Assembly (NCBI RefSeq): GCF_030704535.1
Contig: NC_081808.1
Span: 23,253,501-23,317,500, forward strand
Reading direction: 5' to 3'
From: Vitis vinifera
Taxonomy: Eukaryota > Streptophyta > Magnoliopsida > Vitales > Vitaceae
Length of the DNA stretch: 64,000 nt
The notes below the pieces were generated by a model. The model saw only the letters and a list, made by a program, of their open reading frames with translations, was not told the origin of the DNA and made no database searches. The translations under genes and the position numbers were made by a program. Shown here one piece after another: positions 1-64,000 of this stretch. Each line of letters opens with the position of its first letter. Positions within the stretch are counted from its first letter, which is position 1.

Positions 1-349
1 TTCTAACAATCCATGGCTTCAATTAAGCATATCCAAAATAAACAATAAGAGTGCAAAAAAGAATAACCATCCACAAAAAAAAAAAAAAAACCTTCTTTTA
101 ATTTACTAAGCCCTAATTTTTCAATAATAAATCTAAAAATAGAAATGCCAAAAATTTTCCCTCTTTTTCCCTTCTTCCCTCATCCACCAAACAACTAGCG
201 ACACATTCTTAACACACTCCATCCATCATTATCCAACTACATCCAATTTCATCAACATATAAAAACACAAATCAAAATAACAACAACAAAACAAAATCAC
301 AAAATGAACGATACAAGCATGATTAGAATAGCTATGAAAAAAGATATTC

Positions 350-790
350 ACCTGTTGATGGCAACGAAGAGAGAGACTAACAACTAGAGCCTTAGAGAGA
401 GAACGACAGAGCACCTACAACTCCCCATGTCCCTGAATCTACACCGTGAAGTTGTGAGTTGACAATTTTCTCCATTTTGGTCACATGAATCTTGAGATTC
501 TTGAGGGTTTATGGGAAAATAAGAGGTTAGCATCATGAGATTTGGGTTTCTGAGATGAGAGGAAAATGGGGCAAAAGTTAGGGTTTTTCGAGTTTTTTTT
601 CGGTAACTATGAATAAGAAGAAAACAAACTGTCAGGGTTTGGCTTTGAGGTTTCTGGAGCAAAATTTTGAGGAAAATTTCATATGTGGGATTAGAGCAAA
701 ATGAGAGGAAGAATTTTTGAGAAAGTGAGAAATTTCAGATGGTTCTCGGGTTCAAGTAGTAAGTGAAGAGAGATAGAAATGTAATCAAAA
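350..790 (-). other. Possible minus-strand leader exon (weak)
   Basis: Read on the minus strand, this stretch is relatively rich in CT and ends with a plausible exon/intron boundary near 349 (CATCAACAG followed by GTGAATATC). Together with the less AT-rich composition between about 380 and 680, this looks like the 5' untranslated exon of a gene that would continue to the left, beyond the window. The open frames inside it resemble no family I know and are probably UTR shadows. No coding exon of such a gene is visible, so this is a suggestion only. Confidence 0.15.
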
Positions 791-2300
791 CATAAGATTT
801 CCTTTTTTTTTTTTCTTTCTTAAACCTTCCCAGCAACGTGAATGCTGACATGGAGACTGGGTGAGGGCAAAATGGGTATAAAAAGGCTACTCAACACAAA
901 GTGCACAAAAATTATATTATTTTGCACATAAATGGGAGAATCTTAAATTTGCAATTCTTGGGTTTCAAAAACCCAGTTAGTCCTAATGGCCGGCCCAAAA
1001 CATAAGTTTCCCAATTTCTATGATTGTATCACCGTTGACAAGAGATTAGTTGAAAATAAGAACAAATTGAAAGAAATAATCTCACATAAATAATAATTTG
1101 TTTCTCAAAATACAAAATTTTTGGTTCCCTTAGCTTTAGAAAACGTTTTTCTAGTTTTCAATTTCTAAAAACTATTTTCTGTTTTCGATTTTTTCTTTTC
1201 TTGAAAGTGCATTTGATTAAGAAAAATGAAAAAGTGTTTTTAAAAAATGATGCAAATTCTTGTTTGATTTTGGGTTTTCACTAACGAAAAAATAGTGAAA
1301 ATAAATATAATTAACATTTTATATAATAAGATATATTATTAAAAAAATATAATTACGCAAATCTTGTTAAGCACTTTACACATTTCTTACAATTAAATTC
1401 TTTAAAATATATAGTAAAATTAGTTTTATTAAGAAAAATAATATTTCTTTTTTTTTTCCCCTATTTTAAAATTTGAAAATTAATTCTAATAACTTATTAT
1501 TTTAAATTTTTTAATTACACATGAGAGCTGTGGCATTTAAAAACAAATTTTTTTTAATTGCTTACTAGGATACTATAAAGTTTCATAGTTTAAAATATAA
1601 AAAATTAAAATTTTTACGATTTTTGCAACTTATATGATGATGATGATTTTTTAGACTTTTATGATGATGATGATTAAACTTTTCAGAGTAAAAGGTTTGT
1701 TTTTTATGATGATGACGATGATTAAACTCTTTAAAGTAAAAGGTTTGTTTTTAATATCATGGTATAAAACTTTGGATATTGTGTGTTGACTTTTTTTAAT
1801 TTTACTTTCAAAGAAAACAAAATTATGGTTGAAAAGAGATTTGGATGTTATGGTTCCATTTTTATTTTCTAGTAATTGAGATACAAAAATAGAAAAAGTG
1901 AATCACAATTTGGTGTATTCAAAATTTACTTAAGAAAAAGTGAAAATTGTTTTCAAAAAGGTTGAAAACATAAAAGGAATAAAATCAAATTAAAGACCTT
2001 GTGGATTCTATAAGATCAAAGAAATATAAATATTATAAACACAAATATGAATAAAATATTATCTAAAATGAAATATTATGTTAAAACTATAATATAAATA
2101 TTTTTTATTATTTGTTAGACTATGAATTATTGTAAGTGTGCATATTTTACATTATATATATTATTTTACGTAGCAAATCATAAATTTTCACTTATCTTAA
2201 CGCAATTGGAGACGTCTGCATGTAGCAAATCATAATGCATCTGGGTTTTGATTACCTCTAATCGGATAATTTCGAATTTTCTCTAAAATATCCCATGCCA
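791..2300. other. AT-rich intergenic DNA upstream of gene A
   Basis: No gene is visible here. The stretch is homopolymer-rich and AT-rich, with many short A and T runs. It contains a local tandem duplication with a period of about 45 bp at 1661-1756: an ATGATGATG run followed by TTAAACT and AGTAAAAGGTTTG, present twice. From about 2225 the sequence resembles the region upstream of gene B near 22840-22920 (GCATCTGGGTT and a following AT-rich stretch), so the proximal promoter was duplicated along with the gene. Confidence 0.5.
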
Positions 2301-2306
2301 CCCACT

Positions 2307-2430
2307 CTCCTTTACTCTCCTTTTCCTAACTTTGCCTCTGCCTATAAATATATGTCATTTGGTTTCCATGTCAGCTTGTCTCCTTTACTCTCCTTTTTCT
2401 AACTTTGCCTTTGTCTCTATCATTTGGTTT
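2307..2430 (+). promoter_or_regulatory. Core promoter of gene A with internal duplication
   Basis: A TATA box (TATAAATA, 2343-2350) lies about 130 bp upstream of the start codon of gene A. The surrounding CT-rich sequence is duplicated with a period of about 73 bp: CTCCTTTACTCTCC through CATTTGGTTT at 2307-2366 and again at 2380-2430. The second copy has lost the TATA segment. Gene B has one TATAAATA followed by GTCATTTGGCTTC, so the single arrangement is probably ancestral and the duplication specific to A. Transcription would start near 2375. Confidence 0.5.
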
Positions 2431-2481
2431 CAGTGGTACACATCCCAACCATCTAAGCTCGTAACAGGTGAGGAGGTATTC

Positions 2482-5132
2482 ATGGTTGGGAAGTTGGAGC
2501 AACTGTTGGAATGGCTGAAACCGGTCATGGCAATGGCAGTGTTTGAGATAGCAATTGGAGGAGTAAATATTCTTTACAAATTAGCTACCAAAGATGGCAT
2601 GATCGTGAAGATCATGATAGCTTATCGAATGCTGTTTGCTGCAGTTTCAATGGTTCCTCTCGCCCTAATAGGAGAATGGTAATTAACTTTTATTGTTTTT
2701 ATTTAATAGTTTTCATTTTGGGTGATCTATATATATTATGTTTCTAAATATTTGGATTTATTTTTCTTAACAGGAATAGTAGACCCAAATTGACAAAAAG
2801 GATTTTCTTTCTTGGTTTCTTCTTAAGCATATTTGGGTAGTTCTTCAAAGAATCATCTTGGAGTATTGTTTTATTCTGTTTTACTACTTGGGATGTATGA
2901 CAATAATTATTACAATTTATTATTTAACTTCTCTTTTCAGAGGATCATTAAGCCAAAATTTATATGGTGAGAGTTTGGCTTTAACATCTGCAACATTTGT
3001 AGCAGCAATGACGAATCTTATCCCTGCTATGACATTTGTTATGGCTATTATATTAAGGTACAATCATTAAAATTTATGTATAAGACTCTTTTATGTTGAT
3101 GTAACTTTAGGTACCTTTCCATTTTTCAATCAATTAACTTACCCCACATTGATGCTTTTTAATTTGTTTCTTTTTTTTTTTTCTGAATTTTTGGTATTAG
3201 GATTTTAATTTTATTAAATATTGCATTTACATACAAATTTTCTTTACTTACCTATAAATAAAGCCTTATTTTTTTAGGATGGAGAGTCTGTCAATTAAAA
3301 CAAATATAGGAAAAGCTAAGGTGTTGGGCACTATATTGAGCATAGCTGGTGCAATGGTTCTCACCTTTTACAAGGGAAGAGAGATCAAGCTATGGTCTAC
3401 AAACATCAATTTGCTACATCAAGATCATCATGACATGTCAGAGCAGTCTTCTAGAAATCAAGCACTGGGTGGATTTCTAGGTGTGGCTAGTGCTGTGTCT
3501 ATGGCAGTCTGGATGATACTTCAGGTGACCTTGTCTTGAGATTAATTTAAATTTTAAACACTAAATTATTGCAAAACCTTCACCTTGAAACACTCAGACA
3601 GTTCCTTCAGCAGAAGAACTAATCTGTGCTCGCTTTAATGACTGAGGAGGTTCGTTTTGGCAAACTTTGCAACCGCTTAACTATATATTTTGTTGGATTC
3701 CCACAAAGTACCAGCCATTTTTTCTTCATGACAGGCCACTTTGCTTTGTTCTTGCTTCCAAAAAAAGACAGACTTGTCTACAATCACCACTTGGGCTTGT
3801 CCAACCATGAAAGATATGGGATTTGTTTGGACGTAACATTCGGTTGCTACTTGCTTCTATTAGGATATTTTAACTCAGATTGAATTTTTCTTCTGTCTTT
3901 TTTATCCTGACAGGCAAAGCTGAGTATGGAATATCCACCTTACTCTGCTACTGCTCTTATGTCTCTTTGTGCATCCATCCAATCAGTTGTATATGCCCTT
4001 TGCACTGAAAGGCATTGGTCTGCATGGAAGCTTGGTTGGAATGTCAGACTTCTCACGGTTGTTTATGGTGTAAGATGCTTCCTTCAAATATCATGAATTT
4101 ATAAGAAGGACTTGCTAAGATAACATTATCCGTATGTTAAAAGTATATTGTTGTTAACCTTATCTCTACAGCAGTTTATAGATGTTGCACTATTTTTAAA
4201 GTTTGAGATGGAGTTAGAAGAATGGTTTTTTTCTAATAAATAGTATATATGAGATAGGCTCACATGCATGGTGAATAAGAATAAGCAATATCATGTAACA
4301 ACCTGCACCAAATCTTGTAGATATTGTTCGCTCTGGGCCTAAAGGGGTCCTCACGGCTTTAAAATACGTGTACAGAGTTAAGAGGAACTCATACTTATAT
4401 AATCACCTCTCCTATCCGATATGAGATATCATGAACACCCTCATGCAGACACAACATCCTCATTGTGTCTAATGGGATTGCGGGGCCAAACAGACAAATA
4501 CCCCATACGGGGCTAAACAAATCCCTACATCGAGATCGAAGATTGGCTTTGATACCATTTATAAAAACTCGCACCCAACTGTATAGTTATTGTCTGCTCT
4601 AGGCTCAAAAGGGTCTTCACAGTTTTAAAAAGTGTTTACAAAGGTAAGAGGAGTTTAAACTTATACAGTGTTAAAAACTTTTTCCCTTATTCAATATGAG
4701 ATATTACATATCATTTATGTTAAATTGATGTCATCTTTCAAAATTTTAGGAATGAAGATACAACACTATTTTAAAATTCTAAGATTTGACTAGGAGTTTG
4801 GTTTGCAGGGAGTTGTAGCCTCTGGGTTGATGGTTGCACTAATGGCCTGGGTTGCCCGGAGAAGGGGAGCATTATATATAGCTTCTTTCCACCCCTTATT
4901 GCTTATTGTTGTGGCCCTAGCTGGTTCGTTGATGCTAGACGAGAAGCTACACTTGGGAAGGTTTGATACTTATTCCATTTTACCTTAAAAGAAAATGTTA
5001 TCTCTGCTTTTGTATTAATTCATGGTGTATATGTGCAATAGTCTGCTAGGAGCCGTGTTCATCATTGTCGGCTTATACGTGGTGTTATGGGGCAAAAGCA
5101 AGGAGCTGAAGACTGTTGCTGTAGAAGATTAA
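2482..5132 (+). CDS. WAT1-related / nodulin MtN21-like EamA transporter, gene A (7 exons, intact)
   Basis: Exons 2482-2678, 2774-2836, 2941-3057, 3278-3524, 3914-4069, 4809-4960 and 5042-5132 join in frame with GT-AG introns and give 340 residues. The protein has two EamA repeats, roughly residues 15-145 and 190-325, with about ten hydrophobic helices. Family landmarks are FYKLA-type (here LYKLATKDGM), TSATFVAAMTNLIPAMTF, LTFYKG at the end of repeat 1, and LDEKLHLG in repeat 2. Such proteins are membrane permeases of the drug/metabolite transporter superfamily; members move auxin, amino acids or other small metabolites, and the substrate here cannot be told. The start is chosen by alignment with MAGTF and MGGKL of the paralogs; an in-frame upstream ATG at 2332 lies before the TATA box. 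The C-terminal tail is about 20 residues shorter than that of B because of an in-frame deletion after KSKEL. Confidence 0.88.
3560..3895. other. Extra, less AT-rich insert in intron 4 of gene A
   Basis: Intron 4 is 389 bp in gene A but only 107 bp in gene B. The extra 300 bp or so has nearly balanced composition and is open in one frame for 85 codons (3626-3883), unlike the A/T-run intron sequence around it. I recognise no protein family in any frame. It could be a captured gene fragment or a decayed transposon; no clear terminal repeats or target duplication are visible. Confidence 0.3.
4294..4708 (-). mobile_element. TRIM element copy 1 (miniature LTR element) in intron 5 of gene A
   Basis: A 415-bp insertion is bounded by a perfect 5-bp target duplication, TATCA, at 4289-4293 and 4709-4713. 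Two direct repeats of about 140-150 bp (4294-4434 and about 4559-4708) have TG...CA ends. Between them, next to the right repeat, lies GGCTTTGATACCAT. On the minus strand this reads ATGGTATCAAAGCC, the primer-binding site for initiator-methionine tRNA, so the element points to the minus strand. A purine-rich tract (GAGGGTGTTC on the minus strand) abuts the left repeat. It has no coding capacity. This is the definition of a terminal-repeat retrotransposon in miniature. Two relatives are at 18241-18660 and 25584-25940. Confidence 0.8.
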
Positions 5133-6690
5133 TTTGGTGATCCCAGCTACTTCATGAGGGCGCTATAGATTAATAGGGTGCATGGTTTTGTGGTGATGTA
5201 TGTTGGTTATTGACTTGGTTGGATATTAGTATCCGTACATGAAATGCTGATGCTTTATTCGGTGAATATTCAAACATATATCATAATTGTAAGGTAAATT
5301 GTTTAAATGGAAAAAAACTCGAAAGTATTTTTGAATGGAAAGTCCAAGCTTCTTTTCTCTAATTTTAATATTTTTCAATTTCTTTTAATTGCACATTAAT
5401 TCAAGATCAATTTAATTAACCACAAATAACAAAAACTCAAAAAAATAATAATAATAAATATATAAATAAACTCAAGCTATAATAAGAGACATGAAACATA
5501 TGTAGAAAATCACTTACAAAATTTTAACCAAAATCTTTGCAAATGTAAAACTACAACTTTTTAGACCACAAAAAAAAAAAAAAAAAAAACCCTCAATTAT
5601 AAGAAGGAATTCAGTTTTATTTCATTTGGACATGGTTACTTCCAATGGTATTATTTAGGACAGCAATTACACTTTCCTTTCCTAACCTTGAACCCCCCAC
5701 CCCACTCTAAATAAAAAAAACAAAAAAAGAAAAAAAGAAAAAGAAAAAAAGAAAAGGACCACCCGTACCCACCATTATTCATCACATCTCCCCACTTATT
5801 TTTCTTGCATTTGTTATGCAAGTAGCAGGAGCCCACAACAAAACCTTATTGTGGAAGTGCAGAGCCCAGCCCCAACTGACAACCCGCATACGAAAGAACT
5901 GTAGCTTTACGCGCGCTTCATCTAATAAATAGGCGTTTGTGTTCTTTGTGTTGCCAATGCGGGATTGCCTTTATGTATATATATATCCTCTTATAAGCCA
6001 AATATAAATTTATAAATAAAATTATAAATATTTTTAATTAAAAAAAAATTATCATTTCTTTTACATCCGAATTAAATATATTATCATCTTAAATTAATGT
6101 GTTTCAAATTCATCATATTATTATTTATCGAGTTTATTGGTTTAAGGTTATAAGTTTATTATACATATATTAATTTCTTCGTTATAATAATTTCAATACA
6201 CGTATTATTGTTTTTATAATTTTTCTTTTAAGTGTTTTTTTTTTTAACATTTATGAGTTTCAATCGATTTTCATTTCACTATAATTTTTGTCAAAATTTT
6301 CATCGATATTTTTTTATATATTCGTAAAATATAACTATTGATATATCCATATTGTGATTAGAAACTGAAACTATTGAACTTCTTAGTTCAAAAGATATAG
6401 AACCCATAAGAAATGACTCGTTTAAAATTATCCAAGTAGCAGTCAAACCTTAAACCCGAATTTGGTTAAACAAACCAATTTGTGTTTGCCTCAGAGATGT
6501 AAGACACAACAACTTTGATGACTCCTTGCTAGGAGTTATAGAATCAAACATGACACATGACCTTGTTTATTTCAATTATTTTCCAAACTTAGAGCTAAAT
6601 TGTATAGATGATATGTCTATTCACCTTTAACCCTAAACGTTCAAACCAAAGGTTATGACATGGGCCCTAGAGCCAAGAATATCCTTATAG
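5133..6690. other. Intergenic DNA downstream of gene A
   Basis: No gene can be supported. The first 150 bp are the 3' flank of gene A. The rest is AT-rich with poly-A runs (5570-5589), an A/G-rich tract at 5706-5757 and a short less AT-rich patch around 5810-5930. Nothing in it looks like an RNA gene or a complete mobile element. Confidence 0.5.
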
Positions 6691-6699
6691 TATACATGA

Positions 6700-7640
6700 T
6701 ATATTATCAGGCGATGACCACATCAGTAAATGCAAAATGTTAACTAACATCTCCAAAAGGGAAAACCTTTCTATTCCAATCCAATGAGGAACATTCCTCA
6801 ACCATGATTCCTGAAAAAATTCCTTGGGAATCCTATCATGCAAGATGATAAAGGAAATGTTAGATTATATTTTTCCAAAAGAGAAGGATCAAACAATAGA
6901 ATTTCTACTCCAAGTAGTAGAATTTCTTCTTCTCTTCGACCCTCTTTTGAGTACAAACCCGAAAAAGCTTCTCTCAAATTAGAAGATGTTGACTTTACTC
7001 CTAACATTCCTTAACCTAGGTATGTTACCTAGGAGTCACCTCCAACTTCTCCAATAGACTCTCAAATGATGCTTGATGATAGATAGTCTAGAACCTTTTG
7101 AAATAGATAAGGATTATCTAAGGAAAGAGGTTAAACTTTCAAAACATGATCAAAAGAGAAAATGGTTTTTTCTCTAAAGCCCTTACAACTCAAACTAGAG
7201 AAACCTTTAGAGATGATTGGTACACATACATGGAAAGGAATAGAATAGATATTCCCATGTTTACGTGCTTTGAAATCTATGCTTCAAACAACAATATTGA
7301 ATTTCCATTTAGGGAAGTTGATATGTTTCAGAAAGGATAAACTTGGAAAACTACACCAAACAAAACTGTTATTTCAAATCATCCTCCTTTAAAAGAAATA
7401 AAAATAACAACTCAAAACAGTGAAATAGTTGCTTCTCCTTTCAAAACAATAGGACCAAAGGATATTGAAGGAAGAATAGTAACCTTGAAAGACTATAAAA
7501 GCATTCAACAAAAAAATAATTTTACTAATCAAATCTTAGGTACAATAGAGAGAAAAACTTTAGAAAGAAAAACCCCCCTATTGTGAAAACAAAGCCTTGT
7601 AATGAGTTCAGCTTTGAGAACCTCTCTTCAAAGTTCTCCT
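6700..7640 (+). pseudogene. Decayed viral-like/retroelement polyprotein relic, possibly endogenous pararetrovirus
   Basis: Several short plus-strand frames follow each other with stops and frame changes between them, the longest at 7146-7340. Their composition (many Lys, Glu, Asn, aromatic residues) is that of a decayed polyprotein rather than of random AT-rich DNA. The style, including a WYTYME...FEIYASNN-type stretch, reminds me of movement/capsid-region sequences of endogenous Caulimoviridae seen in plant genomes, but I cannot confirm this by eye. A possible polyadenylation signal (AATAAA within 7704-7714) follows. The relic is clearly non-functional. An unclassified LTR element is an equal alternative. 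Confidence 0.3.
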
Positions 7641-7644
7641 TTGT

Positions 7645-7698
7645 AATCTTCAAATTCAAAGTTTGTAAGTTTAATCTTCAAATTCAAAGTTTGTAAGT
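7645..7698. repeat. 28-bp tandem duplication
   Basis: The unit AATCTTCAAATTCAAAGTTT plus GTAAGTTT occurs twice head to tail with a period of 28 bp. It lies just downstream of the polyprotein-like relic and just upstream of a second duplication at 7827-7966, in sequence of the same TTCAAA-rich character. Confidence 0.8.
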
Positions 7699-7826
7699 CG
7701 TTTCAAATAAAGTTTAAATTTCAAATTTAGTTATGTCTTCTTTTATGCATTTTATTTTTAAGATCTTGTTTGAAGAAGATGAACTCTCTTGATTCACTAT
7801 CTAGTTGTCTGGGTTTTAAGCAAGAC

Positions 7827-7966
7827 CACTTGTGTCTCCTTTAGATTTAACTGAGAGAATTCTTCAAAGTTCAACCTTGATCTTCAAATTTGAGGTCACT
7901 TGTGTCTCCTTTAGATTTAACTGGGAGAATTTCTCAAAGTTCAACCTTGATCTTCAAATTTGAGGT
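7827..7966. repeat. 70-bp tandem duplication
   Basis: A 70-bp unit beginning CACTTGTGTCTCCTTTAGAT and ending TTCAAATTTGAGGT is present twice (7827-7896 and 7897-7966) with only a few substitutions. Together with the 28-bp duplication at 7645 it suggests the leader or long-terminal region of a retroelement or pararetrovirus. Confidence 0.85.
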
Positions 7967-8415
7967 CTTCTTACTATCGATTTTGTTTTCCACATTGATC
8001 CTGCATTTATTGTCTATGGTGACATAACCATGTTCGTACCTTCCTCACAAAGTTATTAATCAAATAGATATGGCCTCTCAAACAAAACCTACTCTTAGGA
8101 TGATTCAATTCTTGATCAATTGATGCATTAGCCTTGTTTCTATTAAGCTAAATTTCTCAAACTAACTCCTATGGTGTTATGAGGTTCTACCATTGGTACA
8201 AAGTCTTGGAATCGTGAATCACAAATGCTAGGAAATAATGCAAGAATTTCAATGACGAAGAGAAAACATCATCAAATCTTGAATACAATGCTTGAGTCAA
8301 GAATATGGGTACAAACCTAAGGGTTTCTTGGTATAAGGGCTTAAAATGTGTTTACAGAGTGGGATATATATGCTAAACCCTCAAAAGCAATTTGGTTCCT
8401 ATCCAATTTTCTTGA
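7967..8415. other. Unassigned DNA between the relic and the Copia element
   Basis: No gene or complete repeat is visible. The sequence has ordinary composition and a few short frames without recognisable similarity. It ends at the 5-bp CTTGA that serves as left target site of the Copia element. Confidence 0.4.
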
Positions 8416-8720
8416 TGTGGGAAATCTGGGAGATATTTTCTGCTATTCAAATATTGTTGTTTTGTTTAAATAATAAATCTGATTATATATCAACTTCTAG
8501 GAGTTAGTTGTTATTTTTAAAAATTATTATTTAGAGTTTAAATTTAAATTTTTTTATCCTGTTTTTTAGGAGTCAGGTTTTTAGCTGACTTTGAATAAGT
8601 CTCCTAGTTTCTAGGCAGAAAGATTGTTAATTATTCTCTAGCTATCTATTTAATTAGTTGTAATCTCCAACCTTGTAATTAATTTGAATTTCAAAAAGTT
8701 GAGAAACTAGTTCGGTTTCA
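8416..8720 (+). repeat. Left (5') LTR of the plus-strand Copia element
   Basis: 305 bp, TGTGGGAAATC to CGGTTTCA. It aligns over its full length to 12753-13067, including GATATTTTCTGCTATTCAAA and AATAAGTCTCCTAGTTT. Differences are spread along the length, so the insertion is not recent. Confidence 0.85.
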
Positions 8721-8814
8721 TGGAATCAGAGCTTGGATACTTGATCTGAGTAATGTCTAATGATGGCTAAGACAACCATGACTGGTGTGATAAGAGGCAA
8801 CAACTTTGACCGGT

Positions 8815-9723
8815 TCTGAAAACATTGTTCATAACCTTTGTTGATGATTACTCCAAAGCTGGTTAGGTTTATTTATTAAAAGAGAAATTTGAAGCTGCCC
8901 AAATCCTTAAAAGAATTTACTTTATGATTCAAAACCAATTTCAAACCTCTGTGAATATATTTCAAACTGATAATGACAGAATATTTTAATACTATCCTTA
9001 GAGATTTTTTCCTTGAAAAAGGGATTGTCCGTCAAAGCACTTGTGTCAATACTCCACAACAAAATGGGATTGTTGAATGGAAAGATAGGCATCTATTAAA
9101 AGTAGCTCAATCATTGATGTTCGGGAGTAAAGAAAATTTTTTGGGTTGATGCCATTCTTACAGCTTCTCAACTTATAAATGGAATGTCTTCCAAAGTTTT
9201 AAATTTCAAAATCCCAATCAATGTTTTTCTTGAGTCTTTTCCTGAATCACGACTTTGCACAAATCTTCGGATGCACGGCGTTTGTACATGCTCATGAACC
9301 CCACAAAAGTAAATTAGAACCTTGTGCTCATACATGTATTTTTCTTGGGTATGCTCCTTCACAACGTGGTTACAAGTGTTATGATCCTGTTTCTCATAAA
9401 TTTTATGTGCCCATGGATGTAACCTTTTTTGAAAACCATCCATATTTCACCCAATCTTCGCTTCAGGGAAAGAATGAAAATGAGGATCAAACAACACCAC
9501 CATTTCCGGTTCTGCCCATTTTAGTTATGCTAGAAACACCAAAAAATAACCCACAAATGCCTAGTTTTGTTCAGCCACCAATTCTACCCATTTCAGTTCT
9601 ACCAGAAACTCTAGAAAAAAACCCACAAATGCCCAATTTTGTTCAGCCACTAGTTCTGTCCACTCAACCACTAGTTCTGCCCATTAGTATACAACTACAA
9701 CCACCATCCTTGCCAATAGTTCC
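8815..9723 (+). pseudogene. Copia integrase relic (first part)
   Basis: Frames from about 8840 show the integrase core: a VDDYSKA-type strand (catalytic Asp region), a QTDND block with the second Asp, and TPQQNGIVEW with the catalytic Glu region near 9050-9080. The longest frame, 9221-9723, carries the FGCTAFVH...FLGYAPSQRGYKCYDP block typical of the C-terminal part of Copia integrases, then a Pro-rich linker. Stops near 8985-9010 and 9147 and at least one frameshift break it. The gag-protease part that should precede it is absent, so the element has a large internal deletion. Confidence 0.8.
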
Positions 9724-9930
9724 TGTTGGCGTGAGCTGTCCGTGATTAAAAATATTGTAGCCAGATTTGTTAGAATCCCTTCTGTTAAGGGTCAACTATT
9801 ATAATAGGCGTAATTTGTGTATAGCCTAATTTAGCTTCTATTTTTTCTCTTTGTATTGATATATAACCATCCTCGTCTCTGTACAGAAACATATGGAAAA
9901 ATATATGAGCAATTTCTGATAATTCCAACA
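9724..9930 (+). mobile_element. Probable solo LTR inserted in the Copia element
   Basis: A 207-bp block with matching inverted ends TGTTGG and CCAACA interrupts the Copia reading frame; Copia-like coding sequence resumes after it (CATCCCATCTCAGTGGGTGA...). It contains AT-rich, LTR-like sequence and no coding. The flanking 5-mers GTTCC and CATCC agree at only three positions, so the target duplication has decayed or the ends are slightly misplaced. Confidence 0.45.
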
Positions 9931-10038
9931 CATCCCATCTCAGTGGGTGATAACGAATCACCAACGGAAGCAACACAAACCTCAACAATCAACCGAGCTT
10001 CGTGCCTGCTCTAGGAGGCATGAAGAAGTAGATGCCCT

Positions 10039-10341
10039 TGTTGGGACGTCATTTGTTTGTTTGGCCCTGGTCAGCCGTACCACCGGGACTAGCCGGAATG
10101 GGCCGGACCAGGGTGGCCTCCCCAGGATTCGAACCCAAGTCCAAGACTTAAGGACGTTGAGGTTGCCCTCCTGGTACCATCTGTGCTGCTGCAGCACAGA
10201 TGCTACCAGGAGGGCAACCTCAACGTCCTTAAGTCTTGGACTTGGGTTCGAATCCTGGGGAGGCCACCCTGGTCCGGCCCATTCCGGCTAGTCCCGGTGG
10301 TACGGCTGACCAGGGCCAAACAAACAAATGACGTCCCAACA
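10039..10341. repeat. Palindrome P1, centre 10190
   Basis: The arms of 151 bp mirror each other around base 10190 without gaps; I saw one mismatch (TGGTACCA against TGCTACCA). The right arm carries CAGCACAGATGC near the centre and B-box GGTTCGAATCC at 10245-10255. Outer ends are TGTTGGGACGTCATTTGTTT and its complement. Confidence 0.9.
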
Positions 10342-10722
10342 TAAACGTCGGCCTTTTTTGCTCTGGTGCCAACCATACCACTGAACTGTGCCAGTCAGGG
10401 GCATCACAGCCGGAATGGGCCAGCAGCGCAGAGGCTTATGGGGCCATTTGTTTATTTGGCCCTTGGGGTGACGTCCCCAGGATTCGAACTCAAGACCAAG
10501 CCTTAAGGTGCTTGAGTGTGCCCTCCTGGTACCATCTGCGCTACTAGCGCAGATGGTACCAGGAGGGCACACTCAAGCACCTTAAGGCTTGGTCTTGAGT
10601 TCGAATCCTGGGGACGTCACCCCAAGGGCCAAATAAACAAATGGCCCCTCATAAGACTCTGCGCTGTCCGGCCCACCCTGGTGGCGAACCCCGGGCACCA
10701 GAGCAAAAAAGGCCGACGTTTT
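10342..10722. repeat. Palindrome P2, centre 10544
   Basis: The inner arms 10440-10543 and 10545-10648 mirror each other essentially perfectly around base 10544. Beyond them the symmetry resumes after a variable stretch: AACGTCGGCCTTTTTTGCTC near 10345 and GAGCAAAAAAGGCCGACGTT ending near 10720. The right arm carries A-box TAGCGCAGATGG at 10545-10556 and B-box AGTTCGAATCC at 10598-10608. Confidence 0.88.
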
Positions 10723-11001
10723 TGTTGGGACGTCATTTGTTTGTTTGGCCCTGGTGCCTAGGCTAGAGCCTGCGCGGCGCCCAGAGTGGCCTCCCCAGGA
10801 TTCGAACTTGGGTCCATGCCTTAAGGACCTTTAGTGTGCCCTCCTGGTACCATCTGCGCTAGTAGCCCAGATGGTACCAGGAGGGCACACTAAAGGTCCT
10901 TAAGGCATGGACCCAAGTTCGAATCCTGGGGAGGCCACTCTGGGGGCCGCGCAGGCTCTAGCCTAGGCACCAGGGCCAAACAAACAAATGACGTCCCAAC
11001 A
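10723..11001. repeat. Palindrome P3, centre 10862
   Basis: Arms of 139 bp mirror each other around base 10862 with a couple of mismatches (for example GGCGCCC against GGGGGCC). The right arm has TAGCCCAGATGG at 10863-10874 and AGTTCGAATCC at 10916-10926. Its outer 30 bp equal those of P1, while parts of the arm body differ from P1 in a way that is matched in both P3 arms. Confidence 0.9.
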
Positions 11002-11039
11002 GCCCTCACACTTACGACACTTTAAACAACGGAACTGTT

Positions 11040-12700
11040 GGTTGTCTCAAACCTAGGTAAATTTGATTTTAAAAAAACTAGTGATTTGAATCTTCCGATT
11101 GCACTTCGAAAAGGAGTTAGAAGTTGTGCTTCCCATCCTATTTTCGATTTTGTTTCACTTCACCGATTGTCACCTTCATTTCATGTTTTTACTTCTCACC
11201 TTTCCTATGATAGTGTTCTAAAGAATATCCAAGAGGTTCTGACTATCCTAGAATGGAAGAATGCTGTCTTTGAAGAAACATGAGCTTTGAATCAAAATGG
11301 AACATGGGAACTAGAAGATTTGCTGAGTGAAAAGAGGTCTGTGGGGGTGTAGATAGGTGTTTACAATCAAGTATAAGTCTGATGGTTCGATTGATCTATA
11401 TAAGGCGCGTCTCATGGCAAAAGGTTTCACTCCAACCTATGGCATAGACTCCTTGGAGACCTTTGCACTTGTCACAAAGTTGAACACTATCTTCATTTTT
11501 TTCTCATTACTAGCCAATTTGGATTTGTCATTATAGTAGCTAGACATTAAAAATAAATTCTTAAATGGGGATTTAGAGGAAGAAGTGTATATGGTTCTAC
11601 CTCTGGTTTCAAAGGAAAAAACGCAAACCTAGTGTGCAGGTTTAAGAAGGCTCTCTATAGACTGCTTAGTCTTAATTAGTCTCCTAGAGTGTGATTTGAT
11701 AGACTTTCCAAAGTTCTAAAACGATGTACCTTCTTGCAAAGCCAATCGAATCACATAGTGTTCTACAAAGACTTAGATCAAAAGATGGAAATGTAACAAT
11801 TCTGATAGTGTGTGTAGATGACATGATTCTAATAGGTGATGATGTAGCTGAAATGGAGGCACTAAAGAAGATTCTTGCAAAAGAAAGTCAAATATCTCTG
11901 ATTCTTGAGGTATTTTTTGGGAATGAAGTTGCTAGAAATAACAATGGCATTTTGATGTCACAAAAGAAGTACGCGCTTGACCTATTGAAGGAGACCAGAA
12001 TGCTTGGATGTAAACCTTGTGAAACCCCAATGGACTCAAATCAGAAGCTAGGAGTGATAGACAAAGGAGATCCAATCGATAAGGGAAGCTTCCAACGATT
12101 GGTAGGGAAGTTAATATATCGTTCACACACATGACTTAATATTGCTTTTTCCGTTTGTATTGTTAGTCAATATATGCATTCACCTCATGAAGCTCACTTA
12201 GAGGTTGCATATAGAATTCTAAAGTACTTAAAAGGAACTCCTAGAAATGGAATTTACTTTGGGAAGAATGATGAAAGAAGAATCGAAGCATATATAGATA
12301 TGAACTTGACTAGTTTAGTAGAAGATAGGCAATCCACATCTAGATATTGTTCATTTGTTTGGGGAAATTTTTAGTCACTTGGAAGAATAAAAAGAAAAAT
12401 GTGGTGGCAAGGAGTAGCATAGAGGCAAAATTCAGAACAGTAGCTCATGGAATGTGCGAAATCTTGTGGATCAAAAGGGTTTTGAAAGAATTGAAGATCG
12501 CTATGATGTACTGTGATAACAAGACCATGGTTAGCATCTTGCATAATCTAGTTCACCATGATAGAACAAAGCATGTCGAGGTTGATGGTCACTTCATTAA
12601 AGAGAAGATTGAGCAAGGAGAGATTTGCATGACTTATGTCCAACCAAAAGCCAAGTAGCTAATGTCTTGACCAAAGGATTGTCGAAAGTCAACTTTAAGA
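11040..12700 (+). pseudogene. Copia reverse transcriptase and RNase H relic
   Basis: After the palindromic insertion, the Copia polyprotein resumes: a PIALRKGVRSC block (11092-11130) leading into the reverse transcriptase, a VDDMILIGDD block holding the catalytic Asp pair near 11815-11845, ETPMD near 12020, then RNase H with LKYLKGTPRNGIYF (about 12214-12258), an RSSIEAKF block near 12410-12435 and the CDNKTMVSI block near 12510-12540. Stops (for example 11281, 11350, 12133, 12373) and frameshifts break it repeatedly. It ends just before the purine tract and right LTR. Confidence 0.85.
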
Positions 12701-12752
12701 CAAACATAGACAAGTTGGGCATGACAAACATTTATGCACCCTTGAGAGGGAG

Positions 12753-13067
12753 TGTAGGAAATCTAGAAGATATTTTCTGCTATTCAAATATTGTTATTTC
12801 ATTTAAATAATAAATAGAATTCTATTAGAGTCTAGGAGTTAGTTGTTGTTTTTTAAGATTATTGTTTAGAATTTAATTTTTTATTTTTTATTTTTTTTTA
12901 TAATCATTTTTAGGAGTTAGGTTGTTAGCTGAGTTTGAATAAGTCTCCTAGTTTTTAGGCAGCAGAATTGTTAGCTATTCTCTAGCAATCTATTTAATTA
13001 GTTGTAAACTCCAGCCTTGTAAAATTAATTTGAATTTCAAAAAGTTTGAGAAAAAAGTTCGGTTTCA
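12753..13067 (+). repeat. Right (3') LTR of the plus-strand Copia element
   Basis: 315 bp, TGTAGGAAATC to CGGTTTCA, preceded by GAGAGGGAG. It has small indels relative to the left LTR, mainly in a T-rich run near 12870-12900. Confidence 0.85.
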
Positions 13068-14079
13068 CTTAAAAACTTAAGCTCTTCGGATTTTGGCCTA
13101 CAATATATTTACGTTATGTTCTAACATATCCCTCATCCAATGAGTTTAAGCTTTCAAGAAAAAATTAAGAAATCAACATGTTAGAGCTCTGATTAATTGG
13201 ATATATCATATTTAAGTTATCTTCTTTTCTTGATTTGTCCAATCATCTGTAAATTGTATTTAGTGAAAATTAATTCTTATCTTTTGGGTTATCTTTCCCT
13301 TAATGCAAGTGCCCTAATTGAAGCACAATGATCAAATTTTACATAGTACACTATTGAAAAGGCAAACTTTTGGGTTCCAGCAGTATGTAAAATATACTGA
13401 GGCGCTTCGTAACTAAAGTTTGTAGTTTTTGGCATATTAGACGCGCCCTACTGCCCATGTCTCTTCTCAGTAAGGAAGGCAATTAGTGATGGAACTTCCT
13501 CATGAATTTTGTCCATTAGCATATGGGTATATGATGCTAGTGACCTAATATTAACTTTTTCCATCGTCTTCCTATTTTTATCTTCAAATAATTGATATTT
13601 TGAAAAATTATATTCATGGCACAGGGCGGCTTTTTCTTTACGCGTGTTAAAAAGCACAAAATTAAAAGCTATCATCCACTAAGCCAATCCACGACCAGTG
13701 AAACTTCCTAATCATGCATTAATCTAGCTAGTTCCTCCACTAGTATGCATGAGGCTAGCCAATGGGCTGATGGGCAAGGTTCCCGTAATACAATTGGCAA
13801 GTCAAGCTCATCTAAACCAAGGTGGGGTTTGGAGGAAACTTTTAGACGCCCAAAGTGCCTTTTCAGACCTCAAGAAAGTCTACAAATGCTCAATTTCAAT
13901 GGGTTCCTCTTTCGTACTGTACTCCACTACTGCGTAGGCCACTTTTAGAAATCTCTCAATTGTGCACCAGAAGTTATGACACCATAAGTTGATACAATAA
14001 TCTATTGATCATGAAATCATTTACGGGTAAAGGTAAGGTATACCAGCGGAGACTCTCATACACCTTGTGTAAACAAAAG

Positions 14080-14410
14080 ATTTAGTGTGAACATATTAGA
14101 AAAAAGAAAATAAAAATAAAATAATTCATACACAAAGATATATGACGTTTTAATGCAATTTGATCAACTATACCTACATCCACAAATGAGAGTAAATGAA
14201 AATAGGATGAAAAATTATATACAATAAAATATCCTATGTGTTCCCATTTCTTGTATACACACCTTGAACCACCAACTTTGGTACCTATGGTTGTAAAAAC
14301 ATAAGCTTTAATACTAACATATTAAAAAAAGAACACAAAGATTAAATAATCCACACCTAAATATATATGAGATTTTAATGCGATTTTGTCAACTATGTCT
14401 ACATCAATGG
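14080..14410. repeat. Degenerate direct duplication, spacing about 230 bp
   Basis: Two stretches share ACATATTA, an A-rich run, AATCCACAC or AATTCATACAC, ATATATGA, TTTTAATGC and CAACTATxxCTACATC in the same order. Divergence is high, so the duplication is old. It may be internal structure of a decayed element. Confidence 0.45.
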
Positions 14411-15691
14411 ATGGAAGAAAACTACTCTACAATACCATAGAAAATATGACAAGGGACAAAAAAAGATACAATATTAAGCTCTTAAACGTATAGTCTTTAC
14501 AAATTTATCTTCATCTCATAATGTGTTTTTTCCTCACAATTTAAAATATTTATAAAGATTTCTAATAACTTTTCCTATTCTATAAGAAAATCATCAAATA
14601 TATAATTAATATATCAATTTATGAAATATTTGACACAATATTTGTTATAAAAAAAGGAATATATACCAATTAGAAATTTGAGATGCTTTTCAACAAGTTA
14701 TAGGATCAATTATAAATATATCTATGAATGAAAGATCATCAATTCACTATACTATAAAGAAATTATACAAGAACGGTAAAATAGATACAACTCATGCTTC
14801 TTGAAACAATTTCATGTTTTTGTACTTCAATTTTCTAAACCTTAAATGACAAGCTCTCATTCTATTAGGTGTTTTCACTATTCTTTACATTTCTATCTAC
14901 TCAATATAGGCTTTATATGTCTATCTTGATCTTGTAACTTTTGATCTCTCATGACTTAGAATATTAATAAACATATTTTAATCTCTTTCCTCATTATACA
15001 AGGGTATCTAGTATTGCAAAAACTTATTAACATAGAAAAAATTCTATACAATATTCTTCACTAAAAAGAATATATACTAAATATGAATTTAAGATATCTT
15101 CCAACAATCTAACTTTAGTTCAAATTCCATCAAGTCAATTATCTTGGGGTTTCACCATGACACACACTCCAATCTTACACAAGTTAGAAGCTTGAAGCAA
15201 TTAGACTAAAATTTATATGGTGTTGGATATAGACACATATAAAGCTCATGACATAAAAGTATATCATAAGATTTTTTTTATACTAGATGTGCTTGACGAT
15301 CAGATAAGAAGGTACGTAAACAAATAATACTTCCTTACTATGTGAATTCTTGTCTATCATCACATTTAATCCTATATTTTACCTATGCGATATTTCAGTA
15401 CATTATGAAACACAAGTTTTATGTATGGATGACGTAACCTAAAGGAACATTATTGGGAAAGTATTTAGACCAAAAGTACATAGTGAAGAGGGCAAAAGAA
15501 ATACAATGATTATACATCATAATTAGTTCTGTTCCATCACTCTTGATGGTCTTTATCACATCCTAAGGATTACAGTATACTCATGAACGTATTGATAAAA
15601 CTATTGGTTTGAAATATTTATTTCAAGAGGGGTCAGAGGTGCTTAGATAAATGTGAATGAATTATCAATAAGTCTAGGGCATATAAAGACA

Positions 15692-15693
<2 letters not shown>

Positions 15694-15742
<49 letters not shown>
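15694..15742. repeat. (TA)n microsatellite
   Basis: About 24 uninterrupted TA repeats. No gene is adjacent. Confidence 0.95.
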
Positions 15743-15745
<3 letters not shown>

Positions 15746-16439
15746 ATCAGCAAATGAATCTGGTAGTCTTTAGTTTGATATAAACTTTGAAAAGAATTAT
15801 TTTCGAGCCTCAATAAATTGAGTTCTTTCTTAGAGTGGAATCAGCACACACATGTTATTTAGGTTATATCACTAGTATGTACCATTTACTACTCACTGTC
15901 CACATTGAAATTGGCTTTTGGCTTCGGGATGTGGAAAACAATGTATGCTTTTGTAGGTTCAATATTGCGGCACAATTGAAAAATCACAAGAAGTTTCAAA
16001 TAGAGAACTTCAAAGGTGAATTATGTTGTATATTCTTAAAGTTGGAAAATAAACCTGATTTTAGAAAGTTTTCAAAAATTGGAATTTCATTTGGATTCTA
16101 AAAGTCAATTAGAATGTATTTTTAGAGTGATTAATTTAGTTTCTATATTTAAGTAGTTGCGTCCTACAAGATTTTTATATTTTTTTATTAGAAGTTTTTT
16201 TTTTTTTTTTTTTGTCTCATTCTATGCATCTTTTCTTTCCTCTTAAATGATTGTCAGTAGATCTTAACTTATGGTATACATACTTTTAGCTCTTAGTTTG
16301 ACTCTTGCTTTTGCTTTACCTTCTTTAGTAAAAGTAATTGGTGTGTTCTTCTTGGAAAAATGAATGTACAGTGGTGATCTTCATGTACCTCCATAGTGAG
16401 ACTAGACTTCAAGAAATTGGTATGAGAGTCACAAGAAAA

Positions 16440-17170
16440 ACTGAAGTATTATGATGAACGCATTGGTTGGCTCACAAGATGCATGGGAGGTTGTGGAAAA
16501 AGGCTACGAGGAGCCACATGAAAAATCTAAGTTGCTCAATAAAAGATAAATATATCAATTGATTGCAAATATGGTCATGATAATAAATAGATTGATTTTG
16601 TAGAATATTCAAAATAATTGTTGTAAAATGACTAAATCTTGTATCAATGATTCCTCTTGGATTTGACAGTTAAGATTTGAACATTTTTATTTTAAAAGAT
16701 TGAAATTATTGAGCAAGAAAAAAAAAGGTGGAAAGATTACTCTGTATAGATCAACCCCATTGATTATGTGAATGATTCTTACTTCAAAAACATGTCTGAA
16801 AAAGTTTTTAATGAAACAACTACAAGAGTAAAGAAGTCTCTAGAGTTTTTTCATGTGGGTGTAAGCAACCCAATTCATTCAAATTCTCTTAGTAAGAATA
16901 AATATTTATTTACTTTTTATTGATGATTTTAGTAGAAAAACTAAAGTGTATTTTTTTAAGGAAAAAAAATGAATTCACATCAAAAGAATTTGACAAAGAT
17001 TGTGAAAACCATGGTAGTAATTGGCCCTTAGCGATTTTACATTCTCCATAACAAAATATGGAGTAGTTAAAAGAAAAATTAGAGCTAATCTTAATATTGC
17101 CCATAATAAGTTGAAAATGGCAAAAATGTCTAAAGCATTTTGGATTGAAGCAGTTGTTGTGTAGTTTATT
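16440..17170 (+). pseudogene. Copia gag/integrase relic
   Basis: Near 16463-16530 a frame reads QDAWEVVEKGYEEP, typical of the gag-like domain of Copia elements. Near 16895-17000 another reads FIDDFSRKTKVYFFKEKK, the start of the integrase core with its Asp. Near 17110-17160 a block resembles the KFWAEAV region that follows the catalytic Glu. Protease and zinc-knuckle sequence between these blocks is missing or decayed, and stops are frequent. No LTRs could be assigned. Confidence 0.6.
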
Positions 17171-17199
17171 TGTCGCTTCTCTAAAAATATTTCTAATTC

Positions 17200-18230
17200 T
17201 TCTTGCTTATTATTTTCTCTTCCAATATTATCAATAATTAAAACTTCATTCTTATTCCAACAAGCATTTTCCTTCAACATACCTTCCTTTTCAAGGGCAT
17301 GCACATAATCTTCTCCCATTGGAAAGTTAGCTACTTGTTCCTCCAACTCACTCTACATGAGTTGATCAACATGTTCTTGAACTAAAGTGTCATTCAAGCA
17401 TACCTCTTTAGGTTTAAACTCTTCATAATTAACTAGTTTCTTGCATAGGTGAAACACATTCAGCTCCAAGGTCATGTTCCCAAATGAAAATTGCATCGCT
17501 TTGTTCTAGAAATTAAGGGGTGCATTGGTAGTAGCTAAGAATTGTCATCCCAAAATAATTGGAACTGAAATTGCCTTTTTTTCTCAAAGGTTTTGTAACT
17601 GAATTGGTAGTAAAACTTAGCCACTTGTACTAACATTTCCTCTAGCAATCCTCTAGGTACCTTGATGGATCTATTAGCCATAGATAAAGTGATAGCTGCG
17701 GTTTTTAGTTTTCTCATTCCCAATTTCTGATAAATAGAGTGAGGCAAGAGGTTATTACTTGCTCTCGAGTTAAGCAATGCCTACTCCACTTAAGAATGTC
17801 CAATTTGCAAAAAGATAGTGTGGTGGCTAGGATCTTTATACTTTACCATGGCCTTATTTTCTATTATCATACTCACCTATGTTGTTAGGAAAGCCTTTGT
17901 ATTGATATTCATCTTCCTTTTGAGTGTGGAAAGATCCTTCAAAAACTTCGCATAAGTTGGTTCATGCTTGATCATGTCTAAGCTAGGTACTTATTCACCT
18001 TAACTATTAGCACTTCAATGATGTCAGAAATTTGTTCATTAATCTTGGGTTTTTGAATGCTAAAGGGAAGGGAGGTGACTTTAATTCACATCTTCTCCTT
18101 TGGGCTTCAACCATTTCTCTTCTTTCATACTTGGTTTCGTTTCTATTAAATTAGATTGAATTGGGTATTGAATAATTGAATCATTTTTTTGTTTAGCTTT
18201 ATCATCATCCTTTGGTTTTGGTGCTTCTAG
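17200..18230 (-). pseudogene. Ty3/Gypsy protease-region relic, antisense
   Basis: On the minus strand, frames from about 17960 down to 17250 follow the order of a plant Gypsy polyprotein: KFLKDL near 17950, then the aspartic protease block with NSRASNNLLPHS (the catalytic Asp-Ser/Thr-Gly is degraded to NSRAS), ITLSMANRS and KVPRGLLEEMLVQVAKF at 17600-17780. It is broken by stops at several places. No reverse transcriptase is seen. It abuts the Copia relic at about 17170 in opposite orientation, and a TRIM lies next to it at 18241. Confidence 0.65.
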
Positions 18231-18240
18231 CTCCTTTCCT

Positions 18241-18660
18241 ATAACAACCCGCACCCAATTGTGTAGATAGTCTACTTTGGACCCAAAGAGGTCTTTACGA
18301 CTTTAAAACTCATCTACATAGTTAAGAGTTCATACTTATATAGTGCCAGAAATTTTCTCCCCAATTTGATGTGGGATATCACAATCACCCCACCATGCAA
18401 ACACAATGTCCTCATTATGTCTTATAGGATTATGGGCTCAAATAAATAGACACCCTTCACAAAGCTAAACAAACCCCCACACCAGGGTCGATGATTGATT
18501 CTGATACCATTCTATAATGACCCACACCCAATCGTGTAGATATTGTCCGCTTTGGATCCAAAGGGTCCTCACGGCTTTAAAACGCGTCTATATGATTAAG
18601 AAGAGTTCATACTTATATAGTGTTAGAAACTTTTTCCCCTATCCAATGTGGGACATCACA
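18241..18660 (-). mobile_element. TRIM element copy 2
   Basis: A 420-bp insertion flanked by perfect 5-bp duplications TTCCT (18236-18240 and 18661-18665). Direct repeats at 18241-18383 and about 18513-18660 are close to those of the copy in gene A. The interior ends with GATTCTGATACCAT, the initiator-Met primer-binding site when read on the minus strand. No coding sequence. Confidence 0.8.
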
Positions 18661-18665
18661 TTCCT

Positions 18666-20280
18666 ATTTATTAGTGTGATTACAATTTTTACCTTTTCAT
18701 TCTTTTCCCAAAATTTATAGCATCACAAGCATTCCTTAGTTGTTAATCATATAAGATCACACTCATTGGGCAATTCATTGATCATAACCTTTACACATCA
18801 ATGAACCCTAACATGAATCCTATGTATCTCTTATAGGGATAAACTAGCAAATAACTTAACTTGCACATGAATAATAAAGATTAAAATTTGGTTACCATCA
18901 AAAGATGTCACCTTTTCTTTGTTCTTCCATTCTCCTAGTTCTTCCACCTTTATCGCTACATCTCCAATGAGAGGGTTTAGTCATTCATGTTCATATTAAT
19001 GTCATGCATTAAATTAAACTGAATCTTGATTGATCCCATTGAGAAAATTCAAAATAACACAAGATGTTTCTCTCCCTCTCTCTCTCTATCTCTCTTTGTA
19101 TCACTATATCACACCCCCCAGTCTAGGCATTAATTTCAATCACCTAAAAGCATAATTGAAATACCTAAAATATGCTAAAGAACTGAATGGGGTAAGTCTT
19201 AGAATGAAATTCTGAATTGCACAGATCATATAAAAAATTCAATACATCGTTTGTTGTGTTGAATTGGATTTTGACAAAGGCTTATCCTTTCTGCACCTTT
19301 GTAATGCCCTTTACCTTGTGTATGGAATTGTATTGAATTCAATTTTAACAAAGTCTTAAAACTTTTGGTAGCTTTTTAAACTCCTCTACCTTGTCTGTGG
19401 GAATGGATTGCTTCATGTATCGGAATGTATAAGATTAAATATCAATTCCTTTTGTGTTTGTCTTAGCTATAGTTGATCTGTCAAATTTATGTTGAAAAGG
19501 ATTTCGAAAGAAGGGACCAAGAGCTTCATGTTACAGTCATGTATCGAAAATTTGATACCCCTTTGCTTGTATCAGGTTGATTTTGACAAAGGGTGTTGGG
19601 CTTGAATTTTGCAGTGTTCATTGCATTAGAGGTGTATCGAAATTTCACATGGATGATTTCAATACCTCTGCGCCTTGGTGTCGAATTTCTCAACAGTTCC
19701 TTCGTGTCTCAAATTGTTTATCAAACTGCATAGTCTTCTATCAGAATGCATTCTGACAAAGCTCTTTTCTTCTGTCCGGAATCCATATTGAATCCTGTAT
19801 TCATTTGAGTTTCCCCTTAACCTGCCTGAATCAAAATGCATTTTGACAAAGGTTGCTTTTTCCTGCTGAAATTTTTGTGTCGGTCCTTCTGTTGGATTGG
19901 GCATGGCAATTTCCAATACAAGTCATGATGAATCGAAATGGATTTAAACTCCCTTTCATTTCCAATTATCAAATTTAGTTCTCCAATTTTGATACATTCA
20001 TTGTTCTTCCCTTTTCAACTTTGCTTTGCATCTCTAAGTTTCTTCTCTCATTCCCCCACATTCCCGGGACTTTGACATCCTTGGAAACTTCATTTACTTA
20101 TGCTTCTTACTCTTTTTTTTTTTTTTTGCTGCAATCTTCACTAAATAATCTTGTTAGTCGAATATGGTCTAAGCATATTTTAAAGTTGAAAATTATATCA
20201 TTTGCACTCAAAATCTTTTCCAAAACCTGGTTTAATATATGGAAAATCACTGATTTTCAGTGCTAATTAGGATGCAATTT
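18666..20280. other. Intergenic DNA with LTR-like, TCGAA-rich sequence
   Basis: From about 19200 to 20280 the sequence has recurring motifs (ATTTTGACAAAGG, TATCGAAATT, variants of TTGATACC) and a CT-rich 3' part. A similar mixture recurs at about 28540-29460, so both are probably copies of one dispersed element, perhaps an LTR. I could not fix ends or target duplications. A CT microsatellite lies at 19067-19095. No gene is visible. Confidence 0.35.
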
Positions 20281-23000
20281 GGCTCAAAATTTTGTTGAAA
20301 GAGATTAATTAATTTACCATAGAAGGGACCAACAGAAATCTATGTTACAATAACTCAACAATTGCACTGTCAAAAAACTTTAGTTTTCAGTGATTGAAAT
20401 AAGTTCATCATATAAGATAACATTTTATTAGATAGTTCATTACAAAAAAAGAAAGTGTAATTAAAAAATTTGTAAAGTCTCATGATCAAAATGATGATAT
20501 TTCTATAAAGTTTTTCAAGTTTGAAGACTTTAGAAGGTTAAAGATGCTCCTTGAAGTCACATATCAACTTAATATTTCTTTTCAGATGTGTCTGTGCTTT
20601 CCCGAAATAAGTTAATTTCCTCTTATTCATCATGGAAATTAAAAATCTTGGACCAATGAAAACCCACAACAGTGGCGTGTGGGACAATCCTAAGAGAGTT
20701 GATGGAAACTTTGTAAAAAAGAAAGTTGATAGAGAGGTTTAAGTAGAAAAAGCGCAGCAATAATAAAGGTGGGGAGAAAGGAGGAAGGTGGTGGATGACT
20801 CTCCTTTCTTTGTAGTATTCTTTTAACCTACCCTATGCTTTTACTTTTCTGGATTCTTCTCAATTTCAAGTTTAGAAGATGATCCAAGGAAAGAGATTCT
20901 TAGGCATTTGGAAGCGTATGAAGAACCTGCTCATAAGTCATTGTTACTTTATCAATGACAAGCCTTGTTCATGATAATCGTCAAGATGCCTTGGACCAAA
21001 TTCTACCTTCTCACATCACCCAAAAAAAAAATAAAACAAGGAATATTTGTCAATCTATTTTTGGTAAACCACAAAAATAAAATTAAAGGAAAAAGGAAAA
21101 ATCTATTCTCAAGTGTCAAAAATTCATTTTAGCTTTTTGTGGTTAAGTAGGGATTGCACATTATGTGAGTTTGTCGTGTCACATCTTGCCATGCATCTTG
21201 GTAATGAAGTGGCTTCTAGGGGTTTAGTTTGGGATAACATCTTATGTGCTATTTTCATAGTTGTCTTCAATTACCAAGATTAGAAAGATGATGCAAGGAG
21301 GCTGAACTCATTTTTGGATTCGGGAGCAGGGCTAACAATAGCTAGTTGATGGCAAGGACTGACTGGTAGATGGTTTTCACATTTGTTTGGTTACCCAGAA
21401 AGGTATTTAAGACAGAGAAGGGGGGGAGGATGCAATTCATCAAGAAATGACCTAGAGCATTGGTGGTGGACTATAAGGACCATTAAGATACCAACTTTTT
21501 TTCTTGGGTTCCCTAATGAAAAAGCCAAAATTGATGGGTTCAGCCCTCGGGATGCGAGGTTTGAGGGCCTACAAAAATAGAACCATAAATGTAGTTGGGG
21601 TGAGTATTCCAAAGGCTTAATTAGCTCAAGTTAATAGAATTGAGCAAGAGAGAATTAATGGAAAGAGACCAGCCAGCTATGGAGAACTGACCAAAATTTT
21701 TAGTTTTTATCTCCCATAGTTATAGTGGTCTTGTGTTATAAACCTGAGTGCTGCATTAGTATTGTATTTGGGTGATAGATAGGTCCAAGGATGTACAGAA
21801 GCCTCCTTTATTCAGGCGCTGGTAGTGATCTAAAAGGTAGGTGCAGTTGAAAGACCCGAAAGAGTTCAAATGCATTCTTGGCTAGTGAAGTGGCCCCCCA
21901 GCCCAACCTGATGGTCGGGCTCTTTTTTGTCCTCGCTGACAACAATGTATTTGACTGACTACCATAAGAATGGTGTGGTTTTTAACGGTGCGAGTGAATA
22001 GGCGCTAGGATGTTGGCAGCATTTGACATTCAAAGAATGGATTTGAGAGGGAGTTGTGAGTGAATAGGTGACTACTGCTACAAGGTTGGGTTTGCTTCAC
22101 ATTCAAATGAAGCGTTTTATTCATTGAAAGAAGGGTCTTATATGATGGTTATACTTTTCTCATTAGTGTGATTCATTAATACTAGTTGGGGGAATTTGGC
22201 GGTAATTCAAAATACTAGACAATTTAATAAAAAATTATTTGACAATGTCCCACCATATATACAAAAACAAATAAACAAATAAATAAATAAAACCAATTTT
22301 ATGGGTTTATGTTAGAAAGCACAAGATCAAAATGGATTGGGTACTCCATTGCATATTGGACCTACTCCCCCTGCCCATGTCTCCCACCAAACAAAGCTAT
22401 TTGGACCTACCATCCTACCCATCTCTCCATCAAGCAACGTTACGCCCAAAGAAGTTCCACAATAGCACGTGGGCATATGATGCAATTAGGTCTAAAAGGA
22501 GATTGGAAATTTGAAGCCACCTTCACTTGATGGGCTAGGTTCATTTAATAATTTCCTAACATCAAACCGCTTTTTCTCCTTCTTTTTTGCCCACCTCCTT
22601 TTTGTCACCTCTAAGGCCCGTAATCGAATTGGCAATCCAACCCATGAAAGTGTGGTTATTGCCGTCTGAAACGAAGGCATGTTCTAAGTAACTTCAGAGG
22701 CCAAAGTGATTGCCTTTCATGATTTCGTAATTGGTGGCGTGACTAGTAAGGACTTCAACATGTGTCACTTATCTTACTCAATTGAACACATCTGTGTTAC
22801 ATGTGAGGGAAGGAGTGATGAAGCAAATCCTAAAGCATCTGGGTTGATTCCCTATAATCTAACAATTTGGAATGTTCTCCGAAATATCAAAATATATAAC
22901 TCTCCACTTCACTCCATGTCAGCTACTCAATACTTTATTGTGCCATGTCTATATCTAGTCCACAAGCAGCATGAGTGATTCCATGTTCTGTTCCACCACT
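20281..23000. other. Intergenic DNA upstream of gene B
   Basis: No gene can be supported. Between about 21200 and 22160 the composition shifts clearly towards G and C. This stretch includes a hairpin AGCCCAACC-TGAT-GGTCGGGCT followed by a T run (21900-21928), which looks organellar or prokaryote-like rather than nuclear. An insertion of mitochondrial DNA is one possible explanation. From about 22780 the sequence resembles the proximal upstream region of gene A. Confidence 0.35.
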
Positions 23001-23020
23001 CTAAACAAAGAGTCTCCGTC

Positions 23021-23028
23021 TATAAATA
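23021..23028 (+). promoter_or_regulatory. TATA box of gene B
   Basis: TATAAATA lies 81 bp upstream of the chosen ATG and is followed by GAGTCATTTGGCTTC, matching the arrangement in front of gene A (TATAAATA then GTCATTTGGTTTC). Conservation between the paralogs supports a real core promoter. Confidence 0.6.
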
Positions 23029-23108
23029 GAGTCATTTGGCTTCAGTTATAGACAACCCAACTATCTAAAGCTCTTGCAATACACAAGTACCCAGTGTTGA
23101 GATATTGC

Positions 23109-24336
23109 ATGGCCGGGACGTTCAGTAACCTTTTGGAAGGGCTGAAACCAGTCATGGTAATGGTGATAATTCAGATCGCATTTGGTGGAATAAATATTTT
23201 CTATAAATTGGCTACGAATGATGGCATGAGCGTGAAGATTATGGTCGCCTATCGAATGATGTTTGCTGCCGCTTCAATGGTTCCCCTTGCTCTAATATTA
23301 GAATGGTAATTAACTTTTATTATATATATATTTTAATGTTTTTCTTTATTTTAACATTTTTCATCAGGGTTCATAAATTTAAATTTACTTTAAAGTTTTT
23401 ATTTCCCTCTTCCTTTAGAATGGTTATAACTTACTGGATGTCTTCAAAAGGACCAAGAGCAACATATTTATAAATTAAAAGTAAGACCTAAGAGGTTAGA
23501 ATTAAAAATTCTCAGGATCATCACAATTTTGGGTGATGGATATGTATTCTATTTCTGATATATTTTTTATTTATTTTTCTTTAACAGGAAGAGTAGACCG
23601 AAATTGACAAGAAGGATTTTCATTCTAAGTTTCTTCTTAGGCATATTTGGGTAAGAAATAATAATTTACATGCATATGCTCAATTTGCCTATATATATAT
23701 TATGAAACTTCTTCTAAATCTAAAGAATGATTCTAGATATCAAATAAAATTTAAATAATGATAACATATAGAGTGGCTATCTCTTTTACTATGATCTCTT
23801 TCTTATGGCAATCAAGCATAGAATAATAATTTCCATACCAGAGTATTCTTTAATTTATTATATTTTACTGCTTGGGATGTATAAAAACATTACTTACAAT
23901 TTATTATTTTACTTTTCAGAGGATCATTAAGCCACAATTTATATGCTGAGAGTTTGGCTTTAACATCTGCAACATTTGTAGCAGCAATGAGTAATCTTAT
24001 TCCTGCTATGACATTTGTTATGGCTATTATCTTAAGGTATTTTCTTTTCTTTTTTTCTTTGTTCTAACAAATATTCTTTCATGTTTTTATTTAAAATTTT
24101 AAAAATTAGCATAATTAATTTGAACTAATTTTTACATATTACTTAAAAGAAGATTAGTGTGCTTTTTATAAGCAAAATCAATAATGACTTAATAAGTACA
24201 TACATTCATAGGCAACAACCTCAACCACTTGTAGTTTGATGGGAAGGCAAATGTTTTGACCAAGAGCCTAAGTCATCTATGTATGAAATATACTTTTTCC
24301 TTGTCTTTACTTCCCTTTCCATCTCTTCCCTTTCTT

Positions 24337-24373
<37 letters not shown>

Positions 24374-24995
24374 ACACTTGTTATGGGAATGAGAAATTGG
24401 TTATGAATGAAAGAAAAATTACTATACAGTTGTGCCAAGAAAAATTGGTTATGGATCAATAAGATAGGGAAAAAATTAAGACCACCTACAGCTAGTATTA
24501 GATTGAGAAGAATAATAACTGGCCTAATCCTTCATCCATCAAAATCTAGTATAAAAATTATTATTGATTTGAGGAATCAATTAAATCCATTTCTCAATAA
24601 AGGGCTCTCCCTAATATTTATCATAGGCTATGTCTGGTTGGTTGGATATAGTATGGTATACAATAAGAAATGAAATAAAATATCATATCTCATGTTTGGG
24701 TAATTATGGAATAGGATAAGTTATTTCATTACTAATCTTATTTGATGTTTAACCAAATATGAGATAAAATAAGTGGTAGAATGTATTATCCATCATTTTT
24801 TTTGTATTGAATATGTTAATCTTAAGCTAAGAGATAGAATATACATATCTCATGTATCTTAAGTTTATTTTCTTTTATCAATTTTTATTACTTATTTTGT
24901 AAAATACAAATTTTTATTATAAAATTAAATTTATAGTTTTAAAAAGAAGAACTAAAAAATATATTATAAAATAATATTAATATGTGTATCATATA

Positions 24996-25033
<38 letters not shown>

Positions 25034-27814
25034 TAACATAATATAAAAAAATTATTTATAAAGTTTAAATATTTTAATCATGAATATTGTTAAATGGAAG
25101 CAATTTTTTTATTTTTTTAAATAGAAAATGTTAGAATTCAATATAATATTTATTTTAAATATTGAAAAATAATACATCTTTTATTTTGTTTGTTTTATAA
25201 ACTAAATATAAATATAACATAACATATCTCATTTGATATGATATCTTAAAATATTATGTGTATTAGATATAATATCTAATGATATGCATTTTCTATCCAA
25301 TGAGATATGATATTGTAGGGTATACATATTTTATTTCATCATATCTTGTCAACCAAATGTAACCATAAGAAGAATGAATCATGGTTGTAACACTAATTCC
25401 CATAACCATAAGGAGAGTCTATATTGCAATGACTAAATCTTTGATATCTTGGAGATGATGTGTAAAAACATATTTGCAATTATCATAGATTGATTACTTG
25501 GTCATATCCAAAATAAATAAATATTAATCGAATACTAAAAACTAGTATTAAAAACTTCAACATTTTTCCCTTTTGATATAATTCGATATCCTACATCAAA
25601 TAAGAGGAAAAGTATATATACATGGATTTCTCTCAACCTTGTAGACATAATTTTAAGTTGTAATGGCATGTTAAGCTTAGGACGAATAATATATACATGG
25701 GGGGGAATGAATTGTTACAAACGATATCAAAGTCAATCTCCGACCTTAATGTGTGTTTTTGTCTGTTATTGTGGAATACAATGAGGATGTCGTGTCTCTA
25801 TGAGGGGAAGGAAATAAAGGAAAAAGTTTTTGACACTATATATGGATGAGTTTCCTTAATCAAGAAAAAGTTCTTCACACTACATATGTAAGGATTTTTG
25901 TTAACCATGTAAACGTATTTTAAAGGTGTAAGAGTTTACTAAAATTTCTATGTTAATTTTCCCCTATTGGGTTTCAAAATAAAAGAACTTGTAGATTTTG
26001 GAATAAAAACTCTATTGTTTGGATGCAACTTTAGTGACTTTGTTAATGTTTTTTAAAAATTTTTAATTTTTGATATCAAGATTTTAATTTTATTAAATAT
26101 TGGCTTCACGTACAAGTTTGTCTTAGTGCTTACTAAGAAATAAAGCCTAAGTTATGACAATCTTATTTTTAGGATGGAGAGTTTGGCAATTAGAACAAAT
26201 GTAGGAAAAGCTAAGGTGTTGGGCACGATATTAAGCATAGGTGGTGCAATGATTCTCACATTTTACAAAGGAGTAGAGATGAATATATGGTCAACAAACA
26301 TCAACTTGCTGCATCATCATCATCATGACATGACAGTTTCACAGCAGTCGTCTTCTGGCAATCAAGCATTGGGCGGATTTTTAGGTGTTGCCAGTGCTGT
26401 GTCTATGGCAATCTGGATGATACTTCAGGTGATCTTGTTTTGAGATTAATTTTAATCTTTAAACACTAAAATTACCCTTTACCCACTTAGAAAGACCATT
26501 TTTATTTTTCCTTTTTGTCTTTTGTATCTTAACAGGCTAAGTTGAGTATGGTATATCCATCTTACTCTGCTACTGCTCTTATGTCCATTTGTGCGTCCAT
26601 CCAATCAGTTGTATATGCCCTTTGCACTGAAAGGGATTGGTCTGCATGGAAGCTTGGTTGGAATATCAGACTTGTCACTGTTGTTTATACTGTAAGATCC
26701 TTCCTTCAAATATTATTAATTTGTAAGGTAATACAAGTAAATAGGTATTTACTAACATAAAACATTATAAAACGTATTGATTCTTAGGTGAAAAGTAGAA
26801 GGTTGTTTATGCCTACACTTCATGAGAAATTTCAAAATTTTAATCCTGAATAAGGTTATTCATGCAAGATGTTGCATTAGTTTTAAAGTATGAGATAGAG
26901 TTGAAGAATACATGTTTGCTTATAAATAGTATAGATGAGATAGGTTCACATGCACAAAGAATGAAAATAAGCAATTTAAACATATCGATTATGTTAAGTT
27001 AATGCTATGTTTTAAAATTTAAGGAATGCGGATCACTAGAGGAATAAAGATTTTGTGGTCAGACCCCTCTTCAATGGCTTCTTCAAAGCAAATAATTCAT
27101 ATATATTACTTGACATAGCATTGTGTATACCCCAACACTATTTCAACTAAGCAATTCATCGAACTTATCATATCTATACATATATTAGCATAAGTTTTTC
27201 AAATAAATTATACACATTCGTTAACTGTATGAAATGCTTATATATAATTTTTAATTTTATTAAGGAAGCATTTATATTCGAATTATGAAAAGCAAGATTA
27301 AGTTGATATGTTGTGCTCTAATATTTGAGAACAAATATTAATATAAAAACCAAAATCTCATTCTAATATGGTCCCCATCACATGCTGATTTTAAGCAGAT
27401 GTTTCTGAGATGTAACTAGTGGTTATATTACAGGGAGTGGTAGGCTCTGGGTTGATGGTTGCACTAATGACCTGGGTTGCACGCAGAAGGGGAGCATTGT
27501 TTATATCTTCTTTTTACCCATTATTGCTTGTTGTAGTCGCCATTGCTGGCTCACTGATGCTAGATGAGAAGCTACATGTGGGAAGGTTTGAATAAATACC
27601 TACTCAATTTTACCGTTAACGAAAATTTTGTCTGTTTTTATATTAATTCATTGTATGCACATGCAATAGCATGTTAGGAGCTGTGTTTATCATCCTGGGC
27701 TTATACAGCGTGCTATGGGGAAAAAGCAAGGAGATGATGACAACGACCCAACTCAATGCATTTAAAAGCTCTAAAGAATCAGAATCCAGAGATATTGCTG
27801 CTGTAGAACCTTAA
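23109..27814 (+). CDS. WAT1-related / nodulin MtN21-like EamA transporter, gene B (7 exons, intact)
   Basis: Exons 23109-23305, 23588-23650, 23920-24036, 26173-26428, 26536-26691, 27434-27585 and 27670-27814 join in frame through canonical GT-AG introns to give 361 residues. Two EamA repeats with about ten membrane helices are evident; the loop after LTFYKG is His-rich (LLHHHHHDM), and the C-terminal cytosolic tail is Ser/Thr/Lys-rich. It is the closest relative of gene A in the window, sharing exon lengths, intron positions and promoter sequence. An in-frame ATG five codons upstream (23094) exists, but MAGTF aligns with the starts of the paralogs. Intron 3 is expanded to 2.1 kb by a TRIM and a MITE-like block. 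Substrate unknown; family members carry auxin, amino acids or other metabolites across plasma or vacuolar membranes. Confidence 0.9.
24626..25368. mobile_element. AT-rich MITE-like block in intron 3 of gene B
   Basis: The left end (GGCTATGTCTGGTTGGTTGG) and the complement of the right end (TTATGGTTACATTTGGTTGA) are imperfect inverted repeats, and both continue with ATATGAT/AAATAAAATAT motifs. The interior is AT-rich, non-coding, and includes TA microsatellite sequence near 24999-25030. Similar blocks with CAAACATG/CATGTTTG ends occur in introns of the other array members (36893-37660, 52083-53036). Confidence 0.4.
25584..25940 (+). mobile_element. Degenerate TRIM copy 3 in intron 3 of gene B
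   Basis: This block matches the other two TRIMs in the opposite orientation. The left repeat starts CGATATCCTACATCAAATAA and ends TTGTTACA at 25719; ACGATATCAAAGTC follows at the primer-binding position; then an interior with ACAATGAGGATGTCGTGTCT; then a partial, rearranged right repeat (AAAAAGTTTTTGACACTATA). It has many more substitutions than copies 1 and 2, so it is older. No target duplication could be fixed. Confidence 0.6.
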
Positions 27815-29490
27815 TTTGGTGATCCTAGGCCGCTACCTTTATTTTTTCAGCCAATAGGATAGCCAAGGACCTGGTGCATGTGCTGTCTACAACTATCATG
27901 GTACATAGACAGTGTTATATTGATATGTTTAGCACAATATGTAGATAAAGCAACCACACTGGATGCAATAGCTAGATTTTGTGTCACAGAAATTAAGATA
28001 ATATGCGTCTAATGTTGCTTCTTTCTTATGAACTTTTCAATTATGTTCAAAGTTATTTTTATGATAAGTTTCTTGTGGACGATGTCATGAACTTCTTTTG
28101 CCTATATATTTTTCAGGAGGACATTGCAAATGTTTCATCCAATTGTTGTCCTAGTTTTCTGATTATATCCATATAAACTATCTACAAAAATAGGTCTCCA
28201 AATTAAAATGAGTGCCATACTTTACAGCATATTGACCTGTTGTAACATCCAGTTCATTCATGCCATTTCAAATTTTCTATATCAGAAATTTTCAGTAAAC
28301 CTTCAATTGATTACTCAAAATCTGACATGTCACTATGAAATTTTCACTAAACTGTCAGTTGATTACTCAAAATCTGACATGTCACTAGGCAGTAGGGCAC
28401 ATTTTAGTAAAATTTGTCAAAAGTTGATGGGTTGAAATTTCATCACAACAAATTTCTAAAGTGAGATTCCAAAAATTGAATTTAACCATGAAAGGAACGT
28501 AATTTACAAGACATTAACAGAAATATTAATTTTTATGTAGATTAATCACTGTGGAATCGAAAATTCGACAAAGGACCTCTCTTCAAGTAATTAACAAAAT
28601 CCATTGGGTTGCTCTCAAAACTGATATCAAGATCCTTCCTCCTATCGAAAATTTGCCTCTTCAAAAACACCATTCCTCTTGTTCTTCCCCATTTGTGATG
28701 ACCTCAAACACATCCAAATGAACACAAATCGATCCCCACAAATACCATTTTCATGAAATGGAACTGAAAATGAATTCTTAAAGGTATTTATTGAAAACTA
28801 AGTGAGATATCGGATTGGTATCGATCCATTTATATAATGGAATCTTCATTTGAGGAGTTCTCTACCAAAAATCAATAAGGAGATATGCTGTTGCTTCAGT
28901 GTCAAAAATTTTTATACCGAGTCTTTCTGGTATCAATTCCCTATTAAAGACTGTTGACTGTAATTGATACACAGAACTGGGGTTTGACTTCTCTAGGTGC
29001 TCTATCACAATTTCAATAAACTTGTTTCTGGTATCAATTTGTTTTGATAAAGGGCTTCAGACTTCAAAATTATAACATTCATAAGCCCTAAGCAATATCA
29101 AAATTTGTAGACAATAGCTTGGACAAAGTCCTCATTTATCGATTACCACCTGGTATCGAATATCATTTGGAGACATCCTTTTCTATGTCAAAATGAGTTT
29201 TTTCTTCCTTTCCCTTATTTTTGCATCTCTCCGTGCCTAGTTCTCTAATCTTGAACCTTCCTTCAACTTTCCTAGGACCTTTTCCAACCATCTCAACCTC
29301 CAATTCATGAGTCAGCTTCTTCGTCTTCCCTTTTAGACTTGCATAGTGTGTTCTTTTTCTCTTCTTTTAGTTGTATTTTCACTAGGTAGACACGTTAATA
29401 CTTGTTTTAGAACTTAGCATCTATTTAAGTTCAATGGTAATGATTGTACTCAAAGCTTTGGAAAAATCTATCTTTTAAGCATATGTAAAA
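27815..29490. other. Intergenic DNA downstream of gene B
   Basis: The 3' flank of gene B is followed by a 52-bp tandem duplication (28285-28388). From about 28540 there is a dispersed-repeat-like region with GGTATCAAT and TATCGA motifs similar to 19200-20280. No gene is visible. Confidence 0.4.
28285..28388. repeat. 52-bp tandem duplication
   Basis: A 52-bp unit, GAAATTTTCA...GATTACTCAAAATCTGACAT...CACTA, is present twice in tandem with four or so substitutions. Confidence 0.85.
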
Positions 29491-29493
29491 ACA

Positions 29494-29910
29494 TTGGTGG
29501 TATGAGTCTCAAGATTATGATCGCCTATAGATTTATGTTTGCTGCAGCTTTGATGCATGGTTCCACAAACAAATGGAAATAACCTAATTCACAAAGAAAA
29601 ATATGATATCACACCACATGTAAACACCCACGTACCCAACTGATCATTCTAAGAAAATAAAAACATCAATAATTCACGAGTAGAGAGAATTTGTATACGA
29701 AGATGCTAAACTTTATAATCTTTTCCTCATGTTCCATCATGGGGCTTCTTTTCTCACTTGATGTTCCATAACAACCAAATAATATAAATTAGTTTGTTTT
29801 ATTATTTTTTCTCTTTATCCCCATATATATTTTCTAATCCAAATATGTTAAATAATCATGCTTTTTGTCTTGATTTTTTTTTAAAATTTTAAATCAAATG
29901 CATTGTTCCA

Positions 29911-29941
<31 letters not shown>

Positions 29942-30033
29942 CTTGTTTGTTTTGTTTTTTTGTAAAACAGGAAAACTAGACCAACATTGACATGGATGAT
30001 CTTCTTCCAAGGTTTTTTCCAAGGCTTCTTTGG
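29494..30033 (+). pseudogene. WAT1-related pseudogene scrap: part of exon 1 and exon 2
   Basis: The segment 29494-29574 matches the second half of exon 1 of the array genes (GGTATGAGTCTCAAGATTATGATCGCC..., encoding a GMSLKIMIAYRFMFAAA-like stretch), then loses similarity. The segment 29971-30033 is a full-length 63-bp exon 2 with a good acceptor (AAACAG) and donor (GTGAGA), encoding a KTRPTLTWMIFFQ-type sequence. No exon 3 or later exon follows before other repeats begin. The 5' part of exon 1 is replaced by repeat sequence. This is therefore a truncated member of the array and not functional. Confidence 0.75.
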
Positions 30034-30534
30034 GTGAGAAATAGTAACCCTAACTGCATCCTAAACATATCCAACTACACCAATTGTAAACCTCTTTATT
30101 CTTTTATCTCTTTAATAATTTCTCAAACTTTGTATCTAATGTTATTTTTCTTGATGAACTTCTCACAATGACAACACATAATATTACTTATTTGTACATC
30201 TTTCATTTGTTATTTCCTTCTCTTTCCTTATTTCTCATTATTACCCAACATATATCAACCTTAGTAATCTCTTGATATACGGTACGAGCAATTTGATATG
30301 TGGAGTTAATAAAGTCATAATGTTGTTATTAAGCCATGTTTTTGTAGCTTTCTATGATTATACTTCATTACCTAAGGATTTTGAAGATCTAAAGGAACAA
30401 CAACAACAAAAATAAAATAGTAATAATAGTATATAATAAAAAGGGTATAGTTGGGTGTACATACCAATTGAAACATTTACAAACACAAGTAGACAATAAT
30501 ATGTATCCAATTGGAAAGGTAATCTTGATAGGTG
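30034..30534. other. AT-rich DNA downstream of the pseudogene scrap
   Basis: No exon 3 or other gene can be found. The first 100 bp would correspond to intron 2; the rest is AT-rich sequence with no recognised features. Confidence 0.4.
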
Positions 30535-31200
30535 ATAGCACTACCTTATTATATTACAGATACCAGTTCATGGAGAGTCTGCATATAGTGGATAGTAGGT
30601 CATGGGCTCGAACACTTTGTATCTCATTGTAATATACATAGGGTACTGGAGTGCAATTGACTCTTTGTAGTAAGATATTGAGACATTTTCAAATTTTGAT
30701 TCTGAAAGAGCCAATACTCCTATGAGTCCCAATGGTCCTCACTTTGAGTTCATATTCTTTTATAACATGACTTATGAGGGTTGGATGAGTTTTTAGTTCA
30801 CTTTTGTGCATAATGACATTTTGATAATTACGCAAGGTTGCACAAGGATAAGTGAGTGGTATCTTTGGATTAGGTTAATTGATTAATTAGAGCTCCGTAT
30901 AGTTAATCCATTAGTAACCGTTTTAGGCTAAATTAAGTGACCCAAGCCCATGGTGGGCATAAGTGACTTAAGCCCGGTAAGAAGCCTATAAATACCCTTT
31001 TAGGGGTTAGGGTTTCCATGTCTTGTCATTTTTTCCCTATAGTCCATAGAAAGAATCCTAGTCTCCACCTTTGAGATCTTCATCATCTCAATGCCAAGAC
31101 ATAAGGAAGAGTCATTGGGTGGAAGATCATGGTGTTTACGACATCCGTTATGACTTTGGAGTTATCTACATCGATTGGAATTCAGGAACATCCAGATTAA
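30535..31200 (+). repeat. Dispersed repeat R, uninterrupted copy
   Basis: About 650 bp match 38540-38896 plus 40188-40440 in order: CACCAATTCAT/ACCAGTTCATGG, TAGTAGGTCA, TCTCATTGT, GGAGTGCAATTGA, TTCACTTTTGTGCATAA, TTGATTAATTAG, TAAGTGACCCAAGCCCAT, CTATAAATACCC, GGGTTAGGGTTTCCAT. The TATA-like CTATAAATACCC followed by a leader suggests it is an LTR or the promoter end of a retroelement. The two copies are diverged. Confidence 0.6.
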
Positions 31201-31599
31201 AGGTATGTGGCTTTACTCTCTAGATCTATGATTTCTATGGTATCAATAGTGATTTTTGAATACCTGGTTTTCCACTATGATAGATTTAGAGAGCCTATGA
31301 CAGATTTTCATACATCCTATGAGATCCAGGGCATGGGACCATAGTGATCTAAGGATCCCTACAACTAGTCTAGCACATAGCATCACATACTTAAGACTAT
31401 CCATTGCAGAGGTACCACCTTAATGTGATCTCTCTCCACAGATGTCCAAGAAAATTGATCCTAAGAAAGACAACTCCAAATCCAAAGAGTAATAAACCTT
31501 TCTTGGAGTTTTGCATCATGTACTTGACCAAATGATCATCAATGTAGGTGACATGGCACAATTTTCATATTTTTGCAGTCTTAAAGGACCTTAATCCCA

Positions 31600-32070
31600 A
31601 GAATATATTACACCTTCCTTTATATTTTCATCTAGAGCTAAGTAGGCTACTAGATCTTGATTGATGACAATATCCCTAAATCATATCCAATGAGTAGATT
31701 GTCATCTGCCTACAGGATCTTAGAGCATCACCATGCTTCCCTATGCCTTCTTGTACACACAAGCCCTTTTGCTATAAAAATGTTTGGTTGCTATATATCA
31801 TAAATAAGACATACTGCAATAAATAGAAGTAATCTAATGAATTTGAGTATGACCACTATTGAAAATGTTTTCATAGTTGAAATAAAGTTTCAAATTATAA
31901 CCTTTAGCTATAGTTTTAGCCACATAAAACTCAAACTTTCCAACTACTCATGTGTTCCTCTTGTAGACCAACTTATACCTATGGGTTTTATCCCTTTAAG
32001 TGCTTCTACAGGAACCTAAACTATGTTAGAATACAAATATTCTAACTACTTTTTCATAGCTCCTTGCCTT
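31600..32070 (-). pseudogene. Copia reverse-transcriptase relic, antisense
   Basis: Read on the minus strand from about 32010 downward, blocks in the normal Copia order appear. First comes an EALKGIKPIG stretch, then a KTFSIVVILKFIRLLLFIAV stretch matching the ETFSPVVMLKSIRILLSIA region. Near 31690 follows a block around ADDNLLIG corresponding to the catalytic YVDD segment. Stops and frameshifts lie between them. No LTRs can be assigned. Confidence 0.55.
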
Positions 32071-34560
32071 AAGTGAGCTTAAACATTACTCACCGCTTCA
32101 TCATAATCTATGAGATATAAACCTCTCACTATGATGAGGCACTAGTGTGCCAGAAATTATAAGAATGGTATGTCTTTAACCCTTTGGATCCATAATATCC
32201 TATGCAATGTGGGACTATCTTCTAATATATCCTCCAATGAATATCACTCTTTATCATATTCCTTATATATTCTTAAAAAAAAAACTGATATTTGTGTCAA
32301 CAAATATCTTCTAATGATCTTAACTATAAAGGTAATAACCCAAAAATCCTCTCATATATTTTTTAAACTGATATACCTCTTAAGAAAAAGAGGTATTACA
32401 TAATCTATTAGGCATATCCCCAAAAGAATCTAGGAAAAGATAAGAAACCTATCCACGATCTTACTAAATCCATCCAAGTTTGATATCTTCTTTCCACCTC
32501 TCCATTTTGCAATAGAGGCCCTAGTGCACATAATTGAGGAATAATCCTGTGCTCCAATGAAAAGAATCAAACTTACTAGACATATCACCTTGATCTAATT
32601 AAAGTAACTTGGTATGTATATCCAAAAGCAAGACATGATATAATAAAGTTAAAGTATTAAAATACAAGGTAGACCATTCATATTATTATTATTATTATTA
32701 TGATTACTATTAGAAGAAGAAGAAGAAAAGTTTAGACATTTTTTTCTCCATGAACAAACATCTCATAGCAAAAGTGAGGTAATTTGAAGAGTGTGGACAT
32801 TAGAAGTATTAAAAAAAATTGAATAAAATAATAATAATAAATCTAGAAGGAAAGAAAATATTTATGTAAAGGAGTCTAGTGTTCAATTGATGTTGATGAC
32901 ATGACAAGTAAAAGGGGCATTTTAGGGAATAATTAGATGACTCATAAAAAAAAATATATGTATTTCAAATTATTTTTAAATAGATGAAGATAATACTGAT
33001 TTAAAAAATTTGAGGTTCCTTTTTAAATATATTTTCATATTAGTGAATCAAAACTTCTCAAATTTAAAAGGGGGAAATAAATATGTAAAGACCAAAATTT
33101 CATAATTTAAGGGTAAAAATGTTATATGAAACTATTTTTAAAAAAATATATATTTCTATTCTTTAAAGTAAAAAAAAAAGTAGTTTTCTACCTTAAAAAA
33201 TATGTTTGACAATTTTTTAGCAAAAAATATGTGAAAAATAACTACTTAGATTATAATCAACCAAAAACAAAAATACAAGAAATAATTAGCAAGATAAAAA
33301 TTAAAGCATAAGGAGAATAAATGTACAAACTTTTTTATAGTGGTTTGACAATCCGCTTACCTTCACTTTCCTCAACTTCCTGACCAAGTGACCAAGTGAG
33401 GGGTCTACTTTAAAGGCTTCCAACATAAGCTTTCTAGCTTTATAATTGGATTCACAAGTTTCAATAGGCACTCACAATCTCTTCAAGTACTCCACTTGAA
33501 GTCTCTAAACACAAAATAAGTAGATGATGAAGGTTTAATGCTTCTAATCCTAGATACAAGTTTGACTCATAACACAAAGGAAGGTAGGGTGGATTTGAAC
33601 AATGCACTTAATGGAATTCGTAAGTTAGAAATCAACGCACTTAGATGAAGAGCTTTGAATGAAAGAAAGTGGATTTTTCTAATTGCATACAGTTGTTCTC
33701 ATATTCACAAATGCAATGGAGTTTTTCAACTTGTAGGTTTTCAACTCAATCATTGAGCTCAAGCTCAATTGGTTGACTGGTCATTGAGCATTTAAATGCT
33801 TTATAGATGACCCTTAGGGTTTCTAAGCTAAGCTAGAGGTTCAATCGACCTTTAACCAATTAAGGCAAAACCTCAACCAGCTATACACCAACCACTAGAA
33901 GAGGAAGAAGATTTTTAGCACCCATTATCGGCCTTAGTTGGCCAAGCCCGACTTGTTGAGTTGGTTCTTGAAGTGATTCAGCCAATTTCTAGCTTCCTCA
34001 ACTAGTTGTGCTAAAAAGTGCCCTAAAAAACATGGTTTAAGATCTAAAACTTCTAACAACTTGTGTAACCCTTCTTAAAAAGAATTTGACTCAAGGTTTT
34101 GAATTAAAACAAAGATTCATCCTTTTTATGATAAAAACAACATTTTTTAAGCTTAAGAAAAGATGAAATCCAACCTTTAAGTGCATGAGAAAAGTTTTAA
34201 ACCTAAGTGCGCCAACAAATATCATCTTACAAATTGTCTAAGGTCAGTTCAAGTATTTAAAATATCCAGGTCTTTATAATACTGACTTTCTTCCATATTT
34301 GTTTAAGCTTTCTTTAGATTTTTTTCATTTAAAATTGAAAACTTCACTTGATTTAACTTGCTAATAGACTTAACCTTGTTTTTAAATCATCAAAACTTGA
34401 TTAGGAGAACTCGTAAGCTAACAAAATATTTTTATGATAAATTAACCTAAAATCATGATATTTTTTAGAACAAATTTGAGGCATTTGTAGGCTTTTTTTG
34501 TTAATATTCTAAATTACATTCCATTAAAACTCGCACATACTTAATGCACCATAAGCATGA
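32071..34560. other. Unassigned intergenic DNA, partly retroelement-like
   Basis: No gene is supported. A short ATT/GAA microsatellite patch lies at 32678-32727. From 33330 to 34240 the composition is more balanced and resembles an LTR or untranslated part of a Gypsy element, which would fit the gag relic that follows. No terminal repeats were found. Confidence 0.35.
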
Positions 34561-34569
34561 TAAAACTCA

Positions 34570-35290
34570 CAAGTACTTACCAATGAAACGATGAACCTGT
34601 CATTGACTACATCAATAGATGGACAAACTTAAGTCTTGAATGCAAAGACAAATTAACTGAAGCTTCAGCTATTGAGATGTGTGCACAAAAAAAATGCATT
34701 AGAACCTATACCACATTCTACAAGGAATAAATCCAAGAGCCTTTGAAGGATTAGCAACATGAGCTCATGACATGGAACTTAGGAAAGTGTAAGCAACATG
34801 CTTGCAAAGGAGTCAAATTTTCTTTCAAGACAAGTAATAAGGTCATTATGACTACTAATATTGTTCTTGCCAGACTCCCAAGTACGAGAAACAAGAAAGA
34901 GTTCAAAAAGATTGACACCTCACAAGACAAAGGAAAAATAAAGCCTAACTTGAAAGAGTTTACAAGATAAGAAGTATTTGTTTCTTGACTTTGACATTCC
35001 CAAGATGCTTGGTGATTTTCTCAAAATGGAGCTACTTGAGCTCCAAAAAATGAAGCACATGCACTGAGGAGGCAAGACAAGTTGATGATCCAAAGTATTG
35101 CAAATACCACCAACTGGTTAATCACCCTATTAAACAATGCTTTGTGTTAAAGGATAAGATCATGGAGTTGGCTTATCAAGCAAAGATTGATCTTGAAGAG
35201 GAAGTGACAACTTCGAACTCCACATCTATAACATACGGATTCCTTGTAAGGAAATACAAAAGGTCATTGGTGTCTCATACCACTATTTGG
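34570..35290 (+). pseudogene. Ty3/Gypsy gag relic
   Basis: Plus-strand frames contain the conserved retrotransposon gag blocks of plant Gypsy elements. DYINRWTNLSLECKDKLTE followed by SAIEMC lies at about 34595-34680. AFEGLATxAHDME follows at about 34740-34775. A block DDPKYCKYHQLVNHPIKQCF, which includes the Cys/His-rich stretch preceding the protease, is at about 35085-35150. Frameshifts separate the blocks. No protease or polymerase follows, so this is a truncated copy. Confidence 0.65.
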
Positions 35291-36114
35291 ATCATTTGAC
35301 CCTGTTTAGTTGAACTTTGCATAATTGGTTTTATATATATATATATATAGAAATTAAACTAACCTTGAGAAATAGAAAGATTAATAGAGATAAAAGAGGG
35401 GACATTATACTTACAAAATTCGGTAAAAATGTCTTACTTGCATCCATGAGCAATGATGATCAATCTACTAATCTTCAAATAAATAAAAAATTACAAATTC
35501 AAACCAGGAGGCTATTAGTTGAAAGAGTTTTCTCCACACTAAATTGCCTAAAACCACTCTATCTCTTTAGTGAAAGGATTTAGACTTATTTATCGAGCCA
35601 CAAGCTTTGGAAAACCAATTCATGATGCATATGGGAGAAAGATTCCAAAGACATTACAACGCTAATTTGAGAAAAAAAAATCCACACTTAGATCAGTCAT
35701 CAAACTTCTATAATATTAATATTGTCTTTTAAAATTCTAATTTTATATATATAATTTCCTTTTTTAGTTAACCCAAAATAAAAAGATTTGACCTTAAGAA
35801 TGTTTAAAAAAAAAAAAAAAAACCAGTCAAACTTTAATTCCTTTTTTTTTATGTAATTTACTCACACACGACTAGAGACATGCGTATGTTATCATTTATC
35901 ATCCTATTGCCCTTAAATCCATTATGATGAGGTTCGCAATCTACTCAAATCATGCTGGATCCTGATAATCGCGTAAGATCAGATGTTCGAGAAAAAGCAA
36001 TAATGGGTTCTTTTAAATAGAGAAGGTGGATGGATTCCCCTTTTTTTTTTTTCCTCAATGCTTACAAATCAGAGTCATTCTGAAAAGGCTGTAATATCCA
36101 GACATCACTTCTAA
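35291..36114. other. Upstream region of the long WAT1 pseudogene
   Basis: No gene. From about 35880 to 36114 the sequence is clearly related to the region before gene C (49270-49489): ATCTACTCAAATCATGCTGG, AAGATCxGA, GGTGGATGGAT...CCC with a T run, and TCATTCTGAAAAGGCTG. The TATA motif of gene C (ATTATAAATAG) corresponds to CTTACAAATC here, so the pseudogene may have lost its TATA box. Confidence 0.5.
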
Positions 36115-36892
36115 ATGGATGGGAAGTTGAGCCACGTTGTTGAAGGTCTAAAGCCAGCCATAGTAATGGTGATGCTTCAGGCAATGATTTCAGGAGTTAA
36201 TGCTTTTTATAAACTAGCTAAGAATGATGGCATGAACACCGTGATTATGGTGGCTTACAGATATATCTTTGCTGTAGCTGTTGTGGTTCCTCATGCTCTA
36301 ATCCTTGAACGGTATATCTTATTATTTGCTTCTGTTTGAGGGCTAAAGCTGGTGTTTCTTTCGAACATTCGATGTCTTCAGTGTAGATACAATTAGATAT
36401 CTGTAGTATAAGGTTGTAACTTAAGTATTTTCCTTTTTTGTAACTGAAGTCTTGAAGCTATCTCTGTTCTAAAATGTTAGAGAACAAAAAATTGATATTT
36501 CTCTGTTAAAGTGCATAGCAAAGATATATACATTTTTTTTCTGGTCATGCATCTTCCTTTTTGTATTTTAGAGAAAATGTTCCCATTTGATTTATTGTAT
36601 CAAAGTAGCCATTAGTTTTTTCTTGGCCAAAAATACTACCAAATGGGGTTTGAATTTTTATTATGAGAGATTGCTACATGAAATTATGTGATATAAATTA
36701 AATTCAAATTTTCTTTGAAAATTTCTGGGCTTTTAATTTCTTCTGTGTGACCAGAAAAATACCCTTCACCAATAGCATTGTAATATTGTCTTTTCTCTTC
36801 CTTTTTTGAACAGGAATAGTAGACCAAGGATGACATGGATGCTCTTGTTCCAGGTGATTGGGTAGGAATTGATTAACATTTTAGCTATATTT

Positions 36893-37660
36893 GGTTTGCT
36901 AGATATGTATATCCTTCTTATTATTTTCAATGGAATCTTTAAATATTATATCTGAGTTATATTCCAACTATTATATTGAATGGAATATATTATGTCATAT
37001 TTATATTTGATTTATAAAAATAAAAAATAAAAAATGGAAAACATATTTATTTCTATGTTTGATATTTATATCAAATGAAAATTATTGCATCCCAGTATTT
37101 GATATTAAGAAAATACGAAATCTCTTATATAATTAGTATTATTTGAAAACTATTCTATAATTTATAGTTTAGTAAGTAATTTTTTATTTCTTTATTGGTG
37201 ATATTTATGAGTAAAATATTTAAAATTTATAAATAAAATATTATTATATAGTTAAAAATAAAAAATAATTTGTAAATATTAATATTATATTAAATAATAC
37301 ATACATTAGAATTATTTAACTATATATTTTTACATATTTTTTAGTTCTTTTTTTTTAAACTATAAATTCAATTTTTTAAATTAAAATTATTTGTTTTAAA
37401 AAATGAGCAATACAAAAAATTTATAAAAATAAAATTGAAGAAAACTAATAAGAAGTGTTATGATTCTTGGGATATGTATATTTTATGTCTCAACTTAAGG
37501 TTTCTATATTCCATGGATAAGGGAATAATCTATCCCACCATTTAATTCATATTCTACATTTGGTTGGCAATAGGATATGTACCAACTAAACTTGAGATAA
37601 AATATATATTATCTCATATCTTATCTTATCTCATGTTATATCTCACTAACCAAACATGCC
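36893..37660. mobile_element. AT-rich MITE-like block in intron 2 of the long pseudogene
   Basis: The ends are imperfect inverted repeats: AGCTATATTTGGTTTGCTAG on the left, and on the right GGCATGTTTGGTTAGTGAGA when complemented, each followed by ATATGT or ATATAAC motifs. The interior is AT-rich and non-coding. It is related to the blocks in intron 3 of genes B and C. It may be two nested copies, since a second pair of such ends occurs near 37560. Confidence 0.4.
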
Positions 37661-37699
37661 AATTATTTATTTATTTATTTATTTATTTTGTTTAGTGAT

Positions 37700-38510
37700 G
37701 ACATTAAAGTGGTGGATTTGTCCTAAGAACGATTTAAAGAGTTTATGAAGAAATAATTATTAGGATAGAACCCTTAAAAGCATGTATGACATGATGTAAT
37801 AAATTTCGAATTCGTTATTTATTTAATAATGTTTCAATTTCATTTTTATCTATCCTTATTCCATGTATTATACTTTATGACCATTTTTGCCTACATCTTT
37901 TGCATTGTACTTAACTTAGGTGCATTAGGAGTTACATGGAAGATTCAAGTCACGAGTTCCTTACAAATAGATGATTTGTTCATAGCCGATTTGTGGGTCT
38001 AGATAACCCATTAGAAGTTGTAGTGCACCACCTAATTAAAGGGACAATTAGTCTTGGCTATCAGGATGAGTTTTCCATAATGAGTGCACTAGTGTGTATG
38101 GTTACACATTGGACAAGATCTATAGTGAGTCATGACTTAAGGCTATCAAGTGGTTATTGTCTCACCAAGCTGCTCCATTATGTTGTCTATCAACCTTGAG
38201 AGAATATTGAGTTTGTGCTAAAATTAGCAATGGTTTTGACTTATGGGTGAGATCATAAGTTAATCATATATTCCCTATGGATTGGGTTACTATTGATGAA
38301 ATCCAATAACAATAGGTATTTTCAATAGAGGCATTATGATATCTCATGGGATTGAAATAACGTGTCCCCTTAGGTGATCCTAAGGTGGTGTGTTCATGAA
38401 AACTATGGTCATAGTTGTTCTTTAAGTGAAATTTGACATAAGTTCTTTGAGAGCTAAGACATGTCAGTTGAACATACAATAGGATGATTTGTAACTCAAG
38501 GATAATAGAC
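37700..38510. other. Retroelement-like non-coding DNA in intron 2 of the long pseudogene
   Basis: Balanced composition between 37900 and 38510, with no recognisable coding. It is continuous with dispersed repeat R that begins at about 38512. It may be the untranslated interior of the same large element. Confidence 0.35.
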
Positions 38511-39299
38511 ATAGTTTTGAAAAACTGATAGTTTTCACCTTATTAGACTATAGACACCAATTCATAGGGAGATTGAATGAATAGTAGGTCACGAACTTGA
38601 GCACATAATGTCTCATTGTTATTTACATACGATATTGGAGTTCAATTGATTCTCTATAGTGAGATATTGAATCAACTTCAGAATTGGATTTTGAGGAAGC
38701 TAATACACCTATGTGTCCCATTGGTCCCTACTCTGAGCTCATATACCTTGTTAGCACGAGTTATGAAGATCAATTTAGCTCTAGGTTCACTTTTGTGCAT
38801 AAAGGCGTTTTAGTAATTACGTAGGTTGCACAGGGGTAAGTGAACAAGGCTCCTAGATTGTGCTAATTGATTAATTAGTAAGCCTTGTTAGGTTAATGTG
38901 AAACCAAGGTTTGGTTAATATTGATTTTGATGATAACAAAACAAGGTTTAGAACTAATGATCATATTTCAAGTGTGTTTAGGCAAGATGATTTCCAAAGT
39001 GGCAATCACAAAGACAAATCAAGCCAAGGAGAAATCATGAAGAAGAAGACCACCTCAAAGAGAAGTGTTTTTCAAGATCCAAGCTTCATAAGATCTCTTT
39101 GTAAGGTTGTTGGTGCACTAGGATTTTCATGCATTACATTCTTTACTTATGCACCAAAATCATCCAATAGTTATTTTGTTTTAAATATCTTAAGAATTGG
39201 ATGATTTCATGTTTTCAACTAAAACGTTGTATTAAATATTTTTCAAACTTGTTTTAAAAGGTTTTAAGTTGAAAAAGTTGGGTGTTGAGCCAAAAAATG

Positions 39300-39475
39300 G
39301 CACAACCGGTCGACCGGTTGTGCTCGTCCGATCGAGGTCAGATCGAGGGAGGCCAAAAAGTTTCTCTCTCTCCCAATGGCCTTCTCTTCCCGGTCGAGGT
39401 GATTCTCTTCCTGGTCGAGGTTCGGTCGAGGACCGGTCGAGGACCGGTCGAGGTCCGGTTGAGGTCCAACGGTCA
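39300..39475. repeat. GC-rich GGTCGAGG motif array in the solo LTR
   Basis: Variants of GGTCGAGG, CCGGTCGAGG and GGTCGACCGG recur many times upstream of the LTR TATA box. Its position about 100-270 bp before the TATA box would fit an enhancer array, but that is inference. Confidence 0.7.
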
Positions 39476-40127
39476 CCTGCCAAGCATTTAATGCTAACGG
39501 CTAGTCAACTGGTCGACCCCTAGCTTGACCAGTCGAACGCCCAAACGGCTAGTTTGGCTTTTCTCTTCTATAAAAAGGCTCCAATCTTCATTTTTTTTAA
39601 AAGCTTAACCTTCCCAAACCTTTCTTGAATATATTTGAGCCTTGGAATAGTATTTTTTAGTGCACCATTGTTCTAAAACTTGCATATCTTTAATACACCT
39701 TTCAATCCTAGTTTTCTTGTATCATTTGAGCTTAAAGTTCTTGTGCTAGGATTTTTGTGAGATCATTCATTTGTAAACCTTTGAGAAGAAGTTTCTCAAG
39801 AGTGTGGTATCTCTTGAGAAGTGTAAAGGGTGCTTGGAGCCAAAAGTCCAAGAAGGTGAATTGGAACCATAATCCAATTGTATTACTTGAAGGCTTGGTT
39901 TGGAAGCCTGGAATTAGTGGAACCTCAAGCTTGGGATTGAAGCTAGAGGAGAGTGGATGTAGGCCGGGTTGCGCCGAACCACTATAAACTCTTGTGTTTG
40001 CATTCTCTCTTCCCTACTCTTTAATTTATATGCAATTGTCTTTATATTGCTTATTATATACTTGCATATAATTGTCTCTTACATTCACATAGTTTAAATT
40101 TGAAAAAAGAGACCATCACCCTATTCA

Positions 40128-40144
40128 CCCCCCCCCCCCCCCCC
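40128..40144. repeat. C17 homopolymer tract
   Basis: Seventeen consecutive C residues near the 3' end of the solo LTR, in a genome where such runs are rare. It is a likely site of length error or slippage. Confidence 0.95.
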
Positions 40145-41353
40145 TAGGGTGATTACCATAGGTTGGATTAGCCTAATTTTCCTAACAGTTAATTAATCAA
40201 TTAGGACCCAATTTGGATTAGATTAAGTGACCTAAGCCCATATGGGCTCCAGTCACTTAAACCTAGTTAGGAACCCTATAAATACCCCATAAGGGTTAAG
40301 GTTTCCATCATTTTTGTCTTCTACCATCCAAAGAGAAAGAGAGTCTTAGCCTCCACCCTTCACCCTCTTTTTCTCCCTACCGAAAGTGGGTTTACAAGAT
40401 TTCCAACTTCAAGGTCATTTTCAACACTTGGACTTTAAGGTTTGGGAACATCTAAACCTAAAGGTTAGTACTTTAACCCTAAAAGATCAATTAAAAAAAA
40501 TGGTATTGCTTCCATTGCTTAGAACTAAGATGCCAACAATAGTGATGTTTTTCTTTCACTTCACATCATTTCATTGTTTCTTGTTGAAAATGTCTTTTTA
40601 GGTAGCTAAACTAGCAAATCTTTCATTAATTTTTAAGTTTCAAATTATTAGTAAACAATCTCTCTACCCTCCTTGTGACATGCATTTACAAAACATTTAA
40701 TATGGTTCACAAAAATTTCTCATTTAAAATTTGATTTCGGAGGATCATTAACGCAAAATCTCTATGTGGAAAGCATGGCTTTAAGATCCACAACATTTGT
40801 GTGTCTGCAATGGCTTACCTTATTCTAACTATGACATTTATCCTTAATTACCATTATCTTGAGGTAATATTTTTATTTCATAACTTACGTGGGCAGTACT
40901 CAATTATTGAGAGCCTCTATCTTTGGTGCAATTCTAACAACGTTCCTCTCGTTTTATCAATCAATGTATTGAAAATTTGACTTTCTAGTAGGAAAACTTA
41001 ATTTTATAAAATAACACCATAAAATATATGTATAAATTATTTATGTTATGTATCTAGGAATTTATCATTAATCCTAACAACCTTATCTTAGGATGGAGAA
41101 GTTGGCAGTTCAAACAAGTGGAGGAAAAGTTAAGGTGTTGGGTTTGATATTGAGCATAAGCGTTGCCACAATTCTTACATTTTACAAAGGAATAGAAATC
41201 AAGGTCTGGACAACAAACATCAATGTGCTAAAAGATGGTGGAAAGGTAGCAGCATGATAGCACACCTCTGTTAATCAAGGATTAGATGCTCTACTAGCTA
41301 CAGTTGGTGGCTTGTCAAATACAATTTGATTGATAATTCAGGTGATGATTATA

Positions 41354-41773
41354 GGGTGTTAGGTAAAACTTAATACTAATTACTTCATGACTTAAGTTGA
41401 CTTTAAGTTAAATTATATTTAAGTTTTTGACTTAAAAACCTATTACATAATTCTTAATTTTAGTATCAAGGTTGTTTAATAAAATTAACTTAAAACTTAT
41501 TAATTTAAATCATCGAATTGACATATTTATCCTCATAAATTATAATTAAGGGAAAGGAAGTCGAATAACAATGGAGGTTGTTGAATAGCAAGGTAGAATA
41601 AAATAAAGATGTGGACTTAAGGATAAGTTAATTGTTTTTACTTATTGCTTAAAGTTGTTTTTAACTTTAAGTCACACCATTAAGTTATTTTACCAAATAT
41701 ACTTAATTTACTTAATTACCTAAATTAAGTTATTATGTCACTTTAAGTTATTAATTTGGTTTATCAAACACCC
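41354..41773 (+). mobile_element. MITE (GGGTGTT family) in intron 4 of the long pseudogene
   Basis: A 420-bp block with inverted ends: GGGTGTTAGGTAAAACTTAA at the left and, complemented, GGGTGTTTGATAAACCAAAT at the right. The interior is rich in ACTTAAGTT and AACTTAAA motifs. It starts about 12 bp after the intron donor. Relatives are at 53513-53940 in the equivalent intron of gene C, but reversed, and at 56905-57317. Confidence 0.7.
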
Positions 41774-42123
41774 AATATGTCTCTCTTTTTATCTCCAAAT
41801 CTTTAAATTTTATATGCTCCACTAAGAACTAATATTTTGTTTTCTCCTCTTTCCCATAGGTGAAGATGAGTAAGGTGTACCCACTATATTTTGGCACTGC
41901 TCTTTTGTGTGCCTATGTAGCAACACAATGTGTAGTAGATGTTATGTGTATGGAGAGGAATTGGTCAATGTGGAGGCTTGGTTTTATTTTTGCGATAAGA
42001 ATTTAATTTTACAAATACTTTTGTGTAGATGCCTTTAAGATAAATAAAGATACATACACAAAAAGATACAAGTATAAAATAGAAACATTAAACAATTGAG
42101 AATTGACTCTTGATTATAAGAGT

Positions 42124-42551
42124 TGTTAGGGTTTCATTAATTTATGCTGAACAATTATTCATAACCCTAATTCCCAAGTCTTAAAATTTTGTGATTTTGA
42201 CAGATAAAGTATATAATCAATAAAACATACCTTGATCTTAAAGAGAACTTCTTTGCAGAGAAGAAAAAATTCGAGAAAACTTGGTTTCTTTCTCTTGACC
42301 CCTTTAGTTGGATGTATATTTCTTGATGGAGAGAAAATTGTATATCTATATATATATTGGGTAAAGAGAGGACCAAATCTAAATCTTATCATGTTCCATC
42401 AACGTGAATGATTATTTAGAAAACATATCCTTGACTAATCAATAGGATTTTAGCACATAATATTACTAACGATAATTATATTTTAAATTAAATAAAAGAT
42501 AATTAATAGTAAAATAAGGCATGTAGGCTACATTAAAAAAAAAACGTAACA
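42124..42551 (-). repeat. 3' LTR of the minus-strand Copia element
   Basis: 428 bp, TGTTAGGG to CGTAACA on the plus strand. It is 63 bp shorter than the other LTR, mainly because the latter contains an extra copy of an AATTAATAATAAAATAA-containing segment. Substitutions are frequent along the alignment, so the insertion is old. Confidence 0.85.
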
Positions 42552-42989
42552 TTCTCCCACTTGGCCCATGTGACATTATCATGGTTTAATAATAAAACAT
42601 AACATGCATAGTATAAACTAAATCATTTCTTACATTTGTCACATCATAATTCATCATTAAGCAAAAAATAATAAGGATCATAGCAATCATATGTCACTAT
42701 CTCGACATAGTCCCTTCCATGTATCATAATAGTTAGTTTCAAACTTCACATGATCTATAATGAGATATATCCTAATGGTCCAACAACAATGTCTTCGTCA
42801 AAGACAAATCTTGTTAAAACTCGTATAATTTATTTATGTATACACCAAATATAAGAAACAGGATATTCAAATATAAAAAAAAAAATACTTAAATAAGCTC
42901 AAAGTGTCAAATACATAAAAGCATAAAATAATAACATAATGTTAATAACGGTACCTAAAAATGCTCATTCTTTCGACATGTTCATTAAA

Positions 42990-44420
42990 TGTCTTTGGTA
43001 ACAATCCTTTTATTAATAGATCCACAATCATAAGGTTGATGCTAATATGCTTGATTAACACCCTTTGTTTCTAAACTTCTTCTTTAATGGCAAAGTATTT
43101 CACCTCCATATGTTTAGCACCCTTTGAATACTTGTCATTTTTCAAAAAAAAAAAATGTTGCAAATAAGTTATCACAATAAATTTTTATCAACTTGGAAAT
43201 ACTATTGACAATTCCAAGTCCTTAAATAAAGTTTTGTAGCCATAATCCATGAATAGTGGCCTCAAAGCATGCCACAAACTTAGCTTCCATAATGGATGCA
43301 GTAATAATAGACTGTTTCACACTCTTCCATGGGATTGCACCTCCAACCAAAGGAAACAAATAGCCAAATGTGGATTTTCTTGCATCAACACATCCAGGAT
43401 AATTTGAATATGAATATCAAATCACCTCTAGATGATTAAATCTCCTATAAGTGAGCATGTGGTCCTTCATTCCATGCAAATATCTCAATACTTTCTTTAT
43501 AATTTTCCAATGATCTAAACTTGGATTACTTTGATACCTACCCAGCATTTCAACAACAAAACTAATGTCTTGCCTAGTACAAGTCGGCCATACATCAAGC
43601 TCCCAACAAAAAATGTATAAGGAATTCTTTTCATTTCTATACATTCTAATTCATTCTTTGGGTATTGCATAAACTGAATTTATCTCCTTTCTAAATTAGA
43701 ACAACGCTTGCAAAACACTTTTCCATCTTAAATCTCTCTAGAACTTTATTAATATATGTTTTATGAGATAATCCTAGCAATCGTCATGATCTGTCATGAA
43801 ATATTTCAATTCCTATCACATAGGATGCCTCATCCATATCTTTCATTTTAGGGTTCTTAGAGAGAAATTTCTTGGTCTCATGTAATAAGTCAAGATCATT
43901 AGTAACAAGTAAGATATCATCAACATACAAAATTTGAAATATAAACTTGTTCCCATTGTCCTTCAAACTTATACACCAATCAATGTAGTTTTTTTTAAAT
44001 CCAAAAGAAGTGATGATATCATTGAACTTAAGATACCATTGTCAAGAAGCTTGTTTAAGTCCATATATTAGCTTCTTAAGTTTACACACCATGTGTTCAT
44101 TTCCTTTAATAGAAAAACCCTTGGGTTGATCCATGTAAACTTCTTCCTCTAAATTCCCATTCAAAAAAGTGGTTTTCACATCCATTTTATGTAACTCTCA
44201 GTCATAATGAGCTACCATTGCCATTTTAATTCTAAAAGAGTTTAAAAAAAAATAGGAGAAAAGGTCTCATTGTAGTCAACACTGTCCTTCTAAGTAAAAC
44301 CCTTGACAACAAGTCTAGCCTTATATTGTTCGATATTGTTATTTGAGTCGCGTTTGGTCTTAAAGACCCATTTACAAGCAACACTCTTACAACCCTTAAG
44401 CAATTCTACAAGATCTCAGA
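42990..44420 (-). pseudogene. Copia reverse transcriptase and RNase H relic
   Basis: On the minus strand, the reverse transcriptase begins near 44400 and its catalytic block YVDDILLVTNDLDLL is open at about 43880-43930. A frame at 43417-43644 holds the TCTRQDISFVVEMLGRY block and the KVLRYLHGMKDH block that introduces RNase H. Further down, about 43390-43230, a decayed ARKSTFGYLFP...WKS and EAKFVACFEAT region is seen. Multiple stops break the frames. Confidence 0.8.
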
Positions 44421-44987
44421 CTCCACTATTATCCATGGATTTCATCTCTTCTTTCATGGCGTCTAATTAGTTAATAGAATTAACACTTTTTCTAGCTTGT
44501 GAAAGTGAAAGTGAAAGTGGATTCTCATCAATACCTAAGTCAAATTTTGACTCTTGTAGATAAATCACATAATCATTAGAAATAGCAAATCTCTTTTGCC
44601 TTTGAGACCTTCTTAATGCTACTTCATGTGGTTTATACACTACATGTTCATTTGCAACAATTTCATTATGGGGAATTTGATCATTCATTTGTTGTTCTTG
44701 CAAGTTGTCAGATAGTTCAACAATTGTAGGAACAACAACCTAAGAAGTTATAGATAAAGAAACTTGCACCCTAACTTCTTCAATTTCCACACTCCCACTA
44801 ATGTCGCCATTTTCTATGAACCTAGCTTTTCCAATTTCAACAATTCTCATACTATGGCAAAAAAAAAAAAAAAAAAAAAACTATGTCTTCTACATTTTTT
44901 TGGATAACCAATGAAGAAGCCATTGGTTGGTCTTGAATCCAATTTCTTTTCATGTGGATTATAAATCCCTACTTTCATTGGGCAACC

Positions 44988-45545
44988 CTAAATATGCAAG
45001 TGCCTTAAACTAGGTCTCTTTCCTATCCATAGTTCAAAAGGGGTCTTTGAAACTACCTTACTAGAAACCTTGCTTAATAAATACATGGTGGTTTTCAAAG
45101 CATACATCCACAAAGATAAGGATAAAGAAGAATAGCTCAACATGCTCCAAACCATGTCTATTAAAGTACAATTAAGCCTTTCTACAATACCATTATGTTG
45201 TAGTGCACCTGGCATTGTGTATTGAGCACATATGCCACACTTTTCAAGGAATTTAGCAAATGGACCAAGACATTGTCGAGTTTCATCATGTTTTCCATAA
45301 TATTCACTACCTTTATTAGACTTGATAATTTTCACTTTTTTGTCTAGTTGTCTTTCAACATCATTAATAAACACCTCTAAGGTGTCTACTGATTGAGATT
45401 TTTCATGCAAAAAATAAACATAGCCAAAATATGGAACATGAAAAAGCCCATATATATTGGTGTGTATAAGTCCAAGGAGTTGTATGCTTCTTGTGGTTTC
45501 TTTCTTAATTATGTGTTTTGTGTGTTTTCCTTTAATATAATCCAC
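44988..45545 (-). pseudogene. Copia integrase relic (open for 185 codons)
   Basis: This is the longest intact piece of the element: an integrase core with KGKHTKH, LIHTNIYG, SNKGSEYYGKHDE and QHNGIVERLN blocks. In active elements the second and third blocks carry Asp (as in HTDI and SDRG); here both are Asn, so two of the three catalytic acids are lost, while the Glu of GIVERLN remains. The zinc-binding N-terminus and the C-terminal domain lie in other frames. Confidence 0.85.
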
Positions 45546-46169
45546 ACATATGTCAAATTAGTAAAATTCAAATCAAGAAGGGTTTCATTCTTTACCAATC
45601 TTGGTATTCTTTTCTTGGATATGTGACCCAAGCATTTATGCCACAAGTAAGCTAAACTTTCATCAACTTAACCATAATTAGTACCAACATTATCAAGCAA
45701 AGTTAACAAAGTCTCACCAAAAAGTTTATCAAGCTTTTATTTATACAAATTATCACATAAAAAGCCAGAACCAATGAAATGATTATGTTTAAACAAATTG
45801 AAACATCCATTCCCAAATTTAAAAGAGTGTCCAGCTATATCAAGGTTAGATAAAGAAACTAAATTTCTAAAAATAGAAGGAACATAAAGTGTTTGAAAAA
45901 AAAATCTAAATAATGTCTAATATCTAAAATTAAATAATAAGTTCCAATGGCCTCAACTAGAGCTTTAACTCGATTCCCTATGAAGACAAATTTTGAATTT
46001 TGATTTATGGTTTAGGTCATAAGGAATTCTTGCATCATATTGGAAACATGAGTGATACAATCATAATCAATCCACCAAGTACTATAAGGAACTTTATCAA
46101 ATTTGATTCAAAACATATGAAAGCACTAGGCTTACCTTTCTTTTCGAACCATGCCTTACATTTTAGGCA

Positions 46170-46985
46170 ATCTTTATGATAGTGTCCAAGCTTTTTGCAT
46201 AAATAACACTTACCATTCTTGTGATCCTTCTTGTGGATTTGGGTAGATAATACATTAACCTTATGTAGTCCTTACTTGCCATTTCCATTCTTTTTTCTAG
46301 GTTTCTTTCTAGTTCCTTGTTAACCCATAAGATTAATTGAACAAATTCCTTGTTTCTTTAGCCTGGTCTCCTCTTGAATGAGCATATTATGTAATTCATG
46401 CACATTACACCTATCCTTAATATTATTGTAACCCATTTGGAATGAGGCATATTGAGAAGACAAGGAGTTTACAATGAATCGCACAAGGAAGTTTTCATTC
46501 ACTTCTATTCCCATGGATTTCAGTTTTTCTGTTATATTTGTCATCCCCTTGACATGCTCATGCATGGTACATGAACCATCGAACTTCATGGTAATTAATG
46601 TACCCATTAATGTCCCAATTGATGACTTATCAACAGAGTCAAACTAGGACCGTTCTTCCAAAAATTTCATATATTCCTTTGCATTTTAGTCTTAGTATTA
46701 ATTGTGGACTTAATGTTGTTTGCTACTATCATCCACATAAATATCAAGCTCAATCTATTTGATCTTTCCCAAGCCTTATGGCAAGACCTTTGTTCTGTGC
46801 TGCTTGAATTAGTAATAGTAGTAAGCTTATCAATTAGGAGTGAAAAATCAAAATTCAAAACACCTAGGTGAAACTGGACTTGTTCACACCACTCAGAGAA
46901 ATTAAGCACATTATACTTTAAAACAAAGCTTGTGAATGAAGAGAAATAAGAGTAGATACTACAAATGCATAGAACGCTCATCCAT
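46170..46985 (-). pseudogene. Copia gag-like relic with CCHC zinc knuckle
   Basis: Two frames (46981-46667 and 46607-46320) form the gag-polypeptide domain: NFSEWCEQVQFHLG near the start, WERSNRLSLIF in the middle, then EHVKGMTNITEKLKSMG and a FIVNSLSSQY block. Downstream, about 46221-46170, a zinc knuckle CYLCKKLGHYHKDC fits C-X2-C-X4-H-X4-C. Stops and a frameshift separate the pieces. Confidence 0.8.
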
Positions 46986-48059
46986 TAATACTTTGAGTCC
47001 TAAACTTAAACATATAATACAAATTCAAATATTAATATTAACATAAACAATAAATGTACATTAAAGTTTTCTTTTAGGTGATCCAACAATATACAATAAT
47101 AAGCATAATTGATACTTAATTTTTTTAATTGACAATTATATATACTCTAACTTGACATGCTCACTATCTTTGGGTATACTAAACATATCAAATAAAGTAT
47201 ATTAACTAACTACAATCATGTTCATGACTATGAAATTAACTAATCAACCTTTGGACAATCCTTAAATATTTTATAATCAATGAACTTCAATATACTCATA
47301 ACAAAAACAAAAATATATACATATCATTATATCATCTCATATATAGCATCAAATAATCGTGAGCAATTGAATTTTATTTAATTTGACATCTATGAAAACT
47401 TTTTAATTTAGCCACTTTGGTGACTAACAAATTATTCATACTATAAATATCAAATTAAATAGCCATAATAGTTATTTGATAATATTATACAATTTGAATA
47501 GATATAAAGCTTTAGGGTTCTGTAACATTGGTGATTGACAAACTATTCATGATAGCTATTCCAGTTGTATAATATCAATAAGCATAAATATATAGACATA
47601 CACACATCATTCAAAAGTCCACGTATTCGTTATGTCTCTATCACAATAAAAGTGGCACTATAATAAAATAAAACAAAAATTTACAAATAAAGCAAAGCTT
47701 TATGACAAATGTAAAACTCATTCACCTAATATATTGGCATTATATATCAAACAATTCTCTTAAGGATTTTATCACAAATATGCATGCACAAGGAAACCGA
47801 AAGGAGGATTCAAAACAAACTTTAAAAACAATAAACAATAATATAGAGGGGAAATCACATCAACAATAATTAGTGAATAGTTTGTTATTCGAAAGGCAAA
47901 ACATACAATCAATTCATAAAGGTACGTCAACACAATTGCAATGAAAAATATCAATAAATTTAATTCTCTCATTAAAAGATTTGATATCATAAGAAAGAAA
48001 CATAAAATAATCTTCAGAGGAAAATCACAAGTGCGTAAACCATGGGCTCTAATACTACG

Positions 48060-48550
48060 TGTTAGAGTATCTTTAATTTGTGTAAAATAATTATGCATAA
48101 CCCTAATTCCCAAATCATAGAACTTTGTGATTTTGATAGATAAAGTAAATAATCAATAAAACATACCTTAATTCATGACATTGATCTTAAAGAGAAATTC
48201 TTTACTGAGAAGAACAAATTAGAGAATACTTGGTTTCTCTCTTAACCCCTTTAGTTTGACGTACATTTTTTTATGGAGAGAAAACTGTATATATATTAGG
48301 TAAAGAGATGACCAAATCTACGGGTCTTCCATCTATGTGAATGATTATTTAAAAAACATATCCTTTTCTAACAATAGGATTTTAACACTTAATATCATTT
48401 ACCATAATTATTTTTTAACTTAAATGAAAATAATTAATAATAAAATAAGCTCATCATAATTATCTTGTAAATTAAATAAAAGATAATTAATAATAAAATA
48501 AACCATGTGGGCCACATTTAAAAAAAATAAAATAAAATAAAAATCTAACA
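48060..48550 (-). repeat. 5' LTR of the minus-strand Copia element
   Basis: 491 bp, TGTTAGAG to TCTAACA on the plus strand. It contains an internal tandem duplication of the AATAAAAGATAATTAATAAT-type segment that the other LTR has once. Confidence 0.85.
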
Positions 48551-48861
48551 AGAGTAAATTAAGTTATATATAGAGGAAGTCCGTAGTGCCCTTCCTCAAT
48601 CATTAAGAAGTTGTATACAACAAGCTTTTAGGTATATACAAGTTAGCTATGCCATTCCTTAATCATTAAAAAGCCCATAAACAAGAAGCTTTGAGATATA
48701 TATACAACAAGTGAGCAATGTTATTCCTCAATCATTTGTTCACGCAACAACCTTGTGGTATTCACGAAGAAAATCCCATAATAGGAAATTCATGTGATAA
48801 CATTTTATATTCCTTAAGGTTTGCATTGTTTATTAAAAAATTCTTTTATAAGCTCAATAAG

Positions 48862-48912
<51 letters not shown>

Positions 48913-49429
48913 CTATTAATATTAATACCATATTATTCATATTATTTATAGTACTAATATTATTCTTATTAATTTATATTTACTGTTATGGTTGTTATTA
49001 ACATGATTATTCATATTAGTAATATTTTACATATAGAAATCATTTCTTTTTTATTTTATTTTTTTTCCTTTAATGCTTTATATACTATATAAAGATGAAT
49101 TATTTCCCTTTTTTAATTTTTATTTTAAAATTATGACTTTATTTTTATTTTCCATTTTATACCTCAAAACCCAACATAAAAAGATATAACCTTAAAAATG
49201 ATTAAAAAAAAATACACGTATAGGTTAATATAAAAGAATATGATACAAAGCCAATTACCATTCGAAAGTATACATACATGCATGTGTTATAATTTATTAT
49301 CCTATTTCTCTAAATCTACTCAAATCATGCTGGATTTTGAGAATGATGTAAGATCGGAATTCAGGAAACAGCAACGGAGGATTCCTCTAAGTAGGGAAAG
49401 TGGATGGATACCCTTTTTTTCTCAGTGAT
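48551..49429. other. Upstream region of gene C
   Basis: No gene. It contains a pure AT microsatellite (48865-48910) and, from about 49270, sequence shared with the upstream region of the long pseudogene. Exons 6-7 of that pseudogene would be expected near 48551 but are not present. Confidence 0.5.
48865..48910. repeat. (AT)n microsatellite upstream of gene C
   Basis: About 23 uninterrupted AT repeats, followed by AT-rich irregular sequence. Confidence 0.95.
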
Positions 49430-49437
49430 TATAAATA
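49430..49437 (+). promoter_or_regulatory. TATA box of gene C
   Basis: TATAAATA lies 53 bp upstream of the start codon and is followed by GCAAGAGTTATTCTG. The upstream region is shared with the long pseudogene, in which this motif is damaged (ACAAATC). Confidence 0.55.
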
Positions 49438-49489
49438 GCAAGAGTTATTCTGAAGAGGCTGCCACAGCTATACTAGAGAGCACTTGCAA

Positions 49490-52400
49490 ATGGGTGGGAA
49501 GTTGAGCCACGTTGTTGAAAGTCTAATGCCAGCCACAGTGATGGTCTTGGTTCAGGCAACGATCTCAGGAATTAATATTTTCTACAAACTGGCTAAGAAT
49601 GATGGCATGAACACCATGATTATGGTGGCTTACAGATATATCTTTGCTGCAGCTGCTATGGCTCCTCTTGCTTTGATCCTTGAATGGTATATCTTATTAT
49701 TTGTTTCTGTTTGATGGGTAATGCGGGTTTTCCCTTTCTTTCCTTGTAACATGCCATGTCTTCACTAAAGCGATAATTGGATATCTGTAGGTTAACTTTT
49801 TATATTCTGTTTGGTTGCAGAGAAAATGTTGAAAGAAAAAAGGGAAAAATACTTCCAAATGGTGATTGGATTTTTATTACATGAGAGATTGCTACATGAA
49901 ATTATGTGACAAAAATTCATATTTTATTTTAAAATTTCTGGGCATTTGATTGTTTGATTGGTTCAGTGTGACCAGAAAAATACCCTTATACACATAGAGA
50001 GAGGTATACATGTATGTATGTATGTATGTATGTATATATATATATATTTATAGTAGATATTTTTTATTTAATTGGAACAGGAATAGTAGACCAAGAATGA
50101 CATGGATGGTCTTCTTCCAGGGGTTTTTCTGTGGCCTGTTTGGGTAAGAACTGATGAACCATTAATTTTCCCTTTTTGTTTTTGTTTGGTGAGGACTTTA
50201 TAGAGATTGATTTTCCTAAAAACTTAGGTGGTGTTTGTTTTTTTACTTGATTCTAAATAGAACCTTAATACTTAATAGTGTTACATATTATGTTGTTTGT
50301 TTTTATAGTATTTTATTTTTATTAAATATTAAAAAATAAAGAAAAACCAATATGTTATTTTTTATATTCAGAAAAAACTACATATTTTGGTTTTTTTTAT
50401 TTAGTGAAAAGTTTATAATAAGTTATGAAAAAGTAGAAAAACAAACAACCTAAATTCTGAAAACAAATTACTTTTAACAAAAAACCAAAAAAAACAAACA
50501 TCACCTTGAACTAAGTTTGGTCCCAAAAAGTGCTAAGAAAAGAAAAAAAAATGTTTTAGAAAATAGTTTTCATATTTGGTTTTATTATGAGAAATAAAAA
50601 GGAAAATCAAATATAATTAAAATTAATTAAAAATATATATATTTTTAAATTATTGAATATTTATATATTATAAGGAAATAAGTAGAATGAAGTTGAAAAA
50701 GGATCTAAAAATAATTTATTAACTTAAACCTATTTTTTATCTTTTTTTTATTTTTTCTTTCTTTTTATTTTTCTTTTCCTCACATTTTCCCTCAAAGTTT
50801 CCAATAATCTAACAAAACCTTAAAGAACTTACCAAGAAATAATATTATTCTTTTTCTTTCATATGTCTAATTATGACATGTATTATGAGTAAATAATATC
50901 TTTCACTCCTTATGACATGTACAAAGTATTTAAGCTGGTTTATTATATAGGAAAGAATATGTATATGGTGGGATAAATATATAAATGCTAAGATATTGTT
51001 TCCAACAAATATAATATTCTTAGATATTATATTAAATAAACATAATATTTTAAGATAGTGTATTCAATAAAATATATAATATCATACTTATATATAGTTT
51101 ATTTAAAAATAAATAAATAAATAAAGAACATATTGTTTTTCATTGTTGGATAATTTGTTTAAAATAAAAATTATGTTACATCCCAATATTTGTGATTAAA
51201 AAATATCAAATATGTTTAGTATTATTTAAAAGTTAACTCTATAATTTATAATTTACTAAGTAATTTTTTTATTTCTTTATGAATAATATTTATGATTAAA
51301 ATATTTAAAACTTATAAATTTAAAAAATGTTACATTATGTTGTTAAATATTTAAAACAATTTATATATATTAAATATCATGTGAAATAATACCTATATTA
51401 ATATTATTTTAATTTATACATATCTTTTTAGTTTTTTTAATTATAAATTTATTTTTTAATCAAAAATTTTTATTTTAAGAAACGAGTAATATAAAAAATT
51501 GACAAAACAATATGAAAAAAAAAATGAATAAGAAAAGGAAATTTATAATTTATAGGATATGGTATCCAGCATCTTACTACTTACCCTATTCGACGTTAAT
51601 TTGTTGAAGATGAGATATGATTAGTTACCCTATTCGACGTTAATTTGTTGAAGATGAGATATGATTAGTGATGTCAATTTATCATATATTATTATCAACC
51701 AAACATGAAATGGTGGGACATATTATTATTTCACATTTTATTTTATCACATATTATATCTAACCAACCAACCATGTCTTGAATATGTTTCACTATAATTT
51801 CTTATTTAAACTTTGATTTAGAGGATCATTAGGGCAAAATCTCTTTGCGGAGAGCTTGGCTTTAACATCTGCAACATATGTATCAGCAATAGCTAATCTT
51901 GTTCCAGCTATGACATTTATCCTTGCCATTATCATGAGGTAATATTTTTATTTATCAGTTAGTTTTTCAAAAATGAGGTAGAATAAGAGATTATGAGCTA
52001 TTGTACGAAACATAAGTCCGAACATGAAAAAAAAAAAAAGTGAAGTTTTACTAGTTAACTTTGTCGGATAAGATGATATAAATCATTATGGCATGTTTAT
52101 TAATTGGATATAATATGATAAAGATAAGAGATGTGATAATATATGTATCTTATCCTATGTTTGATTGATAATAGATAGATAGAATAATTTATCACATCAT
52201 ATCACTTATTATATCTTATGTTCCACCAAACATGTCTAAAATAATATAAATTGTAAGATATATTATATAAACAAAAAAAATACTATCATGTTCTTTTTCA
52301 AATCTTCTCTCATATGATAATTCTAAATTGAGATATGATATATATCACATGAATCATGAATTTATTCTCTCACCTATTTTCTTTATTTTTTATATTACTC

Positions 52401-54818
52401 ATTTTACAAAACAACAAATTTTCATTAATTAAAAAAAATTAAATTTGTTGCTAAAAAAAAAAAGGAACTAGGAAAGTATGTAAAATATATCCTAAAATAA
52501 TACTAATATATTTATTGTTTAATATAATGTCCAATATATACATATTATTTTATATATTTATCAACATAATGTAATATTTTCTGTTTATAAATTTTAAAAT
52601 AACCATGAATATTATCAATAAAGAATTAAAAATTATTAAAAAGTGTAGAGCAATTTCCCAATAATACTAAACATGAGAAAGGTTTCATTCTTTTTAATAG
52701 AAAATAATGGCATATAATACAACTGTTCATACAAAAAAGGCAATATATTTTTTTATTAATTTTTATGATAGTATTACATATTTTATTGGATCTAATATTT
52801 AAAAATCTTTTATCTTACTGAAAATGATACCTTACCTATTTAGTGGAATATGATATTTTAGATTATATTCTATCCAATTGATTTTTTATGAAAGTATTAA
52901 ATATTTTATCAAATATAATATTTAAAAATCTTATATCTTATTGAAAATGATATGCTTACCTTTGGTGATATGCTTACCTTTTGGTGGGATATGGTATTCG
53001 AAATCCTTATTTATCCAACCAACCAAATGTAATTACAAAAATGTTCATTTCAATTAATATAATTCCCTAGAATCCATCAAACAAAATTTTGGAATTGAAA
53101 GCCTCTCCCATGGTGCAATCCTAACAACATTTCCTCTCATTTTATTGGTCATCAATAACTTGAAACTTTGAGTTTGGAGTACAAAAAATTCATGTTATTT
53201 ATCTAGCTAGGATTAAATCATAAACCCTAACCATAATATCTATAGGGTGGAGAAGTTGGCAATTCAAACAAGCGGGGGGAAAGCAAAAGTGTCGGGTGTG
53301 ATATTGAGCATAAGTGGGGCCATGGTTCTCACATTCTACAACGGAATAGAACTCAAGATTTGGACAACACACATCAACTTGCTAAGTGATGGTGGTAAGG
53401 TAGCAGCATCACAACATACCTCTCGTAATCAAGGATTGGGTGCCATAATGGCTGCAGCTAGTAGTTTGTCAGCTGCAATTTGGTTGATAATTCAGGTGAT
53501 GATTACATGCATGTGTTTGATAAATTAATTTAATAACTTAATTAATTTAAATTATTAAGTAAATTAAGTATAGTAAAATAATTTAATAGTATGACTTAAA
53601 ATCAAAAACAACTTTAAATAGTAAGTAAAAATAATTAATTTATTTTTAAATTTACACCTTTATTTTACCTTTTTACCTTATTTATCCTAACTATCACCTT
53701 GATTTCCCTTGTTACTCCACAACCTCCTCTGTTATTCGATCTTCTTTATCTTAATTATAATTTATGAGGATCAATAAGTCAATTTGATAATTTAGAATAA
53801 ATTTTAAGTTAACTTCATCAAAACAACCTTAATGTTTAAAACAAGAATTAAACAATAGGTTTTAAATTAAGAACTTAAATATAATTTATATTAAAATCAA
53901 TTTAAATCGTTAAATATTAAATTTTACCAAACATTCCACTTAATCTTTTTATCTCTAAATCTTTAAACATTTAAATTTTATATCCTTCACCAACTAAGAA
54001 ATGTATACTGTTTTCTTGTGGCTCCCACAGGCAAGGATGAGTAAGGTGTACCCACTATATTCTGGCACTTTTCTTATGTGTGCTTGTGCAGGAGTACAGT
54101 GTGCAGTCTATGCCATGTCTAGGGAGAGGGATTGGTCAGAGTGGAGGCTTGGTTGGAACATTAGACTTCTCACTGTTATTTATACGGTAATTGGAGTTTT
54201 ATTTTTCAAATATTTTTCTATAGATATCTTTAACATGAATAATCCAATCATGAAAAACAAGATAAATTTGATATGCTTCTTCATCAACAATATTATTTCT
54301 ATACTTATGATTCATATGGTATCATCTTTCTCTATCTGGGTTGTAACCAGTATTACTCATTGTTGAATTGCAGGCAGTTGTTGGCACTGGAGTAATGGTT
54401 TCACTAATGGCCTGGGTTTCAATGGTGAGAGGCCCAATATTTGTATCTTCTTTCTTTCCATTAATGCCTATAATGGTTGCAGTAGCTTCATCGCTATTAC
54501 TCGATGAGAAGCTACATTTGGGAAGGTCTGAATCATCAAAATTAACTACTCCGTTTTACCTTCAAATTTCCCTTTTAATTATATTTTGATCTAATATTTG
54601 CATGTAACAGCGTAATAGGAGCAGTACTAATCATAATTGGACTGTATGTTGTGCTATGGGGAAAAGGAAAGGAGATGAAGAAAACGGCCCAACTTGACGG
54701 CTCGAAAAGCTTCAGGGGTTCAGGACTAGGAGACGTAGACTTAGGAACCTCATCCAGAGATGGTAATCGTCTTTCTCCTGGAGCTATTGTTCCCACCCAG
54801 ATTAAGTTGGTAAAGTAA
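49490..54818 (+). CDS. WAT1-related / nodulin MtN21-like EamA transporter, gene C (7 exons, intact)
   Basis: Exons 49490-49686, 50081-50143, 51822-51938, 53246-53495, 54031-54186, 54374-54525 and 54611-54818 join in frame through GT-AG introns to give 380 residues, the usual family length. The protein has two EamA repeats with about ten helices. Landmarks are FYKLAKNDGMNT, ESLALTSATYVSAIANLVPAMTF, LTFYNG closing repeat 1 and LLDEKLHLG in repeat 2, followed by a 50-residue hydrophilic tail. The codon after the exon 3/4 junction is Val where A and B have Met. Introns 2, 3 and 4 are swollen by several MITE-like blocks (1.7, 1.3 and 0.5 kb). The protein is predicted to be a membrane permease for a small metabolite; the substrate cannot be read from the sequence. 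Confidence 0.9.
50226..50506. mobile_element. MITE (GGTGGTGTTTG ends) in intron 2 of gene C
   Basis: A block of about 280 bp with inverted ends: AGGTGGTGTTTGTTTTTTTA on the left, AGGTGATGTTTGTTTTTTTT on the right when complemented. The interior is AT-rich and non-coding. Such ends fit plant hAT-type MITEs. No clear 8-bp target duplication is visible. Confidence 0.6.
50930..51780. mobile_element. AT-rich MITE-like block in intron 2 of gene C
   Basis: AT-rich DNA ends with ATTATATCTAACCAACCAAC-CATGTC, the same type of terminus as the blocks in the introns of B and the long pseudogene. The left end is less clear. It contains the 44-bp duplication at 51581-51668. Confidence 0.3.
51581..51668. 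repeat. Perfect 44-bp tandem duplication in intron 2 of gene C
   Basis: A 44-bp unit starting TTACCCTATTCGACGTTAAT and ending GATATGATTAG occurs twice, without any difference that I can see. The identity points to a recent slippage or repair event. Confidence 0.9.
52083..53036. mobile_element. Nested MITE-like blocks in intron 3 of gene C
   Basis: An inner pair of ends (GGCATGTTTATTAATTGGAT at 52090, and the complement AGACATGTTTGGTGGAACAT ending near 52245) frames about 160 bp. A further right end, ATCCAACCAACCAAATGTAA, lies at about 53010. The whole is AT-rich and non-coding. The same terminus type is seen in intron 3 of gene B. Confidence 0.4.
53513..53940 (-). mobile_element. MITE (GGGTGTT family) in intron 4 of gene C, opposite orientation to the pseudogene copy
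   Basis: The left end GTGTTTGATAAATTAATTTA matches the complement of the right end of the copy at 41354-41773, and the right end ATTTTACCAAACATTCCAC matches its left end complemented. It begins about 17 bp after the intron donor, nearly the same place as in the pseudogene, but is inverted relative to it. Confidence 0.65.
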
Positions 54819-55424
54819 CTCGTGCGACTTGTGTAACACCCCAAAATTTACTCGAGGGGCAAAATAGTAAATTAAAAGTAATTAATTAATTAATTACTTA
54901 AACTCATTAAAGGTGAAAGAGTCCTTTTACAATTAATAATTCTAGGTATAAATTAGATTTTCTTCTTGTCTCCTCTATTCAGAAAACCCTAATTTATTTC
55001 TTTTTTTCATTTTTATTTTCATTTTTACTTAACATTGAAATAGAAACAAATTATCATTTCACTTATATGCATCCAAACATAAGAATTGAAATCACTAAGT
55101 TTATTAATATTCAAGAAAAAATAAGAATAGAAATAAAATATTCATTCTCATTTTTCGTTCCCATACCTAACACTCTCTTAAAGTGAAAAGAAAAGCAATC
55201 CACTATCTCCTAAGTTCTTGGAGACCTTGAAAGAGGATATTTTTACTACTTACAACATAAATTTATTTTTAAACATTAAATAACATATACTATAATTTTA
55301 TTAAAAAATTTACTGAATTCATATACCATTATAAGATATATAAGAAAAGACTACTTTTCTCTCAAAATCCAAATATATATATTTGCGACACTCTCACATA
55401 AAATTTTCTAAAGAGTATAACCCA
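54819..55424. other. Intergenic DNA downstream of gene C
   Basis: AT-rich sequence without a gene. It begins with the 3' flank of gene C (TGTAACACCCCAAAATTTAC at 54834) and ends where the next WAT1 scrap begins. Confidence 0.45.
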
Positions 55425-56789
55425 AATGGACATTCCTCCTAATTCATTTTCCTTTTCAATCATTTTCCCCAACTCAAAGAAAACACTAAAAGAAAGAATT
55501 CAAGTTTTAAATCCCATTAGACCATGGATAATCACCGTGTTAAAAAGGTTGAATAGTGATGATAAAGGTGACCCTAGCCACCTGGTGTATGTGAAAGAGG
55601 TTCTTTTTTGTATCAATCCTCAACCCCTCTCGTGCAAGTATTTGTGGCACTCCTTGGTTCCATCACCATCAATGAGAAGTTGCATCCTGAAGGTCCCCTT
55701 CCCTTCAATCTGCTTATTTCTTTCGTACAAATTGATTTAAACGACTAATTTAGATTATAAATTTCTATATAAATAACATGTTCTCAACCATATAGATATT
55801 GTTTATCTAAAAGGTCCAGTTTAGATATTATTTGCTCTAAGTTCAAAAGAACTCTCACATGTTTTATTTGAAATCAAAAAGATCTAATAGCTAGTGTAGT
55901 AGCTCGATCATCTCCATAGGGACTACTTATGAAGACCAATTTTCTTTCATTAGTCAATTGAATTTCAAATGAGAACTACTCTTTATATGCTATCTCAAGG
56001 TAATAAAACCTCAGATCTAGAGAAGTAAGATTGAAATCATTACAAACAAATGCACTCTTTCTCCATCCTTGGATGCGTACGAATGATTCTCCATATATCA
56101 GCTAAAGTTAGCTTTGCATAGCACAATCTTCACAGGTGAAAACCATGTTTGGAAGCCAAGAAAATCTGATAGAAAAGTGTCTCCAGAGAAAATTACAAAA
56201 TTAATCCTAAACTAATAAAACCATATGACTAACTGCCTCCTTTAAAACTAAACTAACAAGTCAGTTAATGCTAAAAACATGCATCTCACTTTCCACCCAT
56301 TTTGGCTTCAATAAACCATGCAAGTTACATACAAATCATTGCGTACAAAGTAGAAAATTTAATTATTTTGTGTTCTTAAAAATATTTTAAAATTTTGAGG
56401 AAGTTAAAATCTTTTAGTGCCTTAAATTTTAGAAAATGTTTTCAAATACATACTTAATATACCTATTTTTTGTATATAAATTCATATACTTTGTCTAGAA
56501 GTTTTTATTTTGAAAAATAGAAAAATAGAAAATATATTCAAAAACATAATTAATAAATTTGTACTAACATGGTATTTGTATTTGCGTGTAACAGTATTGT
56601 ATGAGGGATGCTGATAATAATCGGATTGTATGCCATGTTGCGGGGAAAATGGGTGGAGATGAAGAGATTCGAGAGAGTAAACCTTCCAAACTCTTCGAAA
56701 GAGAGGCAGAAACAATTAATGTGAGCACAGCCCCAGCTAAAGATGATGCCAGTGATGTATCGACCACGGCTACCACCCACCATAGATAG
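55425..56789 (+). pseudogene. WAT1-related pseudogene scrap: exons 6 and 7 of a gene D-type member
   Basis: 55425-55735 matches intron 5 end and exon 6 of gene D (61620-61905), for example AATCACCTGGTGTAT, TTTGTATCAATC and GATGAGAAGTTGCAT (here AATGAGAAGTTGCAT). The acceptor CAG of exon 6 is lost and a frameshift is present. 56590-56789 matches exon 7 of D: ATGCTGATAATAATCGGATT, then the Glu/Ala/Ser-rich tail ending in TAG at 56787-56789, with a frameshift in the helix. The interval between has an insertion of about 800 bp. Exons 1-5 are absent. It is the residue of an older copy of the D/E unit. Confidence 0.75.
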
Positions 56790-58190
56790 TGATGGCCATT
56801 GCCTAGCAGCTTATGATTTTATGCCAAATATCAAAGTTCTAATTAATTAAAGATCTTAAAATTAAGGATATTTGATAAATCAACTTAATCATTTAAAGTA
56901 AGGAAGTGATTGGTAAAACTTAATATTTATTAACTAATGACTCAAATTGACTTTAAGTTAAATTATACTTAAATTATTAACTTAAAATTTATTTTAAATC
57001 ATCAAATTATCATTTTTATCCTCATAAATTATAATTAGGACAAATAAAATTTAGTAACAGTAAAAGTTATGAAATAGTAAAAAAGATTGTGGAGGTAATT
57101 AGGGCAAATGGTAGTTAAAAAAATTTTAAAATAAATAAAATAAAAAGTAAATCGAAATATGAACTTAAGAATAAGTTAATTGTTTTTACTTATTACTTAA
57201 AGTTGTTATTTTAATTTTAATCAATTAAGTAATTTTATCATACTTAATTTACTTAATAATTTAAATTAAGTTATTAAATCACTTTAAATGATTAATTTAG
57301 TTTATCAAACACTCACTAATGTAATAACTTAATGACTTAATTTATATCAATCTCAAATTGTTTTTGTAAATATGGTTTTAACTTAAGTAATAATAAATTA
57401 ATTATTTTGACTTAGTACTTAAAATTTTTCTAACTTTAAATCATGATATTAAGTTATTTTAACAAATATATTTAATCTATTCAATAACTTAAATTAATTT
57501 ATGAAGTCAATTTAAGTCATTAAATTAATTTAACTATACAATAATATGTTTTCGATATCTTCATTTCCATACGCGAGGGATAGTATTAGCATTCTAGTTA
57601 ACTATCCGATTATCTACCTCTCAGCATAGATTGCAACCCCATTTCACATTCATCAATTTGGAAGATGGTAAGCTTCAGATTCTGAAATTTTAACATTTGA
57701 CCTCCATGAAAAGCCATAGATAGTAAGTACTAAAACATTTAGGAAGTATTAATTTGTGCATAAAATAAAATATAATGAAAAAGATTTCTATTCGATGGTA
57801 ATAAAATATAATGAAAAATATTTTTATCTGGTGGTGATAAAATATTAGGTTATTTGATTAAACGGTCATAGGAAATGAAATCTAATCCTTTATCTTTTTT
57901 TTGACCTGATAAAAATGTCATTATTTTCTTATAAAAATAACTCTTTATTTTGAAACATATTGTAAATTCTTGAAATAGTTAAGGACATTTATATTAAAAA
58001 TGAGTTATTTTTCAAACAAATATTTGCGCACAAAAAATCATGAAAAAAAAGGCTTTTTGAAAAGTTGCATAAATTTTCGTAATTTCATTTCTTTAAAAAG
58101 AAACAATCACGTTTTTATATTTGGATAGATCGTAAGCTTACCATGGATGGATGTAAAGTGAATTTAAAGATCTAGAGGAATTCATGGTAG
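56790..58190. other. Intergenic AT-rich DNA with a MITE
   Basis: No gene. A third member of the GGGTGTT MITE family lies at 56905-57317, with a partial fourth similar stretch to about 57540. From 57550 to 58190 the sequence is unremarkable. Confidence 0.45.
56905..57317 (+). mobile_element. MITE (GGGTGTT family), intergenic copy
   Basis: GGTAAAACTTAATATTTATT at the left and AATTTAGTTTATCAAACACT at the right match the copy at 41354-41773 in the same orientation, and the ACTTAAAGTTG and AATTAAGTTATTAA interiors align. The left terminus is slightly eroded. Confidence 0.6.
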
Positions 58191-58578
58191 TATCATAATC
58201 GGATCAATTATGAATGGCTTTTGAGATGTGGACCATCCACATAAAGTCTGTTTGACGTTCCGCCTTTTCATCTCACGTTGAAAAGGAGCTTAATATTAAA
58301 ATAAAAAATCCCACAAACACAAATCCTCTACGTCTGTAAGACCTTCACAACCTACCACAAAAAATTTAATGAGGGCAGGTAACAAAGGAAAGGAAACACT
58401 GGAGGCCCAAAACATAGAAGTACGCCTTTGATGAAGCTGGACAGGAGTCCTCAATCCTTAATAGGGCTCCCTACTAAAGGAGAAACGCATCCCGTAAGCT
58501 CCTGCCCTTCTCTCTGGACAGATTATCATAGACCCTTTTTTTTTCTTTGGGATTCTAATATCAACTTGATTCTTGGTT
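58191..58578 (+). repeat. Upstream segment of gene D, duplicated before gene E
   Basis: About 390 bp from TATCATAATC to the start codon match 63398-63792 closely, with small indels (a 14-bp GACAGGAGT-containing stretch and poly-A/T lengths). Both copies contain CTACGTCTGTAAGACC and GGAGAAACGCATCCCG. The duplication continues into exon 1 of both genes. Confidence 0.9.
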
Positions 58579-58806
58579 ATGGGTGGGAAGCTCTGCAACA
58601 TTGTTGATGGGACGAAACCAGTCATAGTAATGGTGGCTGTGCAACTAGTCTTTGGAGGAGTTAATATTTTATACAAGTTGGCTATCAACGATGGAATGAA
58701 CACCAGGGTTCTTGTAGCCTATAGATTCATCTTTGCCACAGCTTTTATATCTCCTCTTGCTTTCATCTTGGAAAGGTGATAATCTTCTTCTTCTTCTTCT
58801 TCTTCT

Positions 58807-58838
<32 letters not shown>

Positions 58839-61800
58839 AATTTTTGGTTCTGAACATCTCCTTTTGACAGGAAGAGCAGTCCAAGATTGACATGGATGAT
58901 AGCTCTACAAGGGTTTCTATGCGGATTATTTGGGTATGAAAATTAAACGAAAATAATCACTTTACATACATTGGTTCATGTGATCTTCATAGATGCTCGC
59001 TTTTTCTACCATTTCTGAACTTGTTGCAGAAGCCAAAGCTTTGCATGAAGTAGACGGTGAAGGGTGACATAAGATATGATACCAATATATGGGTTTCCAT
59101 TTAATGCTCCTTCTCTTTATGGTCACATGAGGCTTTGTGTGACTCCTTGTGCTTTTTTCTGTTGGACCCTGCAAAAAGCTGTCAACGTCTTTAATTTCTC
59201 ATCTTCCCATTTTGACACGTACTTTCATTCATGTCAACTCCTTTGTGAGAAGCATTTTGGTATGAATCATGAATCATTTCAGAGGGATGATCGTAATTTT
59301 GGAATTTTATGAGATTAATTATTGATGTTGAAATTGTGTTTCAGAGGAGCATTGGGTCAGAATTTGTACCTCGAAAGTTTGGCTCTAACATCTCCGACTT
59401 TTTCAGCAGCCATGGTTAACCTCATTCCGGCTGTTACGTTCATCTTCGCCATTTCTTTAGGGTAAGATGACCGTATCCATCACTATTTTCCAATCATTTA
59501 TTATTATTATAAAAAAATTTATAGAGGTGGGAAAATTCATTTGAATTTATCACGTGAATATAGGAAGATAGTAGGCAAACCTAATTTTTGGTGAAGATTG
59601 GTTTGGACTTATCTTATGAATGTGAAGTATAGCATGAAATTTTGGTTTGGTTTGAGCGAAATGCTTTAGCCGTCTTACTATGTGTGGCTAGGAAGCAAAG
59701 TTGAAATATACTAAACATCCTACCTTTCAATCTTGAAAAAAACCCCTAATAATTTAAAGAATAAAATCTTTAGATAATTCTTAAAAAGAAACCCCTTTAA
59801 AGAATAAAATCTTTAGATAATTCCTTAAAACTAAAAAATAAAAACAAAAAATACAAAATTCAAAAGTCTATTTAATTTTCAAAATAATTTCATTTATTTT
59901 TCATCTTTTATATAAAAATTAAATAATTTAAAATTTTGTAAGATTGCAACTAATTTTAATTATATTTCTAGATAAATCAAATATAAAGAAATTGTTTTGG
60001 GAAAAGTGGTTTTGATTTACTAATTTTTTTTAAAATCAAAAAAAAAAAAAGGGATGTGTTTGATTTATTAAGATATATATATAAACCCTCAAATTATTTA
60101 AATTAGTGTTATCTTCATCTATTTAAATTAGTATTATCCTCATTAAATAGATGAAGATAATACTAATTTAAAAAATTTAAGGTTCTTTTTTCCATATATT
60201 TTCATATTAATGAATTTAAAAATTTTTAAATTAAATTAAATTTTCAAAAAATTTAAAACCAAAAATATAAAAATAAAATATGAATTTTTACTTCACTAAA
60301 TCATATTAATAGAAAATATAAATATTCAAAAAGAGCTAAAAATACAATGAGATTCGAATATTTTCTTTTTTTCTTTTTAAGTTTTTGGTTTTAATTGTAT
60401 TTATTTTTTATTTTTTTATTTTAATTGTATTAATAAAGTTGAACATAAATCATATTTACTTAATTTTAGTCTTAGATTTTTAATTTCATGGCATATTTTC
60501 TAAGATGATAATTTGACTATTTTAAAAGTCAGACTATTTTATGTATTGATGAATAAAATTTCTACTATCTCGTTTAAAGACTGATATTAAAAGTTAATGA
60601 TTTTAAAATTTATTTAAAAATATTAAAGTATTAAAAAGATTTTATCATCTTGATTTTAAATTTGTTTTAAGAATATAAAATAAATCCACGTAAAAGAGTT
60701 TTTATTTTTTATATTAAAATTATTATTATGTTATGTTTTAAAATATTAAAAATAAAAAATAAATAAAAATAAAAGAAGAAGAAGAAGAACGTACAAAACT
60801 TCTTGTTTCCATGGTCATTAATTTTGACTTGTGTCTCTTAGCATACCATTTATGTTTATGCGAACTAAATCCTGAGCCTTGCATGAATAATGAATAGGTT
60901 GGAGAAGTTGGCGATTCGAACGTGGGCAGGGAAGGCTAAGGTGGGTGGCACCCTATTGGGCATAGGGGGAGCCATGGTCCTCACCTTCTACAAAGGACCA
61001 CAGATCAACATTTGGTCAACCAAAGTTCACCTGTTAAACAAAGACCAACACGTGGCAGCATCACACCGGATGATGGATAATCATGTGTTGGGCTCATTAC
61101 TGGATGTTGCAAGTTGTTTCTCCTATGCAATCTGGTTGATAATCCACTCCATATTTTCTCCAATGCACCCAAAGTACCCTCATATAAATTTATTGATCCT
61201 ATCTCACCCCTTGAATGTGAACAGGCGAAGATGGGAGAGAGGTATCCATACCAGTACTCTAGCACTGCTCTAATGTGTGCTGCTGCAACGGTCCAAGCAA
61301 TTGTGTATGCCACGTGTATGGAAGGAAATTGGTCCACGTGGAAGCTCGGATGGAACATCAGACTTCTCACTGTTGCCTACACGGTAATGTGTATCAAATA
61401 ATATTTCTTTCTCTCAATTTTTTTATCAATTTATTTTTACAAAATTCAGTAAAGAATAGATCCGAAAAGCTACTTGAATTAATTCATATTGTTGTTCTCT
61501 CACAATCCAAGTCCATTTAGTGCATAATAGGTCCAATATTTGATTGGGCTGTTTCTGAATTGGGCCAGACCCCAAGCCCAATTTCTGAGGTTTTTTCCCA
61601 ATGTAGAGAGTATTAACCCAAATGGGCATTCCTCGTGACTCTTTTTCTTTTCCAACGGTTTGCCCAAAAACTCAAAACAAAATGCCAAAAGAAAGAAGAA
61701 AGAATTCAAGGGGTGCATAGTGGTGATGCAGGGATTTTTGGCGTCTGGATTTATGGTGACTCTAATCACCTGGTGTATACGCAAGAGGGGTCCTCTTTTT

Positions 61801-62163
61801 GTATCAATCTTCAACCCTCTCATGCTGGTATTTGTAGCCATCCTTGGTTCCTTAATCCTCGATGAGAAGTTGCATCTCGGAAGGTCCCCTCTCCGCTCTC
61901 CCTTCTATCTATAATTGCTTCATTCATACGAAGTTAGTAACACGGCATCTGTATTTGTATTTGTATTTGCGTGTAGCAGTATAATAGGAGGGGTGCTGAT
62001 TGTAATTGGGTTATACGCCATGTTGTGGGCAAAAGGGGTGGAGATGAAGAGCATGGCCAGACTCTCACATTCCAAAAGCTCCAAAGAGGCAGAAATAATA
62101 AATGTGGGCACAGCCTCAGCTGAAGATGACGATGTATCAGCTGCAGCTACCAACCCTAGATAG
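58579..62163 (+). CDS. WAT1-related / nodulin MtN21-like EamA transporter, gene D (intron-4 donor missing)
   Basis: Seven exons align with the paralogs: 58579-58775, 58871-58933, 59345-59461, 60898-61147, 61225-61383, 61732-61883 and 61980-62163. If joined they would encode about 373 residues with two EamA repeats and an acidic Ala/Ser-rich tail. All open frames are intact. However, where the paralogs read CAG then GTGATG at the end of exon 4, D reads CAC then TCCATA at 61145-61150. No nearby GT restores the frame, and retaining the 77-bp intron would shift the frame and meet a stop at 61271. So the gene is either a very young pseudogene, uses an unusual splice, or carries a sequence error. 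Intron 1 is only 95 bp, half of it a CTT repeat. Confidence 0.75.
58783..58838. repeat. (CTT)n microsatellite in intron 1 of gene D
   Basis: About 18 CTT units with one interruption fill the space right after the donor GTGATAAT. In an intron of 95 bp this makes up most of the pyrimidine-rich content. Confidence 0.95.
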
Positions 62164-62485
62164 CGATAAGTATCGAGTATGATCAGCATTACAATCATAT
62201 TACATTTAGTTAATTGATTCATTCATTCGTTAATGGTCTCGTAGTGAATATCAAAATACACAAAAATAATCTATCGGCACAATATGTCGAAGAGTCTTAT
62301 ATGTTTACATGAACCCAATAAATATAGAACAAACTCAAATCGGACAGAGAAATGATATTTAACAAGCAAGAGATACAAGTCCCACCTCAAGTCTTCTTTT
62401 GTTATACAATAAAAAATAAAATAAAAATATAGGAAAAGGAGGCAAATGTGCTTCTTCTTGACTGAGTAATCAACCTTAGAAGCCT
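62164..62485. other. 3' region between gene D and the convergent acidic-repeat gene
   Basis: No gene. Gene D (plus) and the acidic-repeat frame (minus) converge here, so the interval must hold both 3' untranslated regions. It is AT-rich and has no repeat that I recognise. Confidence 0.45.
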
Positions 62486-63001
62486 TCATCTATCACACTT
62501 TGGCATTCCTAACTGAGCTTTATTTTTCTTCTCCTCGGTTGTTTTGGGTTGTTCCACCTCTGCTGCTGCTGCTGCTGCTGCTTCAATGTCTATCTTTTTT
62601 TCACTGGATGAGACAGGGGCTTCTTCCACTGGGGTTTTTGACTTCTCAACTTCTGGGAGTTTCTGTTCAGTAAATGAGACCGGGGGTTCTTCCACTGGGG
62701 TTTTGGATTTTTCAACTTCTGGGAGTTTCTGTTCGGTAGATGTGACCGGGGGTTCTTCCACTGGGATTTTGGATTTTTCTACTTCTGGGAGTGTCTGTTC
62801 AGTAGATGAGACCAGGGCTTCCTCAACAGCAGTTTCAGATTTTTCAACTTCTGGCAGTTTCTTTTCACATTCCTCAGTGGCCTTTTCAATAAGTGACTCT
62901 TGTTCTTGTTTTATTACCTCAGATGGTGCCTTATCTTCTTCTTTATTTGAATCCTCCCCCTCTTCATTATGTGCACAAAGCAGTTCAAAATTCAAACACA
63001 A
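62486..63001 (-). CDS. Acidic Glu/Lys/Pro-rich protein with 22-residue repeats, function unknown
   Basis: A minus-strand frame of 171 codons. After an uncertain N-terminus it holds about four repeats of 22 residues of the form KLPEVEKSKTPVEEPPVSST, then an Ala run (seven or so) and a basic end KKNKAQLGMPKCDR. It has no signal peptide or membrane segment; the composition is that of a disordered cytosolic protein. The first codons are hydrophobic and unlike the rest, so the real start may lie in an upstream exon with an acceptor near 62965; I could not find a convincing first exon. Similar Glu/Pro/Val repeat proteins exist in plants, but I recognise no named family. The opposite strand is also open (Ser/Gly/Thr-rich), a by-product of the repeats. 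Confidence 0.5.
   Translation of the reverse strand: MCLNFELLCAHNEEGEDSNKEEDKAPSEVIKQEQESLIEKATEECEKKLPEVEKSETAVEEALVSSTEQTLPEVEKSKIPVEEPPVTSTEQKLPEVEKSKTPVEEPPVSFTEQKLPEVEKSKTPVEEAPVSSSEKKIDIEAAAAAAAEVEQPKTTEEKKNKAQLGMPKCDR
62600..62875. repeat. 66-bp coding minisatellite
   Basis: Units of 66 bp (plus-strand landmark GAGAC/GTGAC at 62610, 62676, 62742 and 62808) are repeated about four times in phase with the minus-strand frame. The central copies are nearly identical, the outer ones more diverged. Confidence 0.9.
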
Positions 63002-63397
63002 GAACAGAACAGAATGCCATTGAGAGATTGAAAAAAGACATCAATCATTCTACAATTCTTCATCATTAAATCAGTTGTACCAGATTGAACAATTCTCATG
63101 ATCAGACTAATGAAATCTTACTCAATTATGTTCATAAAGCAATATTTGACTAACCTCGATTCTACAGATACGGCCAAATGCCATAATCTGAGCCCAAGAA
63201 TTGGAAGCTCCGTTTTCATTATAACCACACAATGCTCAACAAAGACAAAAGGTAAAAATATGAAGTTCAACAACCATCAGCAACCAATGTGAGAATCTCA
63301 CTGAGAGAACCCATTGATGAAACCAGTTAAAACATTATGACCAGATGGTTCCAACAAGCAGTAAGAGAATCTACTGAGGAAATTTTGGTCCCTTGTG
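63002..63397. other. Region between the acidic-repeat frame and the duplicated upstream segment
   Basis: No gene is firmly supported. It may contain 5' exon(s) of the minus-strand acidic-repeat gene: a short open stretch near 63160-63220 on the minus strand ends at a GTTAGT donor-like site, but its phase does not fit the acceptors that I can see. Confidence 0.3.
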
Positions 63398-63792
63398 TAT
63401 CATAATGGGATCAATTATGAATGGCTTTTGAGACGTGGACCATCCACATAAAATCTGTTTGACGTTCCACCTTTTCATCTCACGTTGAAAAGGAGCTTAA
63501 TATTAAAAAAAAAAATAAAAAAAATAGAATTCCTACAAATACAAATCCTCTACGTCTGTAAGACCGTCACAACCTACCACAAAAAATTTAATGAAGGCAG
63601 GTAACAAAGGAAAGGAAATACTGGAGGCCCAAAACATGGAAGCACGCCTGTGATGAAGGCTCAATCCTCGATAGGGCTCCCTACAAAGGAGAAACGCATC
63701 CCGGAAGCTCCTGCCCTTCTCTCTGGATAGATTATTATAGACCCCCTTTTTTTTTTTTCATTGAGATTCTAATATCCACTTGATTCTTGGTT
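63398..63792 (+). repeat. Upstream segment of gene E, duplicate of 58191-58578
   Basis: The sequence matches the region before gene D over about 390 bp with few substitutions, including CCATCCACATAAAATCTGTT and GGCAGGTAACAAAGGAAAGG. The distance between the two copies, about 5.2 kb, is the length of the duplicated unit. Confidence 0.9.
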
Positions 63793-64000
63793 ATGGGTGG
63801 GAAGCTCTGCAACATTGTTGATGGGGCGAAACCAGCCATAGTAATGGTGGTTGCGCAACTAGGCTTTGGAGGAGTTAATATTTTTTACAAGCTGGCTGTC
63901 AACGATGGCATGAACGTCAGGGTTCTTATAGCCTATAGATTCATCTTTGCCACAGCTTTTATATGTCCTCTTGCTTTCATCTTGGAAAGGAGGTAATCTT
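63793..64000 (+). CDS. WAT1-related / nodulin MtN21-like EamA transporter, gene E (exon 1 only, cut by window end)
   Basis: Exon 1 runs 63793-63992, followed by the donor GTAATC. It encodes MGGKLCNIVDGAKPAIVMVV and the first two predicted helices, ending LERR. It is almost identical to exon 1 of gene D but three bases longer at the splice junction (AAAGGAG then GTAATC). The rest of the gene lies beyond the window. Whether this copy has kept the intron-4 donor that D lost cannot be seen here. Confidence 0.85.

Follow-up and report, generated by a model that had tools for sequence, protein, structure and literature searches.

A largely palindromic, non-autonomous mobile element with LTR-like ends and tRNA-type promoter boxes in Vitis vinifera

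Background

Cassandra TRIMs are described as small, non-autonomous elements that carry Pol III-type promoter sequence in their terminal repeats, with 5S-type boxes A and C, and a standard primer-binding site (PBS; TGGTATCAGAGC) after the 5' LTR (PMC7215508). Small size, 5-bp duplications and terminal repeats are also features of plant TRIMs in general, for which 289 subfamilies with a mean length of 685 bp, tandem and inverted multimers and, in grape, five subfamilies with 8,890 copies were reported, the 5-bp duplications being quoted for four maize examples (PMC4717578). In the main text of that report, 'palindrom', 'PBS' and 'polymerase III' have no occurrence, and no palindromic terminal repeat is described there. 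In a 2008 survey of the cut-and-paste transposons of grapevine, duplications measure 8 bp for hAT, 3 bp for CACTA and PIF and 9 bp for Mutator; its main text nowhere contains '5 bp', 'foldback' or 'palindrom' (PMC2528002).

Foldback and MITE-like DNA transposons combine terminal inverted symmetry with strong hairpins and have no coding capacity. The tRNA-derived SINEs carry an A/B-box pair, and SINEs end in a 3' A-rich or simple-repeat tail; retrozymes are distinguished by a hammerhead ribozyme in the LTR.

The element reported here lies in a 64,000-nucleotide stretch of grapevine DNA (the window). It shares with Cassandra the small size, the lack of autonomy and the promoter-type sequence in the terminal repeats, whereas its boxes are of the tRNA type, no PBS is present at its terminal palindromes (P1 and P3 below) and the terminal repeats are themselves palindromes. 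Small size, terminal repeats and, in the window copy, a 5-bp duplication are common to it and to plant TRIMs, and the five grape subfamilies of PMC4717578, compared by description alone, might include this family. With foldback and MITE-like transposons it shares inverted symmetry, hairpins and the lack of coding capacity, but it has a 5-bp duplication with TG...CA ends, and three separate palindromes instead of one inverted pair. From tRNA-derived SINEs, which it resembles in the A/B-box pair, it differs in the absence of a 3' tail, in its symmetrical TG/CA ends and in the 5-bp duplication. No description of such an element was met among the titles and abstract openings of the literature matches listed, and six sequence words from it had no occurrence in the literature searched.

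Structure of the element

The element is 963 bp long (window positions 10039-11001) and has TG...CA ends (TGTTGGGACGTC and GACGTCCCAACA), its termini carrying TGTTGGGACGTCATTTGT ends; it is flanked by a perfect 5-bp target-site duplication, GCCCT. Ends, duplication and coordinates were all exact as given in the initial annotation. Its parts, listed without strand, are the following:

10034-10038: left target-site duplication GCCCT, from the sequence
10039-10341: P1, terminal palindrome, arms of 151 nt, centre 10190, 1 mismatch
10342-10370: X, inner repeat adjoining P1, with T6 at 10354-10359
10440-10648: P2, internal palindrome, arms of 104 nt, centre 10544, 0 mismatches
10694-10722: X', inverted copy of X adjoining P3, with A6 at 10705-10710 and T5 at 10719-10723
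10723-11001: P3, terminal palindrome, arms of 139 nt, centre 10862, 2 mismatches
11002-11006: right target-site duplication GCCCT, from the sequence

A single nucleotide separates the arms of each palindrome, and there are 3 mismatches over 394 arm positions. When all palindromes of the 64 kb were ranked (at most 2 mismatches; spacers of 0, 1 or 3), the longest had arms of 151, 139 and 107 nt and the next, in an AT microsatellite, had arms of 27 nt; the three palindromes are far above chance level. As RNA, the whole element has a predicted fold of -979.6 kcal/mol versus -372.0 +/- 8.3 for 20 shuffles, and P1 alone, as DNA, one of -212.9 versus -50.2 (100 shuffles), with predicted hairpin loops of 3 nt.

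The element had been described as made entirely of palindromes, which holds for 791 of the 963 bp, and part of the remaining 172 bp is itself inverted. The outer 33 bp are identical at both ends of both P1 and P3 and form perfect 33-nt terminal inverted repeats. A further correction concerns P1 and P3 as a whole: as the direct repeat 10038-10341/10722-11001 they share no more than 77% identity in an alignment of 305 positions, and their middle segments are unrelated. The inverted pair X/X' extends into the palindrome ends, giving 62-nt arms (10309-10370/10694-10755) of 98% identity. In the window sequence, the inner ends of P1 and P3 carry no separate duplication. The element has no A-rich or simple-repeat tail, both ends being the same TG/CA word, and no long ORF of its own able to encode a nicking or replication protein. 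An assembly artefact is an unlikely source of the inverted arms, since three palindromes of different sequence lie within a single clean target duplication and other records contain the composite as well.

The two arms of a palindrome are the same at 391 of 394 positions, against 13-15 differences when the 80-nt cores are compared between palindromes; we infer that each palindrome was generated from a single arm, or that copying keeps its arms equal. The three arm mismatches, of which P1 has one and P3 two, are all C/G transversions, that is, C-C/G-G mismatches of the hairpin, in a sample of just these three cases; differences between palindromes are mixed, with C/G transversions making up 2-4 of the 13-15.

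Host element and age of the insertion

The element sits inside an old Copia retrotransposon, which has a PBS-like word, TGGAATCAGAGC, just 3' of its 5' LTR:

8416-13067, plus strand: host Ty1/copia element, with LTRs at 8416-8720 and 12753-13067 that are 83% identical
9203-9742 and 11703-12131, plus strand: regions containing, respectively, an SH3-like domain and an RVT_2 fragment of the host (Pfam), with the element between them

The host itself was rejected as the source of the element termini, its LTR beginning differently (boundary set by eye). A protein search with the SH3 region gave 71 matches, the best at 95%, while the three that carry an organism name, from Dorcoceras, Pistacia and Mucuna, reached at most 55% identity; as a test for an empty site, none of the 71 proteins matching the host aligns across the insertion point. 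Substitution rates of 1.3e-8 and 5e-9 are in use for dating, and they give 0.3-0.8 My for the palindrome arms and 7-19 My for the host LTRs. As a measure of age, arm identity may reflect conversion instead of youth.

tRNA-type promoter boxes

Each arm had been said to hold the A-box-like motif TAGCGCAGATGG and the B-box GGTTCGAATCC. This was overstated, the A-box being exact in three of the six arms and the B-box in two, with one base off in the other four. A scan with consensus words, in which each box could deviate by one base and the two boxes had to lie 25-65 nt apart, found A+B pairs in four of the six arms, namely the two of P2 and the two of P3, and none elsewhere in the window; the starts of the paired boxes are 53 nt apart.

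10545 (A-box start) and 10598 (B-box start), plus strand: box pair of P2
10543 (A-box start) and 10490 (B-box start), minus strand: box pair of P2
10863 (A-box start) and 10916 (B-box start), plus strand: box pair of P3
10861 (A-box start) and 10808 (B-box start), minus strand: box pair of P3
10125-10135, minus strand: B-box word GGTTCGAATCC of P1
10245-10255, plus strand: B-box word GGTTCGAATCC of P1

The A-box of P1 departs further from the consensus than those of P2 and P3. B-box words within one mismatch number six against 0.27 expected by shuffling, and since the arms are related to each other, these six represent about one ancestral event. When the three 80-nt cores are compared, variation affects 2 of 22 positions inside the boxes versus 18 of 58 outside them (one-sided p=0.036), a weak sign of constraint.

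No tRNA was found in the element by ARAGORN (bacterial settings) or Rfam, and the Rfam scans returned neither a 5S nor a ribozyme family. The 31 rows of a relaxed Rfam scan, mostly microRNA families, were all below gathering scores and were read as an effect of perfect hairpins, not as homology. Runs of T occur just inside P1 (T6, 10354-10359) and P3 (T5, 10719-10723; A6, 10705-10710, a T6 of the minus strand), so that inward transcripts would be short, and the T6 is a possible Pol III stop for the right arm of P1. From the motifs we infer that Pol III might transcribe the element from these boxes.

Related copies in other records

An 83-aa reading of P1 gave nine protein matches (E<=10) among 12 candidates, and an alignment of these nine led to at least 35 proteins at E<=1, the first nine included, in a second search that scored the best 7,992 candidates by word sharing. 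The related 'proteins' are spurious or chimeric ORFs, useful as translated copies alone, and the copies outside the window are known here from such translations alone. All six relatives with an organism name (P0001, P0002, P0008, P0084, P0086 and P0097) are from Vitis vinifera. The family thus contaminates gene sets, grapevine 'proteins' with names such as predicted heat-shock protein and glutathione S-transferase being among its members.

In two of the relatives, P0084 and P0097, family sequence has become part of predicted grapevine genes (for a heat-shock protein and a zeta-class GST), and in P0093/P0105 a family member is fused into an ORF with a PF01596 domain.

The terminus motif was found in 30 of the 35 relatives and is missing in P0001, P0002, P0004, P0086 and P0089. 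In the main frame, 19 distinct outer flanks meet the same terminus, pairs with a common flank (P0009/P0101, P0081/P0082 and P0093/P0105) being merged in this count, and P0103 meets it in another frame. None of the 19 flanks ends in M, W, K, Q or E, residues whose codons cannot end in T, the base required before GTTGGG. Other copies with the same ends exist, therefore, and the lack of any such copy, which the initial annotation had named as grounds for abandoning its proposal, is excluded. The step from X' into the terminal palindrome is read by 11 of the 35 proteins (P0008, P0081, P0083, P0088, P0091, P0092, P0097, P0099, P0103, P0104 and P0106) and that from the end of P1 into X by P0089 and P0098, so the composite occurs repeatedly as a unit. 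The proposed non-autonomous mobile element is borne out as a family that has a fixed TG terminus, composite copies, a 5-bp duplication in the window, tRNA-type boxes and one or more palindromes that appear to be solo.

The X'-P3 junctions, read by hand, are of the GACGTTTATG type in three of the 11 proteins (P0091, P0103 and P0106) and of the GACGTTTTTG type in the eight others of that list; both types are present in the window, one at P3 and the other, in inverted orientation, at P1.

Collections in which plant DNA is not expected gave the following. IMG/VR had no match in pattern scans and, in a protein-based scan, 38 pattern matches of which none was confirmed; GTDB contigs had none in the first scan and 49 in a second, again with none confirmed. 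Five records of a plasmid collection, with matches of 27-52 bases at E=3, were taken as chance.

The apparent solo form is P0003, which matches the left arm of P1 (10040-10186, 96%) and then the right arm (10237-10341, 97%), and runs into other sequence on both sides, both ends included. By hand back-translation its flanks read CCNCC on both sides, so that a 5-bp duplication fits at 4 of 4 determined bases, the middle one being undetermined, on the evidence of one hand back-translated protein that may be spliced. P0003 is without 50 bases round the hairpin tip, which could be a deletion or a predicted intron. By the same hand reading P0082, in which both ends are legible, shows no fit to a 5-bp duplication; its left flank is common to P0081, and it may be spliced or rearranged. 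In P0004 and P0089 the right end is shown and the outer left end is not readable.

The two ends of individual relatives were compared by degenerate back-translation over about bases 21-105 from each end, which was possible for four of them; these scores vary with the number of bases determined by the reading frame. The terminal palindromes of P0097 agree at 49 of 50 determined bases over 85 and are mutual best matches. Those of P0103 agree at 20 of 21 over 64, and the best match of its P1 is its own P3, but the P3 scores higher with five other relatives. In P0081 the agreement is 14 of 14 over 71, a value that P0005 and P0007 also reach, and its P3 scores 25.2 with the window P1 versus 24.7 with its own P1; in P0092 it is 7 of 7 over 18 bases only. 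Matched ends are thus clear in P0097, P0081 and P0103 being compatible with them and P0092 too short. Such ends fit LTR-style copying, but a DNA transposon whose inverted ends match would give the same picture.

In the window, P1 and P3 can be aligned over only 27 of these bases, 26 of them agreeing. P1 matches P0003 at 44 of 44 bases over 85 and P3 matches P0090 at 43 of 43 over 84, so the window element is a hybrid of two subfamilies. It could have arisen by recombination, by template switching or by assembly as a composite.

Mode of integration

The ends and the duplication fit LTR-type integration, and together with the solo and composite forms they favour an LTR-type integrase acting in trans. 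The element is accordingly read, tentatively and with confidence somewhat short of calling it probable, as a non-autonomous LTR/TRIM-like element whose integrase is supplied by an LTR retrotransposon. P1 and P3 would then be terminal units, with P2 held in the internal domain, and a lone terminal palindrome would correspond to a solo LTR. A linear DNA that has the ends of the element, probably a cDNA, would be joined to the target by the integrase supplied in trans, and the near-perfect arms would be kept or remade by arm-to-arm copying, either hairpin-templated synthesis or conversion. Short Pol III transcripts might be driven by the A/B boxes and stop at the T-runs next to P1 and P3, and the window copy would be a recombinant with terminal palindromes from two subfamilies.

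Several observations do not agree with the standard form of such a cycle. The iMet-type PBS TGGTATCAGAGC was not found in the 60 nt beyond P1 and P3, where the best words match at 6 and 7 of 12 positions versus 11 of 12 in the host Copia used as a control; no TGG occurs until 22 nt past P1 and, on the minus strand, past P3, and non-iMet primers were judged by this alone. A minus-strand word resembling the tRNA-iMet PBS (10 of 12), 18 nt from P1, was rejected, as it is on the wrong side and is equalled in 62 of 1000 mononucleotide shuffles. No polypurine tract abuts P3, the preceding 30 nt containing AAAAAAGG but ending in CCGACGTTTT. The missing PBS and abutting purine tract argue against a standard TRIM life cycle, and the element is not filed as a TRIM because no PBS adjoins P1 or P3 while that of the host Copia was detected. 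At 77% identity, moreover, the P1 and P3 of the window are not the near-identical pair expected from standard LTR copying.

Priming by a tRNA-like molecule encoded in the element itself, with a Pol III transcript of the right arm of P2 to the T5 at 10719-10723 priming after P1, seems improbable. Positions 10700-10722, which would form the 3' end of that RNA, are complementary at 22 of 23 bases to 10342-10364, directly after P1, where a PBS would be expected; since X and X' are inverted repeats, this complementarity leaves the primer as only a possibility. If such priming did occur, the internal palindrome would replace the host tRNA and the palindromic 'LTRs' would be a new architecture.

A serious rival, in our judgement possible though doubtful, is a foldback or MITE-like DNA transposon, in which P1 and P3 would be complete miniature elements and the 963-bp composite would have been moved by a cut-and-paste transposase making 5-bp duplications. 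DNA transposons of the Ginger type have TG...CA ends and an integrase-like transposase, which counts for this explanation, as do the long terminal inverted symmetry, the absence of a PBS and of an abutting purine tract, the apparent solo unit with its own ends (P0003) and the origin of P1 and P3 from different subfamilies, as in a composite of two insertions. What speaks against it is that P1 and P3 each lack a duplication of their own at the inner end, and that the duplication here is 5 bp versus the 3, 8 and 9 bp given for grapevine superfamilies in PMC2528002.

Viruses with palindromic ends replicate by fold-back self-priming (rolling hairpin), and a DNA intermediate of a similar kind, in which the terminal palindromes fold back and self-prime copying before the product is integrated, would explain the close agreement of the arms against the 13-15 core differences, as expected if one arm templates the other, and would suit the predicted 3-nt loops. 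We regard it as quite unlikely: the element has no long ORF of its own that could specify a protein for nicking or replication, P2 has no mismatch although it is not terminal, and gene conversion or recent origin explains the arm identity equally well. Already disfavoured, and very improbable, is a reading as inverted SINE dimers, in which two tRNA-derived SINEs would have been joined head to head and then retroposed by LINE machinery; it draws on the box pairs 53 nt apart in four of six arms and, weakly, on box conservation, but the shared TG/CA word at both ends, the 5-bp duplication, the lack of an A-rich or simple-repeat tail and the absence of a tRNA by Rfam or ARAGORN all speak against it.

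If the element is indeed moved by an LTR-type integrase, the substrates of such integrases can be mostly hairpin DNA with no obvious primer site, and tRNA-type boxes can be built into LTR-like termini, comparable to the 5S promoter in Cassandra. Where long, nearly perfect hairpins lie within genes or close to them, they might also give rise to small RNAs and make the region structurally unstable.

Other repeats of the window

Recurring repeats at 2481-2713, 23066-23340, 36072-36346, 49447-49721, 58536-58810 and 63750-64000 suggest a tandemly duplicated gene family, whose translated pieces presumably resemble transporters of the nodulin MtN21/WAT1 type; the single piece compared with Pfam had no hit. 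On the minus strand, a 189-aa ORF (44988-45557), by eye a fragment of a Copia integrase, likewise had no family in Pfam. A 66-bp tandem repeat (62529-62858) lies within a 184-aa minus-strand ORF (62486-63040) that has repeated KLPEVEKSKTPVEEPPVS-like units.
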